Origin: Elusimicrobiota bacterium | GTDB lineage: Bacteria > Elusimicrobiota > Elusimicrobia > Elusimicrobiales > Elusimicrobiaceae | Direction: 5' to 3' | NCBI GenBank assembly: GCA_029008615.1 | Contig: JAQXJI010000006.1 | Coordinates: 167,159-231,158, forward strand | Length of the DNA stretch: 64,000 nt | Shown: in pieces, positions 1 to 64,000 of the stretch | Layout: the number at the start of each line of letters is the position of its first letter | How positions within the stretch are numbered: the stretch's first letter is position 1 | The notes under the pieces: generated by a model | What the model was told of the DNA's origin: nothing | Databases searched by the model: none | What the model saw: the letters and a program-made list of their open reading frames with translations, nothing else | Made by a program: the position numbers and the translations under genes

Positions 1-1651
1 CTTTAAGTATAGTATCCAAAGGATACATATTTTCCGGGTCGCGCATAGCAACCAGTACCCTGTTTGAGCCTTCAAGGCCGGCAAGAGCTTTTTCCAGGGA
101 ATCGGCTTCTATATGATTGAGCTTTTCCCTGTGGCCCTCTTCAAAAATATCATTGGCCTTCTGCGCGTTCATTCTTTCGGAAACATTGAATATCAAGAAG
201 AAAAACGCCGCAAAAGAAAGCCCGGTTACCGTGGCCACCTGCTTTGTTATCAAATTTGTAAGGGCCAAAACCACCACTACGATTACAACCAAAATTCCGC
301 CGACGGGGATTAAATAATGGTCAAATTTAAAATTTAAAGGCATTATAAATTCGCGCTTCTTTTCCCTTTCTTTAAAGCGCAGAACGACTATTGAAGAAAG
401 TTCGAAAACGAAGCTCCAAAGCACGCCGAAAGCATAAGCCTGGCCTATCAAATACAAGTTCCCGCGCGAGAAAAGTATCACCAAAATTTGCATTATGCAA
501 ATCATATTTATCATATGGTAAGTGGTACCGTGTTTCGGATGAATTTTGCGGAACCAGTCAGTAAGTATGCCGGTTTCAGCCATTCTGCTCATAAGACCGT
601 TTGCCCCTATTACGGACGTGTTGACCGCGCCGGAAAGCATTACCGCACCCGCAGCGACCACGCAGAACTGCAAAATCAGTTTAAGGAAAGTCGGGCCGCT
701 TAAACTCATAGCGAGGCCGGCCAAAAGATTGTCCTGATACTTCCCGGCCATAAGGTCTTCCGGGATAAGCAAAGCCGCAAGGAAGGTCAGCCCGCCGGTA
801 AACACCAAGGCGAAAACAAATATTATCAAAGCCGCTTTTTTAAGATTTTGTATTTTTGGATATTCTATTTCCCTGAAAACCTGCGCCAAAGTTTCAATCC
901 CGCTCAAAGCCAAAACCGAATGGCCCAGAGCCATAACGATGCCGAATATGCCTATATATTTAAGGAACGGGATATCCGCCGCCCAGCCCAAAGAGGCTTC
1001 TGTAAAATGGGGCGTTAAAGGGGGGAGTTTTACATTGTCTTTTATAAACAGGGTTATTACGGCCCAAAATACCAATACGGCGCATATCATTACGGAAAAT
1101 TTTATAATGCGGGCGTTTTTATCGCTGGAGTCTTCAATTCCTTTTATGTTCTGGCGCCAGAAATATATTGTTACGGCTATTGCGAAAAGTATGGAAAATC
1201 CGTCGCCGTTTAAAGAAATTCCCGCATTAAAATATTCCAAGACGGAATTTATAAAACCTACTATATACTGCCCGGCTGAAATGCCGCTGATAGGGCCCGT
1301 CAGAAGAAAATCAAACAATATCGCGGCGGTTGCCGCTTTTGCGGCGTTTTCCCCCAAACCGGCTTTTACCACTGGGAATATTCCGCCCCTTGTGAACATT
1401 GAACAGGCTTCTATATACATCATCAATATCGGTCCGGCGAATATCATTATCGCCAAAATGTACCAAGGGAAGGCAGGGCCTATCGCTTTCATTGCGATAC
1501 CGCCGGCGTAAAACGCGCTTGAGCCGAAATCGCATAAAACGATGGCGGCGGCTTTCCAAAAAGTTATAAACGTAAGCATAGCGGTAGTCATTACGACTAC
1601 GCCTTTAAGTTTAAATTTATTTGTTTGCCCTTGGGCGGGATCGGGGTTCAT
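1..1651 (-). CDS. APC-type amino acid permease (3' end cut by the window edge)
   Basis: Minus-strand reading frame from ATG at 1651 (MNPDPAQGQTNKFKLKGVVVMTTAMLTFIT...) running to the window edge; hydrophobic and permease-like. Confidence 0.75.
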   Translation of the reverse strand, partial: MNPDPAQGQTNKFKLKGVVVMTTAMLTFITFWKAAAIVLCDFGSSAFYAGGIAMKAIGPAFPWYILAIMIFAGPILMMYIEACSMFTRGGIFPVVKAGLGENAAKAATAAILFDFLLTGPISGISAGQYIVGFINSVLEYFNAGISLNGDGFSILFAIAVTIYFWRQNIKGIEDSSDKNARIIKFSVMICAVLVFWAVITLFIKDNVKLPPLTPHFTEASLGWAADIPFLKYIGIFGIVMALGHSVLALSGIETLAQVFREIEYPKIQNLKKAALIIFVFALVFTGGLTFLAALLIPEDLMAGKYQDNLLAGLAMSLSGPTFLKLILQFCVVAAGAVMLSGAVNTSVIGANGLMSRMAETGILTDWFRKIHPKHGTTYHMINMICIMQILVILFSRGNLYLIGQAYAFGVLWSFVFELSSIVVLRFKEREKKREFIMPLNFKFDHYLIPVGGILVVIVVVVLALTNLITKQVATVTGLSFAAFFFLIFNVSERMNAQKANDIFEEGHREKLNHIEADSLEKALAGLEGSNRVLVAMRDPENMYPLDTILK

Positions 1652-1656
1652 AACTG

Positions 1657-2115
1657 TCAGAGTGAAAAACTTTTAAGCAGTTGGCTTTTGTCTTGCGTAT
1701 TGCCAAGCTCTTTTATAAAATCCGGGTTGAACTTTTCCGCCAAAGCGGCCAAAAGTTTTAAATGGCTGGAGAAAAAAGCCGGCCCCGCCGGAGAAAGGAA
1801 TAAAAACATAACTTTTACGTCAAGCCCGTAATCGTCTTTTATAGGTTCGGGAAGGACGGCCGCCGCGGCTTGGAAAGCTTCCAAATCCTCTATCCTTGCG
1901 TGCGGAATGCTTAGGCCGGTGTCAAGCGTAGTGCTTATACCCTGTTCCCTTTTTAATACGGAAGAAAGAACTTCCTCCTCGTTTAAAGCGGGCAGTTCGG
2001 CACAAATGGAATGAACCAATTTTGCCACCAAATCCTTTTTGACGATATTTTCCCTTATAATAAATATTCTTTTCTCGTTAAGTATTAAAGGGAGATTATT
2101 ATTATGATTATCCAT
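1657..2115 (-). CDS. PTS IIA-Ntr-like (PtsN family) domain protein
   Basis: 152 aa; GLSIPHARI matches the phosphorylatable His region of EIIA-fructose/Ntr domains; sits 5 nt upstream of the permease. Confidence 0.75.
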   Translation of the reverse strand: MDNHNNNLPLILNEKRIFIIRENIVKKDLVAKLVHSICAELPALNEEEVLSSVLKREQGISTTLDTGLSIPHARIEDLEAFQAAAAVLPEPIKDDYGLDVKVMFLFLSPAGPAFFSSHLKLLAALAEKFNPDFIKELGNTQDKSQLLKSFSL

Positions 2116-2185
2116 ACCTAAAAATATATACTAACAAAAGGACGGCGGCTAGTCAAGCGGGGCGGAATTTGCCCCAGTCCAAAAC

Positions 2186-2216
2186 AAAGCCGCGCCCGGT
2201 AAAGGCGCGGCCTGAA
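2186..2216 (-). terminator. Rho-independent terminator
   Basis: GCCGCGCC/GGCGCGGC hairpin followed by a U-rich tract on the minus strand. Confidence 0.6.
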
Positions 2217-2223
2217 AAAGAGA

Positions 2224-3852
2224 TTAATCAGCTTTGGGCTTTTCCAACTTGGGCGGTTTTTTATTTTCAGCTTGGCTGGGTTTTAATTCCAATTCGCTTA
2301 ATATCACCGAAGGCGCGATAATCGCATAAGGCGGAAAAGAGGAAGAATAATAATTTGTCGCCGTCAAATCTTCCCCTGCGGCGGAAATATCCCTTAAAGT
2401 TCTGGCGGAAAGAATAGGCATTTCAAAACCGTGGGTAATGGTTTCCTCTCCGGTTTTGGCGTCCACTTTATAGGCAGTTATATTATCGCCGTCAAATCTG
2501 CGGATTATATAGCAGTAATCCAAATTCTCTTTAAGACAGTCCCGCATAAGGCGTTTTTTTAGTTCGGATTTGCTCAAAGTTTTTTGCGGCAAAAAGAACA
2601 AATTTGAAGGTGCGGCCTTGGCGTAGAGTTTGTTTTCAAAAAAGCCCAAACGCGCGTGCCCGTTGGTCTTGCCGGAGCTTCTGGTTGCGGGCAAATCAGT
2701 CAGTTTGCCGTCCTTTACTATTTGCAGTTTTGAGGGTTTTACGCCCTCATCGTCTATTTTATAAAAGCCGGCTAGCTTCCTTCCGTCAAAAGTTTCGGCT
2801 CCCGGATCGTCTACTACATTAAAATCAAAAGGCATTACTTTAAGGCCTTTTTTAAGGGCAAATTCGCCCATATTATAATCTTTTTCATTGGTTAATGAGA
2901 GCGTTTTCTTGGTATTGGTTACGTTTTTGGCAAAGGTTCTGTTGAAAAGGTAAGCCGCGGCTTGTTCTTCCAAGAGAACGGGGCCTATAAAAGCTGTGCC
3001 TTTCGGGGAAAGCAGGGCGGACTGCATTTCCTTGGAAAGATCTTCCGCCGTTTTTAAAAGTTCTTCTTTTGACGGCAATTCCGATTGATTTTTATATGAA
3101 AGAACTTTTGAGGCTTCAATCGGGAAACCTTCCGGGGTGTCGGCTTTGGCCGATATGCTGATTATTAATCTGGAATTGTCTTTAATGTATTTTGCTCCTT
3201 CGCTTGAAAGGAAAAATACCGCATTTTGTCTTATTGCCGCGTAGACGGAAAAAGTTTTTAAAGCTTGCACATTCCCGCAGGCGGACATTTCCTTTGCCAA
3301 CGCGGTTAAATAATCCCGGTCAAAAGGCTGAAACTGCAAAGAAGGCGTATCCGAAGATATTTCCGCCGCACTGAAATCCGGATTATCCTGTTTTACTTCT
3401 TTTTTCTTTAAGTATGCGATTTTTTTGGTATATTGATCCAAAGCCTGTTTGTAAGCGTCGTCGGTTTGCAGCCAAAGCGCTCTTCTCAGGCTTTCATAAG
3501 ATATGCTTGGCAACTGCCCTTCCGCAGTGGAAATGACCGTATTTTCAAAGAAACTGTTGTCCGTTTTTTTGTCGCCGGCGCGCAGCATAACGCTTATGCT
3601 TATGTCGCCTTCGGATTCGCTTTGGGCAAATTTTTCACCCATAAAAGCCCCTACGTAAAAGGAGTTTTCCGCTTGAACTTTGTAAGCGGCGTAATGCGGT
3701 TTTGCAGCACCTTTGGTTTTAAGGTTTTTCATCGTACGGATCATTTCGTCCTGCATAGCTTTAAAGATAATTTCCCCGTCTTTATTAACGTCAAAGGCGT
3801 TTGCTTCGCCCAACAAAAACAGAGCTGTTAAAAAGAGTAAAAGTTTTTTCAT
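2224..3852 (-). CDS. TldE/PmbA-like protein with N-terminal signal peptide
   Basis: 542 aa; MKKLLLFLTALFLLGEANA signal; TldD/PmbA-like C-terminal half; no HExxxH motif; adjacent to a TldD-like gene. Confidence 0.65.
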   Translation of the reverse strand: MKKLLLFLTALFLLGEANAFDVNKDGEIIFKAMQDEMIRTMKNLKTKGAAKPHYAAYKVQAENSFYVGAFMGEKFAQSESEGDISISVMLRAGDKKTDNSFFENTVISTAEGQLPSISYESLRRALWLQTDDAYKQALDQYTKKIAYLKKKEVKQDNPDFSAAEISSDTPSLQFQPFDRDYLTALAKEMSACGNVQALKTFSVYAAIRQNAVFFLSSEGAKYIKDNSRLIISISAKADTPEGFPIEASKVLSYKNQSELPSKEELLKTAEDLSKEMQSALLSPKGTAFIGPVLLEEQAAAYLFNRTFAKNVTNTKKTLSLTNEKDYNMGEFALKKGLKVMPFDFNVVDDPGAETFDGRKLAGFYKIDDEGVKPSKLQIVKDGKLTDLPATRSSGKTNGHARLGFFENKLYAKAAPSNLFFLPQKTLSKSELKKRLMRDCLKENLDYCYIIRRFDGDNITAYKVDAKTGEETITHGFEMPILSARTLRDISAAGEDLTATNYYSSSFPPYAIIAPSVILSELELKPSQAENKKPPKLEKPKAD

Positions 3853-5576
3853 TATTTTTTGCCTCCTTTGTCTTTCTGCGCCGCCGGGGGCGTCAGTATG
3901 GGCAGATTGTCATAAGATTTTTGCACTTTTTCCACTTCCAATTCCGATATCAATACGCTGGGGGCTATCGCCGAAACCGGCACCCAGCCGGATTCCGCTC
4001 CGCAGGAGCCGTTGAATACGGCGTAGTCGTCAGCCGCGGCTATTATTTTGTTAAAGCTTGTCAGCGGCGTGCCGACTATGTCTGCTCCGCGGATAATTTC
4101 GTCGGGTCTGTCGTCCGGGAAAACTTTGTAAACGAGTAAGGGTTGGACTTTAAATGATTGTGGATTTGAAGTGTCCAACATAGTAAAACCGCCGGAAATA
4201 TCATCTATCATAAGCCCGTAAGCCTTGTTTTGTTTTTTGATTTCGTCTTTAAGCATTTGCTTTAAAGTGGGAAAATCAACCGTGTGAGCGGCTTCGACAA
4301 CGGTAATGCCCATTCTGGATACTGCTCTGTACCTTGTCTGTTTCCTGCCGTGTCCGTTTGAGCGGGCAAAGCCTTTTATAGGGGAGCGGCCCATTAAAAA
4401 TCCTTTAAGTACGCCGTCTTTTATTATCGTTACGTTTTCGGAAGGGACGCCTTCGTCGTCATAGGCGTAATATCCGCGCAGAGGAATATTTTTAAAATAT
4501 TTCAAAGTCGGATTATCATAGACGCTGATTAAAGGCGAAATGACGTCTTTATCCGTTTTATTGGTAAAAGTTTGGCCGAAGTCATCGTCTTTTTGGCGGT
4601 GTCCTTCAACTCTGTGCCCCAAAATTTCGTGGAAGAAAACGCCCGTAGCTCTGTTTTTGAGAATTACCGGCCCGTGGAAAGGCTCGGCCGCTTCTGCGTT
4701 CTGCAAAGCTTTAAGTTCTTCTATGGATTGTTTGATGTCTTTTTTGATTTTTTCCGGCGAGGGCATTTCTTCCGGGGAAGTAAAATCATAATAATTGCCT
4801 CTTTCAAGGTTCATCCCATCTTTATTGCGGGAAGTTATCGTATAACCTATTCTGCCGAGTATTTGCCCCTGTACGGTTCTTACCCCTTCCGAATTGACGA
4901 AATATTTATTCTTAAGACTTGCGCTGTAAGAAGCCGAAGAAGACATTATAAAACTTTCATCTTTGAACAGGGCGGAGTATTCGTCCAGTTCTTTTGCGGT
5001 TTTCCCCAAAATTTCTTTGGAAATGAGAGGCGTATTTTCTATCGGCGCATAGTATGAAACGGGTTTTGTCTTGACCGAAAAATCGTCGGAATCGTCGGCG
5101 CGCTGGGCCGAAGTCATCGCATTTGTTTTTACTTTAAGATAGTCTTCCTGTGCGGCGGTGGCGGCGTCTTCCGTCAGAATCCAAAGCATATTTTTAATCT
5201 GCTTGGGGGAAGGCAGAATCCCGTTTACCAATATATTGGGGTTGCGCTGGGCAAAATCTATAGATTTAAGTTTGCGGGTATTATCGAGTTTGCGGCTGCC
5301 GGCGCGCGCGTCCACATCGGCCGTATAGCCGTTTGCCGTATAGATATAAGCGTTTTTGCCCAAAGTGGAAATTACCGACGCGGACTGAGTGTTTTCAATT
5401 TGATAGGAAAGAAAGTAAATCGGCGGATCCAGTTTGGAAAGTTTCTTAATGGAGCGGTTAAGTTCACTCTGCATAGCTTTTACCACTTTGTCGTTTTCAA
5501 TGTCTTTTACGGAATCAGCGGCGAATGCACAGCAGACCGTAAAAAACAGGCATATCAAAACGGAAAATTTTTTCAT
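3852..5576 (-). CDS. TldD-like metallopeptidase with signal peptide
   Basis: FFHEILGHRVEGHRQ contains the TldD-type HExxxH motif; signal peptide MKKFSVLICLFFTVCCAFA; the longer ORF start at 5636 is less likely. Confidence 0.75.
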   Translation of the reverse strand: MKKFSVLICLFFTVCCAFAADSVKDIENDKVVKAMQSELNRSIKKLSKLDPPIYFLSYQIENTQSASVISTLGKNAYIYTANGYTADVDARAGSRKLDNTRKLKSIDFAQRNPNILVNGILPSPKQIKNMLWILTEDAATAAQEDYLKVKTNAMTSAQRADDSDDFSVKTKPVSYYAPIENTPLISKEILGKTAKELDEYSALFKDESFIMSSSASYSASLKNKYFVNSEGVRTVQGQILGRIGYTITSRNKDGMNLERGNYYDFTSPEEMPSPEKIKKDIKQSIEELKALQNAEAAEPFHGPVILKNRATGVFFHEILGHRVEGHRQKDDDFGQTFTNKTDKDVISPLISVYDNPTLKYFKNIPLRGYYAYDDEGVPSENVTIIKDGVLKGFLMGRSPIKGFARSNGHGRKQTRYRAVSRMGITVVEAAHTVDFPTLKQMLKDEIKKQNKAYGLMIDDISGGFTMLDTSNPQSFKVQPLLVYKVFPDDRPDEIIRGADIVGTPLTSFNKIIAAADDYAVFNGSCGAESGWVPVSAIAPSVLISELEVEKVQKSYDNLPILTPPAAQKDKGGKK

Positions 5577-5705
5577 AATAAACCCCTTGTTACAGACTTT
5601 CCTAATTATAGCATTTAGTCGGGCGCATATTGCCAAGGCTTTTAATAATGTTATAATAAGAAGGTAGCTTTAGGCCTCAGGGCCTTAAGTTCGGGAGGAC
5701 AGACA

Positions 5706-6179
5706 GTGAGTGAAACTTTTTATTTGAGCCGCAAAAATTACGAAAAGCTTAGAGAGGAACTTGACGCGCTTAAAAAGATAAAAGCCCAACTTTCGGAAGA
5801 AATCGGCGAAGCGGCCCGCCAAGGGGATTTGAAAGAGAACGCGGAATATACCGCCGCTAAGGAAAAACAGGCCGAAACTCTTTCTAAAATAAACGATTTG
5901 GAAATTCGCTTGCGCAATACCCGCATTACGGATGATTTGGACGTTGACCGCAGCGAAGCCAGAATAGGCGCAACCGTTACCATAGAAGATTTATCCGACG
6001 GCGAACAATCCGTTTATACTTTAGTCGGTTCAATGGAATCCAACCCGGAAGCCGGACTTCTTTCCGTAAAAACCCCGATAGCCACCGGCCTTTTGGGATG
6101 CAAAGAAGGTCAGATTTTTGAGGTTGCTTTGCCGCGCGGCAAACGCAAATATAAATTAGTTAAGTTGGAATATAAATAA
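5706..6179 (+). CDS. greA: Transcription elongation factor GreA
   Basis: 157 aa; GDLKENAEYTAAKEKQ motif and C-terminal FKBP-like domain. Confidence 0.95.
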   Translation: MSETFYLSRKNYEKLREELDALKKIKAQLSEEIGEAARQGDLKENAEYTAAKEKQAETLSKINDLEIRLRNTRITDDLDVDRSEARIGATVTIEDLSDGEQSVYTLVGSMESNPEAGLLSVKTPIATGLLGCKEGQIFEVALPRGKRKYKLVKLEYK

Positions 6180-6190
6180 GGAGATACCAA

Positions 6191-6883
6191 ATGGGTGCGG
6201 AACTTGAAACTCTGGCTAACAGGACTATAGAACCTTTTGTAGTTCTTTTCAATAAATCGGTGGAGCTTATCCCCGGCATAATCGTCGCGCTTGTAATGCT
6301 GTTTTTGGGCTTGTTTTTATCTAGGTGGACAAGCACAATCGTACGCAAACTTTTAAACGCGATTAAGCTTGATATGTGGACTTCCAAAATCGGCGTCAAT
6401 GAAATTCTGACCAGGATCGGATTCGGCAAAAGCCCCACTTACGTTATAGCTTTTGTTCTTTCTTGGGCCGTAATGATTACGTTTATTATGATAGCGGCCG
6501 ATTCCTTGGGATTAAGCACCATAAGAACTTTGCTTTACAATTTGCTTGCTTTTATCCCCAAGCTTTTTGCCTGCATAGTGATTCTTTTTGCCGGTCTTTT
6601 GTTCGGCAGATTTGTGGAAAACGTGGTGCAGAACTCGGCCAAAGCCAATAATATAAGGGGGGGGATATTCTTCTCCAAGATAATAAATGTGGTGGTGGTA
6701 ATATTCGCCATACTTTTGGCTTTGGAACAAATCAACATCAACTTCGCTTTGATAAACGACGTTATTTTGATACTTTTGGCCTCTATGGGCTTGGGCTTGG
6801 CCATAGCTTTCGGTTTGGGCGCGAGGGACATCGTGGCCGAATTCCTGAGAGAAAGCTTAAAGAAAGACGAAGACAAAAAATAA
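6191..6883 (+). CDS. Mechanosensitive channel-like TM-helix repeat protein
   Basis: 230 aa, several TM helices; GLGLAIAFGLGARDIVAEFL motif typical of the family. Confidence 0.7.
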   Translation: MGAELETLANRTIEPFVVLFNKSVELIPGIIVALVMLFLGLFLSRWTSTIVRKLLNAIKLDMWTSKIGVNEILTRIGFGKSPTYVIAFVLSWAVMITFIMIAADSLGLSTIRTLLYNLLAFIPKLFACIVILFAGLLFGRFVENVVQNSAKANNIRGGIFFSKIINVVVVIFAILLALEQININFALINDVILILLASMGLGLAIAFGLGARDIVAEFLRESLKKDEDKK

Positions 6884-6916
6884 GTTCAGCTTTGTTTTTG
6901 CAGTTTTCGTAAATTT

Positions 6917-6946
6917 AAAAACCCCGGGTAAAACCGGGGTTTTTAT
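6917..6946. terminator. Bidirectional terminator between convergent genes
   Basis: AAAAACCCCGG/CCGGGGTTTTT. Confidence 0.75.
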
Positions 6947-6962
6947 CGTTCAGACAAATTTT

Positions 6963-7325
6963 TTATATGGCCAGTTTTTGTATGGACAAAGTCAAATCAT
7001 CCATATCAAAGGGTTTATAAAGAATATCATCCGCGCCGGCGGCTTTGACTTCTTTATTCAAACTTTCTCTGTGCATAGCCGTTATTACAAGCACTTTAAT
7101 ATCAGGGTAACTTTCTTTTAGGCTTTTTAAGATGTCCATACCGGATTCTTCCGGGAAGAACATATCAAGCAAAATCAAATCCGGCATAAAGCCGCTGTTT
7201 AAAGCGTTAAAAAGTTCCTGAGAACCCTGCGCCGTGGCTATAACGTCGTAACCTTCGCTGTTAAGAGCGTTTTGTATGGTCGTTCTAAGTACGGCCGAAT
7301 CGTCCACTATGATAATCTTTTTCAT
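6963..7325 (-). CDS. CheY-like single-domain response regulator
   Basis: 120 aa; DDS, LILLDMFFP, VITA and YKPF signatures. Confidence 0.9.
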   Translation of the reverse strand: MKKIIIVDDSAVLRTTIQNALNSEGYDVIATAQGSQELFNALNSGFMPDLILLDMFFPEESGMDILKSLKESYPDIKVLVITAMHRESLNKEVKAAGADDILYKPFDMDDLTLSIQKLAI

Positions 7326-7328
7326 ATA

Positions 7329-8741
7329 TTATTTAAAAGCCGAGGCGATTTTTTCGCCGAAATCCAAGAAAGCTTCCGTTTGTTTTTTGTCGCCCGTTTC
7401 GCTATAAAGCCTTAAAATCGGCTCCGTGCCGGAAGGGCGTATAAGCAACCATTCGTCATTATCAAGGATAATTTTAAGCCCGTCGAAAGTGTAAACTTCC
7501 GCTATATGACGGCCCAAAATCTTTTTGGGAAGCTTCTTTTTAAGCCTTTCCGCCATTACGGTTCTGTCTATGGCTTTGGATATGGGAAAATCCCTTCTTT
7601 GATAGCAGCTTGCGCCGTATTCTTGTTCAATTTCTTTCACAAGTTCGCTTAAAGCCATTTTGCGCTCAGCCATAATTTCCATAATGTACATTATAAGGGT
7701 AAGTCCGTCGCGTTCCGGCATAAGGCCCTGCCAGCAATAACCGCCCGATTCCTCCGAACCGAAAGCGATATCCTCCAAAGCGGTGCGTTCGGCTATATGT
7801 TTAAAACCTACCGGCACTTCTTCAAATTCCAATCCGGCGGCGCGCGCGACTCTCTTATTTAAATATCCCATAGAAAGGCATTGCAAAACTTTGCCTTTTG
7901 CTTTTTTGTTCTTTACAAGATTGTTAAGCACTATGGCCGATACCATACAAGGGCTTAAGTATTTGCCTTTTTCGTCAATTAAGGCCGTTCTGTCGCCGTC
8001 GCCGTCAAAGGCCGCGCCGAGCAGACACTTGTTTTTTACGACTGTTTTTTTAAGTTCGGCTAAATTTTCTTCCTTCGGCTCCGGCTTTATCCCACCAAAG
8101 CAAGGATCGTGGCTTGAGTTTAACGCTATAACGCGGTTTTCGCCTAAAATCTGTTCCATATATCCCGCTGCGCTTCCGTGCATATAATCAACTGCAGCTT
8201 TGCCTTTAAGGGCGGCGACTTTCTTTAGATTTACTTTGCCGGCTATATATTTAAAATAAATCTTTTCAAGCCCCGCTGACGCTTCGACCTGATGCCCTGG
8301 TATGTAAAGGACTGATTTTTGGTCCAAAAGTTCTTCTATTTCCTTTGTAAGCCTGGCGGAAATGGAACCGCCGTTAACTTTTATTTTGATGCCGTTGTAC
8401 TGCTGCGGATTATGGCTTGCGGTAACCATTATGGTAATCCAAAATTTAGTGTAAGAAAGGCAGCTCATTACCGGGGTTGTTACGGGCTTATTGAGCAAAG
8501 TTACGTCAACTTTATTTAATTTTAAAATGCTGGCTATATCCGCGGCGAATTTATCGGAAAGGAAACGCCTGTCGTAACCGACGGCGGCTATATTTGTTTT
8601 TTCTCCCAGGTCCGAAGGCGCGTTTAGGTTGATAAAATCCGCCAAAGCCTGCGCCATTCTCCTGACGTTTTCAAAAGTAAAATCCCAAGCTATTATTCCG
8701 CGCCATCCGTCGGTGCCAAATTTGATGTCTGATGTAGCCAT
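7329..8741 (-). CDS. Phosphoglucomutase/phosphomannomutase family
   Basis: TDGWRG start, TASHNP, DGDGDR, RPSGTEP motifs; start set at MATSDIKFG. Confidence 0.9.
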   Translation of the reverse strand: MATSDIKFGTDGWRGIIAWDFTFENVRRMAQALADFINLNAPSDLGEKTNIAAVGYDRRFLSDKFAADIASILKLNKVDVTLLNKPVTTPVMSCLSYTKFWITIMVTASHNPQQYNGIKIKVNGGSISARLTKEIEELLDQKSVLYIPGHQVEASAGLEKIYFKYIAGKVNLKKVAALKGKAAVDYMHGSAAGYMEQILGENRVIALNSSHDPCFGGIKPEPKEENLAELKKTVVKNKCLLGAAFDGDGDRTALIDEKGKYLSPCMVSAIVLNNLVKNKKAKGKVLQCLSMGYLNKRVARAAGLEFEEVPVGFKHIAERTALEDIAFGSEESGGYCWQGLMPERDGLTLIMYIMEIMAERKMALSELVKEIEQEYGASCYQRRDFPISKAIDRTVMAERLKKKLPKKILGRHIAEVYTFDGLKIILDNDEWLLIRPSGTEPILRLYSETGDKKQTEAFLDFGEKIASAFK

Positions 8742-8835
8742 ATATAAAACGCTCCTCCGGCAGAGCGGTTTAAGAGTCCGCCCCCGGTATAAAATATTTA
8801 AGCCCGTCCCGCTAAAGCAAGGCGGCAAAAACAAG

Positions 8836-9181
8836 TGGAGGCGGCGGGATTCGCACCCGCGTCCAAACATCCATACGGCACGGTTACTACAGGTTTAGCT
8901 TCGGCTTAAAAACGCGCCCGCATACCCGAAGCCGTTGCTTGCGCGCTTGTTTATTTTATCTTAGGAAGGGTTAGGCTAAACGAACCTTCCCTTCAGCATC
9001 CGGCTGATTTGACCGTTACGCTCCGCCCGCCGGCGAAGAAGAGCAAACGGGTTTAGGCGGTAGCCCAAACGTTGTTGTTGTAGTTGTTGCCAACTAATTG
9101 TTGTGGCCCTATTTTAACCGGCCTGGCCAACCGGTACCTGCAACCGAACTTCAGAGATATCTGTCGAAACTGGTCGCCCCC
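8836..9181 (-). ncRNA. ssrA: tmRNA; CCA not encoded; predicted tag (A)GNNYNNNVWATA
   Basis: 5' GGGGGCGACCAGTTTCGACAG, 3' TTCGAA-type T arm GTGCGAATCCCGCCGCCTCCA, acceptor stem GGGGGCG/CGCCUCC, tag ORF at 9053-9091 ending GCC TAA. Confidence 0.93.
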
Positions 9182-9269
9182 TAAAGCTGATTGTTTAACA
9201 AGGATAGCAAATTTATTTATTGATTTGCAATACGGGGCCTTTTAAACGGTGCTTTGCCTAAATTTTGCC

Positions 9270-9300
9270 CAAATAAAAACCCCGCCAAACGGCGGGGAAA
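9270..9300 (-). terminator. Terminator downstream of terC
   Basis: CCCCGCC AAA-type hairpin GGCGGGG with T-rich tail on minus strand. Confidence 0.7.
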
Positions 9301-9303
9301 AAT

Positions 9304-10233
9304 TTAAAGCGAAGTTTTGTCCTTTTTCTTTTTATGCAGAACGGAAGCCGTAATCGCCGCGGCAAGTATAAGCACTATAACAAGCAAAGAGCAAGCCGTC
9401 GGGAAGTGGTAAAAATGCGAAACTAACATTTTCGCCCCTACGAACACCAATACGGCCGCAATGCCGTATTTGAGATATTCGAATTTGCCGGCCATACCCG
9501 CCAACAAAAAGTATAAAGACCTAAGCCCTATAATCGCGAATATGTTTGAAGTGTAAACTATAAACGTATCCTGCGTTATTGAAAGGACGGCCGGTATGGA
9601 ATCTATGGCAAAAATCAAATCCGAAGTTTCAATAACCAATACTGTGGCGAACAGAGGCGTCGCAAAGAATTTCCCCGCCTCTTTTATAAAGAAGTTTTCC
9701 CCATGGTAATCATCTTTTAACGGCATAATTTTTTTGAGGGCTTTAAGCGCCGGATTTTGGGACGGATCAAAGGAATCGTCGTCGTGCGTCATCATTTTTA
9801 TTGCGGTGTATATCAGCAGCGCGCCGAAGATGTAAATCATAAAAGTAAATTTTGTTATCAGCTGCACGCCTATAAAGATGAAAAGGAATCTCATCAGCAC
9901 TGCGCCCAATATGCCCCATATCAACACTTTTGGCTGATGTTCCGCCGGCACAGCAAAGTAGGAAAATATCATTATAAACACGAACATATTGTCTATGGAG
10001 AGGGAATATTCTATTACGTACCCCGTAAAAAACTCCAAAGCTTTTCCTTGGCCGAGCGTAAGCCAAACCGCTCCGCCGAAAAGCGCGGCCAGGCCTATCC
10101 AAGCGGCCACCATACAGGAGGCCTCTTTAATGCTTACTTTGCCGTGATGATGCTGCACCACGACGAGATCCACGAACAGGGCGGCGGCTATAACCGCCCA
10201 GAAAACTATCCACATAATCAAATGTACTGTCAT
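9304..10233 (-). CDS. TerC family integral membrane protein
   Basis: ALEFFTGYVIEYSLSIDNMFVF and VLVIETSDLIFAIDSIPAVLSIT motifs. Confidence 0.9.
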   Translation of the reverse strand: MTVHLIMWIVFWAVIAAALFVDLVVVQHHHGKVSIKEASCMVAAWIGLAALFGGAVWLTLGQGKALEFFTGYVIEYSLSIDNMFVFIMIFSYFAVPAEHQPKVLIWGILGAVLMRFLFIFIGVQLITKFTFMIYIFGALLIYTAIKMMTHDDDSFDPSQNPALKALKKIMPLKDDYHGENFFIKEAGKFFATPLFATVLVIETSDLIFAIDSIPAVLSITQDTFIVYTSNIFAIIGLRSLYFLLAGMAGKFEYLKYGIAAVLVFVGAKMLVSHFYHFPTACSLLVIVLILAAAITASVLHKKKKDKTSL

Positions 10234-10321
10234 ATATCGGATTATATAATATAAGCGGCTTAGCTTGCCACGAGTGGCTTTGGTGTGCAAACCTTTCGCA
10301 ATTTGATAAAATATTTAAAAG

Positions 10322-11026
10322 ATGAATGTAATCTCTTTTGACATTATTCCGTCAACAAACGGGTATTGCGCGCGGAATATAAGTTCTTTGGCGCACGGTG
10401 ATATAGTGACTGCGCGCCGGCAAAGCGCGGGCCGCGGCAGAAAAAGCCGCAAATGGTCTTCGGAAGAAGGCGGGCTTTATTTTTCGCTTGTGCTTAAAGA
10501 GGGTTTGTCCCTTTTAAAATCGCCCGGCACGCTTACTCAGCTTATGGCTTTGGCCGTGTGCAAGGCGGCCAGGCGGGCGGGGGCTGGGGCCTATATAAAA
10601 TGGCCAAATGACGTTTTGGCGCAGGGCCGCAAATTCTGCGGTATTTTAAGCGAAGCCGTATTTGACGGGCAAAACCTTAAAGCCGTAATTGTGGGCGTAG
10701 GAATAAATTTAAGCCAAAAGGAGCTTGACTCCGATAAACCCGCCGTAACTTTGGCTGAATTGGGCATAGAAGCGGACGCGGAAGATTTGCTAAAAGAGAT
10801 TGTTGACAATTTTAACTTTAATTTTGAACTTTTAAAGCGAGAGGGTTTTGAGGCTTTAAGGGATTGTTATAAAGAAGCGTTTTTATATTTGGGCAAGCCT
10901 GTTACTCTGCGCGTTTTTGACGAAACGGTAGAGGGCATAGCCGAAGATATAGACGCCGAAGGCCGCCTTATTCTGCGTCAGGGGGAAAAACTGCGCGTGA
11001 TAAATATAGGCGATATGGATTTTTAA
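10322..11026 (+). CDS. birA: Biotin--[acetyl-CoA-carboxylase] ligase
   Basis: ARRQSAGRGRKSRKWSS, KWPNDV, GVGINL motifs. Confidence 0.9.
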   Translation: MNVISFDIIPSTNGYCARNISSLAHGDIVTARRQSAGRGRKSRKWSSEEGGLYFSLVLKEGLSLLKSPGTLTQLMALAVCKAARRAGAGAYIKWPNDVLAQGRKFCGILSEAVFDGQNLKAVIVGVGINLSQKELDSDKPAVTLAELGIEADAEDLLKEIVDNFNFNFELLKREGFEALRDCYKEAFLYLGKPVTLRVFDETVEGIAEDIDAEGRLILRQGEKLRVINIGDMDF

Positions 11027-11046
11027 AGATTACAAGGAGAGTATTT

Positions 11047-11283
11047 ATGGAAGGAAGCGTTTTTGCCAAAAGCGTAGAGCTTATGGTTGTAGGTATGGGA
11101 ATGACTTTCTCATTCCTTATTATACTTGTGTGTATAATGAAAGTTTTGCAATTTGTGGTGGAAGGCTTTTTAAATAAAGTTTTTCCTCCGGCCCAACCGG
11201 CTGCGGCGGCGGTCACTGCCGTTTCTGACGACAAAATAAAAATTGCCATAGCTTTGGCCGCGGCCAAAAGTATGGCGAAATAA
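11047..11283 (+). CDS. oadG: OadG-like gamma subunit of Na+-translocating decarboxylase
   Basis: 78 aa single-TM protein directly upstream of oadA/oadB. Confidence 0.7.
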   Translation: MEGSVFAKSVELMVVGMGMTFSFLIILVCIMKVLQFVVEGFLNKVFPPAQPAAAAVTAVSDDKIKIAIALAAAKSMAK

Positions 11284-11316
11284 AAGATTTAAAAACTAAA
11301 GGAGAGATTGTAAAGT

Positions 11317-13113
11317 ATGAAGAAAATCAAATTTATGATTACCGCCTTCAGGGACGGTTTTCAATCGGTATACGGAGCCAGAGTCCTTTCCAAAGACTTT
11401 TTGCCCGCGGTGGAAGCCGCAAGAGAAGCCGGCATAAGGCATATTGAATCCGGCGGCGGGGCGACTTTCCAGTCCGCATTCTTTTATAACAACGAAAACG
11501 CTTATGACGTTATGGATGCTTTCCGCAAAGCGGCCGGCCCGGAAGCCAACCTTCAAACTTTAGCCCGCGGCGTAAACGTAGTCGGTTTGGACTCTCAACC
11601 CAGCGACGTTATCAAACTGCACGCGCAAACCTTTAAAAAACACGGCGTTACCACGATCAGAAACTTTGACGCTTTAAACGACGTCAATAACCTTATTTAC
11701 AGCGGCAAATGTATTAAAGAAGCCGGCCTTAAACACGAAGTTACCGTAACGATGATGTCCTTGGCCCCCGGCTGGGATAAACACGGTAATGTCCACACCC
11801 CGGAATTTTACGCCAAGACCTTACAGAAAATTATAGATTCTGGCATTCCTTTTGACAGCGTCGCTTTTAAAGACGCTTCCGGCACTTCAACCCCCTCTAC
11901 GGTAAGGGAAACCATCAAATTAGCCAAAAAGATTTTACCGCCCGAAGTTGAAGTCTGCTTCCACACCCACGAAACCGGCGGCAACGGCGCAACCTGCTGC
12001 CTGGCGGCTTTGGACGGCGGCGCGGACAGATTGGACCTTTCTATGGCCCCCGTTTCCGGCGGCACCTGCCAGACAGATATCATCACGATGTGGCACGCTT
12101 TAAGAGGTTCCGACTATACCTTGGACATTGATATTGAAAAAATCAAAAAGGTGGAAGACGTATTTAAGGATTGTATGAAAGACTACTTCCTTCCGCCCGA
12201 GGCTATGAAAGTTGAACCGACGATTCCTTTTTCTCCTTTGCCGGGCGGCGCTCTTACGGCCAATACCCAGATGTTAAGGGACAACGGCATTATGAACAAA
12301 TATGACGAAATCTTCAACGCTATGGGCGAAGCCGTCAGAAAAGGCGGTTTCGGTACTTCCGTAACGCCGGTAAGCCAGTTTTACTTCCAGCAGGCTTTCA
12401 ATAACGTAATGTTCGGCCCTTGGAAAAAATTTGCCGAAGGTTACGGCAAAATGGTACTCGGTTATTTCGGCAAGACGCCGGAACCGGCTGATCCGGAAGT
12501 GGTAAAACTCGCCAGCGAACAGCTCGGCCTTGAACCCACGAAGAAAACCGTTCTTGAAATCAATGACGCCAACCCCAAGAAAGGCGTAGCCCCGGCCAAA
12601 GCTTTGCTTGAAGAAAACAAACTCCCGATAACGGACGAAAATATCTTCATCGCCGCGGCCTGCGGTCAGAAAGGTATTACCTTCCTTAAAGGCGAAGCCA
12701 AACTCGGTATCAGGAAAGTTGCCGCCAAGAAAGAAGGCTCAGCTTCCGCTTATACGGTAAGCGTCGGCGGCGAAAAATTCGCCGTAAAACTTGAAAACGG
12801 CAAAGCCATAGTCAACGGCACTTCCTATGACGTTGATATTAAAGAAGGCATTGACGCTTCGGCCCAAACGGAAGCCAAACCCGCCGCTGCTGCCTCAGGT
12901 GCGGGTGCGGAAATCAAAGCTCCTCTTCCGGGTGCGGTTATGAAACTTTCCTTCCAAGAAGGCGCGGCCGTTAAGAAAGGCCAAACCGTTTTGGTAATGG
13001 AAGCGATGAAAATGGAAACCGAAATCAAAGCCCCGGCGGACGGTAAAGTTTCCTATAAAGTAAAAACCGGCGACCAAGTGCAAACCGGCGCTTTATTGGC
13101 GGTTTTAGGTTAA
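11317..13113 (+). CDS. oadA: Oxaloacetate decarboxylase-type alpha subunit with C-terminal biotinyl domain
   Basis: Carboxyltransferase domain; C-terminal [16 protein letters not shown] biotinylation motif. Confidence 0.9.
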
Positions 13114-13123
13114 GGAGAAAACA

Positions 13124-14317
13124 ATGGCAGATATAATACAGTCTTTCTCCAATTTATGGCTGACGACCGGGCTTTACAATATAACCACGGGCCAATGCTT
13201 GATGATTCTTATTTGTTTGTTCATCCTTTGGCTCGGTATCGTAAAGCAGTTTGAGCCTTTGCTCTTGATTCCTATCGGTTTCGGCGGACTTCTTTCCAAT
13301 ATCCCGGTAGCCGGGATAGCGGCTTTATCCGTCAGCACGGTTGACCCCAGCGGTGTTGTAAGCACCGCTTTCGGCGGCTTCTTGGGCCAGGTCTATGGAT
13401 TTGGTATAGAGTCGGGCCTTTTCCCGCTGTTGATATTTATGGGCGTAGGCGCTATGACGGACTTCGGCCCGCTTATAGCCAACCCCAGAACGGCTTTGCT
13501 CGGTGCGGCCGCCCAGTTTGGTATATTCTTTACCGTATTCGGCGCATTGATGCTCGGCAACTTTATACCTGATTTGACCTTCTCCGTAAAAGAGGCGGCC
13601 TCAATCGGTATTATCGGTGGTGCGGACGGCCCTACGGCCATATTCCTTACGTCTAAGCTTGCTCCCGAACTTTTGGGTGCGATAGCCGTAGCGGCATATT
13701 CTTATATGGCTTTGGTTCCTATAATCCAGCCCCCGATAATGAAGCTTCTTACCACGGAAAAGGAAAGAAAAATCGAAATGAAGCAGCTTCGCCACGTTTC
13801 CAAGAGGGAAAAAATCCTTTTTCCGTTGGTGGTGCTTTTGCTCTGCGTACTTTTGATCCCGGACGCCACTCCGCTTATCGGTATGCTTATGTTCGGCAAC
13901 CTGATTAAAGAATGCGGCGTAGCCGACAGGCTCAGCAAAACCGCCCAGAACGAACTTATCAACATAGTTACGATTTTGCTCGGTTTGGCCGTAGGTTCCA
14001 AGCTCGCTTCGGAAAAGTTCTTGCAGTTTAAGACCATAGCCATCGTTATTTTGGGTTTGGCGGCTTTCTGCGTAGGTACGGCTTCGGGCGTAATTTTGGC
14101 TAAGATTATGAATATCTTTTCCAAAAACAAAATCAACCCGCTTATCGGTTCCGCGGGCGTTTCCGCAGTTCCTATGGCGGCGCGCGTATCCAATAAAGTC
14201 GGTCAGGAATACAATCCCAGCAACTTCCTGCTGATGCACGCTATGGGCCCGAACGTGGCCGGCGTAATCGGTTCGGCGGTTGTGGCCGGTATTTTACTGG
14301 CGATGTTGGGAAAATAA
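13124..14317 (+). CDS. oadB: Sodium ion-translocating decarboxylase beta subunit
   Basis: 397 aa membrane protein; [16 protein letters not shown] motif. Confidence 0.92.
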
Positions 14318-14330
14318 CCGCTAAGTTTTT

Positions 14331-14370
14331 AAAAGCCCCGGGGACGAAAGTTCCCGGGGCTTTTTGTTTG
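14331..14370 (+). terminator. Rho-independent terminator
   Basis: AAAAGCCCCGGGGAC gaaa GTTCCCGGGGCTTTTT. Confidence 0.8.
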
Positions 14371-14451
14371 CGGAGAGTATCCGCCAAACAGCCTGGGGAA
14401 AGGGGGATTTTAATATTAAATTATCTCTAAAAATGCTATGATTTTATAAAT

Positions 14452-15693
14452 ATGAAAAAGATTTTAAACTTGCAGTGCGTCAACTGCGGAAAAGAATATA
14501 AAACAAGGGATTCGGACTATGTTTGCAATTCCTGCGGCGGCACGCTGGAAGTTAATTATGATTATAAATTGATCAAAAAGCGTTTGGATTATGACGTTTT
14601 GGAAAGCAATACTTCCTACAATATGTGGCGTTATATAGATTTGCTTCCGATAGACGATCATGACGATATCCCGCCCGTACAGCTTGGCTGGACGCCGCTT
14701 TACAAAGCCGATGAATTGGCTGAAAGATTGGGGATATCACAGCTTTTTATCAAGGACGAAGGGCGCAATCCGACGGGTTCCATAAAGGATAGGGGCAGCG
14801 CGGTTGCCGTCGCCAGAGCTTTGGAAGTGGGCGCGAAAGTCATTACGGACGCTTCCAGCGGAAACGCGAGCGATTCTTTGGCTTGCCTTACGTCCAACTT
14901 GAAAATCAAAACGGTAATATTTTCCCCCAAGAATACGCCCGAACCCAAGCTTGTTCAGCTTTATGTTTACGGCGCGGACGTAATAAGGGTTGACGGGGAT
15001 TATGACGAAGCTTTTGAACTTTGTCGTTCCGCCAGCGAGAAATTCGGTTGGTATAACCGCGCGGCGGGTTATAATCCTTACGCCAGGGAAGGCAAAAAAA
15101 CCTGCGCTTTTGAAATTTGCGAGCAGCTTCAATGGGAAGCCCCGGATAAAGTTATCGTCGCCGCCGGCGACGGAACAATAGTCTGCGGAATGTGGAGGGG
15201 CTTTAAAGATTTCAATAAATTAGGCATCATAGAGAAGATGCCGCAAATGATAGCGGTTCAGGCGGAAGGCAGCGCGGCAATTACAAACGCTTGGAAGAAC
15301 GGTGCAGAACTTTCTTCCGTGCAGGCCAATACGGTGGCCGACAGTATTTCCGTAAATTATCCGCGCGACGGTTATTTGGCATTGCAGGCTCTTAAAGAAT
15401 CCAACGGTATGGCTATAACGGTAAGCGACGCGGAGATACTTTCAGCCATTCCGGAACTTGCCAGGGAATCGGGCGTTTTTGCCGAGCCCGGCGGCGCGGC
15501 TACATACGCGGGGCTTAAAAAGCTTGTCGCGCAGGGAGTGATACAGAAAGACGAGTCCGTAGCGATAGTGGTCGGCGGAAACGGACTTAAGGATATAAGC
15601 GCGGCGGCGAAATCGATAGAGATTTCTCACGGTTTCGTAAAGCCGTCTTTGGAAGAAATAATTAAACTTGGGATTTTAAAACCGGGAGATTAA
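14452..15693 (+). CDS. thrC: Threonine synthase
   Basis: N-terminal Cys4 zinc ribbon; PTGSIKDRGSAVAV PLP motif. Confidence 0.9.
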   Translation: MKKILNLQCVNCGKEYKTRDSDYVCNSCGGTLEVNYDYKLIKKRLDYDVLESNTSYNMWRYIDLLPIDDHDDIPPVQLGWTPLYKADELAERLGISQLFIKDEGRNPTGSIKDRGSAVAVARALEVGAKVITDASSGNASDSLACLTSNLKIKTVIFSPKNTPEPKLVQLYVYGADVIRVDGDYDEAFELCRSASEKFGWYNRAAGYNPYAREGKKTCAFEICEQLQWEAPDKVIVAAGDGTIVCGMWRGFKDFNKLGIIEKMPQMIAVQAEGSAAITNAWKNGAELSSVQANTVADSISVNYPRDGYLALQALKESNGMAITVSDAEILSAIPELARESGVFAEPGGAATYAGLKKLVAQGVIQKDESVAIVVGGNGLKDISAAAKSIEISHGFVKPSLEEIIKLGILKPGD

Positions 15694-15705
15694 GGGGAGA
15701 TTGAT

Positions 15706-16608
15706 ATGGAAGAGAAACTTTCGTCGACAGCGGCGATAAAAATAGAACAAAATTCGGTCAAAGAAGCACAATACGATTTGCCTCAGAGCTATGGTAAAAC
15801 GGAATCGTTCCTTTTGCCCAAAGACCCTAACTGGATGTTCCTTTTTTGGGATATCGTAAAAGAAACTTATGAATATATTATGGGTGAAAGAGGCCGCGAT
15901 ATTTTTGACAAATCAAGAAGCGTAATCCGCGTTTACGATATTACAGGCGTAGCGGGTTTTAACGGTTTAAACTCAAATTCTTATTTTGATATTCCGATAG
16001 TTCTTGACGCCAGAAGTTGGTACATCAATGTACCCATAGGCGTAAGGAAATATATTTGCGACGTCGGCATTATTACGCCGGAAGGGGAATTTGTACTTTT
16101 AACGCGCAGCAACAGCACCACGACTCCCCCGGGCAAAATGTCCGACGTTGTCGACGATAAATGGATGATGGTTGAAGGCGAATATGAAAAGCTGGTAAAA
16201 ATGTCCGGCGTTGAAATGTTCGGTTCTTTAAGCGGCGCGAGTGAGAAGCTTCAAAATATTCTCCAACAGCGTTGGAAGATGTTCGGCATAGACGTAAATT
16301 CTTTGCCGAGTTCAAATACATCTTCTTGGGGTTCGGCCCATTTGGCCGTACCCGCGCCCGAAGCCGAAACGGACGAAGATATTTGGCTTAAAGCCGACTG
16401 CGAGCTTATCGTCTACGGGCAGGCCAGCAAAAACGCCAAAGTTTTGATAGACGGCAAGGAAATACAACTCGGCCCGGACGGCACATTCTCTTTAAGGTAT
16501 TCTTTGCAGGACGGACAAGTCGTCATACCGATAAAGGCGCATCATCATACCAAAACCGAAAAACAAAGAGCGATTACCATTAAAGCCGAAAGACAAAAGG
16601 AGGCCTAA
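15706..16608 (+). CDS. DUF4912 domain protein
   Basis: 300 aa; LPKDPNWMFLFWDI motif; immediately upstream of GH57. Confidence 0.75.
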   Translation: MEEKLSSTAAIKIEQNSVKEAQYDLPQSYGKTESFLLPKDPNWMFLFWDIVKETYEYIMGERGRDIFDKSRSVIRVYDITGVAGFNGLNSNSYFDIPIVLDARSWYINVPIGVRKYICDVGIITPEGEFVLLTRSNSTTTPPGKMSDVVDDKWMMVEGEYEKLVKMSGVEMFGSLSGASEKLQNILQQRWKMFGIDVNSLPSSNTSSWGSAHLAVPAPEAETDEDIWLKADCELIVYGQASKNAKVLIDGKEIQLGPDGTFSLRYSLQDGQVVIPIKAHHHTKTEKQRAITIKAERQKEA

Positions 16609-16610
16609 TA

Positions 16611-18239
16611 ATGCAGCAGGAAAAAGGATATCTTTCTTTAGTTTTACACGCCCATTTGCCCTTCATCAGGCACCCGGAATACCCGGACTTTTTGGAAGAA
16701 GACTGGTTCTATGAAGCTATGGTTGAAACTTATCTCCCGCTTTTGGACGTTTACGAAAGGCTTACCGCCGAGGGAGTTGATTTTAGAATTACAATGTCCT
16801 TAACGCCGCCTTTGTGCGCGATGATGTCGGACGAGCTTCTTATCAGCCGCTTCAGACATTATTTAAACCAACGCATAGAACTTTCCGAAAAGGAACTCGG
16901 CCGCACGGCCAATACGGAATTTGCTTACGTAGCGCAGATGTATAATCAAAAATTCAAACGTTACAGAGAACTGTTTGAAGATTATTATCACGGTCAAATT
17001 TTGCAGGGCTTTAAAAAATTTCAGGATATGGGCAAGTTGGAAATCATCACTTGCTGCGCCACGCACGGCTATTTGCCTTTGCAGGTGCACAGAGAAAGCG
17101 TCCGCGCCCAAATCAAAATCGCGGCGGAAGATTACAGAAAAAGATTTGACAGAAACCCGCGCGGCATTTGGCTTGCCGAATGCGCTTATAATCCGGGCGA
17201 CGACATATTCCTTAAAGAACAGGGAATAAGATTTTTCTTTATGGAATCGCACGGCGTTATGCACGGCACTCCAAGGCCGAAATACGGCATTTACGCGCCG
17301 GTTTATACGCCAAACGGCGTAGCGGCTTTCTCCAGAGATATGGAATCCGCCCAGCAGGTTTGGAGCGCCGAAAGCGGTTATCCGGGCGATCCCAACTACC
17401 GCGAATTTTACCGCGATTTGGGTTATGATTTGGATTACGACTATATTAAGCCTTATCTCCATTCCGACGGCGTAAGGCGTAATATCGGTATGAAGTACCA
17501 TAAAATAACCGGCAAAGTTTCTTTAAACAGGAAGCAGCCTTATTATCCAAGCGACGCAAGGGAAGTCGCCGCCACTCACGCCGGCAACTTTATGTTCAAC
17601 CGCCAAAAACAGCTTGAATATCTTTCTTCCGTAATTACGGACAGGAAGCCTTTAATAGTTTCTATGTACGACGCCGAACTTTACGGCCATTGGTGGTATG
17701 AAGGTATAGATTTCCTCTATTTCCTGTTTAAGAAAATCCATTACGACCAAAAAGACATTAAACTGATAACGCCGCTTGAATATCTGGAAAAGTACCCGGT
17801 CAATCAGGTGGTTCAGCCGTCAATGTCTTCTTGGGGAGATAAAGGATATCACGACGTTTGGCTTAACAGCGGCAATGATTGGATTTACAGACACCTTATC
17901 AAAGCCGCAGAGCGTATGGTTGAGCTTGCAAACCGCTTCCCCAACGCGGACGGTGTTTTGAGAAGGGCTTTAAACCAAGCCGCGCGCGAATTGGTTTTAA
18001 TGCAGTCTTCCGACTGGGCCTTTTTAATGACGGTCGGTACCGCGAAGGAATATTCAACCAAACGCACCAAAGACCACGTTAAGCGTTTTATAGCGATATA
18101 CGATATGATTATGGGTAACCGTATAGACGAGGGCTTTATCTGGGATTTGGAGCAGAAGGATAATATCTTCCCGGATATAGATTACCGTTCTTACGCTTCA
18201 AGCGACGCTCAGGCCGTTGAAAGCGCAAAAGCGGCTTAA
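16611..18239 (+). CDS. Glycoside hydrolase family 57 (branching-enzyme type)
   Basis: LVLHAHLPFIRHPEYPDFLEEDWFYEA; GIWLAECAYNPG; YDAELYGHWWYEG. Confidence 0.9.
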   Translation: MQQEKGYLSLVLHAHLPFIRHPEYPDFLEEDWFYEAMVETYLPLLDVYERLTAEGVDFRITMSLTPPLCAMMSDELLISRFRHYLNQRIELSEKELGRTANTEFAYVAQMYNQKFKRYRELFEDYYHGQILQGFKKFQDMGKLEIITCCATHGYLPLQVHRESVRAQIKIAAEDYRKRFDRNPRGIWLAECAYNPGDDIFLKEQGIRFFFMESHGVMHGTPRPKYGIYAPVYTPNGVAAFSRDMESAQQVWSAESGYPGDPNYREFYRDLGYDLDYDYIKPYLHSDGVRRNIGMKYHKITGKVSLNRKQPYYPSDAREVAATHAGNFMFNRQKQLEYLSSVITDRKPLIVSMYDAELYGHWWYEGIDFLYFLFKKIHYDQKDIKLITPLEYLEKYPVNQVVQPSMSSWGDKGYHDVWLNSGNDWIYRHLIKAAERMVELANRFPNADGVLRRALNQAARELVLMQSSDWAFLMTVGTAKEYSTKRTKDHVKRFIAIYDMIMGNRIDEGFIWDLEQKDNIFPDIDYRSYASSDAQAVESAKAA

Positions 18240-18257
18240 TAATTGTTTTAACGCATA

Positions 18258-18287
18258 AACCCCGGTTCAAAACCGGGGTTTTATTTT
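18258..18287 (+). terminator. Rho-independent terminator
   Basis: AACCCCGGTT caa AACCGGGGTT then TTATTTTTT. Confidence 0.8.
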
Positions 18288-18327
18288 TTACAGGTATGTT
18301 GCCCTTGGAAAATTCCGCACAATATAA

Positions 18328-18357
18328 CCCCCGGGCTTGTACCCCGGGGGCGTTTTA
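18328..18357. terminator. Second GC hairpin, terminator-like
   Basis: CCCCCGGG/CCCGGGGG followed by CGTTTTATATTT. Confidence 0.55.
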
Positions 18358-18408
18358 TATTTTCGGAGATTTAATCCCGCAAAGCGTAGCGTCCGTAAGA
18401 CTTTTATT

Positions 18409-18678
18409 CTATTTGTCTGGATAGAAATAGATTTCAAGCTGGCGGAAATGTATGCCTGCGGCTTCTATTTTAGCTTGGGTAATGTCCCAGTATTTCGTAT
18501 TCAACATTTTAGCCAATTCTTCATTGCTTATTTTAAGAGCAAGGCAAATTATATCGCCGCTGTAATCTTTTTGTTTTGCGACTTTCGGGTTATTGGTATC
18601 GCCGAGATACGTGCCGAAAGATTTAAAGGAATGACCGTTATAAATAAATTCGTAATTGCAGAGAATTTTCCTTAGCAT
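18409..18678 (-). CDS. Hypothetical 89-aa protein
   Basis: ORF occupying an otherwise empty gap; no family recognised. Confidence 0.5.
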   Translation of the reverse strand: MLRKILCNYEFIYNGHSFKSFGTYLGDTNNPKVAKQKDYSGDIICLALKISNEELAKMLNTKYWDITQAKIEAAGIHFRQLEIYFYPDK

Positions 18679-18749
18679 ATCTAATTCCTTGATAAATGGA
18701 GTGTATTTGTTGATAGTTTATAATGTTTTAACGGTGGTTTCAAGTTCTA

Positions 18750-20825
18750 TCAGCCCAAATCAATAATATTCCATTGTTTTTGGTAAAGTTCCATAAGCCT
18801 TTGCTTAAAAGCGGCGTGCTGCGTTTTTTGAAGGAGGGGATCATCGGCGTTAAGCCAATCTCTGTCTTCAACCGCCCAACGCAGGACGTCTTTGTCTTTG
18901 ATAATGTCCCCGGCTTTAAATTCCAAATCGCCGGATTGACGCGTGCCGAGTATTTCGCCCGGTCCGCGCAGTTCCAAATCTTTTTCGCCTATTTTAAAGC
19001 CGTCGCCGGTTTTGCATATTGTATTTATTCTTTCCAAAGAAACGTTACTCGTGTGTTGGCTTACTAAGATACAATAAGATTTTTCCGAGCCTCTGCCTAC
19101 TCTGCCCCTAAGCTGGTGTAAACTCGCCAGGCCGAAACGTTCCGCATTCTGTATAACCATTACGGTGGCGTTTTTTACGTCTATACCTACTTCTATTACC
19201 GGCGTGGCTACCAAAATATCCGTCTTTTTAAGCAGGAAGTCTTCCATAATTTTTTGTTTTTCCGCGCTTTTCATAGCGCCGTGTATCATTGCGATTTTAA
19301 ACTGCGGCATTAATTGTTTTATGCGTTCATATTCCTGTACGGCGGCTTTAAGTTCCAGTTTGTCGCTTTCGTCTATCAAAGGATAAACGATATAAGCCTG
19401 CCTGCCCTTTTCGGCCTCGCGTATGACGGTTTCGAAAGCTTTTGTTTCGCTTAAATGCTCGGTTTGCACTGGCTGACGCCCGGGGGGAAGCTGATCTATT
19501 GTGGAAACGTCCAAATCCCCGTAAAAAGCCAAGGCGAAAGTCCTCGGGATGGGGGTTGCCGTCATTGAAAGCATATCCGTAAATTCGGCCTTGGCGCGCA
19601 GTTTTGCGCGCTGTTTTACACCGAAGCGGTGCTGCTCGTCAACCACTATAAGTTTTAAATTTTTAAACTTGACGTTATCTTCTATCAGCGAATGCGTGCC
19701 TATAACTATATCGGTTTGCCCTTCCGCCAAATATTTCAGGGCGTTTTCTTTCTCTTTTTTCGGCGTCTTGGAGGTTAGCAGTTTTACTTTTACGTCAAGC
19801 CCTTTCAGGTATCTGTTTAAAGTGATAAAGTGCTGGGTCGCCAAAATTTCCGTCGGTGCCATAAAGGCGCATTGATAACCGTTTTCAACAGCCAAAAGCA
19901 TAGCGCAAAGCGCGACTACCGTCTTTCCGGAGCCCACATCGCCCTGTACAAGCCTTGTCATCGGTATGTTTTTTTGCATATCGGAAAAAATTTCGTTTAT
20001 AACGCGGACTTGAGCTTTTGTAAAAGTATATTCCAAATTGTTTTTAAATTTTGAAAGCAAAGTCCTTTTAATTTCGTAATGATATCCCTTTTCCCGGCGG
20101 ACGGTTTGGCGTTTTTTAATGCCCCAGGCCATAGTCATAAGCAAGAATTCTTCGTAAATCATACGTCTGCGCGCATTTTCAAGTTCGCTTATAGAATTGG
20201 GGAAATGTATCGCGCATAATGCTTGTCTTATGTTTAAAAGATTGCGTTTTTGGGCCAGTTCTGGCGGCAGAATTTCCTTTTCTTCCTGCAAATAGTTGCT
20301 TAAAGCGGAAAATTGGACTGAGCGGAAAAACTTATTCGTCAACCCCTGCGTAAGGCTGTAAACGGGGGCAATTCTGCCTGCGTTTATTTTGGCGTCGGGG
20401 GAGTTTACGGGATAATATTCTTCCACCGTTATTTTATTGGAAAAGAACGCGCCTTTTTCATCTCTTTTGCCTATAATCCATAGTTTCGCTTCGGGCCTGA
20501 AATCCCTGCGCATTTGCATAAAAGGGTCAAAACGGCGGATTTTCTTTTTAAACCAAACGGCCTCAACCAGATCGCCAGCCCCATCGCGCAGAAAAGCTTT
20601 AAAAATCAAAAGAGATCTTGCCGGTATGGATTGCGTCCTTATAACGGTATATACGCCCGCGACGCTTTCCGCGCGTTTAAAAGCGGAAAGTTTTGCGTCA
20701 AGCCTTCTGTCTTGGTAAGTTCTGGGGTAATAATGCAGCAAATCGCTGACGGAATTTAAATCCAACTGGGCGAATAATTTTGCTTTTGCGGGGCCTATTC
20801 CTTTTATACTCGTTATTGCGGGCAT
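18750..20825 (-). CDS. recG: ATP-dependent DNA helicase RecG
   Basis: 691 aa; QGDVGSGKT, DEQHRFGVKQR, TATPIPRT, QLRGRVGR. Confidence 0.95.
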   Translation of the reverse strand: MPAITSIKGIGPAKAKLFAQLDLNSVSDLLHYYPRTYQDRRLDAKLSAFKRAESVAGVYTVIRTQSIPARSLLIFKAFLRDGAGDLVEAVWFKKKIRRFDPFMQMRRDFRPEAKLWIIGKRDEKGAFFSNKITVEEYYPVNSPDAKINAGRIAPVYSLTQGLTNKFFRSVQFSALSNYLQEEKEILPPELAQKRNLLNIRQALCAIHFPNSISELENARRRMIYEEFLLMTMAWGIKKRQTVRREKGYHYEIKRTLLSKFKNNLEYTFTKAQVRVINEIFSDMQKNIPMTRLVQGDVGSGKTVVALCAMLLAVENGYQCAFMAPTEILATQHFITLNRYLKGLDVKVKLLTSKTPKKEKENALKYLAEGQTDIVIGTHSLIEDNVKFKNLKLIVVDEQHRFGVKQRAKLRAKAEFTDMLSMTATPIPRTFALAFYGDLDVSTIDQLPPGRQPVQTEHLSETKAFETVIREAEKGRQAYIVYPLIDESDKLELKAAVQEYERIKQLMPQFKIAMIHGAMKSAEKQKIMEDFLLKKTDILVATPVIEVGIDVKNATVMVIQNAERFGLASLHQLRGRVGRGSEKSYCILVSQHTSNVSLERINTICKTGDGFKIGEKDLELRGPGEILGTRQSGDLEFKAGDIIKDKDVLRWAVEDRDWLNADDPLLQKTQHAAFKQRLMELYQKQWNIIDLG

Positions 20826-20973
20826 AATAATATTATAGTTTTTTACCGGCCTGTTCCGTCAACTTCTCCTTGGACGTGGGGCAAAAGGCCCATTTGTTTA
20901 TAGGTCTTAATTCCCTTGTTAATGAAACGCGCATTTATTAGAATTTACTTAATCGGACGTTTAAGGAAAACAA

Positions 20974-22266
20974 ATGTTTAAAAAATTTTTATCTTTATTC
21001 CTGGCTTTTGTTTTATTTTTCGGTTCTTCCGCTTCCGCAGCGGGGGAAATGTCTTTGGACGAGGTTAAAATTATGCTCTCCAAACCGGAAAAATATTCCA
21101 AAAAACCCGAAGTTTTGCTTTCTATGGCCGTTTTGGCCGGAGTATCCGGCTCGGAGAGGATTATAGAATCTTTTATCGCTTTAAAAAGCAAATTGGCCTC
21201 CAAAGAAGCGCTGCTTGCGGAAATGCAAAACACCCGTGTTTTAAATGCAGGCAAAAAAGTTTTTATCACTATTAAAGACGGGTCCGGTTCTTATCAGCTT
21301 AATTTCCCCGCTTTGGATCATCGATATCATTGGCGCAGGGCCAATGTTTACGAACCCGCGCTCGAAAAAGTTAAAAAACACAGATACGCCTATCTTGAAT
21401 ATTATAGATCTCCGGAAGTGCGGGCCCGCTTGGATATCGCGGAAAAGGAATTTGCCGCAGTGGAAAAAGAATTTAAAGCTTTGGAAAGGTTATGGTCTTC
21501 AAACCGCAATAAACTTTTAAAAGCCGCCGCACCCGCGGAAGAAAAAGCTTTGAAGAGGGAAATAACTCTTCTTCAAAAAGAAATAGCTTCAAAACAGTCT
21601 TCTTTTGCCGAAGCGCAGTATGAAGTTTTTAAAAGGGAGTACAATACGATATCCGCCATTCTCAGGAATAAGGCCGGTTTGTTTTTACCGCCGGAAATTG
21701 ACAAATTTATAAGGAGAATGGAAGTCGATTTATCCCGTTTTCAAAGAGCTTCCTCCGCAGAGGACGTTGCTTTTGCGCGCCGTGCTTTGCGCGAATCTTT
21801 GGAACGGTTCTCTTCCGTTTCGGCCGGGGTTGCCCCTAAGGAAATAAAATATTACAGAGAAACCTTAAATAAATTTTTTAGAGATATTTCAAGCAAATTA
21901 AGTTTAAAATCTTCTTTACCTCTGCTCAGCGCGGCCGGGCTTGGAATATTGATGCTTTCGGCCCAAAGCGCGCAAGCGGCTAAAATTTCAAACAGAAGAA
22001 CGGTTGTATCCAGAACTTTAAAATACTCCTATGTCGAAACCCCTTCGCTTATGCTTGCCAATGTTTTGGCTTTGCGCAATTCTTACGGGGGAGATTTGGT
22101 GGCTGACGTTATTTATGAAAATCAGGAATACGTTTCCATTTTGTCCAAACAGACGGAGAATTTAAAGAAAATGGCGGAAATAGCCCCTGCCGGGCCGGCC
22201 GCCGCCGATGTCGTGATAAGCTCCCAAAATTTCAGTTTGCCTCTTTATCAAGGTTTTGGCTTTTAA
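20974..22266 (+). CDS. Exported coiled-coil-rich hypothetical protein
   Basis: 430 aa with Sec signal; no family recognised; 3' end overlaps the recombinase gene on the other strand. Confidence 0.6.
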   Translation: MFKKFLSLFLAFVLFFGSSASAAGEMSLDEVKIMLSKPEKYSKKPEVLLSMAVLAGVSGSERIIESFIALKSKLASKEALLAEMQNTRVLNAGKKVFITIKDGSGSYQLNFPALDHRYHWRRANVYEPALEKVKKHRYAYLEYYRSPEVRARLDIAEKEFAAVEKEFKALERLWSSNRNKLLKAAAPAEEKALKREITLLQKEIASKQSSFAEAQYEVFKREYNTISAILRNKAGLFLPPEIDKFIRRMEVDLSRFQRASSAEDVAFARRALRESLERFSSVSAGVAPKEIKYYRETLNKFFRDISSKLSLKSSLPLLSAAGLGILMLSAQSAQAAKISNRRTVVSRTLKYSYVETPSLMLANVLALRNSYGGDLVADVIYENQEYVSILSKQTENLKKMAEIAPAGPAAADVVISSQNFSLPLYQGFGF

Positions 22267-23149
22267 CTTCGTGCCCGCGCGGATGAAGCCTGGTGTGCTT
22301 TTCTTTTATATCGCTTATATTTACGTGAGTATAAATTTGCGTTGTGCTTAGGCTTTCGTGCCCGAGCATTTCCTGCAAACTCCTTAAATCGGCCCCGCCT
22401 TTTAACAAATGTGAAGCAAAGGTATGCCTGAACAAATGCGGATAAACCCGCCTTGTAATGCCTGCCGCTTTAGCCAAGTTCTCAATATCCTTCCAGACGG
22501 AAATTCTGCTTATTTTTTTGCCTCTGTTGTTTAAAAAGAGTGCGCTGTCGGTGTCCTTGCCGATAAACTTAGCCTGACGCTGATCAAGGTAAGCGTCCAC
22601 CACGCGGCAGGCGTGTTCGTGTATCGGCACAAAGCGTTGTTTGCGTCCTTTGCCGAAAGCCAAAACCCAGCCTTCTTTGGTGTTTACGTTTTCCGTACTT
22701 AAATTAGTCAGTTCGGAAACGCGTATGCCGCTGGCGTAAAAAAGCGTTATTATGCAAAATGTGCGCCAATGGGCGAAGTCTTTCGGCTTAAATGAAAGCA
22801 GTTTATGCATTTCTTCGGGAGAAAGCTGTTGTGGTATTTTTCTGATAAGCCTTGGGGAGAGCAAAAATCTTGTCGGTTCCTCGTTTATTACGCCTTCCGC
22901 CATAAGAAATTTATAATAATTTTTTACGGCTTCGGTTTTTCTGAATACGCTTGAAGGAGCAAGATTCGCTTCCGATTTAAGATGATAAATATAAGCGTCC
23001 AAAAATTCCGGCGTGGCCTGTTCGGATTCAATATTATTGGCTTGGCAAAAGTCCAAATATTGTTTTAAATCGCGAACATATGCCTCCACGGTATTGGCAG
23101 AAAGTTGCCTTTCAAAAGACAAATGGCTTTTAAAATCGTCAATCGGCAT
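22232..23149 (-). CDS. XerC/XerD-type tyrosine recombinase
   Basis: 305 aa; YPHLFRHTFASHLLKGGADLRSLQEMLGHESLSTTQIYTHV. Confidence 0.9.
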   Translation of the reverse strand: MPIDDFKSHLSFERQLSANTVEAYVRDLKQYLDFCQANNIESEQATPEFLDAYIYHLKSEANLAPSSVFRKTEAVKNYYKFLMAEGVINEEPTRFLLSPRLIRKIPQQLSPEEMHKLLSFKPKDFAHWRTFCIITLFYASGIRVSELTNLSTENVNTKEGWVLAFGKGRKQRFVPIHEHACRVVDAYLDQRQAKFIGKDTDSALFLNNRGKKISRISVWKDIENLAKAAGITRRVYPHLFRHTFASHLLKGGADLRSLQEMLGHESLSTTQIYTHVNISDIKEKHTRLHPRGHEVKSQNLDKEAN

Positions 23150-23210
23150 AAAAATATTGTATAAAATTTGCTTTTGGTAAGCTTTTACGGTTTTTACGAA
23201 GGGTAAAAAA

Positions 23211-23699
23211 TTAGTTTAGTTCCTTCACGGTACTTTGCTTTTTGCGTAGCATTAAATCTTTAAGGAGTTCGCTTACGGCTTTGTGTAAAACCGGGTGGAT
23301 AAAATCGGGGGCGATTTCATTTAACGGGGCAAGCACAAATTCCCGTTCGGACAAAGCTTTGTGGGGGATTGTCAAATCGGGGAGGTTTATGGTTTCTTCT
23401 TCGTAGAACAGTATGTCCAAATCAATCACGCGCGGGCCGTTGCGGAAAGTCGGTTTACGGCCCAAAGAGGCTTCCAACTCTTTTAATTTTTTAAGAAGAG
23501 GCAAAGGTTTAAGGTCGGTTTGCAACAGTAAAACCGTATTTACAAAATCCGCCTGATCTGCAAAACCTTCCGGTTTGGAAATAATATAATTCGCGGTTTT
23601 TATAACTGTGCCGGCTTGATTAAGCGCGGATACGGCCCGGTCAATATTTCCCTTAGCCGGGGCTATGTTTGAACCTAAGGCTATAAAAACTTTTGACAT
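23211..23699 (-). CDS. folK: HPPK
   Basis: FIALGSNIAPAKGNID; GPRVIDLDILFYEEE; IPHKALSEREFVLAPL. Confidence 0.93.
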   Translation of the reverse strand: MSKVFIALGSNIAPAKGNIDRAVSALNQAGTVIKTANYIISKPEGFADQADFVNTVLLLQTDLKPLPLLKKLKELEASLGRKPTFRNGPRVIDLDILFYEEETINLPDLTIPHKALSEREFVLAPLNEIAPDFIHPVLHKAVSELLKDLMLRKKQSTVKELN

Positions 23700-24049
23700 T
23701 AATTATTGCCTCTGTATTCGGCCCAGCGGTCTTCGGCTTCGGCCACTTTGACGGAATACAAATGCGGGAAAAGCTTCTTAATCCGACGGTAAATCCAAAT
23801 GCAGAGGGTTTCCGTAGTGGGGTTGTCAAAAAAAGCGCACAAATCTTTGCCTTCAAAACGGTCGTCAATTTCTCTTTTAAACGCTGCCGACAAATCGCGG
23901 AAATCAAGCAGATATCCTTCGGCGTTAAGCGGGCCGTAAAATGTTATTTCGTATCGGAAGGTATGCTCGTGAGAAGCCTCGGCCAAAGCGCCTCCGTGGC
24001 CGTGACGTGCGGTAAAAAAGCCCGTCTGCGTAAGGTAGATTTTCGTCAT
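23699..24049 (-). CDS. 6-pyruvoyl-tetrahydropterin synthase paralog, PTPS-III-like
   Basis: PTPS fold signatures (ARHGH, EASHEH, DFRDL, PTTETLCIWI); lacks the QueD-type catalytic Cys and has ExxHEH. Confidence 0.8.
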   Translation of the reverse strand: MTKIYLTQTGFFTARHGHGGALAEASHEHTFRYEITFYGPLNAEGYLLDFRDLSAAFKREIDDRFEGKDLCAFFDNPTTETLCIWIYRRIKKLFPHLYSVKVAEAEDRWAEYRGNN

Positions 24050-24840
24050 TTTGCGGTCTCTAGTTCTTCAAAAAAGTTGATTATTTTACGCGTTTCTTTT
24101 ACGTCGTGTACGCGCAGAATGTCCGCCCCGTTTTGCAGGGCTACCAAATTGGCAGCCAAAGTCTGCGCTTTGCGTTTGGGGGCGCCTTCGCATTTTTGGC
24201 TTAAAAAAGTTTTGCGCGAAAGTCCGGCCAACATCCTTACGCCCAACTCTTTAAAAAAATCCAAATGTTTAAGAAGTTCGTAATTTTGCGCGCGGGTCTT
24301 GGCAAAGCCAAAACCGACGTCAATAATAATATTTTCTTTTGCTATTTTGCAGGATATGGCTTCTTCAATTTTTTGCGCCAAAAAATCTTTTATTTCGTCT
24401 AGCAAATTTTGGTAATCGGTCATCGTTTGCATCGTTTGCGGAGTACCGCGCGTGTGCATTACCACTATTTGCGCGTTAAAATCTTTAACCAATTTGAACA
24501 TTTCTTTGTCGGGCGTGCCGCTGACGTCGTTTATAATATTTACTCCGGCTTTAAGGCCCGCCAAGGCGACGGGTATTTTTACGGTGTCTAAAGAAACGGG
24601 AACTTTGGGCCATATTTTACGCACTTCGGCAATCAGCGGTATTACGCGCGAGAGCTCTTCTTCCGCTGATACGGGCTGAGCGAACGGCCTGGTGGATTCC
24701 CCGCCGATATCCAAAATATCCGCACCTTCGCGCAGATAATCTTTGCATTTTGCCATAAGAATATTCAAATTGTTTTGAGGATTTCCGTCGTAAAAAGAAT
24801 CTGGCGTGGCGTTCACAATCCCCATTAACTGCCGTTTCAT
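24046..24840 (-). CDS. folP: Dihydropteroate synthase
   Basis: MGIVNATPDSFYDG; DILDIGGESTRP; VSLDTVK; IIIDVGFGFAK. Confidence 0.95.
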   Translation of the reverse strand: MKRQLMGIVNATPDSFYDGNPQNNLNILMAKCKDYLREGADILDIGGESTRPFAQPVSAEEELSRVIPLIAEVRKIWPKVPVSLDTVKIPVALAGLKAGVNIINDVSGTPDKEMFKLVKDFNAQIVVMHTRGTPQTMQTMTDYQNLLDEIKDFLAQKIEEAISCKIAKENIIIDVGFGFAKTRAQNYELLKHLDFFKELGVRMLAGLSRKTFLSQKCEGAPKRKAQTLAANLVALQNGADILRVHDVKETRKIINFFEELETAK

Positions 24841-24876
24841 ATATTAATCCTTACCTTTTGCAAGACTTTGAAGGTT

Positions 24877-25497
24877 TTATTTAATCATTTCAAGAAATTC
24901 GTTGCGGACTTCCATTTTTTTAAATGCGCCGCGTATCGCGCTGGTTACCATTACAGCATCGTGCTTTTCAATTCCGCGCGAGCTTATGCACATATGTTTG
25001 GCTTTGCATACCACCATTACGCCGTAAGGCTTTAAAGTTTCCATAAGGCTGTCGGCTATTTGCGATACCAGCTTTTCCTGTATTTGCAGGCGTCTGGCGT
25101 AAACTTCCACCAAGCGCGCCAATTTGGAAATGCCCAAAACGCGCCCTTTTGGCAGATATCCTATTGAAATGGTACCGAAAAACGGCTGTAAATGATGTTC
25201 GCAGGTAGAGTAAAATTCAATATTTTTTAAGACGACCATCTCCTCGCAGGAGCCTTCCGTAAAGGTTTTAAGGACGTCTTGCGGCTTCATTTTATATCCG
25301 CCGTAAAGTTTATCCCAACTGCGCACGATGCGCGCGGGGGTTTCAAGCAGGCCTTCGCGGGCGGGATCGTCGCCTATATAAGCCAGGATATTACGCAGGC
25401 TTTGCATTACTTCTTCTTTGCTTACTTTACGTTTATCAGTTTGTGCAGCTGAACGCTTAATCTTATTTGCGGATTTTGTTTTATCAGTTCTAGGCAT
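24877..25497 (-). CDS. folE: GTP cyclohydrolase I
   Basis: DDPAREGLLETPARIVRSW; YSTCEHHLQPFFG; MCISSRGIEKHDAVMVTSAIRGAF; 5' end overlaps queE. Confidence 0.93.
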   Translation of the reverse strand: MPRTDKTKSANKIKRSAAQTDKRKVSKEEVMQSLRNILAYIGDDPAREGLLETPARIVRSWDKLYGGYKMKPQDVLKTFTEGSCEEMVVLKNIEFYSTCEHHLQPFFGTISIGYLPKGRVLGISKLARLVEVYARRLQIQEKLVSQIADSLMETLKPYGVMVVCKAKHMCISSRGIEKHDAVMVTSAIRGAFKKMEVRNEFLEMIK

Positions 25498-26048
25498 TTG
25501 GTTAAATTCTCCTGTTTGTTTCCTTCCGGCTGTATGCAGAAAACCGCGCCGGGCTTAAGATACTTTTGATATTGTAAAGCCTGCCGCGCGGAATTTTCCT
25601 GTGCGTCAATGACGCATTTTATGACGTCGGCTTTTTTCAGCATAGCTTCGGCGGGGTTCTTTTTGGGGGAAACGGTAAGGCATTTTGCCAAACCGGAATC
25701 TATATTTACGGAACCGTTTGTTTCAATATGTATTTCCACGCCGTTTTTATTCAAAAGTTCCAAAAGCGGGGCTATGTGCTGTTCGCAAGGTTCTCCGCCG
25801 GTAATTATTACCCTTGGGCAGGCGTACTTTTTAACTTCTTCAAGTATGTCTTCGGGACGCATAAGCGCATTTGTTTTTTGGGAGTATTTTGTATCGCACC
25901 AAGCGCACCCCATAGAGCAGCCGGCCAAGCGTATGAATACCGCCGCGCAGCCGCAGTAAGGCCCTTCCCCCTGTATAGAATAAAAAATCTCGTTTACTTT
26001 AAGGCTTTCTGATGACACTTGCAGAGTCCTCGTTTTCCCATATTTCAA
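25422..26048 (-). CDS. queE: 7-carboxy-7-deazaguanine synthase
   Basis: FYSIQGEGPYCGCAAVFIRLAGCSMGCAWCDTKYS radical SAM motif. Confidence 0.92.
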   Translation of the reverse strand: MKYGKTRTLQVSSESLKVNEIFYSIQGEGPYCGCAAVFIRLAGCSMGCAWCDTKYSQKTNALMRPEDILEEVKKYACPRVIITGGEPCEQHIAPLLELLNKNGVEIHIETNGSVNIDSGLAKCLTVSPKKNPAEAMLKKADVIKCVIDAQENSARQALQYQKYLKPGAVFCIQPEGNKQENLTKCLELIKQNPQIRLSVQLHKLINVK

Positions 26049-26346
26049 GCGTTTTCAGTTCAAGATTTTTTGCTTCCAACATTTTCGCGGTTTTGTCGAA
26101 CAGCGCCTGACAAAGATTCTCCGCCGTAGGATTTGGATAAATATCGTTTAGAAATTTATGGTCCGGCAGTACGGAATCAAGCATCGGTTTAAGCAGTTTG
26201 AAATCGTATACCATACCGTTTTCCCGTATCGGGCCTTCAATTTCAAAAACGGCTTTCCAAGTATGTCCGTGCAAATTGGCGCAGTCCCCGTCGTAATTCG
26301 GCAGTTTATGGGCGGAGCTGAACTTCCTAATTATTCTCAGAATCAT
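25999..26346 (-). CDS. queD: 6-carboxy-5,6,7,8-tetrahydropterin synthase
   Basis: FSSAHKLPNYDGDCANLHGHTW (CxxxHGH); start set at MILRIIRKF. Confidence 0.9.
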   Translation of the reverse strand: MILRIIRKFSSAHKLPNYDGDCANLHGHTWKAVFEIEGPIRENGMVYDFKLLKPMLDSVLPDHKFLNDIYPNPTAENLCQALFDKTAKMLEAKNLELKTLEIWENEDSASVIRKP

Positions 26347-27205
26347 CGTCTTTATGCTCGGCTTGTTCGTCTTCGGATTCTTCTTGCTCGTTGTTTTCGT
26401 CCGTTTCGGCGTTTTCTGCTTCAACGGGGAGAGGCTGCGCTCTTTTTGCGTTAAATACGAGCTGTCCGTAAATTATGAATACCGCCAAATACGCAAACCC
26501 CGCCAAGAAGCCCGGGACAGGCGTGAAGTAGCTGATTATATAAATAAGGAAAGCCGGCGCCTGCACATAGCAGGCCAGTTTGTAATTGTCGCCGCTTTGC
26601 GTCTGCGCGCGCATAGCTTTGCCTAAAATCAGCATTATGATAAAAGCCAGTATCAGCATAAAAGGAACTCTGAATATCTGCGCCAAAAGCATAAAGGCCA
26701 ATATTGCGCCGGCGGCCATATTCGTTATGGGTTCTTTGGCGGCGTTTAAAGCGGCTCTGTCAAGGTTGGCGTTTAAGTCCTGCGGCAAAGGCGTTTCCTG
26801 ATATCGTCCGTTAAAAGAGAAATAAAGTTTATCCGGGCCTACCAAAATAATGGTTCTGTCGTTTGCCATTTGCGTGGGATAGACGGGTTCGGTTCTGCCG
26901 GTGTCAAAAACTATATTGTAACCGCCCATATTTTCGGGGCTGATTTTAAGGGTTTCGTTGTCATTTACTTCCATTATGCCGTTATTTATGGTCATTTCAG
27001 GCATATAATCGACTAATGTATCCACGGCTCCGGCTATGCGCGGCCTCATTACAAATATGGAAAAGAGGGCGGTTATCACGGCCGTAAGTATAAAAATGTA
27101 AAACACGAAAAAAGACGCTCTCCACGCCGATTTTCCTAAGCCTTGCAAATAAAACTTCATACTGTAAAGGGCTTTTATTGGTCCAAGTAACATAAATCCT
27201 CCCAA
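26327..27205 (-). CDS. YIP1-family/DUF1189-like membrane protein
   Basis: 292 aa with N-terminal and multiple C-terminal TM helices; acidic tail. Confidence 0.5.
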   Translation of the reverse strand: MGGFMLLGPIKALYSMKFYLQGLGKSAWRASFFVFYIFILTAVITALFSIFVMRPRIAGAVDTLVDYMPEMTINNGIMEVNDNETLKISPENMGGYNIVFDTGRTEPVYPTQMANDRTIILVGPDKLYFSFNGRYQETPLPQDLNANLDRAALNAAKEPITNMAAGAILAFMLLAQIFRVPFMLILAFIIMLILGKAMRAQTQSGDNYKLACYVQAPAFLIYIISYFTPVPGFLAGFAYLAVFIIYGQLVFNAKRAQPLPVEAENAETDENNEQEESEDEQAEHKDDDSENN

Positions 27206-27257
27206 AATGATATATTAACTATATAATAAGTATAGCAAACTTGGCGGAGGTTATTTT

Positions 27258-30200
27258 ATGAAAAGGCGGTTTGGTTTTCTAATATTCACTTTGGCGTTTT
27301 TTACGCTTAACGCGTATTGCGCGGGTTTAAGCGTAATATCAAAAAGGCCGATAGGACAGATAAACGAGAGTTTGTCCGACGGCGGCATATCCGTAACATT
27401 TAACCGTCCCGCGGCGGCTTTGAACGGGGAAAACCAACAGGAAAAAACAGCTTGTCCGATACGCTTAAATCCTCCGGTTGAAGGAACCTGCCGTTGGGTG
27501 GGTACGCAAACACTAACTTTTACGCCTTCTAAGCCTCTTGCCAACGCCACCAAATACACCGTAACTTTGCCTGCCGGTTTTAAGAGCGGGGTTGACGCCT
27601 CTTCCCTATCCCAAAAATATTCTTGGTCTTTTGAAACTGCCCGCCCCTTAGTGCTTTCCAGCCGCCCTTATGACGGCGAAAGATGGCTTTCTTTAAGGCC
27701 TAAAATTTTGGTTGTTTTCAATATGCCGCTTGACTTAAACAGGCTTCATTCTTTTGCGGAGCTGATACAAGGCAATATTTCCGTTCCTTTAAAAATAAGT
27801 CGCATTGACGAGGATTTATTTAAAAAAGAATTTGAATATTCCGGCTACAACAAAGAAAATGTTTATATATTTGAGCCCGCCGTCAATTTGGAATCAGGCA
27901 AAGAGTATAAATTGATTTTGAAGAAGGGCCTTTTGGCAAAGGTGGGGAATTTGGGAATGTCCGCCGATAAAGCCATAAGATTTTACACTTACGGCGCTTT
28001 GGATTTGGCTTTAAAACCTCAGGCCGAGTGCCTGCCTTATTCCCCCGCTTTGGATTTTACCAACCCGGTAACTGCGGGCGAAATCGCCAAAAACATCACT
28101 TTCAGTCCTGCCTTAAAATATACTCCGTGCGACCCGAATACCAGCGGTTGGTCGAGAATTTACGAGAAAGACGGCGCCGTCTCCCAAGTATACCGTGTGG
28201 AACTTTGCGGGCTTGAATTTAAAGCCGGTCAAAGCTATCAAGTTACCTTGGGCAAAGATTTAAAAGATATTTTCGGTAATACTTTAGGCCGCGACGTAAC
28301 TTTTACTTGGGATAATAAAGGCTATTGCCCCAATATAAGTTTTAAAGGCGGTTTCGGCGTAATGGAAAGCTATTTGCCCGCGCGCTATCCGATAAAAGCC
28401 ATTAACGCCGGGGGTATAGAAGTTGAAAAGCAGAAAATAGATTACAAAGATTTTATTAATTTTTATAAAGACGAAGCGCCTTGGTGCCGCAAGCGTCAGC
28501 TTAAAGGGGATGTCCTTTCCAATATAATCACTCCTAATATGGAAAGGAACATATCCGTAGACACTTTTATCAATTTGGCCCCGGCTTTAAACGGCGGAAA
28601 ATACGGTTTTGTTTTTACGCAGATTTTAAACAAGCATTACTATTCCGACGAGTGCTGGCAGAACGCTTTTGACAATATTACCGATATCGGCGTAAGCCTT
28701 AAGACTTCTCCCTCAAACATTCTTGTTTGGGCCGCAGACTTAAAAACGGGCAAAGAACTCAGAAATGCGGAAGTGGAAATCCGCGATTTGGCCAACAATG
28801 TCCTTTGGACGGGTTTTACGGATAAACGCGGTATAGCTTCCGCGCCCGGTTGGACGGAACTTAAACCCGTCAATGAAGATTCTTGGCGTACGCCGCGCTT
28901 GTGGGTTTTCGTGAAAAACGGGGAAGACGTTGCCGTGGTTTCCAATGAATTTAACGACGGCATACAGCCTTGGCGTTTTAATATTAATTATGATTTTAAT
29001 CCGGCCAACACTCCGCTTAAAGCTTTTACTTTTACCGACAAAGGCGTATATCGCCAGGGCGAAATGATATATATAAAATCCATAATACGTTCTTTAAAAG
29101 ACGGTGTTTTTGATTACTCCGGGCTAAAAGACGTCAAACTTATAATTACCGATGCGCGCGGCAAAGAAGTTTTAAACAAGCAGGTGGAAGTGGACGCGCA
29201 AACTTCTTCCGTTTATTATAAATATCAGCTGCCGGATTCTTCACCTAGCGGATACTGGAATGTTTCTATAAGCAACGGGGATTTGTATTCCTGCGAATCT
29301 TTCCGCGTGGAGGCGGTTAAACCTGCGGAGTTTGAGGTTCTGCTTACGCCTCTTTCCAAACGCTATTACGGCGGGGAAAGAGCGGTATTCTCTTTGGCTG
29401 CAAGGTATATGTTCGGCGGAGTTATGGACGGCGCGCCGGTTGATTTGTCTTTCAATTTAACGCCTTCCGCTTATACCCCCAAAGGTTGGGAGAAATATTC
29501 TTTCTATCAGGCGAACTCCGAAAACGGCAAAGATTTACTTTCTTCCCGCATTACTTTAGATGAGAAAGGCTCAAAAACTTTTGATTTTACAATGCCCTCC
29601 GTCAGCTATTCTGCGCTTTTATACGTTCAGGCCGGCGTATTGAGCCCTCAGAATCAAAAACTTTTTGCCAGGAGTGCGGTAAATGTTCTTCCGGCGGATG
29701 TTTTTATCGGAGTAAAGAGCGAAGACAGAATGGCGGAAGCCGGCAAGCCTTTTGCGCTTGATATCGTTACGGTTGACGCGGAGGGCAAGCTTTTGCCCTC
29801 GGCCGCTATGCAAGGCAAAATCGTTCGCAAAGAGTATATGAGTGTAAGGAAAACCGGCGTAGCCGGCCGCCTTGAATGGATAAGCGAGGAAAAAACTGAA
29901 GACATTGCTTCTTTCACCTTAAACTCTTTAGATGGCAAAGCTCAATATTCCTTTACGCCGGAAAAGGCCGGCAGCTATAACCTTACTTTAACCGCCAAAG
30001 ACGCCAAAGGCCGCTTAAACTATACGGATTATTCCTTTTATGTTACAGACGGTGAAGCCTACTGGAAGCAAACCGACGACGATTTGCTTTCCCTGCAGCT
30101 TAATAAAGACGAATATAAAATAGGCTCAAAAGCTTCTCTGCTGATAAAATCCCCTTATAAAAAAGCGCAGGCCCTTATCACGGTCGAGCGCGAGGGCGTT

Positions 30201-32801
30201 TTGGATCATTATGTAAAAACTGTTAAAGGCGGTGCGGCAAAAGTAAGCATTCCGGTTAAGGAAAATTATTCCCCGAACGCTTTTATAAGCGTTATATTGG
30301 TGCAGGGCCGCGCGGAAGAACAAAAATTCGCCGAGAACGGTGAAGATCTTTCCAAGCCTCAAGCCAAATTCGGCTATGCGGTTTTAAACGTCCCGCCCAA
30401 AGAATTTGAGCTTAAAACTTATGTTGCGGCCGAGCGCGGCGATTATCGCCCCGGTCAAACCGTCAACGTAAATATCAGAACGGAAGATTATAAAGGCCGC
30501 GGCACGCCGGCTTCGGTTACCGTGTTTGCCGTAGACGAATCTATGCTTGCCTTAACCGGATATGAAACGCCTGATCCTTTCTCTTTCTTTTACGCCAAAA
30601 GGCCTCTTGCTGTTGAAACCTCTGACAACAGATTGTTTGTCATAGGGCAAAGAAGCTTCGGCCAAAAAGGCGAAAACAGAGGCGGCGGCGGTTCGGCGTC
30701 CAAATTGGGCGGAGTGGATTTGAGAAGTAATTTTATATTTACACCTTTCTTTACAGCTTCTCTGCAAACCAATGATTCCGGTAACGGTCAGATCAGCTTT
30801 AAGACGCCTGATAATCTTACCAAATTCAGATTAATGGCCGTTTCGGCTTCTAAAGATCAATTTGGCAAAGCGCAAAGTTTTATTGAGGTTTCCAAACCTT
30901 TAATGATTAAGCCGCTTCTGCCGCGTTTTGCGCGTCCGGGCGACAGCTTTGAATGCGGTTTTATTCTTTATAACTATACCGATAATGACGGACTGAAAGC
31001 CGAAACCGACATAAAGATTTCCGGCGGAATCAAACTCATAAAAGCGCAGGAAAAGGCTGTTACCGTTCCAGCAGGCGGCAGCGTAAAAGTCGTAGGAAAA
31101 TGCCTTGCGGAAGAAGGGGAAAAAGCCGTGTTTGCTTTTAAGGCGGCTTCTTCAAAAGATTCCGACGGTTTGGAAGTTTCCCTGCCTATCTTGCAGATTT
31201 CACGTCAGGAAAACGCTTTTACCTCATCCGCCGTTGAAAAGGAAGAAACTCAAAAACTATCCAAACCTTTAAACAGTCTTTTAAATGAGCAAAACAAGGT
31301 AAAGACTTTATTTTCTTCCAGTATATTACTTAGCGCCCGGGGGGCGGCCGATTACTTGAAGACTTATCCTTACAACTGCCTTGAACAACAAATGTCGAAG
31401 TTGCTTTTGTACACTTCGGCCAAGGATATTTTGATTATGTTTAAGCTTGCCGGGGAGGAGGAAATCAATAAAAAAGCTTCGGCTATTATAGATGACGTGA
31501 TTTCCTATCAAACTTCTTCGGGCGGTTTTGCGTATTGGCCGCACGCTTCTTTCGCGGACGCTTTTGTTACGGCTTATGCCGTGGACGTTTTGGAAAACGC
31601 CCGCAAAAACGGTTTTAACGTAGATGCGGACGTTTTAAGCAAAGCTTCCGCTTGGCTGAACCAGTATCTTTCAAAACGTCAGAAAGGTGCTTACGATTAC
31701 GACGTTTTGGAAAATGACGCCGCCTCCGCCTATGCCGTTTACGCTTTGGCTTTAACGGGCGGCAATGCCGGCGGATATTTCAGCAATTTATACGCACGCG
31801 CGGGCGAACTGGGCTTGGAAGCTAAAATCTATTTGTTTAAAGCTGCCAAACTTTTAAAGAGGGACAGTGCGTTTAAGAAGCTTTACGCCGATATTATGAA
31901 TTACGGCAAAATATCCGAACGCGGCCTTTATTTTGAAGCCCCGTCTTCCTATCGTTGGATATATACTTCAAACGTCAGAGCTACGGCCTTGGCCTTGGAA
32001 GCGTTGCTTTCCCAAAACGCTCCTTTCCCGCAGGATTATCAAGCCGTTGCTTACCTTAACGCTTCGGTCGGGCCGGACGGGGCTTGGGGCAATACGCTTA
32101 CAAATGCGGCTGTCATAAGGGCGTTTAACGCCTATTATGTCAAAAACGAAGCGCAGGAGCCCGATTTTAAAGCTTTCTTAAAAAAAGACGGCAAAAATAT
32201 TTTTGAAGCTTCTTTCAAAGGCAGAAAACAGGATTTTGCTTCTTTTGAAAACTCTTTTAAAGAATTTTTCAAAAACTCGCAGGGAGTTGTTTTAAACGTC
32301 GGCAAAGAAGGCATCGGCAAACTTTATTACAGCTTGGGCTTGGCCTATTATCCCAAGGAACTTAAAGAACCCGTTTCCGCAGGATTTAAGGTTGAGAAAG
32401 AAATAAAACCGCTTGGAGGGAATAGTTCTTTAAGGGCCGGGGAAAGAGCGGAAGTTATAATCACGGTATCAACTGATCTGGAACGCCGCTTCGTTGTATT
32501 GCAGGATTATCTGCCCGCCGGGTTTGAAGTTATTGACGAAACTTTGGCCACGGAAGGAGTCGATATAGCCCTTGCCGATGACGGCGCGGAAACTTCTTAC
32601 AATCCGTTCCACCGCACTGAAATTTATGACGACAGCATCGCCGCTTTTGCCGATTATATGCCCAAAGGCGTTTATAAATTTAAGTATACCGTTTCGGCTT
32701 CTACAAGCGGATATTTTAAAGTGCCGCCGGCTTGGGTAAACGCGATGTACGCGCCGGAAGTGTACGGCAGGACGGGTTCCGGTGAATATACGATAAAATA
32801 G
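27258..32801 (+). CDS. Bacterial alpha-2-macroglobulin family protein
   Basis: 1847 aa; MG domains; YPYNCLEQQMSKLL thioester motif; followed by pbpC. Confidence 0.92.
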   Translation: MKRRFGFLIFTLAFFTLNAYCAGLSVISKRPIGQINESLSDGGISVTFNRPAAALNGENQQEKTACPIRLNPPVEGTCRWVGTQTLTFTPSKPLANATKYTVTLPAGFKSGVDASSLSQKYSWSFETARPLVLSSRPYDGERWLSLRPKILVVFNMPLDLNRLHSFAELIQGNISVPLKISRIDEDLFKKEFEYSGYNKENVYIFEPAVNLESGKEYKLILKKGLLAKVGNLGMSADKAIRFYTYGALDLALKPQAECLPYSPALDFTNPVTAGEIAKNITFSPALKYTPCDPNTSGWSRIYEKDGAVSQVYRVELCGLEFKAGQSYQVTLGKDLKDIFGNTLGRDVTFTWDNKGYCPNISFKGGFGVMESYLPARYPIKAINAGGIEVEKQKIDYKDFINFYKDEAPWCRKRQLKGDVLSNIITPNMERNISVDTFINLAPALNGGKYGFVFTQILNKHYYSDECWQNAFDNITDIGVSLKTSPSNILVWAADLKTGKELRNAEVEIRDLANNVLWTGFTDKRGIASAPGWTELKPVNEDSWRTPRLWVFVKNGEDVAVVSNEFNDGIQPWRFNINYDFNPANTPLKAFTFTDKGVYRQGEMIYIKSIIRSLKDGVFDYSGLKDVKLIITDARGKEVLNKQVEVDAQTSSVYYKYQLPDSSPSGYWNVSISNGDLYSCESFRVEAVKPAEFEVLLTPLSKRYYGGERAVFSLAARYMFGGVMDGAPVDLSFNLTPSAYTPKGWEKYSFYQANSENGKDLLSSRITLDEKGSKTFDFTMPSVSYSALLYVQAGVLSPQNQKLFARSAVNVLPADVFIGVKSEDRMAEAGKPFALDIVTVDAEGKLLPSAAMQGKIVRKEYMSVRKTGVAGRLEWISEEKTEDIASFTLNSLDGKAQYSFTPEKAGSYNLTLTAKDAKGRLNYTDYSFYVTDGEAYWKQTDDDLLSLQLNKDEYKIGSKASLLIKSPYKKAQALITVEREGVLDHYVKTVKGGAAKVSIPVKENYSPNAFISVILVQGRAEEQKFAENGEDLSKPQAKFGYAVLNVPPKEFELKTYVAAERGDYRPGQTVNVNIRTEDYKGRGTPASVTVFAVDESMLALTGYETPDPFSFFYAKRPLAVETSDNRLFVIGQRSFGQKGENRGGGGSASKLGGVDLRSNFIFTPFFTASLQTNDSGNGQISFKTPDNLTKFRLMAVSASKDQFGKAQSFIEVSKPLMIKPLLPRFARPGDSFECGFILYNYTDNDGLKAETDIKISGGIKLIKAQEKAVTVPAGGSVKVVGKCLAEEGEKAVFAFKAASSKDSDGLEVSLPILQISRQENAFTSSAVEKEETQKLSKPLNSLLNEQNKVKTLFSSSILLSARGAADYLKTYPYNCLEQQMSKLLLYTSAKDILIMFKLAGEEEINKKASAIIDDVISYQTSSGGFAYWPHASFADAFVTAYAVDVLENARKNGFNVDADVLSKASAWLNQYLSKRQKGAYDYDVLENDAASAYAVYALALTGGNAGGYFSNLYARAGELGLEAKIYLFKAAKLLKRDSAFKKLYADIMNYGKISERGLYFEAPSSYRWIYTSNVRATALALEALLSQNAPFPQDYQAVAYLNASVGPDGAWGNTLTNAAVIRAFNAYYVKNEAQEPDFKAFLKKDGKNIFEASFKGRKQDFASFENSFKEFFKNSQGVVLNVGKEGIGKLYYSLGLAYYPKELKEPVSAGFKVEKEIKPLGGNSSLRAGERAEVIITVSTDLERRFVVLQDYLPAGFEVIDETLATEGVDIALADDGAETSYNPFHRTEIYDDSIAAFADYMPKGVYKFKYTVSASTSGYFKVPPAWVNAMYAPEVYGRTGSGEYTIK

Positions 32802-32802
32802 T

Positions 32803-34956
32803 ATGCGCTTTAAAGCCGTAATATTGTTGCTTTTGATATTTTTTGCCGCGCCACGCTCTTATGCGGAGGCGCGGCCTTTTTACGCCCCGGATAATTCCGT
32901 CAGCGTAACGGACAGAAATTTCCTTCCTCTTAGAAATATCCTTTCCGGCAAAGACGGAATTATGCTACCGGTTGCTTTGGAAAAGATCACCCCTTGGCTT
33001 GTTCTTTCCGTTTTGGCGGCGGAGGATAAACGCTTTTTTGAACACGGCGGGGTTGATTTTAAAGCTTCGGCAAGGGCTTTATGGCAGAACATAAACGCCG
33101 GGAGAGTTGTTTCTGGCGCCTCGACCATAACTCAGCAGTTGGCAAATGCAATAAACCCTAAAGAGCGCACTTTTAAAGGAAAACTGAAAGAAGCTTACGC
33201 GGCCGCCTCGCTTGAAAGAGAACTCAGCAAAGAAGAAATCCTTGAAGCCTATTTCAATGCCGTAAACTTCGGCGGAAATATTTACGGCGTACAGGCCGCC
33301 GCCTTGGTTTATTTTGATACTGACGTTTCAGCCCTTTCGCTTTCGCAGGCGGCTTTTTTGGCGGGGCTGATAAAATCTCCCACACAATATAATCCGCTAA
33401 AAAATCTTAAAGGGGCTTTAAAAAGGCGTAATGAAGTTCTTAACCGTATGTTGGAAAACGGTTTCATAAACGAAGAATTATACTCCGTCGCTCTTGAGGA
33501 AGAAATTAAAATATCCCCTCAAAATAAAAAGTTTACCGCACTGCATTACGGGCTTTTTGTCGCTTCTAAAGCTCCTGCGGGTTCGGCCTTGATACAAAGT
33601 ACGATAGACGGAAAAATCCAATCTCATATAGAGGAAATTCTGCCCGGCTACGTCGAAACTTTAAAAAAGAACAATGTTACCAATGCCGCCGCCGTTGTGC
33701 TTGATAATAAAACAGGGGAAGTGCTGGCTTTGGCGGGTTCGGCCGATTATTTTGACGAACATTCTTCCGGCCAGGTTAACGGGGCACTCTCTTTAAGGCA
33801 GCCGGGCTCGGCGTTAAAACCTTTTGTCTACGGAGCTGCGTTTGAAGAAGGCTTTTTGCCATCGGATAAAGTCGAAGACGAAGATAAATTTTTTAAAGGT
33901 TCTTTCCGGCCTAAAAATTATGACGAAGAATACCACGGTTCTCCGTCTATGCGTCAGGCCTTGGCCTGTTCTTATAATATCCCGGCGGTGCAGGTGGCTG
34001 GGGAACTGGGCGCATACAAAGTGTTGGAAACTTTGAAAAAGGCGGGGTTTTCCTCTTTGGGAAAGACGTCCGATTTTTATGGGCTTGGTTTAGCTCTCGG
34101 CAATGGGGAAGTTACTTTGCTTGAACTTGCCAACGCTTATCGCGCTTTGGCCAACGGCGGGGTATGGCGGCCTATGGTTTACGCTTTAAATCCGCAGGTA
34201 AAACAGGCCGCACGCCCGCAGAGGGTTTTCAGCGCGGAGACGGCTTTTATGCTTACGGATATTCTTGCCGACAATAATGCGCGTGCGGCGGCTTTCGGGC
34301 TTAATTCACCTTTGAATATGCCTTTTGACTTCGCTTCCAAAACGGGCACTTCCAAAGATTATAAGGATAATTGGGCCGTAGGTTATTCCCGCCGTTTTAC
34401 CGTTGCCGTATGGGTGGGTAATTTTGACGCTTCCCCTATGCGCCGCATATCTGGAATAACGGGGGCAGCGCCGATACTTAGGGATATAGCTGTTTTCCTT
34501 GACGTTAATTATCCATCAGATAAGGTTAAAACGGAGTCTTCTTTTGATATGCCGCCGTCTTTGGCGCACGCCGACATTTGCCCGGTAAGCGGGAGATTGA
34601 CCTCAAAAAACTGTACGGGTTCCGTAAGGGAAGTCTTCCCGGTTGATAAATTGCCTAAAGAGTATTGCCTTCTTTCCTTAAAAGAACATCAGGAAGAGGG
34701 CGGGCCGGTTTTGGGCGCGGCGGAGGGGATAATATTCCCTGCCGAAGGGGACGTGTTTGTGGGCAGCCCGTCCTTGGACGCCGAAGCCCAGCAAATTAAA
34801 TTTAAAGCTTCGGAAGAAGGCTTTTGGTTTCTTGACGGGGAAAAACTCCCTTGCCCCCGCGCAAAAGAATGCTTTTGGCAAATAATAAGCGGAAAACACC
34901 GTCTTAAATTTGAGGGCCGTAAAAACTATGAAGTTTCTTTTGAAGTGCTGAATTGA
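32803..34956 (+). CDS. pbpC: Penicillin-binding protein 1C
   Basis: EDKRFFEHGGVD glycosyltransferase motif; SALKPFVYG transpeptidase; KTGTSKDYKDNWAVGY. Confidence 0.93.
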   Translation: MRFKAVILLLLIFFAAPRSYAEARPFYAPDNSVSVTDRNFLPLRNILSGKDGIMLPVALEKITPWLVLSVLAAEDKRFFEHGGVDFKASARALWQNINAGRVVSGASTITQQLANAINPKERTFKGKLKEAYAAASLERELSKEEILEAYFNAVNFGGNIYGVQAAALVYFDTDVSALSLSQAAFLAGLIKSPTQYNPLKNLKGALKRRNEVLNRMLENGFINEELYSVALEEEIKISPQNKKFTALHYGLFVASKAPAGSALIQSTIDGKIQSHIEEILPGYVETLKKNNVTNAAAVVLDNKTGEVLALAGSADYFDEHSSGQVNGALSLRQPGSALKPFVYGAAFEEGFLPSDKVEDEDKFFKGSFRPKNYDEEYHGSPSMRQALACSYNIPAVQVAGELGAYKVLETLKKAGFSSLGKTSDFYGLGLALGNGEVTLLELANAYRALANGGVWRPMVYALNPQVKQAARPQRVFSAETAFMLTDILADNNARAAAFGLNSPLNMPFDFASKTGTSKDYKDNWAVGYSRRFTVAVWVGNFDASPMRRISGITGAAPILRDIAVFLDVNYPSDKVKTESSFDMPPSLAHADICPVSGRLTSKNCTGSVREVFPVDKLPKEYCLLSLKEHQEEGGPVLGAAEGIIFPAEGDVFVGSPSLDAEAQQIKFKASEEGFWFLDGEKLPCPRAKECFWQIISGKHRLKFEGRKNYEVSFEVLN

Positions 34957-34986
34957 TAAAAATTTTGATTTATTTTGTCAAATAAA

Positions 34987-35013
34987 AAACGCCGCTTGAA
35001 AGCGGCGTTTCTG
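34987..35013 (+). terminator. Rho-independent terminator
   Basis: AACGCCGCTT gaa AGCGGCGTTT. Confidence 0.65.
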
Positions 35014-35035
35014 TTTTAATCTTTATATCTTTATT

Positions 35036-35815
35036 TTAAAATACGCATTTGTGCATAAATTCCAAAAATTTCTGCTGGCTGCCGCCAAAATATTTATCCT
35101 GCATTTTTACCGCGTCTTTACCTATATATCTAAAGTGCCAAGGTTCGTAGGCATAGCCCGTAATTTCTTCTTGGCCTTTGGGAAATGAAAGACTGAATCC
35201 GTATTTTCCGGCGTTTTCGGACAACCAAGCCGCCTCTTTAGTGTAAACGAAAGAATTATCCACGGAATTGATGTCAACGGCCGTACCCAAATGATGTTGT
35301 GAATGGCCCGGTTTTGCGGAATATCTGTTTGCGTGCTCAATGCCGTTTTTTTGTACGCTTCTGCTAAACAGATTCTTTTGATATTCATAAGTTCTGTGCG
35401 TTGAAATCGGCCATATTTTTATGCCGTCTTTTTTTGCGGCTGCGGCCATATCTTTAAAAGCTTTCAGGGTTTCCGGCGTCATTTTAAGGCGGCCGTTACC
35501 ATCGTAAACTTCATATTCTATATCGTCAAAATTAGTGCCTACGGCGTGCGTTTTATCAACCAAAATAAGCAAATTGTTTTTCGGGGTCAAAAGATTTGCG
35601 GAATTAAGGAAGTCGTCATAATCTTCTTCGTTTAAATTAAGGTTTCCGCATTGTTCGAGTTCTTTAGTAAAAGCTAAATTTTTTTGGTTTTCAATAGCTT
35701 CGCCGATATTTGAAGAGGACATATAATCGCTAAGTTCCGCCGCCGAATACAATAAACGCGGCGCAACTGCGCTCAATAAAAAAACAAATGGTATTATTGC
35801 CGCATATTTTTTCAT
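35036..35815 (-). CDS. VanY-type D-alanyl-D-alanine carboxypeptidase
   Basis: PGHSQHHLGTAVDIN and EPWHFRYIG motifs; signal peptide. Confidence 0.88.
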   Translation of the reverse strand: MKKYAAIIPFVFLLSAVAPRLLYSAAELSDYMSSSNIGEAIENQKNLAFTKELEQCGNLNLNEEDYDDFLNSANLLTPKNNLLILVDKTHAVGTNFDDIEYEVYDGNGRLKMTPETLKAFKDMAAAAKKDGIKIWPISTHRTYEYQKNLFSRSVQKNGIEHANRYSAKPGHSQHHLGTAVDINSVDNSFVYTKEAAWLSENAGKYGFSLSFPKGQEEITGYAYEPWHFRYIGKDAVKMQDKYFGGSQQKFLEFMHKCVF

Positions 35816-35882
35816 AGCAGGCTCCTTAAAGGGTATAAAAATATGATATAAAATGTGTTTGCGTTTGTGGCTTTTATTTAAA

Positions 35883-35910
35883 AAACCCCCGGCGTTAACC
35901 GGGGGTATAA
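35883..35910 (-). terminator. Terminator of ackA
   Basis: ACCCCCGG/CCGGGGGT with T tract on minus strand. Confidence 0.7.
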
Positions 35911-35917
35911 AACATAT

Positions 35918-37270
35918 TTAAGCTTTAAGGATTTCCTCAGGAGTATTTATTATGCACTTTCTTAAGAAAGGCTTTTTAAGAAGTTCTTTCTTAAGCGATT
36001 CGTCCCTGAGACTGTTCCTGTAAGATTTTTCTTCAAAAGAATATTTGAAGTTGGTGTGTATGTCGTAGCGGCCTTCGCAGATCGCTGCGACGTCTTCTGC
36101 GTAGACGATTTCTTCGTCCGTAGGTATCACAAACACCTTTACCGCGCTGTCTTCTGCGGAAATTAAACTTTCCGCGTTTTTGGTAAGGGCGGATTTGTTG
36201 CGTTCTATATCCAATTTTACGCCCATATATTCAAGCCCGGTCAAAGCTTTTTCCCTGTATATCGGTGCGCGTTCGCCTACGCCGGCCGTAAAGACTATCG
36301 CGTCGACGTGGCCCAAAGCTGCGGCATAAGCGCCGATATATTTTTTGATACGGTAGGTTTCCATATCAATGGCCAGTTTGCAGCGTTCGTCGCCTTTTTC
36401 CGCAGCGATTTCAATATCGCGTCTGTCCTGATATTTTTCGGTAATGCCAAGCACGCCCGATTTCTTGTTTAAAATGGTGTACATATCTTTTGGGGAGATA
36501 TTTTCACGCTCCATCATTTGGAAAGCGATTGAAGCATCAAAGTCGCCGCTTCTGGTGCCCATTACCAAGCCCTCAAGAGGGGTCAGGCCCATACTGGTGT
36601 CAAAGGATACGCCGTTTTTTACAGCGTTTACACTTGCGCCGTTGCCGATATGGCAGATGATTAAATTGCAGTCAAAAGGTTTTTTGCCCAAAAGCACTGC
36701 CGCCCTTTTTGCATTGTAAAGGAATGAGGTCCCGTGCGCGCCGTATCTCCTTATTTGGTATTTTTCATACCATTTGTACGGCAAAGCGTACATATAGGAG
36801 CTGGCCGGCATAGTCATATGCCAGGCTGTATCGGCGACGACGACGTGTTTAATCCCGGGCATTACGGCTATAGCCGCTTCCATACCGAGTACGTTCGCCG
36901 GGTTGTGAAGAGGGGCCAAATCGGAAATGCTTTTTAAAAGATTTATGATTTCCGGAGTGATGAGCATTGATTTTTCAAGCGGGCCGCCGTGTACTACTCT
37001 GTGGCCGACAGCGCCGATTTCGCTCATATTTTTGATTACGCCGTATTCTTTATCCGTCAAAGTGTTTAAGGTGCGTTCAATAGCGGTTTTAAAATCGGGG
37101 CAGGGGAAAGTAACTTCAAATTTTTCTTTGCCGGGCGCTTCCTGAGATATAACGGCGTTGTCGTAGCCGACTCTTTCTATAAGCCCGACGGCGATATTCC
37201 TTTTTGCGGTATTGTCAAACAGACTGTATTTTACGGAAGAACTTCCGCAGTTCAAGCACAATATAATCAT
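35918..37270 (-). CDS. ackA: Acetate kinase
   Basis: CLNCGSSSVKYSLFD; GHRVVHGG; TRSGDFDAS; FTAGVGE. Confidence 0.93.
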   Translation of the reverse strand: MIILCLNCGSSSVKYSLFDNTAKRNIAVGLIERVGYDNAVISQEAPGKEKFEVTFPCPDFKTAIERTLNTLTDKEYGVIKNMSEIGAVGHRVVHGGPLEKSMLITPEIINLLKSISDLAPLHNPANVLGMEAAIAVMPGIKHVVVADTAWHMTMPASSYMYALPYKWYEKYQIRRYGAHGTSFLYNAKRAAVLLGKKPFDCNLIICHIGNGASVNAVKNGVSFDTSMGLTPLEGLVMGTRSGDFDASIAFQMMERENISPKDMYTILNKKSGVLGITEKYQDRRDIEIAAEKGDERCKLAIDMETYRIKKYIGAYAAALGHVDAIVFTAGVGERAPIYREKALTGLEYMGVKLDIERNKSALTKNAESLISAEDSAVKVFVIPTDEEIVYAEDVAAICEGRYDIHTNFKYSFEEKSYRNSLRDESLKKELLKKPFLRKCIINTPEEILKA

Positions 37271-37357
37271 AATAATTTAATCTCCGAAAACATATATATA
37301 ATATACATTTTACAATTATAAGGCTTTTAAGGCAAAAGGGCGTTTTTAAGGTGCGGC

Positions 37358-38002
37358 TTAGGGTTTTCTGTAAAAAGCCAAGAGTTGGGCTATGACTTCA
37401 ACCTCGGAGCGCGGGCGGCGGGTCGTTTTTTTATCCGCTCCTTCCAGTACGGCTTTTGAAGCTGTAAAAGAAACTTTTTTAACGCTTAGCAGACCGTCTG
37501 TTTTTACGAGAGCCAATTTCCCGTTTGAGATCTGTGATGACGGGCAGAAAATAAGATATTCGCCTTTGCGAGCCCAAGGACAGGCGGCGGTATCGGCCAC
37601 TTTTAAAGCGAAAGGCGGCTGCCCTTTTGCTTCCAGCATTACGGGCAGATATTCTTCCGGTTGGGAATAATAGGATATGTTAAAAAACTCCTCCCTGATT
37701 TCGTTAAGTACGCCTATGGGCTTGCCGGAAGGCAGATTGGAAAGCAGCTCGTAAATTTTTTTGTCGTATTGCTCTTCTTCCGCTTCTTGGGCGGGATATG
37801 CAAAAGAATCATCCGTAAAATAGGAAACCGGCTTTTCAAAAACGTGGGAAAGTTTAAGCATATTGTCCCTATCGGGTTTAAAGCGGTTTTTTACCCAATG
37901 GGAAACCACGCTTGAGTCTTTAAGCCCCAATTTTTTGGAAAGTTCCACCTTCGTCATAGCCGTCATTTTAAGCAGCTGTTCTATTTTTTGTCCCAAGTTC
38001 AT
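37358..38002 (-). CDS. CI-like repressor: XRE HTH plus S24-like domain
   Basis: N-terminal HTH (TKVELSKKLGLKDSSVVSHWVKNRFKPD) and LexA/S24-like C-terminal half; start set at MNLGQKIEQ. Confidence 0.78.
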   Translation of the reverse strand: MNLGQKIEQLLKMTAMTKVELSKKLGLKDSSVVSHWVKNRFKPDRDNMLKLSHVFEKPVSYFTDDSFAYPAQEAEEEQYDKKIYELLSNLPSGKPIGVLNEIREEFFNISYYSQPEEYLPVMLEAKGQPPFALKVADTAACPWARKGEYLIFCPSSQISNGKLALVKTDGLLSVKKVSFTASKAVLEGADKKTTRRPRSEVEVIAQLLAFYRKP

Positions 38003-38072
38003 TTTTATGGCTCCTATATAAAATTGTAACAAATATTATAAAAATGTCAATCTGTTTTTTACGTCTGAAAAG

Positions 38073-38118
38073 TTGACAAAGCGAAAAATATTTGATACGA
38101 TTGTATCAGATTTGATAC
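38073..38118 (+). promoter_or_regulatory. Sigma70-type promoter overlapping a palindromic operator
   Basis: TTGACA (38073) - 17 nt - TACGAT (38096); palindrome TGATACGATTGTATCA 38093-38108 plus half site TTTGATAC 38111-38118. Confidence 0.65.
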
Positions 38119-38139
38119 GGTAAAACCGTTTCAAACCGA

Positions 38140-38254
38140 AAGCCACAGGCTTGCGCCCGCGGATAAAGCAGCGGGGCTTCGGCCCCGAGGCGAGACGGCT
38201 CTCCCACAAATCCCTAAAAAGGATTGCCGCAAAAAAAGCGGCGCTCCGCGGGCG
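38140..38254 (+). ncRNA. Candidate structured leader RNA (multibranch)
   Basis: 9-bp closing stem CGCCCGCGG/CCGCGGGCG around hairpins including CGGGGC-UUCG-GCCCCG, GAG/CTC, AATCC/GGATT and GCCGC/GCGGC; preceded by AAGCC aca GGCTT. Confidence 0.45.
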
Positions 38255-38277
38255 TTCTTATAAAGCGGAGGTTAATA

Positions 38278-38585
38278 TGAAAAATATGTTTGACTCTGAT
38301 TGCCCCAATAAAGGCTTATTCCCAAGCGGGGCCGGGCTATATAAAGTTATGCTTGAGCTGCTTGAACGCAGAGATAAGTTGGAGCCTTTGGCCAAAGAAT
38401 TTGCCCGGCTTGACTTCGCTTTAAAACGATATTTTCAAGGTGTGCCGGATTTCCGCATAGGCGGATATCAAATAAAAGGTTTTTATTGCGAAAACTCTAG
38501 GCTTAAAATCCCGGAAAAAATAAAAAACAAATATCTTAAAAAAGAGCGCACTTGGATAGTAAGTATAAACAAAATTAAGAAGTAA
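38278..38585 (+). CDS. Hypothetical protein, about 102 aa
   Basis: ATG preceded by GCGGAGGTTAAT; MKNMFDSDCPNKGLFPSGAGLYKVMLELLERRDKLEPLAKEF... Confidence 0.6.
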
Positions 38586-38678
38586 AAAAATTAACAAATT
38601 TAAACGGTGCATTCTTCCGTAACTCTCCTAAGAACTTCATAAATATACTCCTTGTAACTTCATTACTCCTCGCACCGG

Positions 38679-38706
38679 GGGCCGCACATAGGCGGCCCTT
38701 TTTTGT
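38679..38706 (+). terminator. Rho-independent terminator
   Basis: GGGCCGC acatag GCGGCCC TTTTTTG. Confidence 0.8.
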
Positions 38707-38710
38707 TTTA

Positions 38711-38876
38711 ACTCGTTAAGTTAGATTCTCATAGTTAGTAATTGGGCAAATTTAAGTTTTTTCTTCATTCGGATACCTTGCCGCCTTCGGCGGCATAGCT
38801 GCAAGTATACCTCGAACAGAATAAAACTTAAATTTCCTCCAAATCTAAAAAACCACGCAAGTTAAGCCCTCTCACG
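38711..38876. repeat. Structured intergenic palindrome, copy A1
   Basis: 13-bp perfect arms AAATTTAAGTTTT (38748-38760)/AAAACTTAAATTT (38823-38835) around a GCCGCC-TTC-GGCGGC core and GGATAC...TATACC. Confidence 0.75.
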
Positions 38877-38881
38877 TTTTT

Positions 38882-39060
38882 AAATCGGTCTAAGTTACGC
38901 GCTCACGGCTATCACTTCGACGCTTTTGGGCGGCTTTTAATTTTTTCTTCGCTTAAATACCGCGGCGGCGAAGCCGCCATCGTTCTAGGTATTCTGCGTT
39001 TAGAATAAAATTAAAATCCGCTCCAAAATCAACAAACCACGCTTTTGCATATTCGCACCG
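38882..39060. repeat. Structured intergenic palindrome, copy A2
   Basis: AAATCGGTCTAAGTTACG head; arms TTTTAATTTT (38935-38944)/AAAATTAAAA (39007-39016); GGCGGC gaa GCCGCC core. Confidence 0.75.
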
Positions 39061-39211
39061 ATAAAAAACACGCCGCTTTTACGCTCGTACCTTTTCAACC
39101 GAAACGCTAATTTTTAAATTACCTCTTTATTTTATTTTTTCCTTTTTACACTACTTTTATACATTCTCTCTATATACTCGGTCGTAAAATGCTTCCACAA
39201 CTTTTTCATTA

Positions 39212-39276
39212 ATGTAGGTCGGGCTTTGCCCGACGGAAAACTCCTTATTAACGTCAGGCGTAGCCTGACCTACATT
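39212..39276. repeat. REPIN-like double hairpin
   Basis: AATGTAGGTCGGGCtttGCCCGAC ... GTCAGGCgtaGCCTGACCTACATT; outer ends mutually inverted. Confidence 0.7.
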
Positions 39277-39422
39277 TTCTATACATTTTTCTATTAATTT
39301 GCCTTTCTTTTATTACTCCTTTTTAGCATTGTTTGTTGTGTCGTACGTCGTGGCAGGCCATGAAAAACGAAAACAGTTGACGGATTTGGGGAAGGATGTT
39401 GAGGCAATACGTATCAACTTAT

Positions 39423-39684
39423 AACTTAAGAAAAGTTATAAAATAAAGTACAATAAATGTAGAGAGGCTTTTGTTGCGGCTTCTCTACATGTTTTTGACT
39501 TTTATATAATCTTTTTAGATTATATTTCGTCAAAATCTTGTTTTAATCAAGTTGTATATCTCAATCTTGGACGGGTCAAGATATACAACTTGTTGTTTAT
39601 TTTTTGCTTGGCGGATTTTTTGTTCCGCTTGTGCAAATTTGTTATGTCCGCTAAAGACTAAATCTTAATAAAAAGATTATAGTC
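39423..39684. promoter_or_regulatory. Cluster of dyads upstream of the XRE gene
   Basis: ATGTAGAGA/TCTCTACAT (39457-39490); ATATAATCT/AGATTATAT (39504-39525); CAAGTTGTATATCT/AGATATACAACTTG (39548-39592); GACTA-AATCTT/AAGATTATAGTC (39656-39684). Confidence 0.6.
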
Positions 39685-39723
39685 AACTTTTTGTTATTTG
39701 TCAATAATTACGAGGAACAAACT

Positions 39724-40074
39724 ATGAGGAAACAAAGAATAAAACAGGCGTTAAAAGAAGCGGGCCTAACACAAAGCGAGTTGGCAAGAAAAATGAAAAT
39801 AACTCAGCCGACTGTAAACGCGTTCGTCAACGGGAGGCGCAACCCTACGGCGACGACTCTTAAAAAAATAGCCAAGGCGACGGGCAAAGACATCAGCTAT
39901 TTTTTTTCCAGCGGGGGGATATCTCAATCGGCAAACAACAGTACTAACATACGCCAGACCATTAACAACGCCGATATGGAGTTTATAAAAGACAGTTTCC
40001 AAACTTTGCAAAGCCGTTTAGACGCCTTGGAAGCCAAACTGGACTTGTTAATTGCAATAAAGAGGAAGATTTAA
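39724..40074 (+). CDS. XRE-family HTH regulator
   Basis: LTQSELARKMKITQPTVNAFVNGRRNPTATTLKKIAKATGKD; start set at MRKQRIKQAL. Confidence 0.85.
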   Translation: MRKQRIKQALKEAGLTQSELARKMKITQPTVNAFVNGRRNPTATTLKKIAKATGKDISYFFSSGGISQSANNSTNIRQTINNADMEFIKDSFQTLQSRLDALEAKLDLLIAIKRKI

Positions 40075-40075
40075 T

Positions 40076-40723
40076 ATGTCCATATTCAACTTTTTTAGAA
40101 GGGATGATTTGAGGCAAAAAATTATTGCTTTGGAAAAGAAAATAGAAAAATACAATTCCGGCTTGCCTTTTGATTTTATCAACGCCGTTTATTTTTTGCG
40201 TTATAACGGTTTGTCAAATTTACATTGCGGCCGGCATGAACTTATCGCGGAAGCCAAACTGGATATTGCTTCGTCGTCAAAAAAGGAAATTGTCAACATC
40301 GTGGCGGGGAAAATAAAAAAATATAGAGAAATTTTCAACGCAATGAAAAAAATTGAAGATCTATACTCTTATTTATCAAGACAGGCGGATCAAGGCCTCA
40401 TATCGGAAAGCGCCGCCGAAGCGGACGTTTTAGAAGAAATTTTAAAGTTTACAAATTGCGATTCTAAAGAAGAAATTTATTCTCGATTGTTAAAAGAAGG
40501 TTTTTTCGTTACCTCTTTTACTGACAATAAGGGGAAAAAAGCATACGGCGGCATAGCATGGGACATTATGGACGGATATTTTTGGAAATCCGCTTCAGCG
40601 TACGGCTATAAAGGGGAAGTGCCGTTATTGATAACCGTAAATGACGCCGTAAGAATTTTTTATAACGGCCCGCGGGATTTTCCATATCGTGAAGATTTAA
40701 TAATAGATTGGGGTAATTATTAA
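40076..40723 (+). CDS. Hypothetical 215-aa protein coupled to the XRE gene
   Basis: ATG 1-2 nt after the regulator stop; no family recognised. Confidence 0.65.
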   Translation: MSIFNFFRRDDLRQKIIALEKKIEKYNSGLPFDFINAVYFLRYNGLSNLHCGRHELIAEAKLDIASSSKKEIVNIVAGKIKKYREIFNAMKKIEDLYSYLSRQADQGLISESAAEADVLEEILKFTNCDSKEEIYSRLLKEGFFVTSFTDNKGKKAYGGIAWDIMDGYFWKSASAYGYKGEVPLLITVNDAVRIFYNGPRDFPYREDLIIDWGNY

Positions 40724-40772
40724 CATCCGCAGGAACAAAAATAATTAAAATTTAGTATAAATATATTGGGGA

Positions 40773-40803
40773 CCCGATACGTATTTTGCGTATCGGGATT
40801 TTG
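40773..40803 (+). terminator. Terminator-like hairpin
   Basis: CCCGATACG tattttg CGTATCGGG ATTTTG. Confidence 0.6.
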
Positions 40804-40868
40804 CGTTTAAAAAGGTTTAACGCTTCCGGCGCGCAGAATACCCGGGCCAAAACATAAGGAGGCGTAAC

Positions 40869-42065
40869 ATGAAACTAAGTTTAGAAAGCGGCGTTTATTA
40901 TTTGGACGTCAGCAAAATGCAGGAGAGGGACGGAAAAGTAAAAATAAATCAGATAATCCCGTTGTTTTTAAATTCGGCGATTGAGAATTTTGGCTCAAAG
41001 GCGATGCAGGGTTTAAGCGGGTGTCAAACTTTGGGGATTTTCCCGCGCGCGGGAGATCCTGCAAACCAAGCGGCGGCACCGTCGCCAAGCCAGCCCTCAG
41101 CCCCGGCTATCACCCGGCCGCTCGCCCCGGCCGCAAACCCAACGCAAAATATGCAATTTCAAGCGGGCTCATATGGTGAAAGCTGGCCGGCGTTTAAAGC
41201 GTGGTATATTGATTATTTGCGCGCAATGAACAGCCCCCGCACGGTAAAGATAGAGCTGCGCACGATAAAAAAACTTGAGGAGTTCAAAAAACCGGCTTTT
41301 CTCTGCCAGCTTACGCCGGATTATCTTTTGGATTTCAAGTCGTGGCTGGAGCTTTCCCCCAAGAACCCGCGCAAAAATTTCCGCGGCGGGCTCGTCGCGC
41401 TGGACAGGCACGTCTGCGCTTTTAAAAAAATGCTCCGCACGGCGGAAAGCTTCAACAAAATACAAGCGCAGAACTGGAACGGCATAAAAAAGGATTTGCG
41501 CGTAAAAAAATTCGGACGCACAAGCTGGCACACGGTGGAAGAACTCCGCCAAATAGAAGCGGTTTTGGATGGGGATTTGCTGACGGCTTTTTATTTGGGT
41601 TGGCAGGAAGGCCTCAGAAAGAGCGAAATAGCCTGGCTTTACAAAACCGATTACGACGCGCAAAACCACACTATAACCATACAAAGCAAAGAGGGCTGGA
41701 CGCCCAAAACCGCGCGCAGCGTAAGGACGCTTCCGCTCGCGCCCTCAAGCGAAGCGGCGATAAAAGCCAGCATAGCGGCCGCGCCGGCGCACAGCCCTTT
41801 TATAATAAACATACCGGGCAAGCGCGAAAGCGATTCTTACCTTTCCGGCAACTATATAGACGCGGTAAAAAAAGGCGTACCCGGGCTTAAATCGCACCTG
41901 CACAAACTGCGGCACACATACGGCAGCCTGCTTGCGCAGAGGGGCGTTAACATCAAAACGATATCGGAACTTATGGGGCACACGTCGATATTGGTTACTG
42001 CGCGCTACACGCATTGGGGGGACGGCGCGCTTCGCCGCGCGTCGCGCGTGATACCCGAGCTTTAA
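40869..42065 (+). CDS. Tyrosine-type phage integrase
   Basis: WQEGLRKSEIAWL; LHKLRHTYGSLLAQRGVNIKTISELMGHTSILVTARYTHW; Pro/Ala-rich linker near N-terminus. Confidence 0.9.
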   Translation: MKLSLESGVYYLDVSKMQERDGKVKINQIIPLFLNSAIENFGSKAMQGLSGCQTLGIFPRAGDPANQAAAPSPSQPSAPAITRPLAPAANPTQNMQFQAGSYGESWPAFKAWYIDYLRAMNSPRTVKIELRTIKKLEEFKKPAFLCQLTPDYLLDFKSWLELSPKNPRKNFRGGLVALDRHVCAFKKMLRTAESFNKIQAQNWNGIKKDLRVKKFGRTSWHTVEELRQIEAVLDGDLLTAFYLGWQEGLRKSEIAWLYKTDYDAQNHTITIQSKEGWTPKTARSVRTLPLAPSSEAAIKASIAAAPAHSPFIINIPGKRESDSYLSGNYIDAVKKGVPGLKSHLHKLRHTYGSLLAQRGVNIKTISELMGHTSILVTARYTHWGDGALRRASRVIPEL

Positions 42066-42286
42066 CCCCCGCCCGCCCCGCCGTTTTTTATGCGGCGGGG
42101 CGTTTGCTTGCACCCGCAGGTAAAATGCTTTCTAAGTTTATATTCTTCTTTCTTGCCGTCGTTCCAGTTTTGGACCGGGCGCAAATAACCCACCACGCGG
42201 CTGAACACCTCGCACGGCGTGCCTTTGGCCAGCCCTTTTAATTTCTTAAGTTCCGCTATTTTAGCGGCTATTTCACTTCTTTCCAT
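42062..42286 (-). CDS. Stand-alone NrdD C-terminal-like glycyl-radical domain protein
   Basis: 74 aa; CEVFSRVVGYLRPVQNWNDGKKEEYKLRKHF resembles the class III NrdD glycyl-radical loop. Confidence 0.65.
   Translation of the reverse strand: MERSEIAAKIAELKKLKGLAKGTPCEVFSRVVGYLRPVQNWNDGKKEEYKLRKHFTCGCKQTPRRIKNGGAGGG
42074..42102. terminator. Bidirectional terminator between convergent genes
   Basis: 10-bp perfect stem CGCCCCGCCG/CGGCGGGGCG. Confidence 0.75.
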
Positions 42287-42491
42287 AAACTCCCCCGCAG
42301 ATGTCCTTAAAACTCTTTAAAGCGCGCAGATTTTGCACGCTTAAACACTCAAGCCCGCCGTCGCTGTAATCCCACTGCAGGCGGCACAAAGGCGCGTTAC
42401 TCCTTTTCGTTTTCGCGCCCGCGCAAGCCGTCAAGAAGAGCCCCGCGCCCAAGATTATTATTAGCCGCGATAATTTTATCTGTTTCTTCAC
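42273..42491 (-). CDS. Rz1-like outer-membrane lipoprotein spanin
   Basis: GTG start preceded by GGAGA; signal plus lipobox (LSRLIIILGAGLFLTAC); overlaps the upstream Rz-like gene in another frame. Confidence 0.65.
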   Translation of the reverse strand: MKKQIKLSRLIIILGAGLFLTACAGAKTKRSNAPLCRLQWDYSDGGLECLSVQNLRALKSFKDICGGVYGKK

Positions 42492-42636
42492 TTTGCTTTT
42501 TCTCCGCCTGTAAAATTTCCAGCCGGGCTTTATTATAGCCGGCTTTGTAGCGGCCCCGCCCGTAGGCAAAGGCCGCCAGAACCGCCAAAACTCCGCAAAT
42601 CGCGTAAAGCATATTAAGCGTCTTTTTTGGCTTCAA
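42397..42636 (-). CDS. Rz-like inner-membrane spanin
   Basis: N-terminal TM segment (LNMLYAICGVLAVLAAFAYG) then helical charged region; overlaps the Rz1-like gene. Confidence 0.6.
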   Translation of the reverse strand: MKPKKTLNMLYAICGVLAVLAAFAYGRGRYKAGYNKARLEILQAEKKQSEETDKIIAANNNLGRGALLDGLRGRENEKE

Positions 42637-42829
42637 AGCCGAACTTTGTAAGCCAGCTGATAAGCTTTACCGCGGCGGCGCGGATTTTATCGATAATGAC
42701 GATACCGCGCGCGCTGTCGCACCATTTGACGATAACTTCCGCCGCGCCGATTACGCACGCCCACAGCGTCAGCACGGCGTCCCAGTTGGCTTTAAGCCAG
42801 GTTACTGCATTTGTTATATGTTCCCACAT
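42614..42829 (-). CDS. Small membrane protein, putative holin
   Basis: 71 aa with TM segment; directly upstream of the Rz-like gene in the lysis region. Confidence 0.5.
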   Translation of the reverse strand: MWEHITNAVTWLKANWDAVLTLWACVIGAAEVIVKWCDSARGIVIIDKIRAAAVKLISWLTKFGFEAKKDA

Positions 42830-42875
42830 ATTATTCCTCCTTGATTTTTTGTAGTTTATAAGCTACAATAACATT

Positions 42876-43199
42876 ATGAAAACTCTAAAGTTTTATAAAA
42901 CGTCCGCCGGCAAAGAGCCTTTTAAAGAGTGGCTCGTCAAATTGAAAGACAAAACCGTAATAGCCAAGATAAACCAGCGTCTTAATTTTTTGGCCCAGGG
43001 CTATATGCCGGATTTCGACCACGTCGGCGAAGGCGTTTTTGAAACGCGCATACACGTGCGCGGCGGGATAAGAATATATTTTTATCCTCATAAAAACACA
43101 TTTATAATTTTGCTTTGCGGCGGCAATAAAAAAACGCAAAATAAAGACATCCAAAAAGCCGTTGAGTATGCAAACGATTTCAGGGGGCGTTATGAATAA
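42876..43199 (+). CDS. RelE/HigB-like toxin (Gp49-type)
   Basis: MKTLKFYKTSAGKEPFKEWLVKLKDKTVIAKINQRL...; RIYFYPHKNTFIILLCGGNKKTQNKDIQKA. Confidence 0.88.
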   Translation: MKTLKFYKTSAGKEPFKEWLVKLKDKTVIAKINQRLNFLAQGYMPDFDHVGEGVFETRIHVRGGIRIYFYPHKNTFIILLCGGNKKTQNKDIQKAVEYANDFRGRYE

Positions 43200-43536
43200 A
43201 AAAACAAAAAAACTTAAAGCCGAAGATTTAAGCGATTTTACTTCTTGGCAAAACGAATATTACAAAAAACACCCGGAAGAAATATCCCTTTTAACCAAAG
43301 AAGCGATAGACTCTTTCAACAATACGCCCGATATGCCCATAGAAGTTCTGCTTGCGTCTTTAAGGCGCATAGCGGAATTATACGGCTTAAGCAAATTGGC
43401 CCGGGAAACGAAACTCAACCGGGAAAGCCTGTATAAATCCTTATCGCCGCGCGGAAACCCCACCGTCCGCACTTTAAGCAAGGTGTCGGCGGCAATGGGA
43501 TATCGCCTGACGATTACGCCCGTAAACCGCGTATAA
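43192..43536 (+). CDS. HigA-like antitoxin
   Basis: ELYGLSKLARETKLNRESLYKSLSPRGNPTVRTLSKVSAAMGYRL; overlaps the toxin stop by 8 nt. Confidence 0.88.
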   Translation: MNKKTKKLKAEDLSDFTSWQNEYYKKHPEEISLLTKEAIDSFNNTPDMPIEVLLASLRRIAELYGLSKLARETKLNRESLYKSLSPRGNPTVRTLSKVSAAMGYRLTITPVNRV

Positions 43537-43553
43537 TTTCAAAGAACGTTTGG

Positions 43554-43580
43554 CCCGCCGCATTAAGCGGCGGGTTTTAA
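43554..43580 (+). terminator. Terminator after toxin-antitoxin pair
   Basis: CCCGCCG cattaag CGGCGGG TTTTAATTTA. Confidence 0.75.
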
Positions 43581-43978
43581 TTTATTTCAATTTCCAAAGC
43601 TTCGCCGCCGCGCTCGGCCACAAATAAAAGCCTTAAAAGCTTTTGGAACGTTTTGCGGCTGTCTAAAACCTTACCCTTTACGCGGTTTCGGCCCACCAAA
43701 ATACAGCCCCTGGTGTCCTCAGCCGTAGAGCCGGCGTGGATAAGAACACCCGTAAAGCCGGGCACGTTTTCCAAGCGCGGCATTAAGCGGCCAAAGCGCA
43801 GGCTTTCGGTCAGCTTAATTTTATATTTGCCGGTGGGGATAGCCGTCTTGCCCGGGATTTTAACCCCGGGCGCGCGGACGGTATCTTCCAGCGTATCGCA
43901 AAAATATTTCCCGTCGATTGAGAGTTTGCCGATAGTGTAGTCCGGCCCTTTAAAGATACGTTTAATTTTTATTTGCAT
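43577..43978 (-). CDS. DUF5675 family protein
   Basis: TIGKLSIDGKYFCDTLEDTVR; AIPTGKYKI; VLIHAGSTAEDTRGCILVG. Confidence 0.8.
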   Translation of the reverse strand: MQIKIKRIFKGPDYTIGKLSIDGKYFCDTLEDTVRAPGVKIPGKTAIPTGKYKIKLTESLRFGRLMPRLENVPGFTGVLIHAGSTAEDTRGCILVGRNRVKGKVLDSRKTFQKLLRLLFVAERGGEALEIEIN

Positions 43979-43984
43979 AGGTTT

Positions 43985-44153
43985 ACTCGGTCTAAATTGC
44001 ATTTTCATTACTAGCAAGCTTTAATATTTAGGCAAATTTTGATTTTTGCTTCAGTCGGATACGCGGGGCTCCGCCCACTCTAGGTATACCTTCCTCATTA
44101 AAAAACAAAATTTTCTCTAAATCTTAAAGCTCACGTTTGTTACATAATCGCAC
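43985..44153. repeat. Structured intergenic palindrome, copy B
   Basis: CTCGGTCTAAATTGC head; ATTTAGGCAAATTTTG ... CAAAATTTTCTCTAAAT; GGATAC...GTATACC. Confidence 0.7.
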
Positions 44154-44155
44154 GT

Positions 44156-44395
44156 TTAATGATGATATTCATGTACTCTATCCTCCACCTCGTTAAGCCG
44201 CTTATGCGCGCTTTTAAGGCTTTCCTCGTTGCGCGTCATACGCTCCTGCAAATGGTTGTACTTATCCTGTTTGCTTTCTAGCCTATCAAGGCGGAACTCC
44301 ACCATTTTTTGAAACGTGTTTAATTTGCCCACAAATATCCCTATGGTAAGGATTTGCGCCGCAATACTCAAGCCAAGTTCAACGCTGATGTTCAT
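44156..44395 (-). CDS. XhlA-like small phage protein
   Basis: 79 aa; N-terminal hydrophobic segment then coiled-coil (FRLDRLESKQDKYNHLQERMTRNEESLKSAHKRLNEVEDRV). Confidence 0.5.
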   Translation of the reverse strand: MNISVELGLSIAAQILTIGIFVGKLNTFQKMVEFRLDRLESKQDKYNHLQERMTRNEESLKSAHKRLNEVEDRVHEYHH

Positions 44396-44407
44396 TTCTT
44401 ACGCTCC

Positions 44408-45952
44408 TTAAGCCGCTTCAGCGCCAGCCTGCTCCGTTCCGCCGCTTACATCAACTGATATACTAACCGTATCAGCGTCAAGTGTATTGCCGTCCATAAC
44501 CGATTTATTTATAATGCCCCAGTACGGATAAACCAATATTTGCTCGTTGTGGTTATAAACATTGGCTACTGCTTTGCCGTAATATACGCCTACAAGCCCA
44601 TTTATTATTGAACTAATATAGTTTGAGGATGTGCTTGTCGATAATAAATAATATTTGCCGTCGTATTTAAACGGAATCCCAGTAGAAATAGAGTTGTCTT
44701 TTGGGTATTTGCTTGTTTCATTAACAATGAAAGTGCCTATGTAATTTGCGCCGGCTATCGGCTTGATAAAATTATTATCAGCGTCAAGCAGTATAAAGCC
44801 AAACGGGCCAAAAATTTGGGTGTAGCCGTTTTCCAAAGTTTCTATTATCAAACTTTTGCGGCAGTTACTAGGATAGCTGTAAGAGTACCCAAATAAGAAA
44901 GAGTCCGCAATACTTGCAGTTGTTATGGTTTTTGTTATTTTTACGTTGGTTTCTAAGTTTTCAATTCCAAGATAATGGATACCGTTATTATAAGTGTAAG
45001 TATAAAGATAGTTGCCTTTAAACCCATAATAACATTTATTGGCATATTGCGTATTTAGGGCATAGGTCTGCTCCAAATCATTCCAGTTTATTTTAACTTT
45101 GGCAAGATGTGCGCCGTTTGGGCAAAACCAAAAGCCATTGTGATATTGGCTGTCAAAACCATAATCGCCGGAATAAACAAGGGCAGAAACAAAACCCCAA
45201 TTTTGGGTATCATAAACGCCGGTAGTTAAATCTATAAGCCATTGACGGCTTTGGGAATTATAACCCTTTAATAAAAGTTTTTGACCATTGGTGGCCCAAA
45301 CGCTTGGGCTTGAGGTGGGAAGCGTCTTTAAAGCACCTTCTTTTTGCGTCAAAGCTACGCAAGTTGCGGTTATTGTGTTAGTTTCAAGGTTAGGCGTAAT
45401 TACACCAGCGTGTCCAGAGGAAGAATAATAAACAATATTTAAGCTTTCCGGGACGGCTTTCATATATATATCGCCCAAGGTTACTTCTAAGCCGGCAGCC
45501 TTTACTGCAGCTTGCAAGGCGGTTTTATTAACATTAATTTTTAAGCCGCCGCCGTCTACTTCTTTACAGGTTTCGTCCCAAGTTACTTCCCTCAAATCAA
45601 ATATTAAAATTTGACTGGAAGTTGTTTGTTTGCGGAAATAGTAATCGTCTACAACGTCGGCAAAAAAAGACTCTGAGGAAGTGTGCATTCCGTAAGGTAT
45701 TAAAGCCATAGGAAAGTCGCGCCTAATCCCGCCGACGGTATTAGTCGGCAAAGCTTTTACGGCGTCGACAAGGCCTGTCGGATTATCCGCAGATATTTGC
45801 GTTTCGCTAAGCCCTTTTTGGATAAGGGTATCACGCAAATCGCCAAACACTTTACTGCACGCGGCGACGGTCAATTTATCGGTATTAAGCGCGCTTGTAC
45901 CGCCGGTTGCAGAGATTTTTAAAGTTTTTCCTAAGATATTTACTTCACTCAT
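44408..45952 (-). CDS. Putative tail fibre or receptor-binding protein
   Basis: 514 aa, beta-rich, repetitive in character; position in tail region. Confidence 0.5.
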   Translation of the reverse strand: MSEVNILGKTLKISATGGTSALNTDKLTVAACSKVFGDLRDTLIQKGLSETQISADNPTGLVDAVKALPTNTVGGIRRDFPMALIPYGMHTSSESFFADVVDDYYFRKQTTSSQILIFDLREVTWDETCKEVDGGGLKINVNKTALQAAVKAAGLEVTLGDIYMKAVPESLNIVYYSSSGHAGVITPNLETNTITATCVALTQKEGALKTLPTSSPSVWATNGQKLLLKGYNSQSRQWLIDLTTGVYDTQNWGFVSALVYSGDYGFDSQYHNGFWFCPNGAHLAKVKINWNDLEQTYALNTQYANKCYYGFKGNYLYTYTYNNGIHYLGIENLETNVKITKTITTASIADSFLFGYSYSYPSNCRKSLIIETLENGYTQIFGPFGFILLDADNNFIKPIAGANYIGTFIVNETSKYPKDNSISTGIPFKYDGKYYLLSTSTSSNYISSIINGLVGVYYGKAVANVYNHNEQILVYPYWGIINKSVMDGNTLDADTVSISVDVSGGTEQAGAEAA

Positions 45953-47206
45953 TTAATTTTCCTCCGTGATTTCTTCAATAGTTACATTATCCCCGGCTTC
46001 AAGCTTGGTATTTGCCTTTAATGAAGCCAGCTCCGCTTCCAAAGCCTCCACCCGCCTCAAAAGCTCCGCCCCGCCGGCCTGCGCCGAAACGGAAACCATA
46101 AAATCAAAAACGTTCGCCGTTTTGTTAAAGATAAAGCCGTAAGTCCTCCCAGCCAAAAGCGCGCCCGCGCCTAGCGGCAGGCCCTCGCCCAAAATCCCAA
46201 TTCCGGCCCCGCCGTTTATCGATAAAACCGCCGGCCCGGTATTATCATTTGCTATCTTAACCAAAAGCAAAGTATTATCGGGCAAGGTTTGAAAGCCTCC
46301 GCCGATAGTAATTTTAACCGTGTTCGCCGTCAAAGAACTATCCGCCGCGCGGTAAATGTAATTAGGCACGGCGGAAGGCGCGGCAAGCTTGGCGGTATAA
46401 ATAACGCTCAGCGGCCACAAAATTTGTTTTCCGCGCGTTTCGGCCCCGGCGAACTCTTGCCCCAAAAGGGAAAAATCAATTTTAATCGGCCGCCCGTGCG
46501 CCGCGCTGTCAAAGCCAAGAGTGCGCTCGTCGCTTTCGCCTTCTGTTGTCGCCGGGCCGCTTTGCCAGTTGGTGCCGCCGTCACTGTTGTCGCTTCCCGG
46601 CAGTTTAAAAGCCGGTATTTTGCGCACGGCGTCTTTTGTTATAGAGCCGATATTTTCCCCGTATTCGCCGGCTATCGGCCTTAAAACAAGCGGCAGACGC
46701 AAATCGGTTCCGTTCCAGCCGTAGAGGCCGCATTGCCCGTTTGCCGCCAATATTTGGGAATACTCTTCAAAAGTCGTATATTTGCCGGCGTCAAGCACAT
46801 GGCTTAAAAGTTCCGGGTAGTTTTGGGCGGCGGCTTCAAGCGTCTGGCCGTTAAGCCATTTTTGGCCGGGCAGTTCCTTTACGCCCGCGCTGGCCACCAC
46901 GGAGCCTACGGCGAGCGCGGAAGAAGCCATGGCCGCCGCCGTATTGCTTATAAGTTCCTGCCAGTCCGGCGCGGCCTGCGCCCCGGCCCACGGCCCGGCG
47001 AAGATCCAATCATTAAGGCTTTCGCTCCAGGCGTAAACTTCCAGCCCGCCGATAACGTGCAGTTCCCCGCTTTGGCCTTGGGGGACCGCGCTTTTAAGCA
47101 GGCCCAAAGTATCATAAGGCGCGCCCAAAAAAAGGGAAGAACCGTCTTTTCCGGGCTGGCCGGCGGGCCCTTGGCGGGCCGAGTCAAAAACTTCGCATTT
47201 AATCAT
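45953..47206 (-). CDS. Tail fibre/collar-like protein
   Basis: Short collagen-like GPAGQPGKDGSS start; tail-collar-like LNGQTLEAAAQNYPELLSHV ... DLRLPLV. Confidence 0.65.
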   Translation of the reverse strand: MIKCEVFDSARQGPAGQPGKDGSSLFLGAPYDTLGLLKSAVPQGQSGELHVIGGLEVYAWSESLNDWIFAGPWAGAQAAPDWQELISNTAAAMASSALAVGSVVASAGVKELPGQKWLNGQTLEAAAQNYPELLSHVLDAGKYTTFEEYSQILAANGQCGLYGWNGTDLRLPLVLRPIAGEYGENIGSITKDAVRKIPAFKLPGSDNSDGGTNWQSGPATTEGESDERTLGFDSAAHGRPIKIDFSLLGQEFAGAETRGKQILWPLSVIYTAKLAAPSAVPNYIYRAADSSLTANTVKITIGGGFQTLPDNTLLLVKIANDNTGPAVLSINGGAGIGILGEGLPLGAGALLAGRTYGFIFNKTANVFDFMVSVSAQAGGAELLRRVEALEAELASLKANTKLEAGDNVTIEEITEEN

Positions 47207-47516
47207 TTTTTCCGCTCCTCACTTCAAAAATCGTGTCGCATAAAAATCTTTTTTCTTTGCCGGAAGCGTCTTTAAGCTTCAAAATTATTTCATAAAAGCC
47301 CTCCGGCCAGTCTTTAGTATCGGCGGCGGTAAAGCGCAGATATATTTTTCCGTCGGCAAGTTCCGCCGCGCTTACATCCTGCTCGTAAACGCCGGGGCCT
47401 ATGTAAAGTTTTCCGCTCCAGCCGGAAAAATCATTAATATTTGTTTCGAGTTTTACTGTTTTTTGGGCCCCGGAAAAGGCGGAGTCGTCGCCTTTGTATA
47501 CCACTTTATTTTTCAT
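47199..47516 (-). CDS. BppU-like baseplate/tail protein
   Basis: 105 aa; KVVYKGDDSAFSGAQKTVKLETNINDFSGW...; DWPEGFYEIILKLKDASGKE. Confidence 0.45.
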   Translation of the reverse strand: MKNKVVYKGDDSAFSGAQKTVKLETNINDFSGWSGKLYIGPGVYEQDVSAAELADGKIYLRFTAADTKDWPEGFYEIILKLKDASGKEKRFLCDTIFEVRSGKND

Positions 47517-47531
47517 AAAAATGCTCCTTGT

Positions 47532-47716
47532 TAAATCGGTCTATGTTACATACTCTTTACTAGCAATTTTCCGTTTTTGAGCGTATTTTGATTTTTTTAC
47601 CGCTTCGGATACCGCGCCGCCCAAGGGCGGCATCGCACTTAGTATACCTTGCGTCAAAGAAAATCAAAATACATCTCAAAACCAAAAAATCACGTTGCTT
47701 ACGCGCTCACATTGCT
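47532..47716. repeat. Structured intergenic palindrome, copy C
   Basis: AAATCGGTCTATGTTACA head; 13-bp perfect arms GTATTTTGATTTT (47583-47595)/AAAATCAAAATAC (47660-47672). Confidence 0.75.
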
Positions 47717-47778
47717 AAAAATCACGCTGCTTACATTCTCTCACGTTAAAACCCACGATAACGCTCATTTAACGTAGG

Positions 47779-47806
47779 TCGGGTTTTACCCGACTTTCCT
47801 TTTACG
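47779..47806. repeat. Single REP-like hairpin
   Basis: ACGTAGGTCGGGTtttACCCGAC. Confidence 0.6.
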
Positions 47807-47807
47807 C

Positions 47808-50384
47808 TTATTCATAAGTCAAAATTCCGCAGAGGCAAAAGTTTTTGGCTCCCGCGTTTTTTATTATTATTTCCGGCGCGTTTGAAAGCAGTTTCTCTTC
47901 CCTGTTTAGTGCCCTCATGCGGCTTGCCGACGGCATGGAAGTTTCCAGCTCCCCGCAGTAAAAAGAGGAGTCCTTTTCGGCCGTGGCCTCGCTTAAAGCG
48001 CGCATATTGTTTTCGTCCTCGCCGTAATAAAAATCCTGAGTGTTAAACACCTGAAACACGTTCTTAACCGCATTAACTCCGTCCTTTTCTTGTGCGCCGG
48101 GGTATTTGGGCACCAAAACGGCTTTTACGTCTATATCAACCCCGGCGAAAGCTTTTAAAGCCGCGTCGAAAGGTATTTTAAGGGCCGATATATCCGCTTT
48201 TGCGCCGGGCGCGGCCGATATTTTAAAGGAATATTTGCCGTAAACGCCCGTTAAAGTTCTGCCCGCCGGCGGGGTAAACATTTTTTGCGGCAGAGTAAGT
48301 TCTTTTACGTATTTTTCTTCGCCGTCGGGCGTAACCGTCAAAGGGGAATAAAACTCCAGCGGCGGGCGGGAATTTGTTTTGTCGTAAACGTCGCGCATTT
48401 CTTCAAAGGCAAGCCACCTTCCGCCGTAAACGCCGGCCAGTCCGCTTTCGTCGCCGTCTTTGTCAAAGTTCATAACGGCGTCGCCCAAAGCCAAGCCCAG
48501 AGTATCGTTTAAAAACGCGCCTTTCGTTCCCTCGTTGATATCCAAAAATAAAATTCTGTGCGCGCCGCTTTGCATTCTTATCGAAAGCGCGTTATACGGG
48601 TGTTCTAGGGGGAAGACGTCACTTATTTTCTCCTTAAACTGATACTTGGCCAGTTTCAGCAAATCGTTTTTAAGATAAGCGTTTGTTTGGAAGTTGTACT
48701 GGCTCAAATATAAATTTTGTCTGTCTTTGCTTACGTAAATAATATTTCCGTCCGCGTCGGCGGGCAAAACCGCGCTTGCGGCGGCCGTGGCTATAAACGG
48801 CGCGGTGATATTGGTGTTTGTAATAACGCCGTCGTCCGGGGCGTAAAGACGCACAAGGCCGTTGTCCGTACCGGCGACCAAAGCCGCGCCTATGCGTTTA
48901 ATCCAGTTAATGCGGGCGAACTCGCTTTGTATAATCATTTTAATAGAGCATTCCGCGTCAACGATACCGTAATTAAAATCGCTGAAGTTAAGGTAATCGT
49001 CGCTTTGGCTCAGGCAGATGCAGGGCCCCTCGGCGGAGTTGTAGGAAAACGCCAGCCTCCCGTCGATAAAATCCACGCAGTTGGGGTAAGTTACGCCGTC
49101 AACCAGCCCAAGCCGCCATTTATAGGTTTTTATTTTGTCGGGCATATAATCAATTACCAAAGCTTTCACTTTGTAGGGGGAAACATACTCGGTAATCAGC
49201 GCGCGGCCAAAACCGCTGTGCAGGTATTTAAACATCAGTCTGCCGTCGGATACCGTACCCTCGGTGTGTTTCGGCTGGCTGTAACCGGCCTTGCCCGCTC
49301 CGCTTGTTACTTTGTAATAATTTTCTCCGCTTTTAACCACGTCGTTAAGCGCATAGCCCTCGCTGTCCATGCTCCAGCCTTTTGTGGCGGCGTCAAAATA
49401 TTTAAGCTGTATATACTGCCCCTGCATATCCTCGGTAAAAAAGGGCAGGCCCTGCCCGCCGGTCTGCGTAAAGGCCGAGTTCATCGTAAAAACGGTTTCT
49501 TCCAGCGTTTGGGCGTTAAGCACTTTAATTGTGCAGCTGATAGCCTTGCCGGAATAATTTACCGTATTCGAAGCGGCCGTAACGGTCTGCGCGCTTACGT
49601 TTCCCTGCGCCTGCAAATCGGTGTTTGCGCGTAAAAGGTAGCTTACGGCCATTTCGGCGTTTACGTTTAAATCGGGCAGGTTTTCAAGCGCGGGGCCCTC
49701 GTTTTCGCCAATGGTCCAAACAATGCTTTTTACGCTTTCGCCCGAAGCCAGCTGATAAGGCTGCAAAGCCAAATCGGCGGCGGGGTTTTCCGCGGCGGAA
49801 GTCAAAGTTATATTCCCGCTCACGCCGGAAGCTTCAATAAGCCGGCCTTTATTGGTGTTAAATTCTTTCCACGGCCCGTTATTAAAGGCGACGGCGTTAT
49901 AAGTCCAAGTTTCCCGCGCATAATATTTTACTTGGGCGAAGGGGTAATCCTCGTGGGCCAAATAAAGCACGTTTGCGCTTTGCTTGCTTCTAAGGCGTTT
50001 TATTCCTTTTAAGTCAAACAAATCTTTTGCCAGGTAAGGCGCGCTTATTTTTAAAGGCGAACCGTCTTCAAGCCGGATAAAATCAAAGCTTTCCAAATCA
50101 AAGGGGGCAAAGCCTCCGCCGTAAAACACAAGCAGGTATTTTATATTTCTTGTGCTGTTAAAGCTGAACAGCGCAAAAGGCCCGCTTACGCCAAGCTCGG
50201 TTTGCAGATCGGCCAAAAAGCGTTTGCCCGCGCGGTTAAAAAGCGCGCCGCTTTCGGTGGCGTAAACGTTTTTGCCTTCGCGCAGGTGGTTTTGCAAAGC
50301 CTCGTAATCTGCGCGGCTTTCCACGGTCGGGTCAATTTCCCCGTAAATAAAATTAAACTTTTGGGAAATCAGCTTTCTTCTCAT
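47808..50384 (-). CDS. Phage tail nozzle/stabilisation-like protein
   Basis: 858 aa; MRRKLISQKFNFIYGEIDPTVESRADYEALQNHLREGKNVYATESGALFNRAGKRFLAD N-terminus resembles podoviral tail nozzle proteins. Confidence 0.6.
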   Translation of the reverse strand: MRRKLISQKFNFIYGEIDPTVESRADYEALQNHLREGKNVYATESGALFNRAGKRFLADLQTELGVSGPFALFSFNSTRNIKYLLVFYGGGFAPFDLESFDFIRLEDGSPLKISAPYLAKDLFDLKGIKRLRSKQSANVLYLAHEDYPFAQVKYYARETWTYNAVAFNNGPWKEFNTNKGRLIEASGVSGNITLTSAAENPAADLALQPYQLASGESVKSIVWTIGENEGPALENLPDLNVNAEMAVSYLLRANTDLQAQGNVSAQTVTAASNTVNYSGKAISCTIKVLNAQTLEETVFTMNSAFTQTGGQGLPFFTEDMQGQYIQLKYFDAATKGWSMDSEGYALNDVVKSGENYYKVTSGAGKAGYSQPKHTEGTVSDGRLMFKYLHSGFGRALITEYVSPYKVKALVIDYMPDKIKTYKWRLGLVDGVTYPNCVDFIDGRLAFSYNSAEGPCICLSQSDDYLNFSDFNYGIVDAECSIKMIIQSEFARINWIKRIGAALVAGTDNGLVRLYAPDDGVITNTNITAPFIATAAASAVLPADADGNIIYVSKDRQNLYLSQYNFQTNAYLKNDLLKLAKYQFKEKISDVFPLEHPYNALSIRMQSGAHRILFLDINEGTKGAFLNDTLGLALGDAVMNFDKDGDESGLAGVYGGRWLAFEEMRDVYDKTNSRPPLEFYSPLTVTPDGEEKYVKELTLPQKMFTPPAGRTLTGVYGKYSFKISAAPGAKADISALKIPFDAALKAFAGVDIDVKAVLVPKYPGAQEKDGVNAVKNVFQVFNTQDFYYGEDENNMRALSEATAEKDSSFYCGELETSMPSASRMRALNREEKLLSNAPEIIIKNAGAKNFCLCGILTYE

Positions 50385-53300
50385 TAATTATTCCTCCGTT
50401 GTTTTTTGCGGCGTTTTTTGGTTTTCTTCTTTTTCTCCCCGGTCATCTGCCCGGCGCGGTATTCGGTGTAGCCCGCCGCCCTTAAAAGGCCTTTTGCGGT
50501 TTTGCCGTCAAAAACGTCTTTAACTCCGCCGGCGGCGTTAAGCGCTGTCTGCGCCGGCAGGCCGGTATATTTAAGCAAAGCCGCCAAAGAGTTTATGCTG
50601 TCCGTTAAGCTCATTTCGCCAAGCAGCTCTTCCAGCCCGCCGGCGTCGTTGTAAGCTTTTACGGCTTTATTGACGTCGCGCTGTATGTCTTCAAAAGCGG
50701 GCATGGCCACGCTTGAGGGCGCGGGCAGTTTTTGGTTTTTGCTCTTGGCGTAAACGGCGTCCAAAAGGTATTTAACGCCGGCTTCGGCAAAAGCGTTTAC
50801 GGAAGCCAGCCCGGTAATTGGGGAAGCCAAAACGTCAAAAACGCCTTTTTGGGCTTTTTCCTCGCCGTCGTCGTCCTTGCCGGGGTAAAGCCAGGCAAAG
50901 CCCAAAAGCGTATAAATCATGGGGTTTAAAGCGGCGTATAAAAGCCACGTCTTGCCGAAATCCGCGGCGGAAATTTCCCCGTTTTTATACTGTATGTAGC
51001 TTGTCGCCAATTTGCCGAAGTACTGCTTGCTTTGGTTCCTGAACACGGTATAAATGCGCGCGGCGTAATTATCGGCATTGGCCTGATACTCGCCCAGCAA
51101 AGCTTTTTGGGAGCTTTGCAAAGTGCTTTCGCCCTGTTCTTCCACTTTGGCGCGGGCCTCCTGCGGGGAAAGTTTTAAATCCTCCGTCAAATATTTATAA
51201 TAGGGATACCCGCCGTAAACAAAGCTTGCCTTATCGCCCCAGCGTATATTAAACATCAGCGCGTTTGTAAGGTTGTTCCAGCGGGTTTGAAGCAAATTCA
51301 AATCGCGGGCGGCCATGGCGCGCTGCAAACTTTCGTTTATCGAACCTTGGGCAAAGCGCACTTCTATATGCGGCACGTTTTTAAGCATAAAATCATAAGT
51401 GGCTTTAGGCTTGGCCATACCTTCCAAAAAGTATTTGGCCCAAATATGAAAAGGCATTTTTTCGGCAAAGCTTATCCCGGTGGCAAACTGCTTTGCGCCG
51501 ACGGTGGCCTTTAAAGCCATCGCGCTTTTAACCCACCCGTTGAAGATAAACTCCATAACCGGGCTTGAACCCGCGCTCTTCTTTATTTGCGGGCCCTGCA
51601 AATCTATCAGGCGCAGAAGCTTGTCGTAAAGTTTTTTGCCGTCTTCGCGCCCGGCCGCGCTTTCAAAAGCTCTTTCTATCTTTTCGCTTTTAAATACGCC
51701 CTTTATCAGATTAAAGGTCAAAGCCTCATTTATATACTCGGCGGCGCGGTTGGTGTGGTTTTGCACTATTTCAAGAATGCTTGTCGGCTTCATGGCGACG
51801 CGGAAGCTTTTAACTCTTTTTTTAATAAAGCTCGGGTTCGCGCTCGCGTTTATGTATTGTTTAATATAATCCGTGTCGCCGCCTATATCCATGCGCCTGG
51901 CCACGCTGGGCAGATAGTTAGGGTCTTGCGGCAGGGAAAATCCGTGCATTTCCCTGAAAACGGCGTTTTCCCTCGCCCATTGTGCGGCCGTAAACTGTTG
52001 CAGTACGTCGGCAAGGCGTTTTTCCGCCGGGGTCAAAAGGTTAAACATTTGCTCCAGCTGGTTCTGCCCGTATTGCCTTAAAAGCCTGCCCCTTAAGCCG
52101 TAATCAACAATGCTTCCGTCTTCGCGCGTTTCGGGCTGGGTGTTTTTATACCATTCGTAAACGCTCATTATTTCCAGTTTGTTAAGGTCGTCTTGGTCTA
52201 TATCCTGCTCGGCAAGCCATTTGCCGTCTTGCAAAATTCTGGCCTGCTCCGCGCCGTCGGCCTCGTTAAGGGCGCGCATATAGTTTTCCGCCGTAAATAC
52301 GGTTTTTTGCAGTTCCGCTATTTTGTTTAAAACCGCGCCGTTGCTTTTAAGATCCAAAACCGTGCGGAAGATATCGTTTAACTGCCGGCCCTTTTCATAT
52401 TTGTAAAGGGCGGTGCCTCTTTGGCCTTGTAAAGTGTCCAAAGCGTCGGCGAGGTTCGTTTTGGTTTTTACCAGTTCGCCGTTTTCGTTTACTTCTTCAT
52501 GCTCAATAACGCCGAAAGCGTTTAAAAGGAACTGCTTATAATTGGTATCGGGCAGGTTTAAAAACCACTTTGCGCCAAAGGGCAGTTTTCTGTTTCTTAA
52601 AGCTTGGTTTAAAGCTTCGCGCAGGTATTCGCGGCTTAGCTGTTTTCTAAGTTTTTCCCTTAACTTGTTGGCGCGGCCGGCTTTTAACAGGGCGGAAACG
52701 TCCTCAAAAAGTTTTTGGCTGTCGGCGGGGTTGTTCTCCTTGCCGTTAACCAAAAATTCCAAAACGCCGTTTAAAAGGGCTTCTTCCACGGGGTAAATAT
52801 CGCCGTTTTGTACGGCGGCCATGGCCTTATCCTGCCGCGCGTTTAAAATAACCTGCAGTTCTTCCGGGCTGTAAGGCTTTGTACGCGTGTTGAAAGTATT
52901 TGATTTTTCAGCTATAATATCATTGTCCCCGTTTAGCAACGGTTTAAAAGCCGTGTCTCTGGCGGGGATAACTTTTTGCCCTGCGTAATTTTTATTATAT
53001 TTGGCTATTTTGCGCTTGACAAAATCTCTCAAATCTCCTAAATTATCTATATGCGGAAGATGGCCGAAGTTCGCTTCGGAGGGACCTTCCGCATTTGAAG
53101 GCTGTTGTTGGCCAGTTTCCATATTGGGGCTGGAGTTACCGACAGCCTTCTTTTTTTCTTCCGTTTGCAAATTGTTTTTCTCAAGCGTAAGATCGGGCTT
53201 TTTTAAACCCCAGTATTCCCGCGCCTTTTGCAAAAAGTCAAAAGCCCTTTGGCTCAGTTTGGCTTTTTTGACGTTGCCGCTTTTCTCAAAAGCTTTGCGT

Positions 53301-56300
53301 TTAAGTTCCGTGTCTATCTTGCGCCAAATATAGCGGTTGTAATTTTCCTTTTGGGTTTTCTTCGCCCAAGCCATAAGCCCGTTAATCTGCTGGTTTAAAG
53401 ATTTTTTAAAATGGCTCACGGTCCCGGCGGTATGCGCTATCATGCGGTTTACGTCCGCGGGGGATAAATGCTCCTCTCCGCTTAAAGCTTTTTGCAAAAC
53501 GGCGGTAAGGCGGGGGGTAAAGTTCTCTTTTAAAAAAGCCTTGGCGCGGTTTGCGGCGGCTTTTTCTTCCTCGGTCAAAGCGGCGCGGTAGCCAAGCTTT
53601 GCGCGGCTTTCTTCTTCCAAAACGGCTTGGGCTTGGCGCGTTTTTTCTTCCGCGTTTTGCATTAAGGCGTTTATCTCTTTTAAAACTCCGGCCTTTTTTG
53701 CGCCCCAGTCCGTTGCGGGCGCGTCCAGCTTGCGCCTTTCGGCTTTGCCCTCTTCGGTCTTGGCGTATTCGGCTTCAAGCTTTTCAAGCAGTATCCCGGC
53801 CGCGTCTAAAATATCCTTGGCTTCTTTGGCCTCTTTAAGTTCTTTAAGCAGGGCCTCTTTATTTTCAATTTCGCGCTTGTTAATTTCGCTTATAACGGCT
53901 TTTTTAACGGCGCGCGCCCGTTGGTTGACTTCCCGCTCCTTTTCGGTTATACTTTTATTATCAGACGCAAGAGCAGAAAGGACAGCTGCCCCTTGAGGTT
54001 CACTCCTCTCGGTTATGAGGAATTGTCCGTCCTCGCGTCTGGTAAATCTTTTATTATCAGACGCAAGAGCAGAAAGGTGAGCTGCCCCTTGAGGTTCACT
54101 CCTCTCGGTTATGAGGAATTCACCGCCCTCGCGTCTGGTATTTTTTTTGTAAAGTTCCACTCTAGGCCTGTCTATTTTTAAAAAGCTTACCACCTCAAAA
54201 TTATCTTTATTTTCAGCCATTTCCAATACGGCGCTTTGGCCTTTTTCGTTTTCCCGCAGGAAAGTAAAATAATTCGGTTTGGTTTTAGGTTTTACCTGCA
54301 AAATGGCCGTCGCGCCGTAAAGGGCTTTTGCCAATATTTCGTTATATTCTTCCGTCGGTATTTCCGGGTGGCGCTTTTTTTCTTTCTCGATAATATTCTT
54401 TTTAAGCACCACGGGCTTGCTCTTTTTGTTTAAAAGCTTTAAATCGGCGGTGTTTAAAGGCGGCAGAATGCAGTCCTTTGAGGGGTTTTTATAATTTTCC
54501 GCGTCCGGCATTTCGCTTTCGGTAAAAGCTTTAAGCTTTTCTTCAAACTCCGCGCGCGCGGCGGCTTTGGCTTTGTGCAAGTCCTCCTGGCGTTTGTCGG
54601 CGGTATTTTTCCACGCCTCGGCCTCTTTGCGCGCTTTTTCTATTTTAGGGTTTAAAGCGTCTTCGGCTTCTTCCCGCGCGGCCTCCTCCAGCTCCTCAAT
54701 TTGGGCGGCCACAAAATCTATGTCCTTTGCGCTTACGGGCCTGTAACCCTCAAGCCTTAAGCCTTTTATTATATCTTTGACGCGGCGGTACTCTTCCATC
54801 TTCCCGCCCAAAGCGTCTTCCGCGGTTTTGGCCGCTTCCATGTAAGCTTCAAACTGCTCCACGGCCGGCAAATCTTCCAAGCGGTAAACGTCTTCCCCGT
54901 TTAATGCGCGCTCTATCATTTCAGCGGCTTCCCGGTTAAGGCGGTTTAAATCTTCATAAGTGTCAATCTCGCCCGCCAAAAACCCCCAGTCAATCAAACG
55001 CCGCGCCAAATCGTCGCCTATACCGCCTTTGCGGTTTGGTATTCTTGCGTTTTTGTAAGCTTCCGCGTCCACCCTGCCCGCGCCGGCGTAATTCGCGCCG
55101 TATTTCCTTAAATAAGTCCTCAGCGTTGCTTTGGGCAAAGGCGGCGCGCCCATGTCCAAAACGGAAAGATACTCTTCAATATCCCGCAAAGTAAGGCCCT
55201 CAACGTCCGTCTTGCCCTCTTCGCGCAGCTGTTTTATGGCCTTGCGCGTCTTCTTGGTTTTAACTTCGTCTTGGTAAAGTTTTAAATGCTCCTCAACATC
55301 CCGCCCGGAAAGTTCAAACATCCTGTCGTAAACGGCGCGGCCCGCTTCGCTCATTTCCACAAGCGCGCCGTTGTAAATATCCATAAACCATTGGCGTATT
55401 TTTTCAAAAACGCTTTTTAAAGCCGGGGCGGGGGCTTTGCCTTCCATAAGGTACGTTTCAAGGCCCTGTGCAAGCTTTTCCTGCTGTGCGCGCGTATAAA
55501 CGTAACGCCCCGCTTTAACCTGCGGTTTGCCAAGCCACTCGTCCAAATCTTTTTTAGTTTCTTTAAATTCGTCTTCGGCGTAAATATCCTGTGCGGTGTA
55601 AAGCCACAAATGGCCCAGTTCGTGCAAAAGAGTGCTCTTGTCGCCGGTCTGCATTATCTTTACAAGCGCATAATAAACGTTTCCTTTTTTGCTCAAATCT
55701 ATACTGCCGCGCTTACCCTGCCCGTACCGCTTGACAACGTCTTCCTTGGTTGGTATATTATTAAAGAAGCCGTCGGCTTTGTTTCCCTTGGGCGATTGTA
55801 GCTCTTGCGGCCTTACAAATTCGGCGGCTCTCTTTTCGTCCAAATATAGCAAATTTCCGTTTTCAATATTATTTTTTACAAAAGCTGTAAAATTATTGCG
55901 GCCATAAACGCTTGGAATAATATTTATCCCCTTATTTGCAGGCTTTAATATTACCAACGCTTGCCGTTTGCTTTCGTCTTTTGCGTCTACCACGGCCACC
56001 AAATTGCCCGGAACGGTTGCGGATTTAAACACCATTATAGGGTTGTAGACCAGATTCGGCAATCTCCGCATATCACCCATTTTCATATTGTGTTTGTCTG
56101 AAACCGCTTTTCTCAAAACCGTTACAGGTAAATTTAAAGAACCTTTTGGCAGACCCATATCCAAATATATTTGCGGAGTACTTCCCACTTTTATTAGCTG
56201 GCCGCTCTTGAGTTCGCCCTCTTCGGCTTTTTTTAAGTCTTCCTCATATTTTCTTCTGTCTTCCGCGGAAGGCGTAAAAATATCTTCCGCTTCTTCTTGG

Positions 56301-58900
56301 TTAAAAGAGGTCTTTTCTTCCTGCGGGATGTAACTGTTGAAATCCTGCTCTTGGCTCAGTTTCCTGTTTAAAGCGTTTTCATATTTTGCAAGCCTTGCTT
56401 TGTCTTTTGCCCCGTTATAGGCGAAATCCTCCCATTTTGCATATCCCGTTTTAACGGCCCCGCTGCTTTCCTTTCCGTCCAAAGTCCATTCGTTGGAAGA
56501 TACTTTTCCCCAGTGGTCTGCCTGTCTAAAAACCCCGTAATCCTCATACCAGTATTTGCTTGAGCTTGCAGACACAAAATCCGGGGCTCTGCTTGGAGCC
56601 TGAGCCGTTTTAAAATCGCCTGTTGTTTTTCTGTAGAAGTTATCTTTATTGTAGGTTCTGCTTTCTCTGGCGTTTATCCTTTCTTTAAATCCGTTTGTAA
56701 TATTTATAATTTCACTTGCCGGTTTTTGTTCGATATTCTTTTCAAATTCACTGTTGACAATATCAACAATATCCGATAAACTATTAATTAGACCGGGAGA
56801 CACGGCACTTGCTTTTAGTGTACGCATCCCGGCGAGTTTTTTTATAGGCGCGTTGAGCTTCGCTTTTTCCAAAAATATTTTCCCGCTTGCGGCAATTTCC
56901 ATTAAAGTGTTTAAATCGCCTTTTGCGGTCTTAATACTCAAAACAACTCTTATTCCGTTATAAGCCCCGCTGCCTTGCAGTATTTCATAATTTTGGATAT
57001 CGGGGTGTTTTAAACTATTTTCTATTAATTCCAAGTCCTCCGGGGAAATTTTTTTATTGTCGCCGCTTATAATTCTTTCCTGCGGGACGGTTATATCCTC
57101 TTCACCATTTATAACGTAATATTGTTTGTTGCGTTTTTTGCTGGTTTCGGCGTATTGTTTAAATTCCGCAAGGCTGTTTGCTCTGCTCTTATACATCGCG
57201 GCGGCCTGCGCGTAGCTTTCCTGCGCGGCGGGGGGCAAATCCTCCGCTTGGCGTTCTATTTTAAAGTTTAAAAAGCTTTCGGCGGTTTTTGGCAGAACTT
57301 TGTTTTTCTTGGCTATGTTATCTACGATATTGGCCAAAATGCGCCCGGCGGCCTGCGCTTCTTCCTCTTTCGCGCCGTTTTTCCTGAGGGCTTCCTCATA
57401 CCCGGCGGAAATATCAATAAGCTGTTTGGTGCGGTCCTTTTGTTCGGCAATGGCGGCCTCAAGGTTTTGGGATACTTTGTTTTTGTCAAAATCTGGGTAA
57501 GTCATGGGGCTCATTTCTTTAATCAAAGGGCCTGTTAAATCGCGGACGAAGTCCTCGCTTAAAATCTCCCCGGCGGTTTGCTCGGCCAAAGCGCGGGCTT
57601 GTTCCTCGGGAAAACCGGCTTTTTGCAAATCGCTTTGCACTTGGCCCATGGTTTTAAGCACGCTTGCGCCGTTAAAAGCGGCGCCGAAGCCGCCGCCCAT
57701 AACCGCGCCCCAAACAAAGCTCATAATGTTTTTTTGCAGGATATCGCCCAGCTTCTCATTTTGCACGCCGTAAGCGTTTTTAATAAGATCCGTGCCGGTA
57801 TCTTGGATATATTCCTGCGCGCCCTCCGTAAACGCGCCGGCGGCCGTAACCGCGGCAAAGCGCGCGGGCAGGTTTTTAGGCGCTTTGGCCATAATTCTGC
57901 CTGCGGCGTTGGCTATAAGATTATTGGCTTTAATCGCGCTTAAATAAGTTTTAAGGCCTATAAGCTCCGTCGCGCTTATCCAGGCCGCGTCGGTAAAGCC
58001 GGCGGCTTTGGCCTTTTGGTAGGAAAGCCCGGCCTTTAAGCCCTCGCTCGTAGTATCGCCAAGCTGCATGGCCCCAAAAAACGCCGCCCCGGCCGAGGGA
58101 TTCTTTGCAAGCACGGTTACGCCTATCGCGCCCAAAAGGCTCATGGCGGCCTGCGTGCCCTCGTAAACAAGGGCCTCGTCGGGCCTTGCGCCGGCTTTAA
58201 GGTTCGTCCCCGTTTTTTCAATTACGCTTTGGGCGAAGTCCTCAAACTGTTTAAGGGCAAAAGCCGTTTCTTTGTTTCTTTTTTCAGCGTCCAGCTTAAG
58301 CCCGTTTTCCCAAATAGCTTTGGCTTTTTCGGGCATAAATTCGTAATCTTCCGGCGCGGGTTTTGCAAAAGCTTCTATGGCCGTGTCGCCTATTGTTACA
58401 AGCCCCTCAAAAACATTTTTTAAAGCGTTCATGCTCCAGTTCGCGCCGGCTTTAAGGGCGGCGGCGGTTCTTTGGACTTCCCCGTTTAAGGCCGTTTCTT
58501 TAACTTCCTTAGGCCCGGCCAAGAGTTTTACTGAGGGGAATTTAAAAACTTCCGCCATACCGCTGTTGATAATATCCCCGGTTTTGACGTCAAGCTTTTT
58601 CAGGCCGAAGAACCTTTCTTTGGGCACTTCTAAAGTCTGCGTCAAAAGGCCGTATTCGGCTTCGTCGGGGTCGGCCAAAGCGGTGGTAAATGGTATCTTC
58701 CTTTTAACGTCCCAAATGCTTACCGGCTTTTCTTCCGCCGGCAGCAAATCCAAGGGGCGGTTATTGTTGCCGTAAGCGCGCACTTTATCAAGGATTTTGC
58801 CGTTTTCGTCCCGGCGCACGCGGAAAATTTCTCCGTTTTCCTGTTCGGTTTTGTAGCTTTTAAGATAATCGTTTAAAGGTTTTAAGAAATCATTTTCCAT
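50384..58900 (-). CDS. Giant polyvalent/internal virion protein (2838 aa)
   Basis: Single uninterrupted ORF; HELGHLW metallopeptidase motif, MuF-C-like region, PBECR-like region, long helical segments, C-terminal hydrophobic region. Confidence 0.75.
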   Translation of the reverse strand: MENDFLKPLNDYLKSYKTEQENGEIFRVRRDENGKILDKVRAYGNNNRPLDLLPAEEKPVSIWDVKRKIPFTTALADPDEAEYGLLTQTLEVPKERFFGLKKLDVKTGDIINSGMAEVFKFPSVKLLAGPKEVKETALNGEVQRTAAALKAGANWSMNALKNVFEGLVTIGDTAIEAFAKPAPEDYEFMPEKAKAIWENGLKLDAEKRNKETAFALKQFEDFAQSVIEKTGTNLKAGARPDEALVYEGTQAAMSLLGAIGVTVLAKNPSAGAAFFGAMQLGDTTSEGLKAGLSYQKAKAAGFTDAAWISATELIGLKTYLSAIKANNLIANAAGRIMAKAPKNLPARFAAVTAAGAFTEGAQEYIQDTGTDLIKNAYGVQNEKLGDILQKNIMSFVWGAVMGGGFGAAFNGASVLKTMGQVQSDLQKAGFPEEQARALAEQTAGEILSEDFVRDLTGPLIKEMSPMTYPDFDKNKVSQNLEAAIAEQKDRTKQLIDISAGYEEALRKNGAKEEEAQAAGRILANIVDNIAKKNKVLPKTAESFLNFKIERQAEDLPPAAQESYAQAAAMYKSRANSLAEFKQYAETSKKRNKQYYVINGEEDITVPQERIISGDNKKISPEDLELIENSLKHPDIQNYEILQGSGAYNGIRVVLSIKTAKGDLNTLMEIAASGKIFLEKAKLNAPIKKLAGMRTLKASAVSPGLINSLSDIVDIVNSEFEKNIEQKPASEIINITNGFKERINARESRTYNKDNFYRKTTGDFKTAQAPSRAPDFVSASSSKYWYEDYGVFRQADHWGKVSSNEWTLDGKESSGAVKTGYAKWEDFAYNGAKDKARLAKYENALNRKLSQEQDFNSYIPQEEKTSFNQEEAEDIFTPSAEDRRKYEEDLKKAEEGELKSGQLIKVGSTPQIYLDMGLPKGSLNLPVTVLRKAVSDKHNMKMGDMRRLPNLVYNPIMVFKSATVPGNLVAVVDAKDESKRQALVILKPANKGINIIPSVYGRNNFTAFVKNNIENGNLLYLDEKRAAEFVRPQELQSPKGNKADGFFNNIPTKEDVVKRYGQGKRGSIDLSKKGNVYYALVKIMQTGDKSTLLHELGHLWLYTAQDIYAEDEFKETKKDLDEWLGKPQVKAGRYVYTRAQQEKLAQGLETYLMEGKAPAPALKSVFEKIRQWFMDIYNGALVEMSEAGRAVYDRMFELSGRDVEEHLKLYQDEVKTKKTRKAIKQLREEGKTDVEGLTLRDIEEYLSVLDMGAPPLPKATLRTYLRKYGANYAGAGRVDAEAYKNARIPNRKGGIGDDLARRLIDWGFLAGEIDTYEDLNRLNREAAEMIERALNGEDVYRLEDLPAVEQFEAYMEAAKTAEDALGGKMEEYRRVKDIIKGLRLEGYRPVSAKDIDFVAAQIEELEEAAREEAEDALNPKIEKARKEAEAWKNTADKRQEDLHKAKAAARAEFEEKLKAFTESEMPDAENYKNPSKDCILPPLNTADLKLLNKKSKPVVLKKNIIEKEKKRHPEIPTEEYNEILAKALYGATAILQVKPKTKPNYFTFLRENEKGQSAVLEMAENKDNFEVVSFLKIDRPRVELYKKNTRREGGEFLITERSEPQGAAHLSALASDNKRFTRREDGQFLITERSEPQGAAVLSALASDNKSITEKEREVNQRARAVKKAVISEINKREIENKEALLKELKEAKEAKDILDAAGILLEKLEAEYAKTEEGKAERRKLDAPATDWGAKKAGVLKEINALMQNAEEKTRQAQAVLEEESRAKLGYRAALTEEEKAAANRAKAFLKENFTPRLTAVLQKALSGEEHLSPADVNRMIAHTAGTVSHFKKSLNQQINGLMAWAKKTQKENYNRYIWRKIDTELKRKAFEKSGNVKKAKLSQRAFDFLQKAREYWGLKKPDLTLEKNNLQTEEKKKAVGNSSPNMETGQQQPSNAEGPSEANFGHLPHIDNLGDLRDFVKRKIAKYNKNYAGQKVIPARDTAFKPLLNGDNDIIAEKSNTFNTRTKPYSPEELQVILNARQDKAMAAVQNGDIYPVEEALLNGVLEFLVNGKENNPADSQKLFEDVSALLKAGRANKLREKLRKQLSREYLREALNQALRNRKLPFGAKWFLNLPDTNYKQFLLNAFGVIEHEEVNENGELVKTKTNLADALDTLQGQRGTALYKYEKGRQLNDIFRTVLDLKSNGAVLNKIAELQKTVFTAENYMRALNEADGAEQARILQDGKWLAEQDIDQDDLNKLEIMSVYEWYKNTQPETREDGSIVDYGLRGRLLRQYGQNQLEQMFNLLTPAEKRLADVLQQFTAAQWARENAVFREMHGFSLPQDPNYLPSVARRMDIGGDTDYIKQYINASANPSFIKKRVKSFRVAMKPTSILEIVQNHTNRAAEYINEALTFNLIKGVFKSEKIERAFESAAGREDGKKLYDKLLRLIDLQGPQIKKSAGSSPVMEFIFNGWVKSAMALKATVGAKQFATGISFAEKMPFHIWAKYFLEGMAKPKATYDFMLKNVPHIEVRFAQGSINESLQRAMAARDLNLLQTRWNNLTNALMFNIRWGDKASFVYGGYPYYKYLTEDLKLSPQEARAKVEEQGESTLQSSQKALLGEYQANADNYAARIYTVFRNQSKQYFGKLATSYIQYKNGEISAADFGKTWLLYAALNPMIYTLLGFAWLYPGKDDDGEEKAQKGVFDVLASPITGLASVNAFAEAGVKYLLDAVYAKSKNQKLPAPSSVAMPAFEDIQRDVNKAVKAYNDAGGLEELLGEMSLTDSINSLAALLKYTGLPAQTALNAAGGVKDVFDGKTAKGLLRAAGYTEYRAGQMTGEKKKKTKKRRKKQRRNN
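53952..54139. repeat. Two tandem 96-bp units, each with an 80-bp palindrome, in frame in the giant ORF
   Basis: CAGACGC...GCGTCTG at 53962-54041 and 54058-54137; compensatory GGAC/GTCC versus GGTG/CACC. Confidence 0.9.
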
Positions 58901-60488
58901 TTTCGGCCTCTTTAAGTTTTATAATTCTTCCGTTGATAATCGCGCTCTGCACCTGCTCTGCGGGGATATCGTATTTATCGGCGATAAAGCGCATTTTGAC
59001 GGCGGTAAAAATCGCGTCCGCCTGCTCTTTATAGTCTTTCCAATATCCGTCCGTGGGGATACCGTTTTTGTTTAAAGCGTTGTAAGCGTTTACGTAAATA
59101 GATCCCCAATCCTCCGCGTCAAGCCCGCCGTCCGCGCCGGCGGTAAAGCCCTCGTCCTCTGCGGCGGTTCTTAATTTTTTTTGCATGTATTCGCTTACGC
59201 TGGTAAATCTTAAAAATCCGGGCGGGTTGGTGTCGCGCAGTTCTTCTTTGCCGTTTAAAACGTCCTCGCCCAAAGCTTTGGCCAAAGTTTTTATATAACG
59301 CTGGGCGTCTTCCCTTTTTTTGCCGGTGTAATTGCCGGCGGAAATATCTTCCCTCAGTGCGGAAACAAAAGCCGTAACGCTTTCCACATTCCCGCCCGAG
59401 GTAAGCCCCTCGCCGTCAAACATAAGGTTAAAATCGGTTTGGGCCTTTTCAAATTTTTCGGCGTTTTGCAGGGCAAAATCCGTATTGGGGTCCTGCAGTA
59501 CGCCCTCCATATAATTTAAAACGGTTTCCAGCTTCGAAGCGTCAAAGCCGAAGCGGTTTACCGCGTCGCCCCTGTGGGCGTTTAAATCCTGAAAGTATTT
59601 ATTTGCTTCAAGCGGGTTAGTCTGCCAAAGTTCCAAAAATTTGTTTTTTAAAGGCTCCAAATCCTTGGCCGCGCTGGTTTTATTCTTGGCGGCGGTTTGC
59701 GCCTGCGCGGCGTTAAAAAGGTGCTCTCTCTGCTGATTTGTAAGCGTCGTCCATTTTTTGGGGTTTAAAATCGTCTTGCTTAAACTTTCCGGCGCGCTTT
59801 TTGCAAGGTTCAGGGCGGCAAGATAATCGGCCTCGTTTACTTTGGCCTCGCGCTGGCCTTTATAGGCGGCGTAAATTTTGTTTACTTCTTCTGCGGTTCT
59901 GGCGCGCATGGTAAGGCCGCCGTCCGCGTAAGTCTGCGTCTGTTCAATGGCTTTTAAAAAGCCCTCGTCAATTTGCGCGCGGACGCTTTCATCCTTGGTA
60001 AGGGCGTAATTTTGGGCGGAAGCTTTAATAAGTTCGTCAGTGTCGCGCACGGCCTGCGCGTCGGTAAGGCGCACTTTGGCGGCATTGGCCAAAACGTCTG
60101 TCTGCTCTTTTAAAAGCACGCCTTGGCCGTTTTGGCTTAAATATTTGTTGGCGGCGTCGCTCCCGCCCATAATGCTTTCGCGCGTTTTTTTGTCCCACTC
60201 GTCAAAAGCTTTAAGCTGTGCGTCAATACCGTCAAAATCGCTTTGCTTTTCCAAAGCGGGGGTGAGCTCGGCTTTCATTTTAACCGCGCGGGTCTGCAAA
60301 TAAGTATTCCAGGCGGTGTTTTTATTGTTGGCGATATTGCGCTGCACGCTTTGCCCCAGCGCAAAAAGGGCGTTGGCCGTCCGCGCCTGCCTGTTTGCTA
60401 TTTGCTCCTGCGCGCTTAAAAAGTCTTGCCGGCTTTCCCTGCCGAAGTTCGCTTTTTCCCTTTTTATAAAATCGCTCATAAATTCCAC
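58890..60488 (-). CDS. Internal virion protein-like
   Basis: 532 aa helical protein between gp14-like and the giant protein; overlaps both neighbours. Confidence 0.5.
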   Translation of the reverse strand: MEFMSDFIKREKANFGRESRQDFLSAQEQIANRQARTANALFALGQSVQRNIANNKNTAWNTYLQTRAVKMKAELTPALEKQSDFDGIDAQLKAFDEWDKKTRESIMGGSDAANKYLSQNGQGVLLKEQTDVLANAAKVRLTDAQAVRDTDELIKASAQNYALTKDESVRAQIDEGFLKAIEQTQTYADGGLTMRARTAEEVNKIYAAYKGQREAKVNEADYLAALNLAKSAPESLSKTILNPKKWTTLTNQQREHLFNAAQAQTAAKNKTSAAKDLEPLKNKFLELWQTNPLEANKYFQDLNAHRGDAVNRFGFDASKLETVLNYMEGVLQDPNTDFALQNAEKFEKAQTDFNLMFDGEGLTSGGNVESVTAFVSALREDISAGNYTGKKREDAQRYIKTLAKALGEDVLNGKEELRDTNPPGFLRFTSVSEYMQKKLRTAAEDEGFTAGADGGLDAEDWGSIYVNAYNALNKNGIPTDGYWKDYKEQADAIFTAVKMRFIADKYDIPAEQVQSAIINGRIIKLKEAENGK

Positions 60489-60895
60489 CCGCTGTAAAGG
60501 CCCAATGGGTCAAGAATGCTCCTCTTTGACTGCTTGGCGTTGTAATCGGCCAAAGCCGCTTGGTTTTTAAGGTCGACGTATTCATTTACGCCGCGCCGTC
60601 TTTCGTTTAAGATGTTCTTTTCGGCGTTTTTGTAATTTTGCAAATACGTGTTTAAGAACATATCGCTTGAGGTGGAAATCCCTCTCGCGGCCATACGGGC
60701 GGAATAATCGCTCAAACTCTGCGCCAGTTCGTAGCGGGCGTTTGTTTCGTTTTCCGTCAGCTCGTCGGCGGTGCGCCGCGCGTTTGTTCGGTAAGTTTGT
60801 GCGTCGCGCTGGTATTGTTTATACTGGGCGCGGCTTTGTTTAAAGTCGTTTAGGCCTTGGTAGGCCATTTGGAATATGGCAGCCCACATAATCAT
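60476..60895 (-). CDS. T7 gp14-like internal virion protein
   Basis: 139 aa; YKQYQRDAQTYRTNARRTADELTENETNARYELAQSLSDYSARMAARGISTSSDMFLNTYLQNYKNAEKNI. Confidence 0.6.
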   Translation of the reverse strand: MIMWAAIFQMAYQGLNDFKQSRAQYKQYQRDAQTYRTNARRTADELTENETNARYELAQSLSDYSARMAARGISTSSDMFLNTYLQNYKNAEKNILNERRRGVNEYVDLKNQAALADYNAKQSKRSILDPLGLYSGWNL

Positions 60896-60907
60896 CCTCC
60901 TTAAAAT

Positions 60908-61090
60908 TAAATCGGTCTAAGTTGCGTTTTCTCTGCTAACACTTTGCCGCTTTTGGGCGGCTTTAAATTTTTTCCTCAGTCGGGTACTGCGGCAACTTCG
61001 TTGCCATCACTCTTAGTACACCTTCTTCGTCAAAAATTGAAATCCGCTCAAAAATCAATAAACCACGCTGCTTTCAAGCTCGCACTGTTT
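60908..61090. repeat. Structured intergenic palindrome, copy D
   Basis: AAATCGGTCTAAGTTGCG head; TTTTGGGCGGCTTTAAATTTTT ... AAAAATTGAAATCCGCTCAAAAA. Confidence 0.75.
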
Positions 61091-61144
61091 TTACTCGGTC
61101 TAAGTTCCGTCCTCGCGTTTTTGTACTCATGTTAAGTCCGTATC

Positions 61145-61208
61145 AATGTAGGTCGGGCTTCGCCCGACGGAAAACTCCTTTTTCAACATCCTGACTTTAG
61201 CCTGAACA
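61145..61208. repeat. REPIN-like element, second half degenerate
   Basis: AATGTAGGTCGGGCttcGCCCGACGGAAAACTCCTT shared with 39212; second hairpin decayed. Confidence 0.65.
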
Positions 61209-61301
61209 TTATTATTTTTTCACGTCTTCTATACAGAGCCGGCACTAAAATGCTTCCACAACTTCCAGCCTGCTAACCGGGATACCCCGGCGGCTCACGA
61301 G

Positions 61302-61889
61302 CTAATATTCCTCATGGGCCAGTTCAAAATCACTCTTAGGCATTCTTTGCACGGGCATATTAAAAGCGTCAATCCTGCCGGCCTCTTCAAGGTGCGCCTC
61401 GCACTCCTGCCAAAAGGCGTTTTTATCCTCGCTTGAAAGGTTCAATTTGTCCGAGCAGTTAAAACACAAAGCCGCCACAAGCGCGTTTATAAAATAGGCG
61501 GAAAACTTTTGTTCGTCGCGCTGTTTAAACACGTAAAGCATTTTTATCGGCTTCGGGCCGGAGGAATGTATCCCGTCGGCCCAAACGGCAAAAAGTTCCC
61601 CGGGGCGGTTTGCAAAGCTCTTTCTTATAAAATCTTTGGGCAGGGGGTAAATATACCGCCCGAAGATATCCTTTTTATGCTCGCCGCGCACGTTGTTTTC
61701 GTCCTTGAGGGGGAACAGCAAGGCGTCTTTAAGGGCAAAGCTGAAGTTTCTGCGCGCCAAAAGCCCGTCAAGGGTGTTTTCGTAAAGGCTTTGTATGTCC
61801 TCGCTTCTTAAAGAAGCGTCGTTAAGGCTTTTAAGGGCCGTCTGCTTAAGCCGCCTTAAAGCCAAATTGATAATGTCTATCCTGTTCAT
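61302..61889 (-). CDS. T7 gp11-like tail adaptor
   Basis: 195 aa; IDIINLALRRLKQTALKSLNDASLRSEDIQSLYENTLDGLLARRNFSFALKDALL. Confidence 0.65.
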   Translation of the reverse strand: MNRIDIINLALRRLKQTALKSLNDASLRSEDIQSLYENTLDGLLARRNFSFALKDALLFPLKDENNVRGEHKKDIFGRYIYPLPKDFIRKSFANRPGELFAVWADGIHSSGPKPIKMLYVFKQRDEQKFSAYFINALVAALCFNCSDKLNLSSEDKNAFWQECEAHLEEAGRIDAFNMPVQRMPKSDFELAHEEY

Positions 61890-62191
61890 AATCCGCCGCC
61901 AAAACGGAACTCGTCGGTCAAAACATTGGCCGCAAAGCCGCGTTTTTTCTTTCTTTTGCTTTCTTCTTCTTCGACGGCGGCGGCCAGCCCGCCTGTAACG
62001 TCGGGGGCTTCTTCGGTTTGGGGCTTATCCGAACCTTTTGAAAAAAAGTTGTAAGCGTCGTCCGCCGCCTTGTTTATATCGCCGCCGTTCTTTATCATAC
62101 CGGCGGCGAGCGTTGCCGGCAGTATCATTGTGCCCATGGCCCTGTTTACGTATTTCTTCATTTTTTTCCAAGATTTGCTTACCCAGCTCAT
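61886..62191 (-). CDS. Small phage structural-region protein
   Basis: ORF between adaptor and head genes; start set at MSWVSKSWKKM. Confidence 0.45.
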   Translation of the reverse strand: MSWVSKSWKKMKKYVNRAMGTMILPATLAAGMIKNGGDINKAADDAYNFFSKGSDKPQTEEAPDVTGGLAAAVEEEESKRKKKRGFAANVLTDEFRFGGGL

Positions 62192-62246
62192 AATTTTTCT
62201 CCTTTTCAGCCGCCGGGCTGTCCCGGCGGCTCGCACGAGTTATTAT

Positions 62247-62732
62247 TTACACGATAGAAACAAGCACCACAAACTCTATCACGCCCGTCGCGGCCAAATC
62301 GGCAGAGGGCGTAACGCCTATTTCCTCAACCCAATCCATTTGGTCGTTCACGCCGGCTTTGGCGATCCATACGGGGCTGTCGGCTTTTACGGAATAAACG
62401 GCGGCGCTTTCGCCCTGCGCGGGCGTGCCGGCCGCCAAGGAGCCGTATTTGCCGGCGGCCAAAACTTTTTGGCCGGAAGCGTCCAAATTCTGCCCGTTTA
62501 CTGTAAAGCCGGCTGTAAGCGCGTCGGAAGAAACGGCCATAACGCCCACAAGCGCCGCACCATGCGGCTTATCGCAGAGCTTCATATAATCGCCGGATTT
62601 TATGCTTATACCTGCGGCGTTAAGGGCCGCCAAATCAAACTTGGCCTTATAGGCGCGCACTTTGCCGCCGTAAGAATTGCCGACGTTCTTTTCAAGGTCG
62701 GTAAGCTCGTAAGAAAGTATCCTTTTTGACAT
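62247..62732 (-). CDS. Putative head decoration protein
   Basis: 161 aa beta-rich protein immediately downstream of the capsid gene. Confidence 0.45.
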   Translation of the reverse strand: MSKRILSYELTDLEKNVGNSYGGKVRAYKAKFDLAALNAAGISIKSGDYMKLCDKPHGAALVGVMAVSSDALTAGFTVNGQNLDASGQKVLAAGKYGSLAAGTPAQGESAAVYSVKADSPVWIAKAGVNDQMDWVEEIGVTPSADLAATGVIEFVVLVSIV

Positions 62733-63688
62733 TAAAACTCCCCGGCCGCAACGGTGTATTTGATTACGTAAACGGCCTTTTCGTTGGTTCTTACCGCGTC
62801 GACGGCGGTTTCCGCGAACATCTTGCGCGGGTTGTCCTGCAGGGAAGAATCAATGGTAACTTCCATTTTAAATTCTTTCCACGGGGCGATAATCAAAGAA
62901 TCTTTCGTCCAAACGGGAATAAAATAAGTTCTGCTCTCGTCGGCGTTTGTTACGAAAGGCACCTTGCCGTATTTAACGGGCATGATGTTTGCCACCGGCT
63001 GCATTTTGAACTTCGGGGCGAACTTCCCGTCGTTTTCCAAAATGGTGCGATAGCTGGGGTCGGCGTTTAAATCTTCCAGCACGTGCTTGTTGGCGAAGGT
63101 AAACGCTTCCACTTCCTCCTCGTCGGTTATAATATCTTTGTCGACGTATAACCCGCCGATTTTGCCCAGCACCTCGCTGAAGGTTTCTCCGCCGGCTCTG
63201 TCCCAAGTTATATATTGGCTTTGGGGCAGTTCTTTGGTGGTGAGGGAAGCCTCATCCCTGCCGCAGGTGGCGGGGCCCAAGAGCGCGTTTAAGGCGACTT
63301 CGTTCATTTTGCGTTTTGCGGCGGCCTGCAAAGCCTGCGCAAAGGGCGTTTGGAGGGTATTTGGGTAAAGCGCGCTGTTAAGCTCGTCCATATTGGTAAG
63401 CGTGAAAGCTTTGTTAAAGCGTCTTAATTTTACCCAGCGTTTTTCCATAAACAAATCGCTGTAAACGGTGGGGGCCATCCTTTGTTTTTGCTCGTCAAGC
63501 TCGGTCGAACCGTAATTTACATGCGTAACGGTTTTCCCGCCGAACTCAACGGGCTGGAACACGGCTCTTCCCGCAAAGATATTTGTTTTTACCTGCGGAA
63601 GAGCGGCCAAAAGCCTGGCGTAAGTTTTGCTTACGTAGGCTGCTGCGGGGCCGGTGAGGGCTCCTGGTTGTACATAGAATTCTGACAT
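62732..63688 (-). CDS. Putative major capsid protein
   Basis: 318 aa; position plus capsid-like content (FMEKRWVKLRRFNKAFTLTNMDELNSALYPNTLQTPFAQALQAAAKRKMNEVALNALLG). Confidence 0.65.
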   Translation of the reverse strand: MSEFYVQPGALTGPAAAYVSKTYARLLAALPQVKTNIFAGRAVFQPVEFGGKTVTHVNYGSTELDEQKQRMAPTVYSDLFMEKRWVKLRRFNKAFTLTNMDELNSALYPNTLQTPFAQALQAAAKRKMNEVALNALLGPATCGRDEASLTTKELPQSQYITWDRAGGETFSEVLGKIGGLYVDKDIITDEEEVEAFTFANKHVLEDLNADPSYRTILENDGKFAPKFKMQPVANIMPVKYGKVPFVTNADESRTYFIPVWTKDSLIIAPWKEFKMEVTIDSSLQDNPRKMFAETAVDAVRTNEKAVYVIKYTVAAGEF

Positions 63689-63741
63689 TTTTTCTCCTTG
63701 GTCGGGGGTTGTATCGCCACCCGCCTAAATTGATTTATTAA

Positions 63742-63930
63742 TAAATCGGTCTAAGTTACGTCGTTACTGCTAGCAAGCTTTCATATTTAGGCAATTTTTA
63801 ATTTTTTCTTCGCTTAAATACCGCGGCGGCTTTGCCGCCATCGTTCTCGGTATTCTACGCTTAGAAGAAAATTAAAACTTGCTCTAAATCTTAAAGCTCA
63901 CGCTGGTTTCATACTCACACTGCTAAAATT
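63742..63930. repeat. Structured intergenic palindrome, copy E, followed by a solo 3' arm
   Basis: AAATCGGTCTAAGTTACG head; ATTTAGGCAATTTTTAATTTTTTCTTC ... GAAGAAAATTAAAACTTGCTCTAAAT; GGCGGC ttt GCCGCC core. Confidence 0.75.
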
Positions 63931-64000
63931 GAAATCCGCTCCAAAATCAACAAACCACGCCGGTTACGTCCTATCACGCTAAAGCTCAAAACTAAAAAAA

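Follow-up and report, generated by a model that had tools for sequence, protein, structure and literature searches.

The six hairpins found in a prophage-bearing stretch of an Elusimicrobiaceae genome belong to a family of structured repeats with about 70 copies across the chromosome. We consider it probable that these are mobile palindromes, a new family of intergenic repeats that fold into hairpins and are non-autonomous, hosted here by a gut bacterium of the Elusimicrobiaceae, and not phage elements. No description of this family was found in the open literature, most subscription papers being outside the scope of that search. The window analysed here is the whole stretch of 64,000 nucleotides, which lies in contig 6 (C6) of a 1.66 Mb draft genome (MAG) that is 99.6% complete and assembled in 42 contigs. 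The RecG protein of the host places it in gut-type Elusimicrobiaceae, having 82% identity to RecG of uncultured Elusimicrobiales MAGs and further close matches labelled Elusimicrobiaceae. The first-pass annotation of the window had seen a structured palindrome there, possibly a non-autonomous mobile one, restricted to the prophage. Its observation was largely right and is partly confirmed, whereas its prophage framing was wrong. Its interpretation is partly supported, since a structured and possibly mobile palindrome agrees with the covariation, with the scatter of copies over the genome and in the prophage, and with sites that are empty in close relatives.

Structure of the hairpins

Related imperfect hairpins of ~144–158 nt are present on the minus strand at all six sites reported earlier. 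The minus strand folds better than the plus strand at every copy of the window, and we therefore write the hairpins on the minus strand, i.e., as the reverse complement of the sequence given in the first-pass annotation. Written in this way, they read GCGTG, 5' arm, GC-rich tip, 3' arm, and then GCTAGCCGTGAG.ACGYAACTTAGACCGAG. The long imperfect stem, the GC-rich tip, the GATAC/GTATACC inner pair and the CACGC tail described earlier were all seen. The head AAATCGGTCTAAGTTACG, described as common to the copies, was matched with three mismatches or fewer in only four of the six, and also in a fragment without a hairpin at 61092.

Copy 1 (38713–38858, minus strand) has the AAATTTAAGTTTT arm and a shortened lower 3' stem; it was delimited by its fold and by a match of our covariance model R1 (C6:205871-206016, 118.8 bits). 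It stands in tandem with copy 2 (38887–39042, minus strand; C6:206045-206200, 157.9 bits). The composite carrying both includes a leader motif, GTGGAAGCATTTTACGACCG (39179–39198, minus strand), and an adjoining REPIN-like inverted REP doublet recognised from its sequence, GTAGGTCGGG...CCTGACCTAC (39214–39273, unstranded). The remaining copies are all on the minus strand as well. Copy 3 (43989–44136; C6:211147-211294, 122.5 bits) has a shortened tip, and copy 4 (47538–47695; C6:214696-214853, 148.6 bits) has two flanking repeat units of ~31 nt ahead of it in minus-strand direction. The composite of copy 5 (60914–61068; C6:228072-228226, 149.6 bits) contains a single REP-like palindrome, GTCGGGCGAAGCCCGACCTAC (61148–61168, unstranded), and a degenerate leader, GTGGAAGCATTTTAGTGCCG (61240–61259, minus strand; repeat D15). 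Copy 6 (63748–63903; C6:230906-231061, 167.6 bits) has the top score of the genome, and a remnant of a further hairpin with only the 5' arm lies beside it (63925–63978, minus strand; nhmmer match, repeat D4). Palindromes of the REP/REPIN-like type GTAGGTCRGG adjoin the window hairpins at 39214–39273, 47768–47800 and 61148–61168. The prophage also has a minus-strand reading frame of 2838 aa (50384–58900) with a near-identical 96-bp tandem pair at 53945–54136.

The arms had been reported to change while staying paired, and this was borne out by the covariation among 33 copies, which was well above that of shuffled and slid controls. The RNAalifold structure of these copies has 42 pairs in five helices. 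Paired cells made up 94.5% of the total, vs 79.1% after shuffling and at most 52% when the partner was slid. Double changes occurred in 26 of the 42 pairs (at most 12 when slid) and in 220 cells (70.7±7.4 when shuffled). The changes are grouped in blocks: a small number of arm types and of inner types appear in varying combinations among the copies. Since such blocks are inherited together, the 220 cells do not represent as many independent events. The conserved internal motifs are GGTATAC/GTATCC and TTTTGAG/CCAAAA.

At those pairs of the structure that are mainly Watson-Crick, G-U outnumbers A-C on the folding strand (50 vs 23 cells), a count biased by the derivation of the structure on the same strand. 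With DNA parameters, 76 of 80 hairpins from the host and its relatives are stabler on the folding strand than on the complementary one, by ~3.5 kcal/mol. No covariance model of Rfam reached its gathering score at a hairpin, so that no Rfam family matches. The only Rfam hit of the window was a tmRNA (8835–9181, minus strand), whose predicted tag, GNNYNNNVWATA, ends in ATA instead of the usual LAA/ALAA.

Genomic placement and composite organisation

A search with a single copy as query gave 32 matches on many contigs. Model R1, built from 33 copies (alignment A2), identified about 70 full copies on 28 contigs of the host once low-scoring echoes on the opposite strand were set aside. They occupy gaps between genes almost without exception, and often occur in tandem. 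Half of them (35 of 70) are at most 1.2 kb from a contig end; hence the assembly breaks at the hairpins and ~70 is a minimum. The prophage was called from PHROGs matches (integrase, tail, major head protein). The earlier view that the family is confined to it holds in so far as there are no other copies between positions 1 and 38700 of the window, but was rejected given the copies on 28 contigs.

Many hairpins are part of larger composites. A 20-nt leader, GTGGAANNATTTTNNGACCG, has 24 copies in the host, whereas the control, the pattern reversed, has none. Wherever we examined it, the leader was found about 110–300 bp upstream of an array's first hairpin and oriented like it. It usually stands behind a REP or REPIN-like unit. 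Three modules alternate in the position before it, of which one is an inverted sub-type of the hairpin. This sub-type (GGCTTGATTTGCTTTAGATTTGAGCCTGATTTTAG...) faces away from the array upstream of some leader composites (C42:20724-20884 in locus L093, C23:294-454 and C5:29362-29522). Degenerate direct units of about 31–39 nt flank and separate the hairpins. The REP tag GTAGGTCRGG occurs 38 times in 828 kb of host stretches (two in the control), and the tags adjoin the composites. The leader was absent from 17 congeners and the leader composite is therefore particular to the species of the host. At several loci, hairpins are fused with, or interrupted by, another long palindromic element (GGTTAARCAAAGCCTTATAATACGCCTTGCG...), which in three cases occupies an identical position in the 3' arm. 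Its sites are L027:1-240, L010:1001-1150, L004 and L012 (at the hairpins C8:40783 and C2:75262), C24:25128 and C24:48377.

Orientation in the host and hairpins of relatives

Positive GC skew marks the leading strand of replication. The sign of the skew predicts the strand of the hairpins on 28 of 28 contigs (P = 7e-9) and for 66 of the 67 copies, the inverted sub-type being left out. The rule holds for the prophage copies too. Because the orientation of the copies matches the sign of the skew, the elements have a polarity relative to replication. Because positive skew marks the leading strand, the better-folding strand is the leading-strand template, the direction of replication being taken from the skew of a draft genome. 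We rejected gene orientation as the cause of this agreement, since the rule holds on six contigs in which most genes have the opposite direction (C2, C6, C8, C20, C29 and C35). Once coding bias is removed, 25 of 26 contigs agree when all codon positions are used, and 19 of 26 with the noisy signal of third positions alone. Prophage copies are sense to the phage genes, while arrays in the chromosome are mostly antisense to the genes beside them (37 to 8 by our tally). The sole hairpin against the skew rule (C42:25666-25822, in locus L093) overlaps a reading frame of 163 aa; it may result from an inversion or be an old copy.

We searched for the hairpins in relatives of the host. Of 59 related genomes, 21 had matches to model R1, with 1–37 copies each, and all 21 are from the family of the host; the model matched nothing in the 24 genomes that represent a different family of the order, nor in several nearly complete congeners. 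The hairpins thus extend to other genera of Elusimicrobiaceae, and copy numbers among the relatives range from zero to tens per genome. Their hairpins are other sub-types with the same layout: a TTTTGAG/CCAAAA lower stem with an unpaired base, an AT-rich arm, a GC-rich tip, and an inner stem with either GGTATAC/GTATCC or GAGTACC/GGTACTC. A second model, R2, made from three congeners, also detected multi-copy hairpins in a second family of Elusimicrobiota (f15, 11 of the genomes drawn), which retain GAGGTATACC...GGTATCCGAAG or TTTTTGAGGAAATTTT...AAAATTTACCAAAAA. The sequence motifs common to the families look more conserved than expected for a purely selfish repeat, and we counted this against the mobile-repeat reading. 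The replication bias is weak in congeners (32:17, or 36:13 by another estimate), where the hairpins are mostly sense to the flanking genes (22:4). This argues that the orientation rule is not universal for the family.

Gap-by-gap comparison of three close congeners (G002, G011 and G015) revealed presence/absence polymorphism. The hairpin at C22:14877 of G011 is missing from the matching gap of G002, as are two hairpins of C20 of G015, in each case between flanks that are about 85–95% identical. No clean target-site duplication was visible at two empty sites. Modules are also exchanged in place. A single gap holds three different sub-types in the three genomes (G011 C16, G002 C11 and G015 C3), and the hairpins at G011 C18:1263 and G015 C7:56762 are almost the same in arms and flank but differ in the tip, which is paired all the same. 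Exchange at shared gaps probably reflects recombination of one copy with another; that copies were inserted there independently seems less likely. Genes between neighbouring hairpins of relatives were considered as possible cargo and rejected: in two cases they were ordinary genes, SMC-like and polyketide-synthase-like as judged by eye from their translations.

Possible mode of spread and relation to known repeats

How might such repeats spread? If they are mobile palindromes, one strand would fold into a long bulged hairpin whose internal motifs might be recognised by some enzyme or DNA-processing reaction acting in trans. Copies would spread in the chromosome and into prophages, with tandem amplification, and would exchange arm and tip modules by recombination while the paired halves stay complementary. 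Their orientation would be set by the direction of replication, the stabler hairpin strand being the leading-strand template. Such a fixed orientation suggests that insertion, or else survival, is tied to the single-stranded DNA of the replication fork. The strict polarity in the host favours a contribution from insertion; either fork-coupled insertion or differential survival could produce the pattern. If single-stranded DNA is targeted, orientation should follow replication, as it does on every one of the 28 contigs of the host and weakly in relatives. A broader proposal can only be tentative: the family, common to at least two families of Elusimicrobiota, may be moved or kept by a replication-coupled single-strand mechanism without a HUH Y1 transposase, with recurrent exchange of paired modules, by which the structure would be passed on and the sequence replaced.

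No autonomous partner was found among the three enzyme families tested, which weighs against mobile repeats, as do the lack of a clean target-site duplication and the weak polarity with mostly sense orientation in relatives. Matches to PF01797 (Y1/RAYT) were lacking in the host, where the draft assembly breaks at repeats so that absence is no proof. Among the relatives, also draft assemblies, PF01797 was absent from G002, G003, G011, G015 and G020, which have 17–33 copies, and present in G004, G010, G014, G016 and G023, with no relation to copy number. The RAYT or TnpA_REP transposase that the first-pass annotation had suggested looking for thus gained no support. Reverse transcriptases (PF00078) were rejected because they are absent from the host and scattered in relatives regardless of copy number, and tyrosine recombinases (PF00589) because they are present in all 25 genomes tested, with or without hairpins.

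These data bear on several other explanations. It is very improbable that the hairpins are REPINs or BIMEs mobilised by a RAYT: the abundant REP tags do adjoin the composites, but a hairpin of 156 nt is neither a REP of 20–40 nt nor an inverted REP doublet, and the distribution of PF01797 gives this idea no help. We give even less credit to a phage-borne motif, whether for packaging or recombination, as also proposed earlier, or for regulation. The prophage segment has four arrays in 24 kb vs 0.7 expected (P about 0.006), which is a modest excess. Yet ~64 of the 70 copies are outside the window, the family is chromosome-wide in the host and runs through the bacterial lineage, with hairpins in genomes of two families, and two exact family patterns had no match in 2.9 million viral contigs. 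Dissemination by phages is, by the same search, not supported, exact patterns being a weak test.

A structured RNA, or arrays of them, transcribed from the minus strand of the window with the leader as promoter region, and acting for example in protein binding, processing or 3'-UTR stabilisation, is unlikely, though it accounts for several observations. These are the excess of G-U over A-C, the constant orientation of the leader upstream of the arrays, the position of relatives' hairpins sense to co-directional flanking genes, and the motifs kept across families. However, the excess of G-U fits selection on the folding of single-stranded DNA as well, and a free-standing RNA gene would have no reason to be head-on to replication in 66 of 67 cases. 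Also against an RNA are the lack of an Rfam match, of any copy in several nearly complete congeners, and of the leader in the 17 congeners. We find somewhat more doubtful still that polarity arose by survivorship alone. Passive palindromic repeats, otherwise spread by recombination, would then land in both orientations and be deleted or selected against when the stabler strand is on the lagging-strand template. This agrees with the stabler strand being on the leading-strand template, and the same polarity of sedentary integron arrays has been explained by reduced excision (PMC5371416). But the hairpins of relatives have an equal difference in stability (46 of 47) with weak polarity, and ~3.5 kcal/mol seems small to yield 66 of 67.

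The mobile palindromes that we favour are repeats of the ERIC, BOX or REPIN kind without being members of those families. What distinguishes them is a deeply conserved structure, the exchange of modules and an orientation bound to replication. Like MITEs, they are multi-copy, short, non-coding and polymorphic in presence, and like other hairpin-forming interspersed repeats they are dispersed between genes with a conserved secondary structure. They resemble the enterobacterial repeats ERIC, RU-1 and RU-2 (127 and 168 bp), which are imperfect intergenic palindromes of similar length, multi-copy, non-autonomous and able to fold as RNA or DNA (PMC2759123, PMC2229807). The arrays, module exchange, species-specific leader composite and replication-bound orientation of our hairpins set them apart, and no sequence relation is expected. 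BOX elements of Streptococcus pneumoniae are also modular composites; their internal modules vary in number, RNA stem-loops are predicted for them and they occur together with other repeats (PMC3049150), but our hairpins lack boxA, boxB and boxC, and the entire hairpin is the repeated module, with parts swapped. They share with REP, BIME and REPIN sequences associated with RAYT the palindromic nature, strand-specific folding, composites and intergenic location (PMC3733652, PMC3116915). Unlike these, they are far longer (~144–158 nt vs 20–40 nt) and lack the GTAG/CGTC tag; the GTAG-type REPs are separate, adjoining elements, and the host has no detected RAYT.

Integron attC sites also conserve structure over sequence; they are bulged single-strand hairpins whose orientation is related to replication, the leading-strand template being the strand that folds (PMC5371416). 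In contrast to attC, the base of our hairpins lacks the inverted R'/R'' boxes (RYYYAAC/GTTRRRY), there are no cassette genes, and copies are dispersed instead of in one array. We rejected identity with attC, as the CGTGAG..AAC motifs of the flanks are, by inspection, direct and not inverted. The ends of IS200/IS605 elements (IS608) are likewise single-strand hairpins, and these elements insert into the lagging-strand template, so that their orientation recapitulates replication (PMC5371812). Unlike them, our hairpins enclose no transposase gene and PF01797 is absent from the host.

The family explains where assemblies of the host genome break, and cautions against taking copies within a prophage for features of the phage. 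Many bacteria have small palindromic repeats, but the way of moving is understood for only a minority of them. Here, strict polarity in one genome, losses in near relatives, empty sites amid highly identical flanks, exchange of paired modules in place, and the lack of a detected Y1 transposase in the host provide an unusually clear handle. It would allow a test of the model linking such repeats to single-stranded DNA and replication outside the RAYT setting.

What the first reader, a model, noticed from the sequence alone, without database searches (positions are those of the whole stretch)
53952..54139. Tandem in-frame palindromes with compensatory stem changes inside a phage giant ORF
Seen directly: two 80-bp palindromes (53962-54041 and 54058-54137), each starting CAGACGC and ending GCGTCTG, lie in 96-bp tandem units. 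In copy 1 the inner stem is GGAC (53980-53983) paired with GTCC (54025-54028). In copy 2 it is GGTG (54076-54079) paired with CACC (54121-54124). Four of the five differences between the palindromes form two fully compensated base pairs; the fifth falls in an unpaired stretch. The compensated changes alter the encoded peptide (minus strand: TRREDGQFLITERSEPQGAAVLSALASDNK versus TRREGGEFLITERSEPQGAAHLSALASDNK). This suggests selection, or origin from different family members, acts on the nucleic-acid fold rather than on the protein. Both strands stay open across the repeat. The insert falls just after a PBECR-like domain, where a linker could tolerate it. Inference: a mobile palindromic element of REPIN or RPE type able to insert in frame in coding sequence.
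Basis: partly seen in the sequence, partly recalled or inferred. Interest (0 to 1): 0.82.

Follow-up and report, generated by a model that had tools for sequence, protein, structure and literature searches.

The report
Antisense RNA genes inside phage RNase
The twin palindromes look like two copies of an undescribed small RNA gene, read from the strand opposite a giant phage protein exactly where a predicted RNA-cutting domain ends; related RNA genes follow the same kind of domain in phages and bacteria of many phyla, which suggests, but does not prove, an RNA antidote hidden inside the toxin gene.

Summary
The palindromes are two tandem copies of a ~80-nt element lying directly after an LPD13 (BECR-RNase-like) domain. 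Comparative data give a conserved cloverleaf: an outer stem, two or three hairpins, and a kissing pair between two hairpin loops. 23 of 31 pairs covary in 22 elements (88% of cells paired; 71% in shuffles, 40-48% in slid controls). A covariance model then found further copies behind LPD13 and PBECR3 nuclease domains, plus solitary intergenic copies; Rfam has no match. Four tests say the working strand is antisense to the ORF: sigma-70 promoters on that strand (here TTGACT-17-TATACT), replaced by TAnnTTTG boxes in Bacteroidota copies; U-runs after the hairpin; wobble asymmetry; and fold energetics. So this is a non-coding RNA gene (about 0.85). Copies are few (1-4 per genome checked) and coding ones always follow a BECR-type domain. 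Best mechanism, inferred: a type III-like RNA antitoxin or immunity RNA for the phage RNase (about 0.45). The giant ORF holds further antisense promoter-plus-hairpin units. No expression or function was tested.

The parts
53925..53953 (+). sigma-70 promoter of the antisense RNA: -35 TTGACT (53925-53930), 17-nt spacer, -10 TATACT (53948-53953)
   Evidence: Only promoter-like site found in 53700-54400 (shuffles give 0.5 +- 0.8). Inside a block of about 38 nt identical in G008, beyond which identity falls to about 65%. Same arrangement in 39 related elements.
53960..54045 (+). RNA unit 1: outer stem 53962-53968/54035-54041; hairpin 53973-53976/53986-53989; hairpin 53991-53999/54004-54012; hairpin 54017-54020/54031-54034; kissing loops 53980-53983 (GGAC) with 54025-54028 (GTCC). 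The start of the transcript is inferred from the -10 box.
   Evidence: covariance model R1 scores 102 bits.
54046..54057 (+). Linker between the two RNA units; no good promoter of its own ahead of unit 2 (best TTGTCC-16-AATCTT)
54058..54137 (+). RNA unit 2: outer stem 54058-54064/54131-54137; kissing loops 54076-54079 (GGTG) with 54121-54124 (CACC)
   Evidence: R1 89 bits; 91-nt block 54048-54138 identical in G008, which has one unit only.
54141..54148 (+). T8 run right after the last stem, likely intrinsic terminator of the antisense transcript
   Evidence: Read from sequence; U-run after the antisense hairpin in 39 elements 5.90/8 against 3.38/8 after the sense hairpin.
54155..54520 (-). LPD13 domain (aa 1460-1582), BECR-RNase-like, of the 2838-aa polyvalent protein
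   Evidence: Pfam PF18825, E 1.7e-22. A homologue's LPD13 resembles PBECR2, E 2e-5. Model pLDDT 92; fold matches MuF-C proteins (TM 0.65-0.73) and weakly HigB/RelE.
50384..58900 (-). Giant phage polyvalent protein ORF (2838 aa) with LPD13 and MuF_C domains
53016..53095 (+). Second type of antisense unit (E): TTGACA-17-TAAATT, then ATGCGGAAGATGGCCGAAGTTCGCTTCGGAGGGACCTTCCGCAT
   Evidence: conserved in L055 with TTGACA-17-TAAAGT, compensated inner hairpin CCGGAG/CTCCGG and a T-rich tail. In L055 it follows a domain not present at this place in the window, so here it may be a solitary RNA.
55731..55830 (+). Third antisense unit (C) at the 3' end of the MuF_C domain: TTGACA-17-TATATT, then hairpin
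   Evidence: both hexamers conserved in L059 while the spacer differs. RNA extent uncertain.
52890..52980 (+). Fourth candidate antisense unit (B): TTGAAA-17-TATAAT, then a stem TGTCCCCG...CGGGGATA with TTTTT
   Evidence: no homologue examined, so weaker.

Best explanation
The palindromes are two tandem units of a small structured non-coding RNA gene on the + strand, antisense to the 3' end of an LPD13 (BECR-type RNase) domain in a giant phage polyvalent protein. A constitutive-looking sigma-70 promoter starts transcription at the first stem and a T8 run ends it. Each unit folds into a tRNA-like cloverleaf whose first and third hairpin loops kiss. Shown by sequence comparison: the fold, the strand, the promoter and U-run, and the association with BECR-type nuclease domains across phyla. 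Inferred: the RNA binds and blocks its RNase, protecting the lysogen (and bacteria that keep a solitary copy) from the toxin domain, that is, a type III-like RNA antitoxin encoded inside the toxin gene. Tandem units would be processed like ToxI repeats. The antisense overlap keeps RNA and nuclease linked when domains are shuffled between polyvalent proteins.
For: Fold: 22 elements, 88.0% of cells paired (shuffles 70.9 +- 1.0; slid 40-48%), 23/31 pairs changed on both sides. In 13 members not used for the model: 86% against 55 +- 2% (that alignment is fitted to the model). L057 keeps the whole architecture, kissing loops included, with unrelated sequence. Strand: antisense promoter score 9.06 against sense 6.96 (p 1.2e-5) and shuffled 7.11 +- 0.16; U-run p 1.5e-7. 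Bacteroidota copies carry TAnnTTT[GA] at the start in 11/13 (shuffled 1.3 +- 1.1, sense 0). A.C against G.U 17:4 on the sense strand, meaning wobble on the antisense RNA (0/2000 shuffles). The conserved fold lies nearer the minimum free energy on the antisense strand in 20/22. Association: of the LPD13 loci found by the Pfam profile alone, all but the divergent L080 have the RNA next to the domain; PBECR3 domains have it too. Solitary copies keep promoter and U-run; L137 and L096 appear to keep a 3' scrap of LPD13, as if the nuclease was lost and the RNA kept; no LPD13 was found in five genomes and one virus record with solitary copies.
Against: No expression, binding or toxicity data. LPD13 as an RNase rests on weak sequence similarity and fold likeness; PDB fold hits are E 0.1 or worse and no PDB sequence relative exists. 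Most loci have one RNA unit, not tandem repeats. RNA and LPD13 divergence correlate only modestly (Mantel r 0.24, 73/5000). The RNA is antisense and downstream, unlike any described type III system. Divergent LPD13 L080 has no RNA. Elements are partly related, so p-values are optimistic.
Confidence: 0.45

Rival explanations
1. The antisense RNA gene is real, but it works by base pairing: it silences or destabilises the nuclease mRNA (type I-like control), for example by RNase III cleavage or by colliding transcription at the 3' end.
For: It is perfectly complementary to the 3' end of the nuclease coding region in cis, with a strong convergent promoter.
Against: Stems covary by intramolecular compensation, including a kissing pair. 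Solitary copies have no cis target and keep the fold. In L077-L079 the RNA lies mostly after the nuclease stop codon.
Confidence: 0.22
2. The RNA is a cofactor, decoy or substrate of the nuclease rather than an inhibitor, for example an RNP cofactor or an RNA packaged with the injected polyvalent protein.
For: Conserved unpaired core and tight linkage with BECR-type domains. Polyvalent proteins are thought to be packaged and injected (PMC5512222).
Against: Solitary copies in genomes without detectable LPD13 would have no partner unless they act on an incoming nuclease.
Confidence: 0.15
3. A mobile palindromic element of REPIN/RPE type that inserts in frame.
For: Palindromic, lies in frame, and also occurs between genes. 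RPEs are known to insert in frame (PMC10969869).
Against: 1-4 copies per genome. Coding copies follow a BECR-type domain. Outer stems differ between copies. A promoter and U-run sit at the element ends. No transposase or empty sites found.
Confidence: 0.08
4. The fold acts in the sense mRNA (pausing, stability) and the antisense promoter signals are a by-product of coding constraints.
For: The sense strand folds into a stable long hairpin.
Against: Wobble asymmetry and fold energetics favour the antisense strand. The promoter type follows the host lineage. Solitary non-coding copies keep the same promoter bias.
Confidence: 0.05

Closest known systems
Type III toxin-antitoxin systems (ToxIN, CptIN, TenpIN)
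   Same: An RNase-type protein with a small RNA partner that has loop-mediated tertiary pairing; RNA units can be in tandem; RNA driven by a promoter and ended by a U-tract.
   Different: Here the RNA is antisense to, downstream of and overlapping the nuclease coding region, not upstream in the same operon behind a terminator. The fold is a cloverleaf with kissing loops of about 80 nt, not an H-type pseudoknot repeat. The nuclease is a predicted BECR domain inside phage polyvalent proteins. Neutralisation untested.
Phage polyvalent proteins with PBECR/LPD domains (Iyer et al. 2017, PMC5512222)
   Same: The host protein belongs here; PBECR domains are predicted RNases, thought to be packaged and injected.
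   Different: The terms searched in that paper (hairpin, palindrome, RNA structure, linker) gave nothing about an RNA gene at domain ends.
Rickettsia palindromic elements and REPIN/REP/MITE elements
   Same: Palindromic; occur in frame in ORFs and between genes.
   Different: Low copy, fixed position after BECR-type domains, own promoter and U-run, variable outer stems, no sign of mobility.
tRNA and tRNA-like RNAs
   Same: Same topology read on the antisense strand: outer stem, short joint, 4-bp arm, 1 nt, middle arm, 4-5 nt, 4-bp arm, outer stem, with first and last arm loops in contact.
   Different: Not found by ARAGORN or Rfam in the window; loop contact is Watson-Crick; middle arm is dispensable.
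Type I toxin-antitoxin systems
   Same: Antisense RNA overlapping a putative toxin gene.
   Different: Covarying trans-capable fold; protein is a predicted RNase domain, not a small hydrophobic peptide.

Membership tests
Type III toxin-antitoxin | Toxin is an endoribonuclease | tested here: inconclusive
   An LPD13 homologue resembles PBECR2 at 2e-5; fold near MuF-C (TM 0.65-0.73), weakly HigB/RelE. No activity data.
Type III toxin-antitoxin | Small non-coding RNA with pseudoknot-type tertiary pairing | tested here: met
   Covarying kissing loops within a cloverleaf (nested helices); promoter and U-run.
Type III toxin-antitoxin | RNA encoded upstream of the toxin in one operon, separated by a terminator (PMC5086642) | tested here: not met
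   RNA is antisense at the 3' end of the nuclease domain.
Type III toxin-antitoxin | Tandem RNA repeats | tested here: inconclusive
   Two units in the window; one unit in G008 and in most other loci.
Type III toxin-antitoxin | RNA neutralises the toxin directly | not testable with these tools
   Needs toxicity and binding assays.
Rickettsia palindromic element / REPIN / MITE | Dispersed in multiple copies in unrelated genes | tested here: not met
   Window genome: the tandem pair only; 1-4 copies elsewhere; coding copies after BECR-type domains.
Rickettsia palindromic element / REPIN / MITE | Conserved terminal inverted repeats of one sequence | tested here: not met
   Outer stem (columns 7-18 with 85-96) varies in every pair and covaries.
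Rickettsia palindromic element / REPIN / MITE | Empty sites in relatives | tested here: inconclusive
   No other relative of the L084 site found; window against G008 differs by one unit.
Rfam families (release 15) | Covariance-model match above the gathering score | tested here: not met
tRNA | Recognised by ARAGORN or the Rfam tRNA model | tested here: not met
   (only tmRNA at 8.8 kb).
Type I toxin-antitoxin | Antisense RNA overlapping the toxin gene | tested here: met
   Arrangement on the sequence; transcription itself not observed.
Type I toxin-antitoxin | Toxin is a small hydrophobic peptide | tested here: not met
   The partner is a ~120-aa BECR-like domain.

The most novel reading that the evidence does not exclude
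Phage polyvalent proteins carry, at the end of each RNase effector domain, its own antisense small RNA gene that acts as an RNA antidote. The RNAs are shuffled with the domains, outlive them as solitary immunity RNAs in bacterial genomes, and leave a promoter footprint in the protein tails (NI-x-V[NK]). One ORF can hold several such hidden RNA genes.
Probability: 0.33. Interest if true: 0.95.

Novelty: new variant of a known kind. Interest (0 to 1): 0.86.

Why it matters
If true, a class of widespread phage effector domains whose immunity is unknown would have RNA antidotes hidden on the opposite strand of their own coding sequence. It would explain conserved but protein-functionless tails after such domains, show how a toxin domain can move between giant proteins without losing its antidote, and give solitary RNA genes in bacteria a role as immunity to injected phage RNases. 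The RNA family is absent from Rfam and is directly testable by RNA-seq and simple co-expression.

Tried and rejected
Mobile palindrome: host genome and relatives searched for further copies; too few, and fixed next to nucleases. Ordinary protein repeat: the peptide is shared with other phyla, but DNA identity (86% in the core) and third-position identity (0.79; 0.70 in the half not used for the search) far exceed the LPD13 domain (nt 51%, third position 0.50), and non-coding copies keep the fold. Known RNA: no Rfam match. Integron-like attC: considered; rejected because the outer arms are the most variable part and the core the most conserved. Sense-strand RNA: disfavoured by four tests. Searches that gave nothing: LPD13 or PBECR3 by tblastn in named phages and plasmids; PBECR2 in the order, where the search was uninformative; MuF_C relatives in viral contigs. 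The NIPQ-x4-VN/VK DNA pattern in viral contigs was dominated by chance hits; of five long-ORF hits, three (two of them near-identical) had strong stems, so the footprint idea stays a lead. A strict descriptor found the architecture behind 13 of 25 LPD13 domains, against 3/500 shuffles and 69/1500 background windows.

Full report
Observation. They lie in a 2838-aa minus-strand ORF with two Pfam domains, MuF_C (aa 934-1026) and LPD13 (aa 1460-1582); the palindromes begin at aa 1588. The host genome has no other copy.

Relatives. A same-genus genome (G008) has one copy at the same place. A block of 91 nt (54048-54138) plus about 38 nt of promoter-side flank is identical, while the LPD13 side is 139/150 identical and the other side falls to about 65%. 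LPD13 domains found by profile in other families of the phylum are followed by the same element with quite different, fully compensated outer stems. A core pattern found it in viral contigs and in genomes assigned to Elusimicrobiota, Margulisiibacteriota, Prevotellaceae and other Bacteroidota, Alphaproteobacteria, Verrucomicrobia, Lentisphaerae, Riflebacteria and others. Four of the 20 genome hits (L092, L102, L107, L108) look like chance hits without structure.

Structure. Alignment of 22 elements gives: outer stem; 4-bp hairpin next to it; a variable, sometimes absent, hairpin; a 4-bp hairpin; and a 4-bp kissing pair between the two 4-bp hairpin loops. 23 of 31 pairs change on both sides, 88% of cells are paired (shuffles 71%, slid controls 40-48%); RNAalifold finds the outer stem and both 4-bp hairpins by itself. 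A covariance model then found members outside the training set (L075, L112, L077, L076, L078, L131, L132, L133, L137, PBECR3 loci, L171), most of them directly behind LPD13 or PBECR3 domains, with strong covariation of their own (on an alignment fitted to the model). L057 and L079 have other sequences but the same architecture.

Strand. Four observations point to the strand opposite the ORF. (1) Promoters: mean score 9.06 antisense, 6.96 sense, 7.11 +- 0.16 shuffled, over 39 elements; the window has TTGACT-17-TATACT ending 8 nt before the first stem, the only promoter-like site in 700 bp; several others are TTGAAA-17-TATACT or TTGACA-based. In Bacteroidota copies the site is instead the Bacteroides-type TAnnTTTG box, 11 of 13 against 1.3 +- 1.1 shuffled and none in sense (that this is the Bacteroides consensus is established knowledge, and papers holding the term are listed). 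(2) U-runs follow the antisense hairpin (5.90/8 against 3.38/8); here T8 at 54141-54148. (3) On the sense strand A.C mismatches outnumber G.U 17 to 4, which is wobble pairing on the antisense strand (0/2000 shuffles). (4) The conserved cloverleaf lies closer to the minimum-energy fold on the antisense strand in 20 of 22. Solitary non-coding copies show the promoter and U-run bias on their own. Elements are partly related, so the p-values are optimistic, but the agreement of independent signals is strong.

What it accompanies. The structure model of LPD13 is confident (pLDDT 92). It resembles MuF-C domain proteins (TM 0.65-0.73) and, weakly, HigB/RelE toxins; an LPD13 homologue hits PBECR2 at 2e-5. 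PBECR and MuF-C are BECR-fold RNase domains of phage polyvalent proteins (PMC5512222). Besides LPD13, PBECR3 domains in Prevotellaceae carry the RNA; in L158 two successive PBECR3 units each appear to carry one. Stand-alone LPD13 genes L077-L079 have the RNA mostly beyond the stop codon, and in L090 the LPD13 frame appears to end inside it, so the peptide is incidental. Solitary copies lie between genes; L137 and L096 appear to keep a scrap of the LPD13 3' end, and no LPD13 was found in five genomes and one virus record with solitary copies.

Mechanism. Shown: fold, strand signals, linkage. Inferred: an RNA antidote of the linked RNase. This fits loss of nuclease with retention of RNA, the tRNA-like topology facing a family that includes tRNA-cutting enzymes, and the tandem units. 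Antisense control and a cofactor role remain open. Not filed as type III: the gene order differs and neutralisation is untested.

Extension. The same ORF has further + strand promoter-plus-hairpin units: at the MuF_C end (55731 ff., hexamers conserved in L059), at 53016 ff. (conserved in L055 with a compensated hairpin) and at 52890 ff.. Promoter-like sites as such are not over-abundant in the ORF (12 against 7.7 +- 2.9), so only the units conserved in homologues carry weight. A protein-level promoter footprint in other polyvalent proteins is only a lead.

Noticed in passing
window 53016-53095 (+): A second antisense promoter-plus-hairpin type, conserved in L055 where it follows a domain missing at this place in the window; possibly a solitary RNA left after domain loss.
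   Followed up: partly
window 55731-55830 (+): Antisense TTGACA-17-TATATT promoter and hairpin at the end of the MuF_C domain; both hexamers conserved in L059 while the spacer is not.
   Followed up: partly
window 52890-52980 (+): Antisense TTGAAA-17-TATAAT with a stem followed by T5.
   Followed up: partly
window 56754-56782 and 51174-51201 (+): Two more promoter-like sites antisense to the giant ORF, without a clear hairpin.
   Followed up: no
L149-L153, downstream of PBECR3: A different conserved hairpin straddles the stop codon of small PBECR3 genes (AAAAGGGA...TCCCTTTT); may be another RNA type.
   Followed up: no
L091 around 5806-5907 (-): A solitary RNA copy about 40 nt after a ParE toxin gene, near an integrase gene.
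   Followed up: no
L230, L187/L210, L226: Other phage giant ORFs whose NIPQ-x4-VK tail coincides with an antisense promoter-like pair and an upstream stem.
   Followed up: partly
window 8833-9181 (-): tmRNA gene with tag GNNYNNNVWATA; the window includes host chromosome beside the prophage.
   Followed up: no
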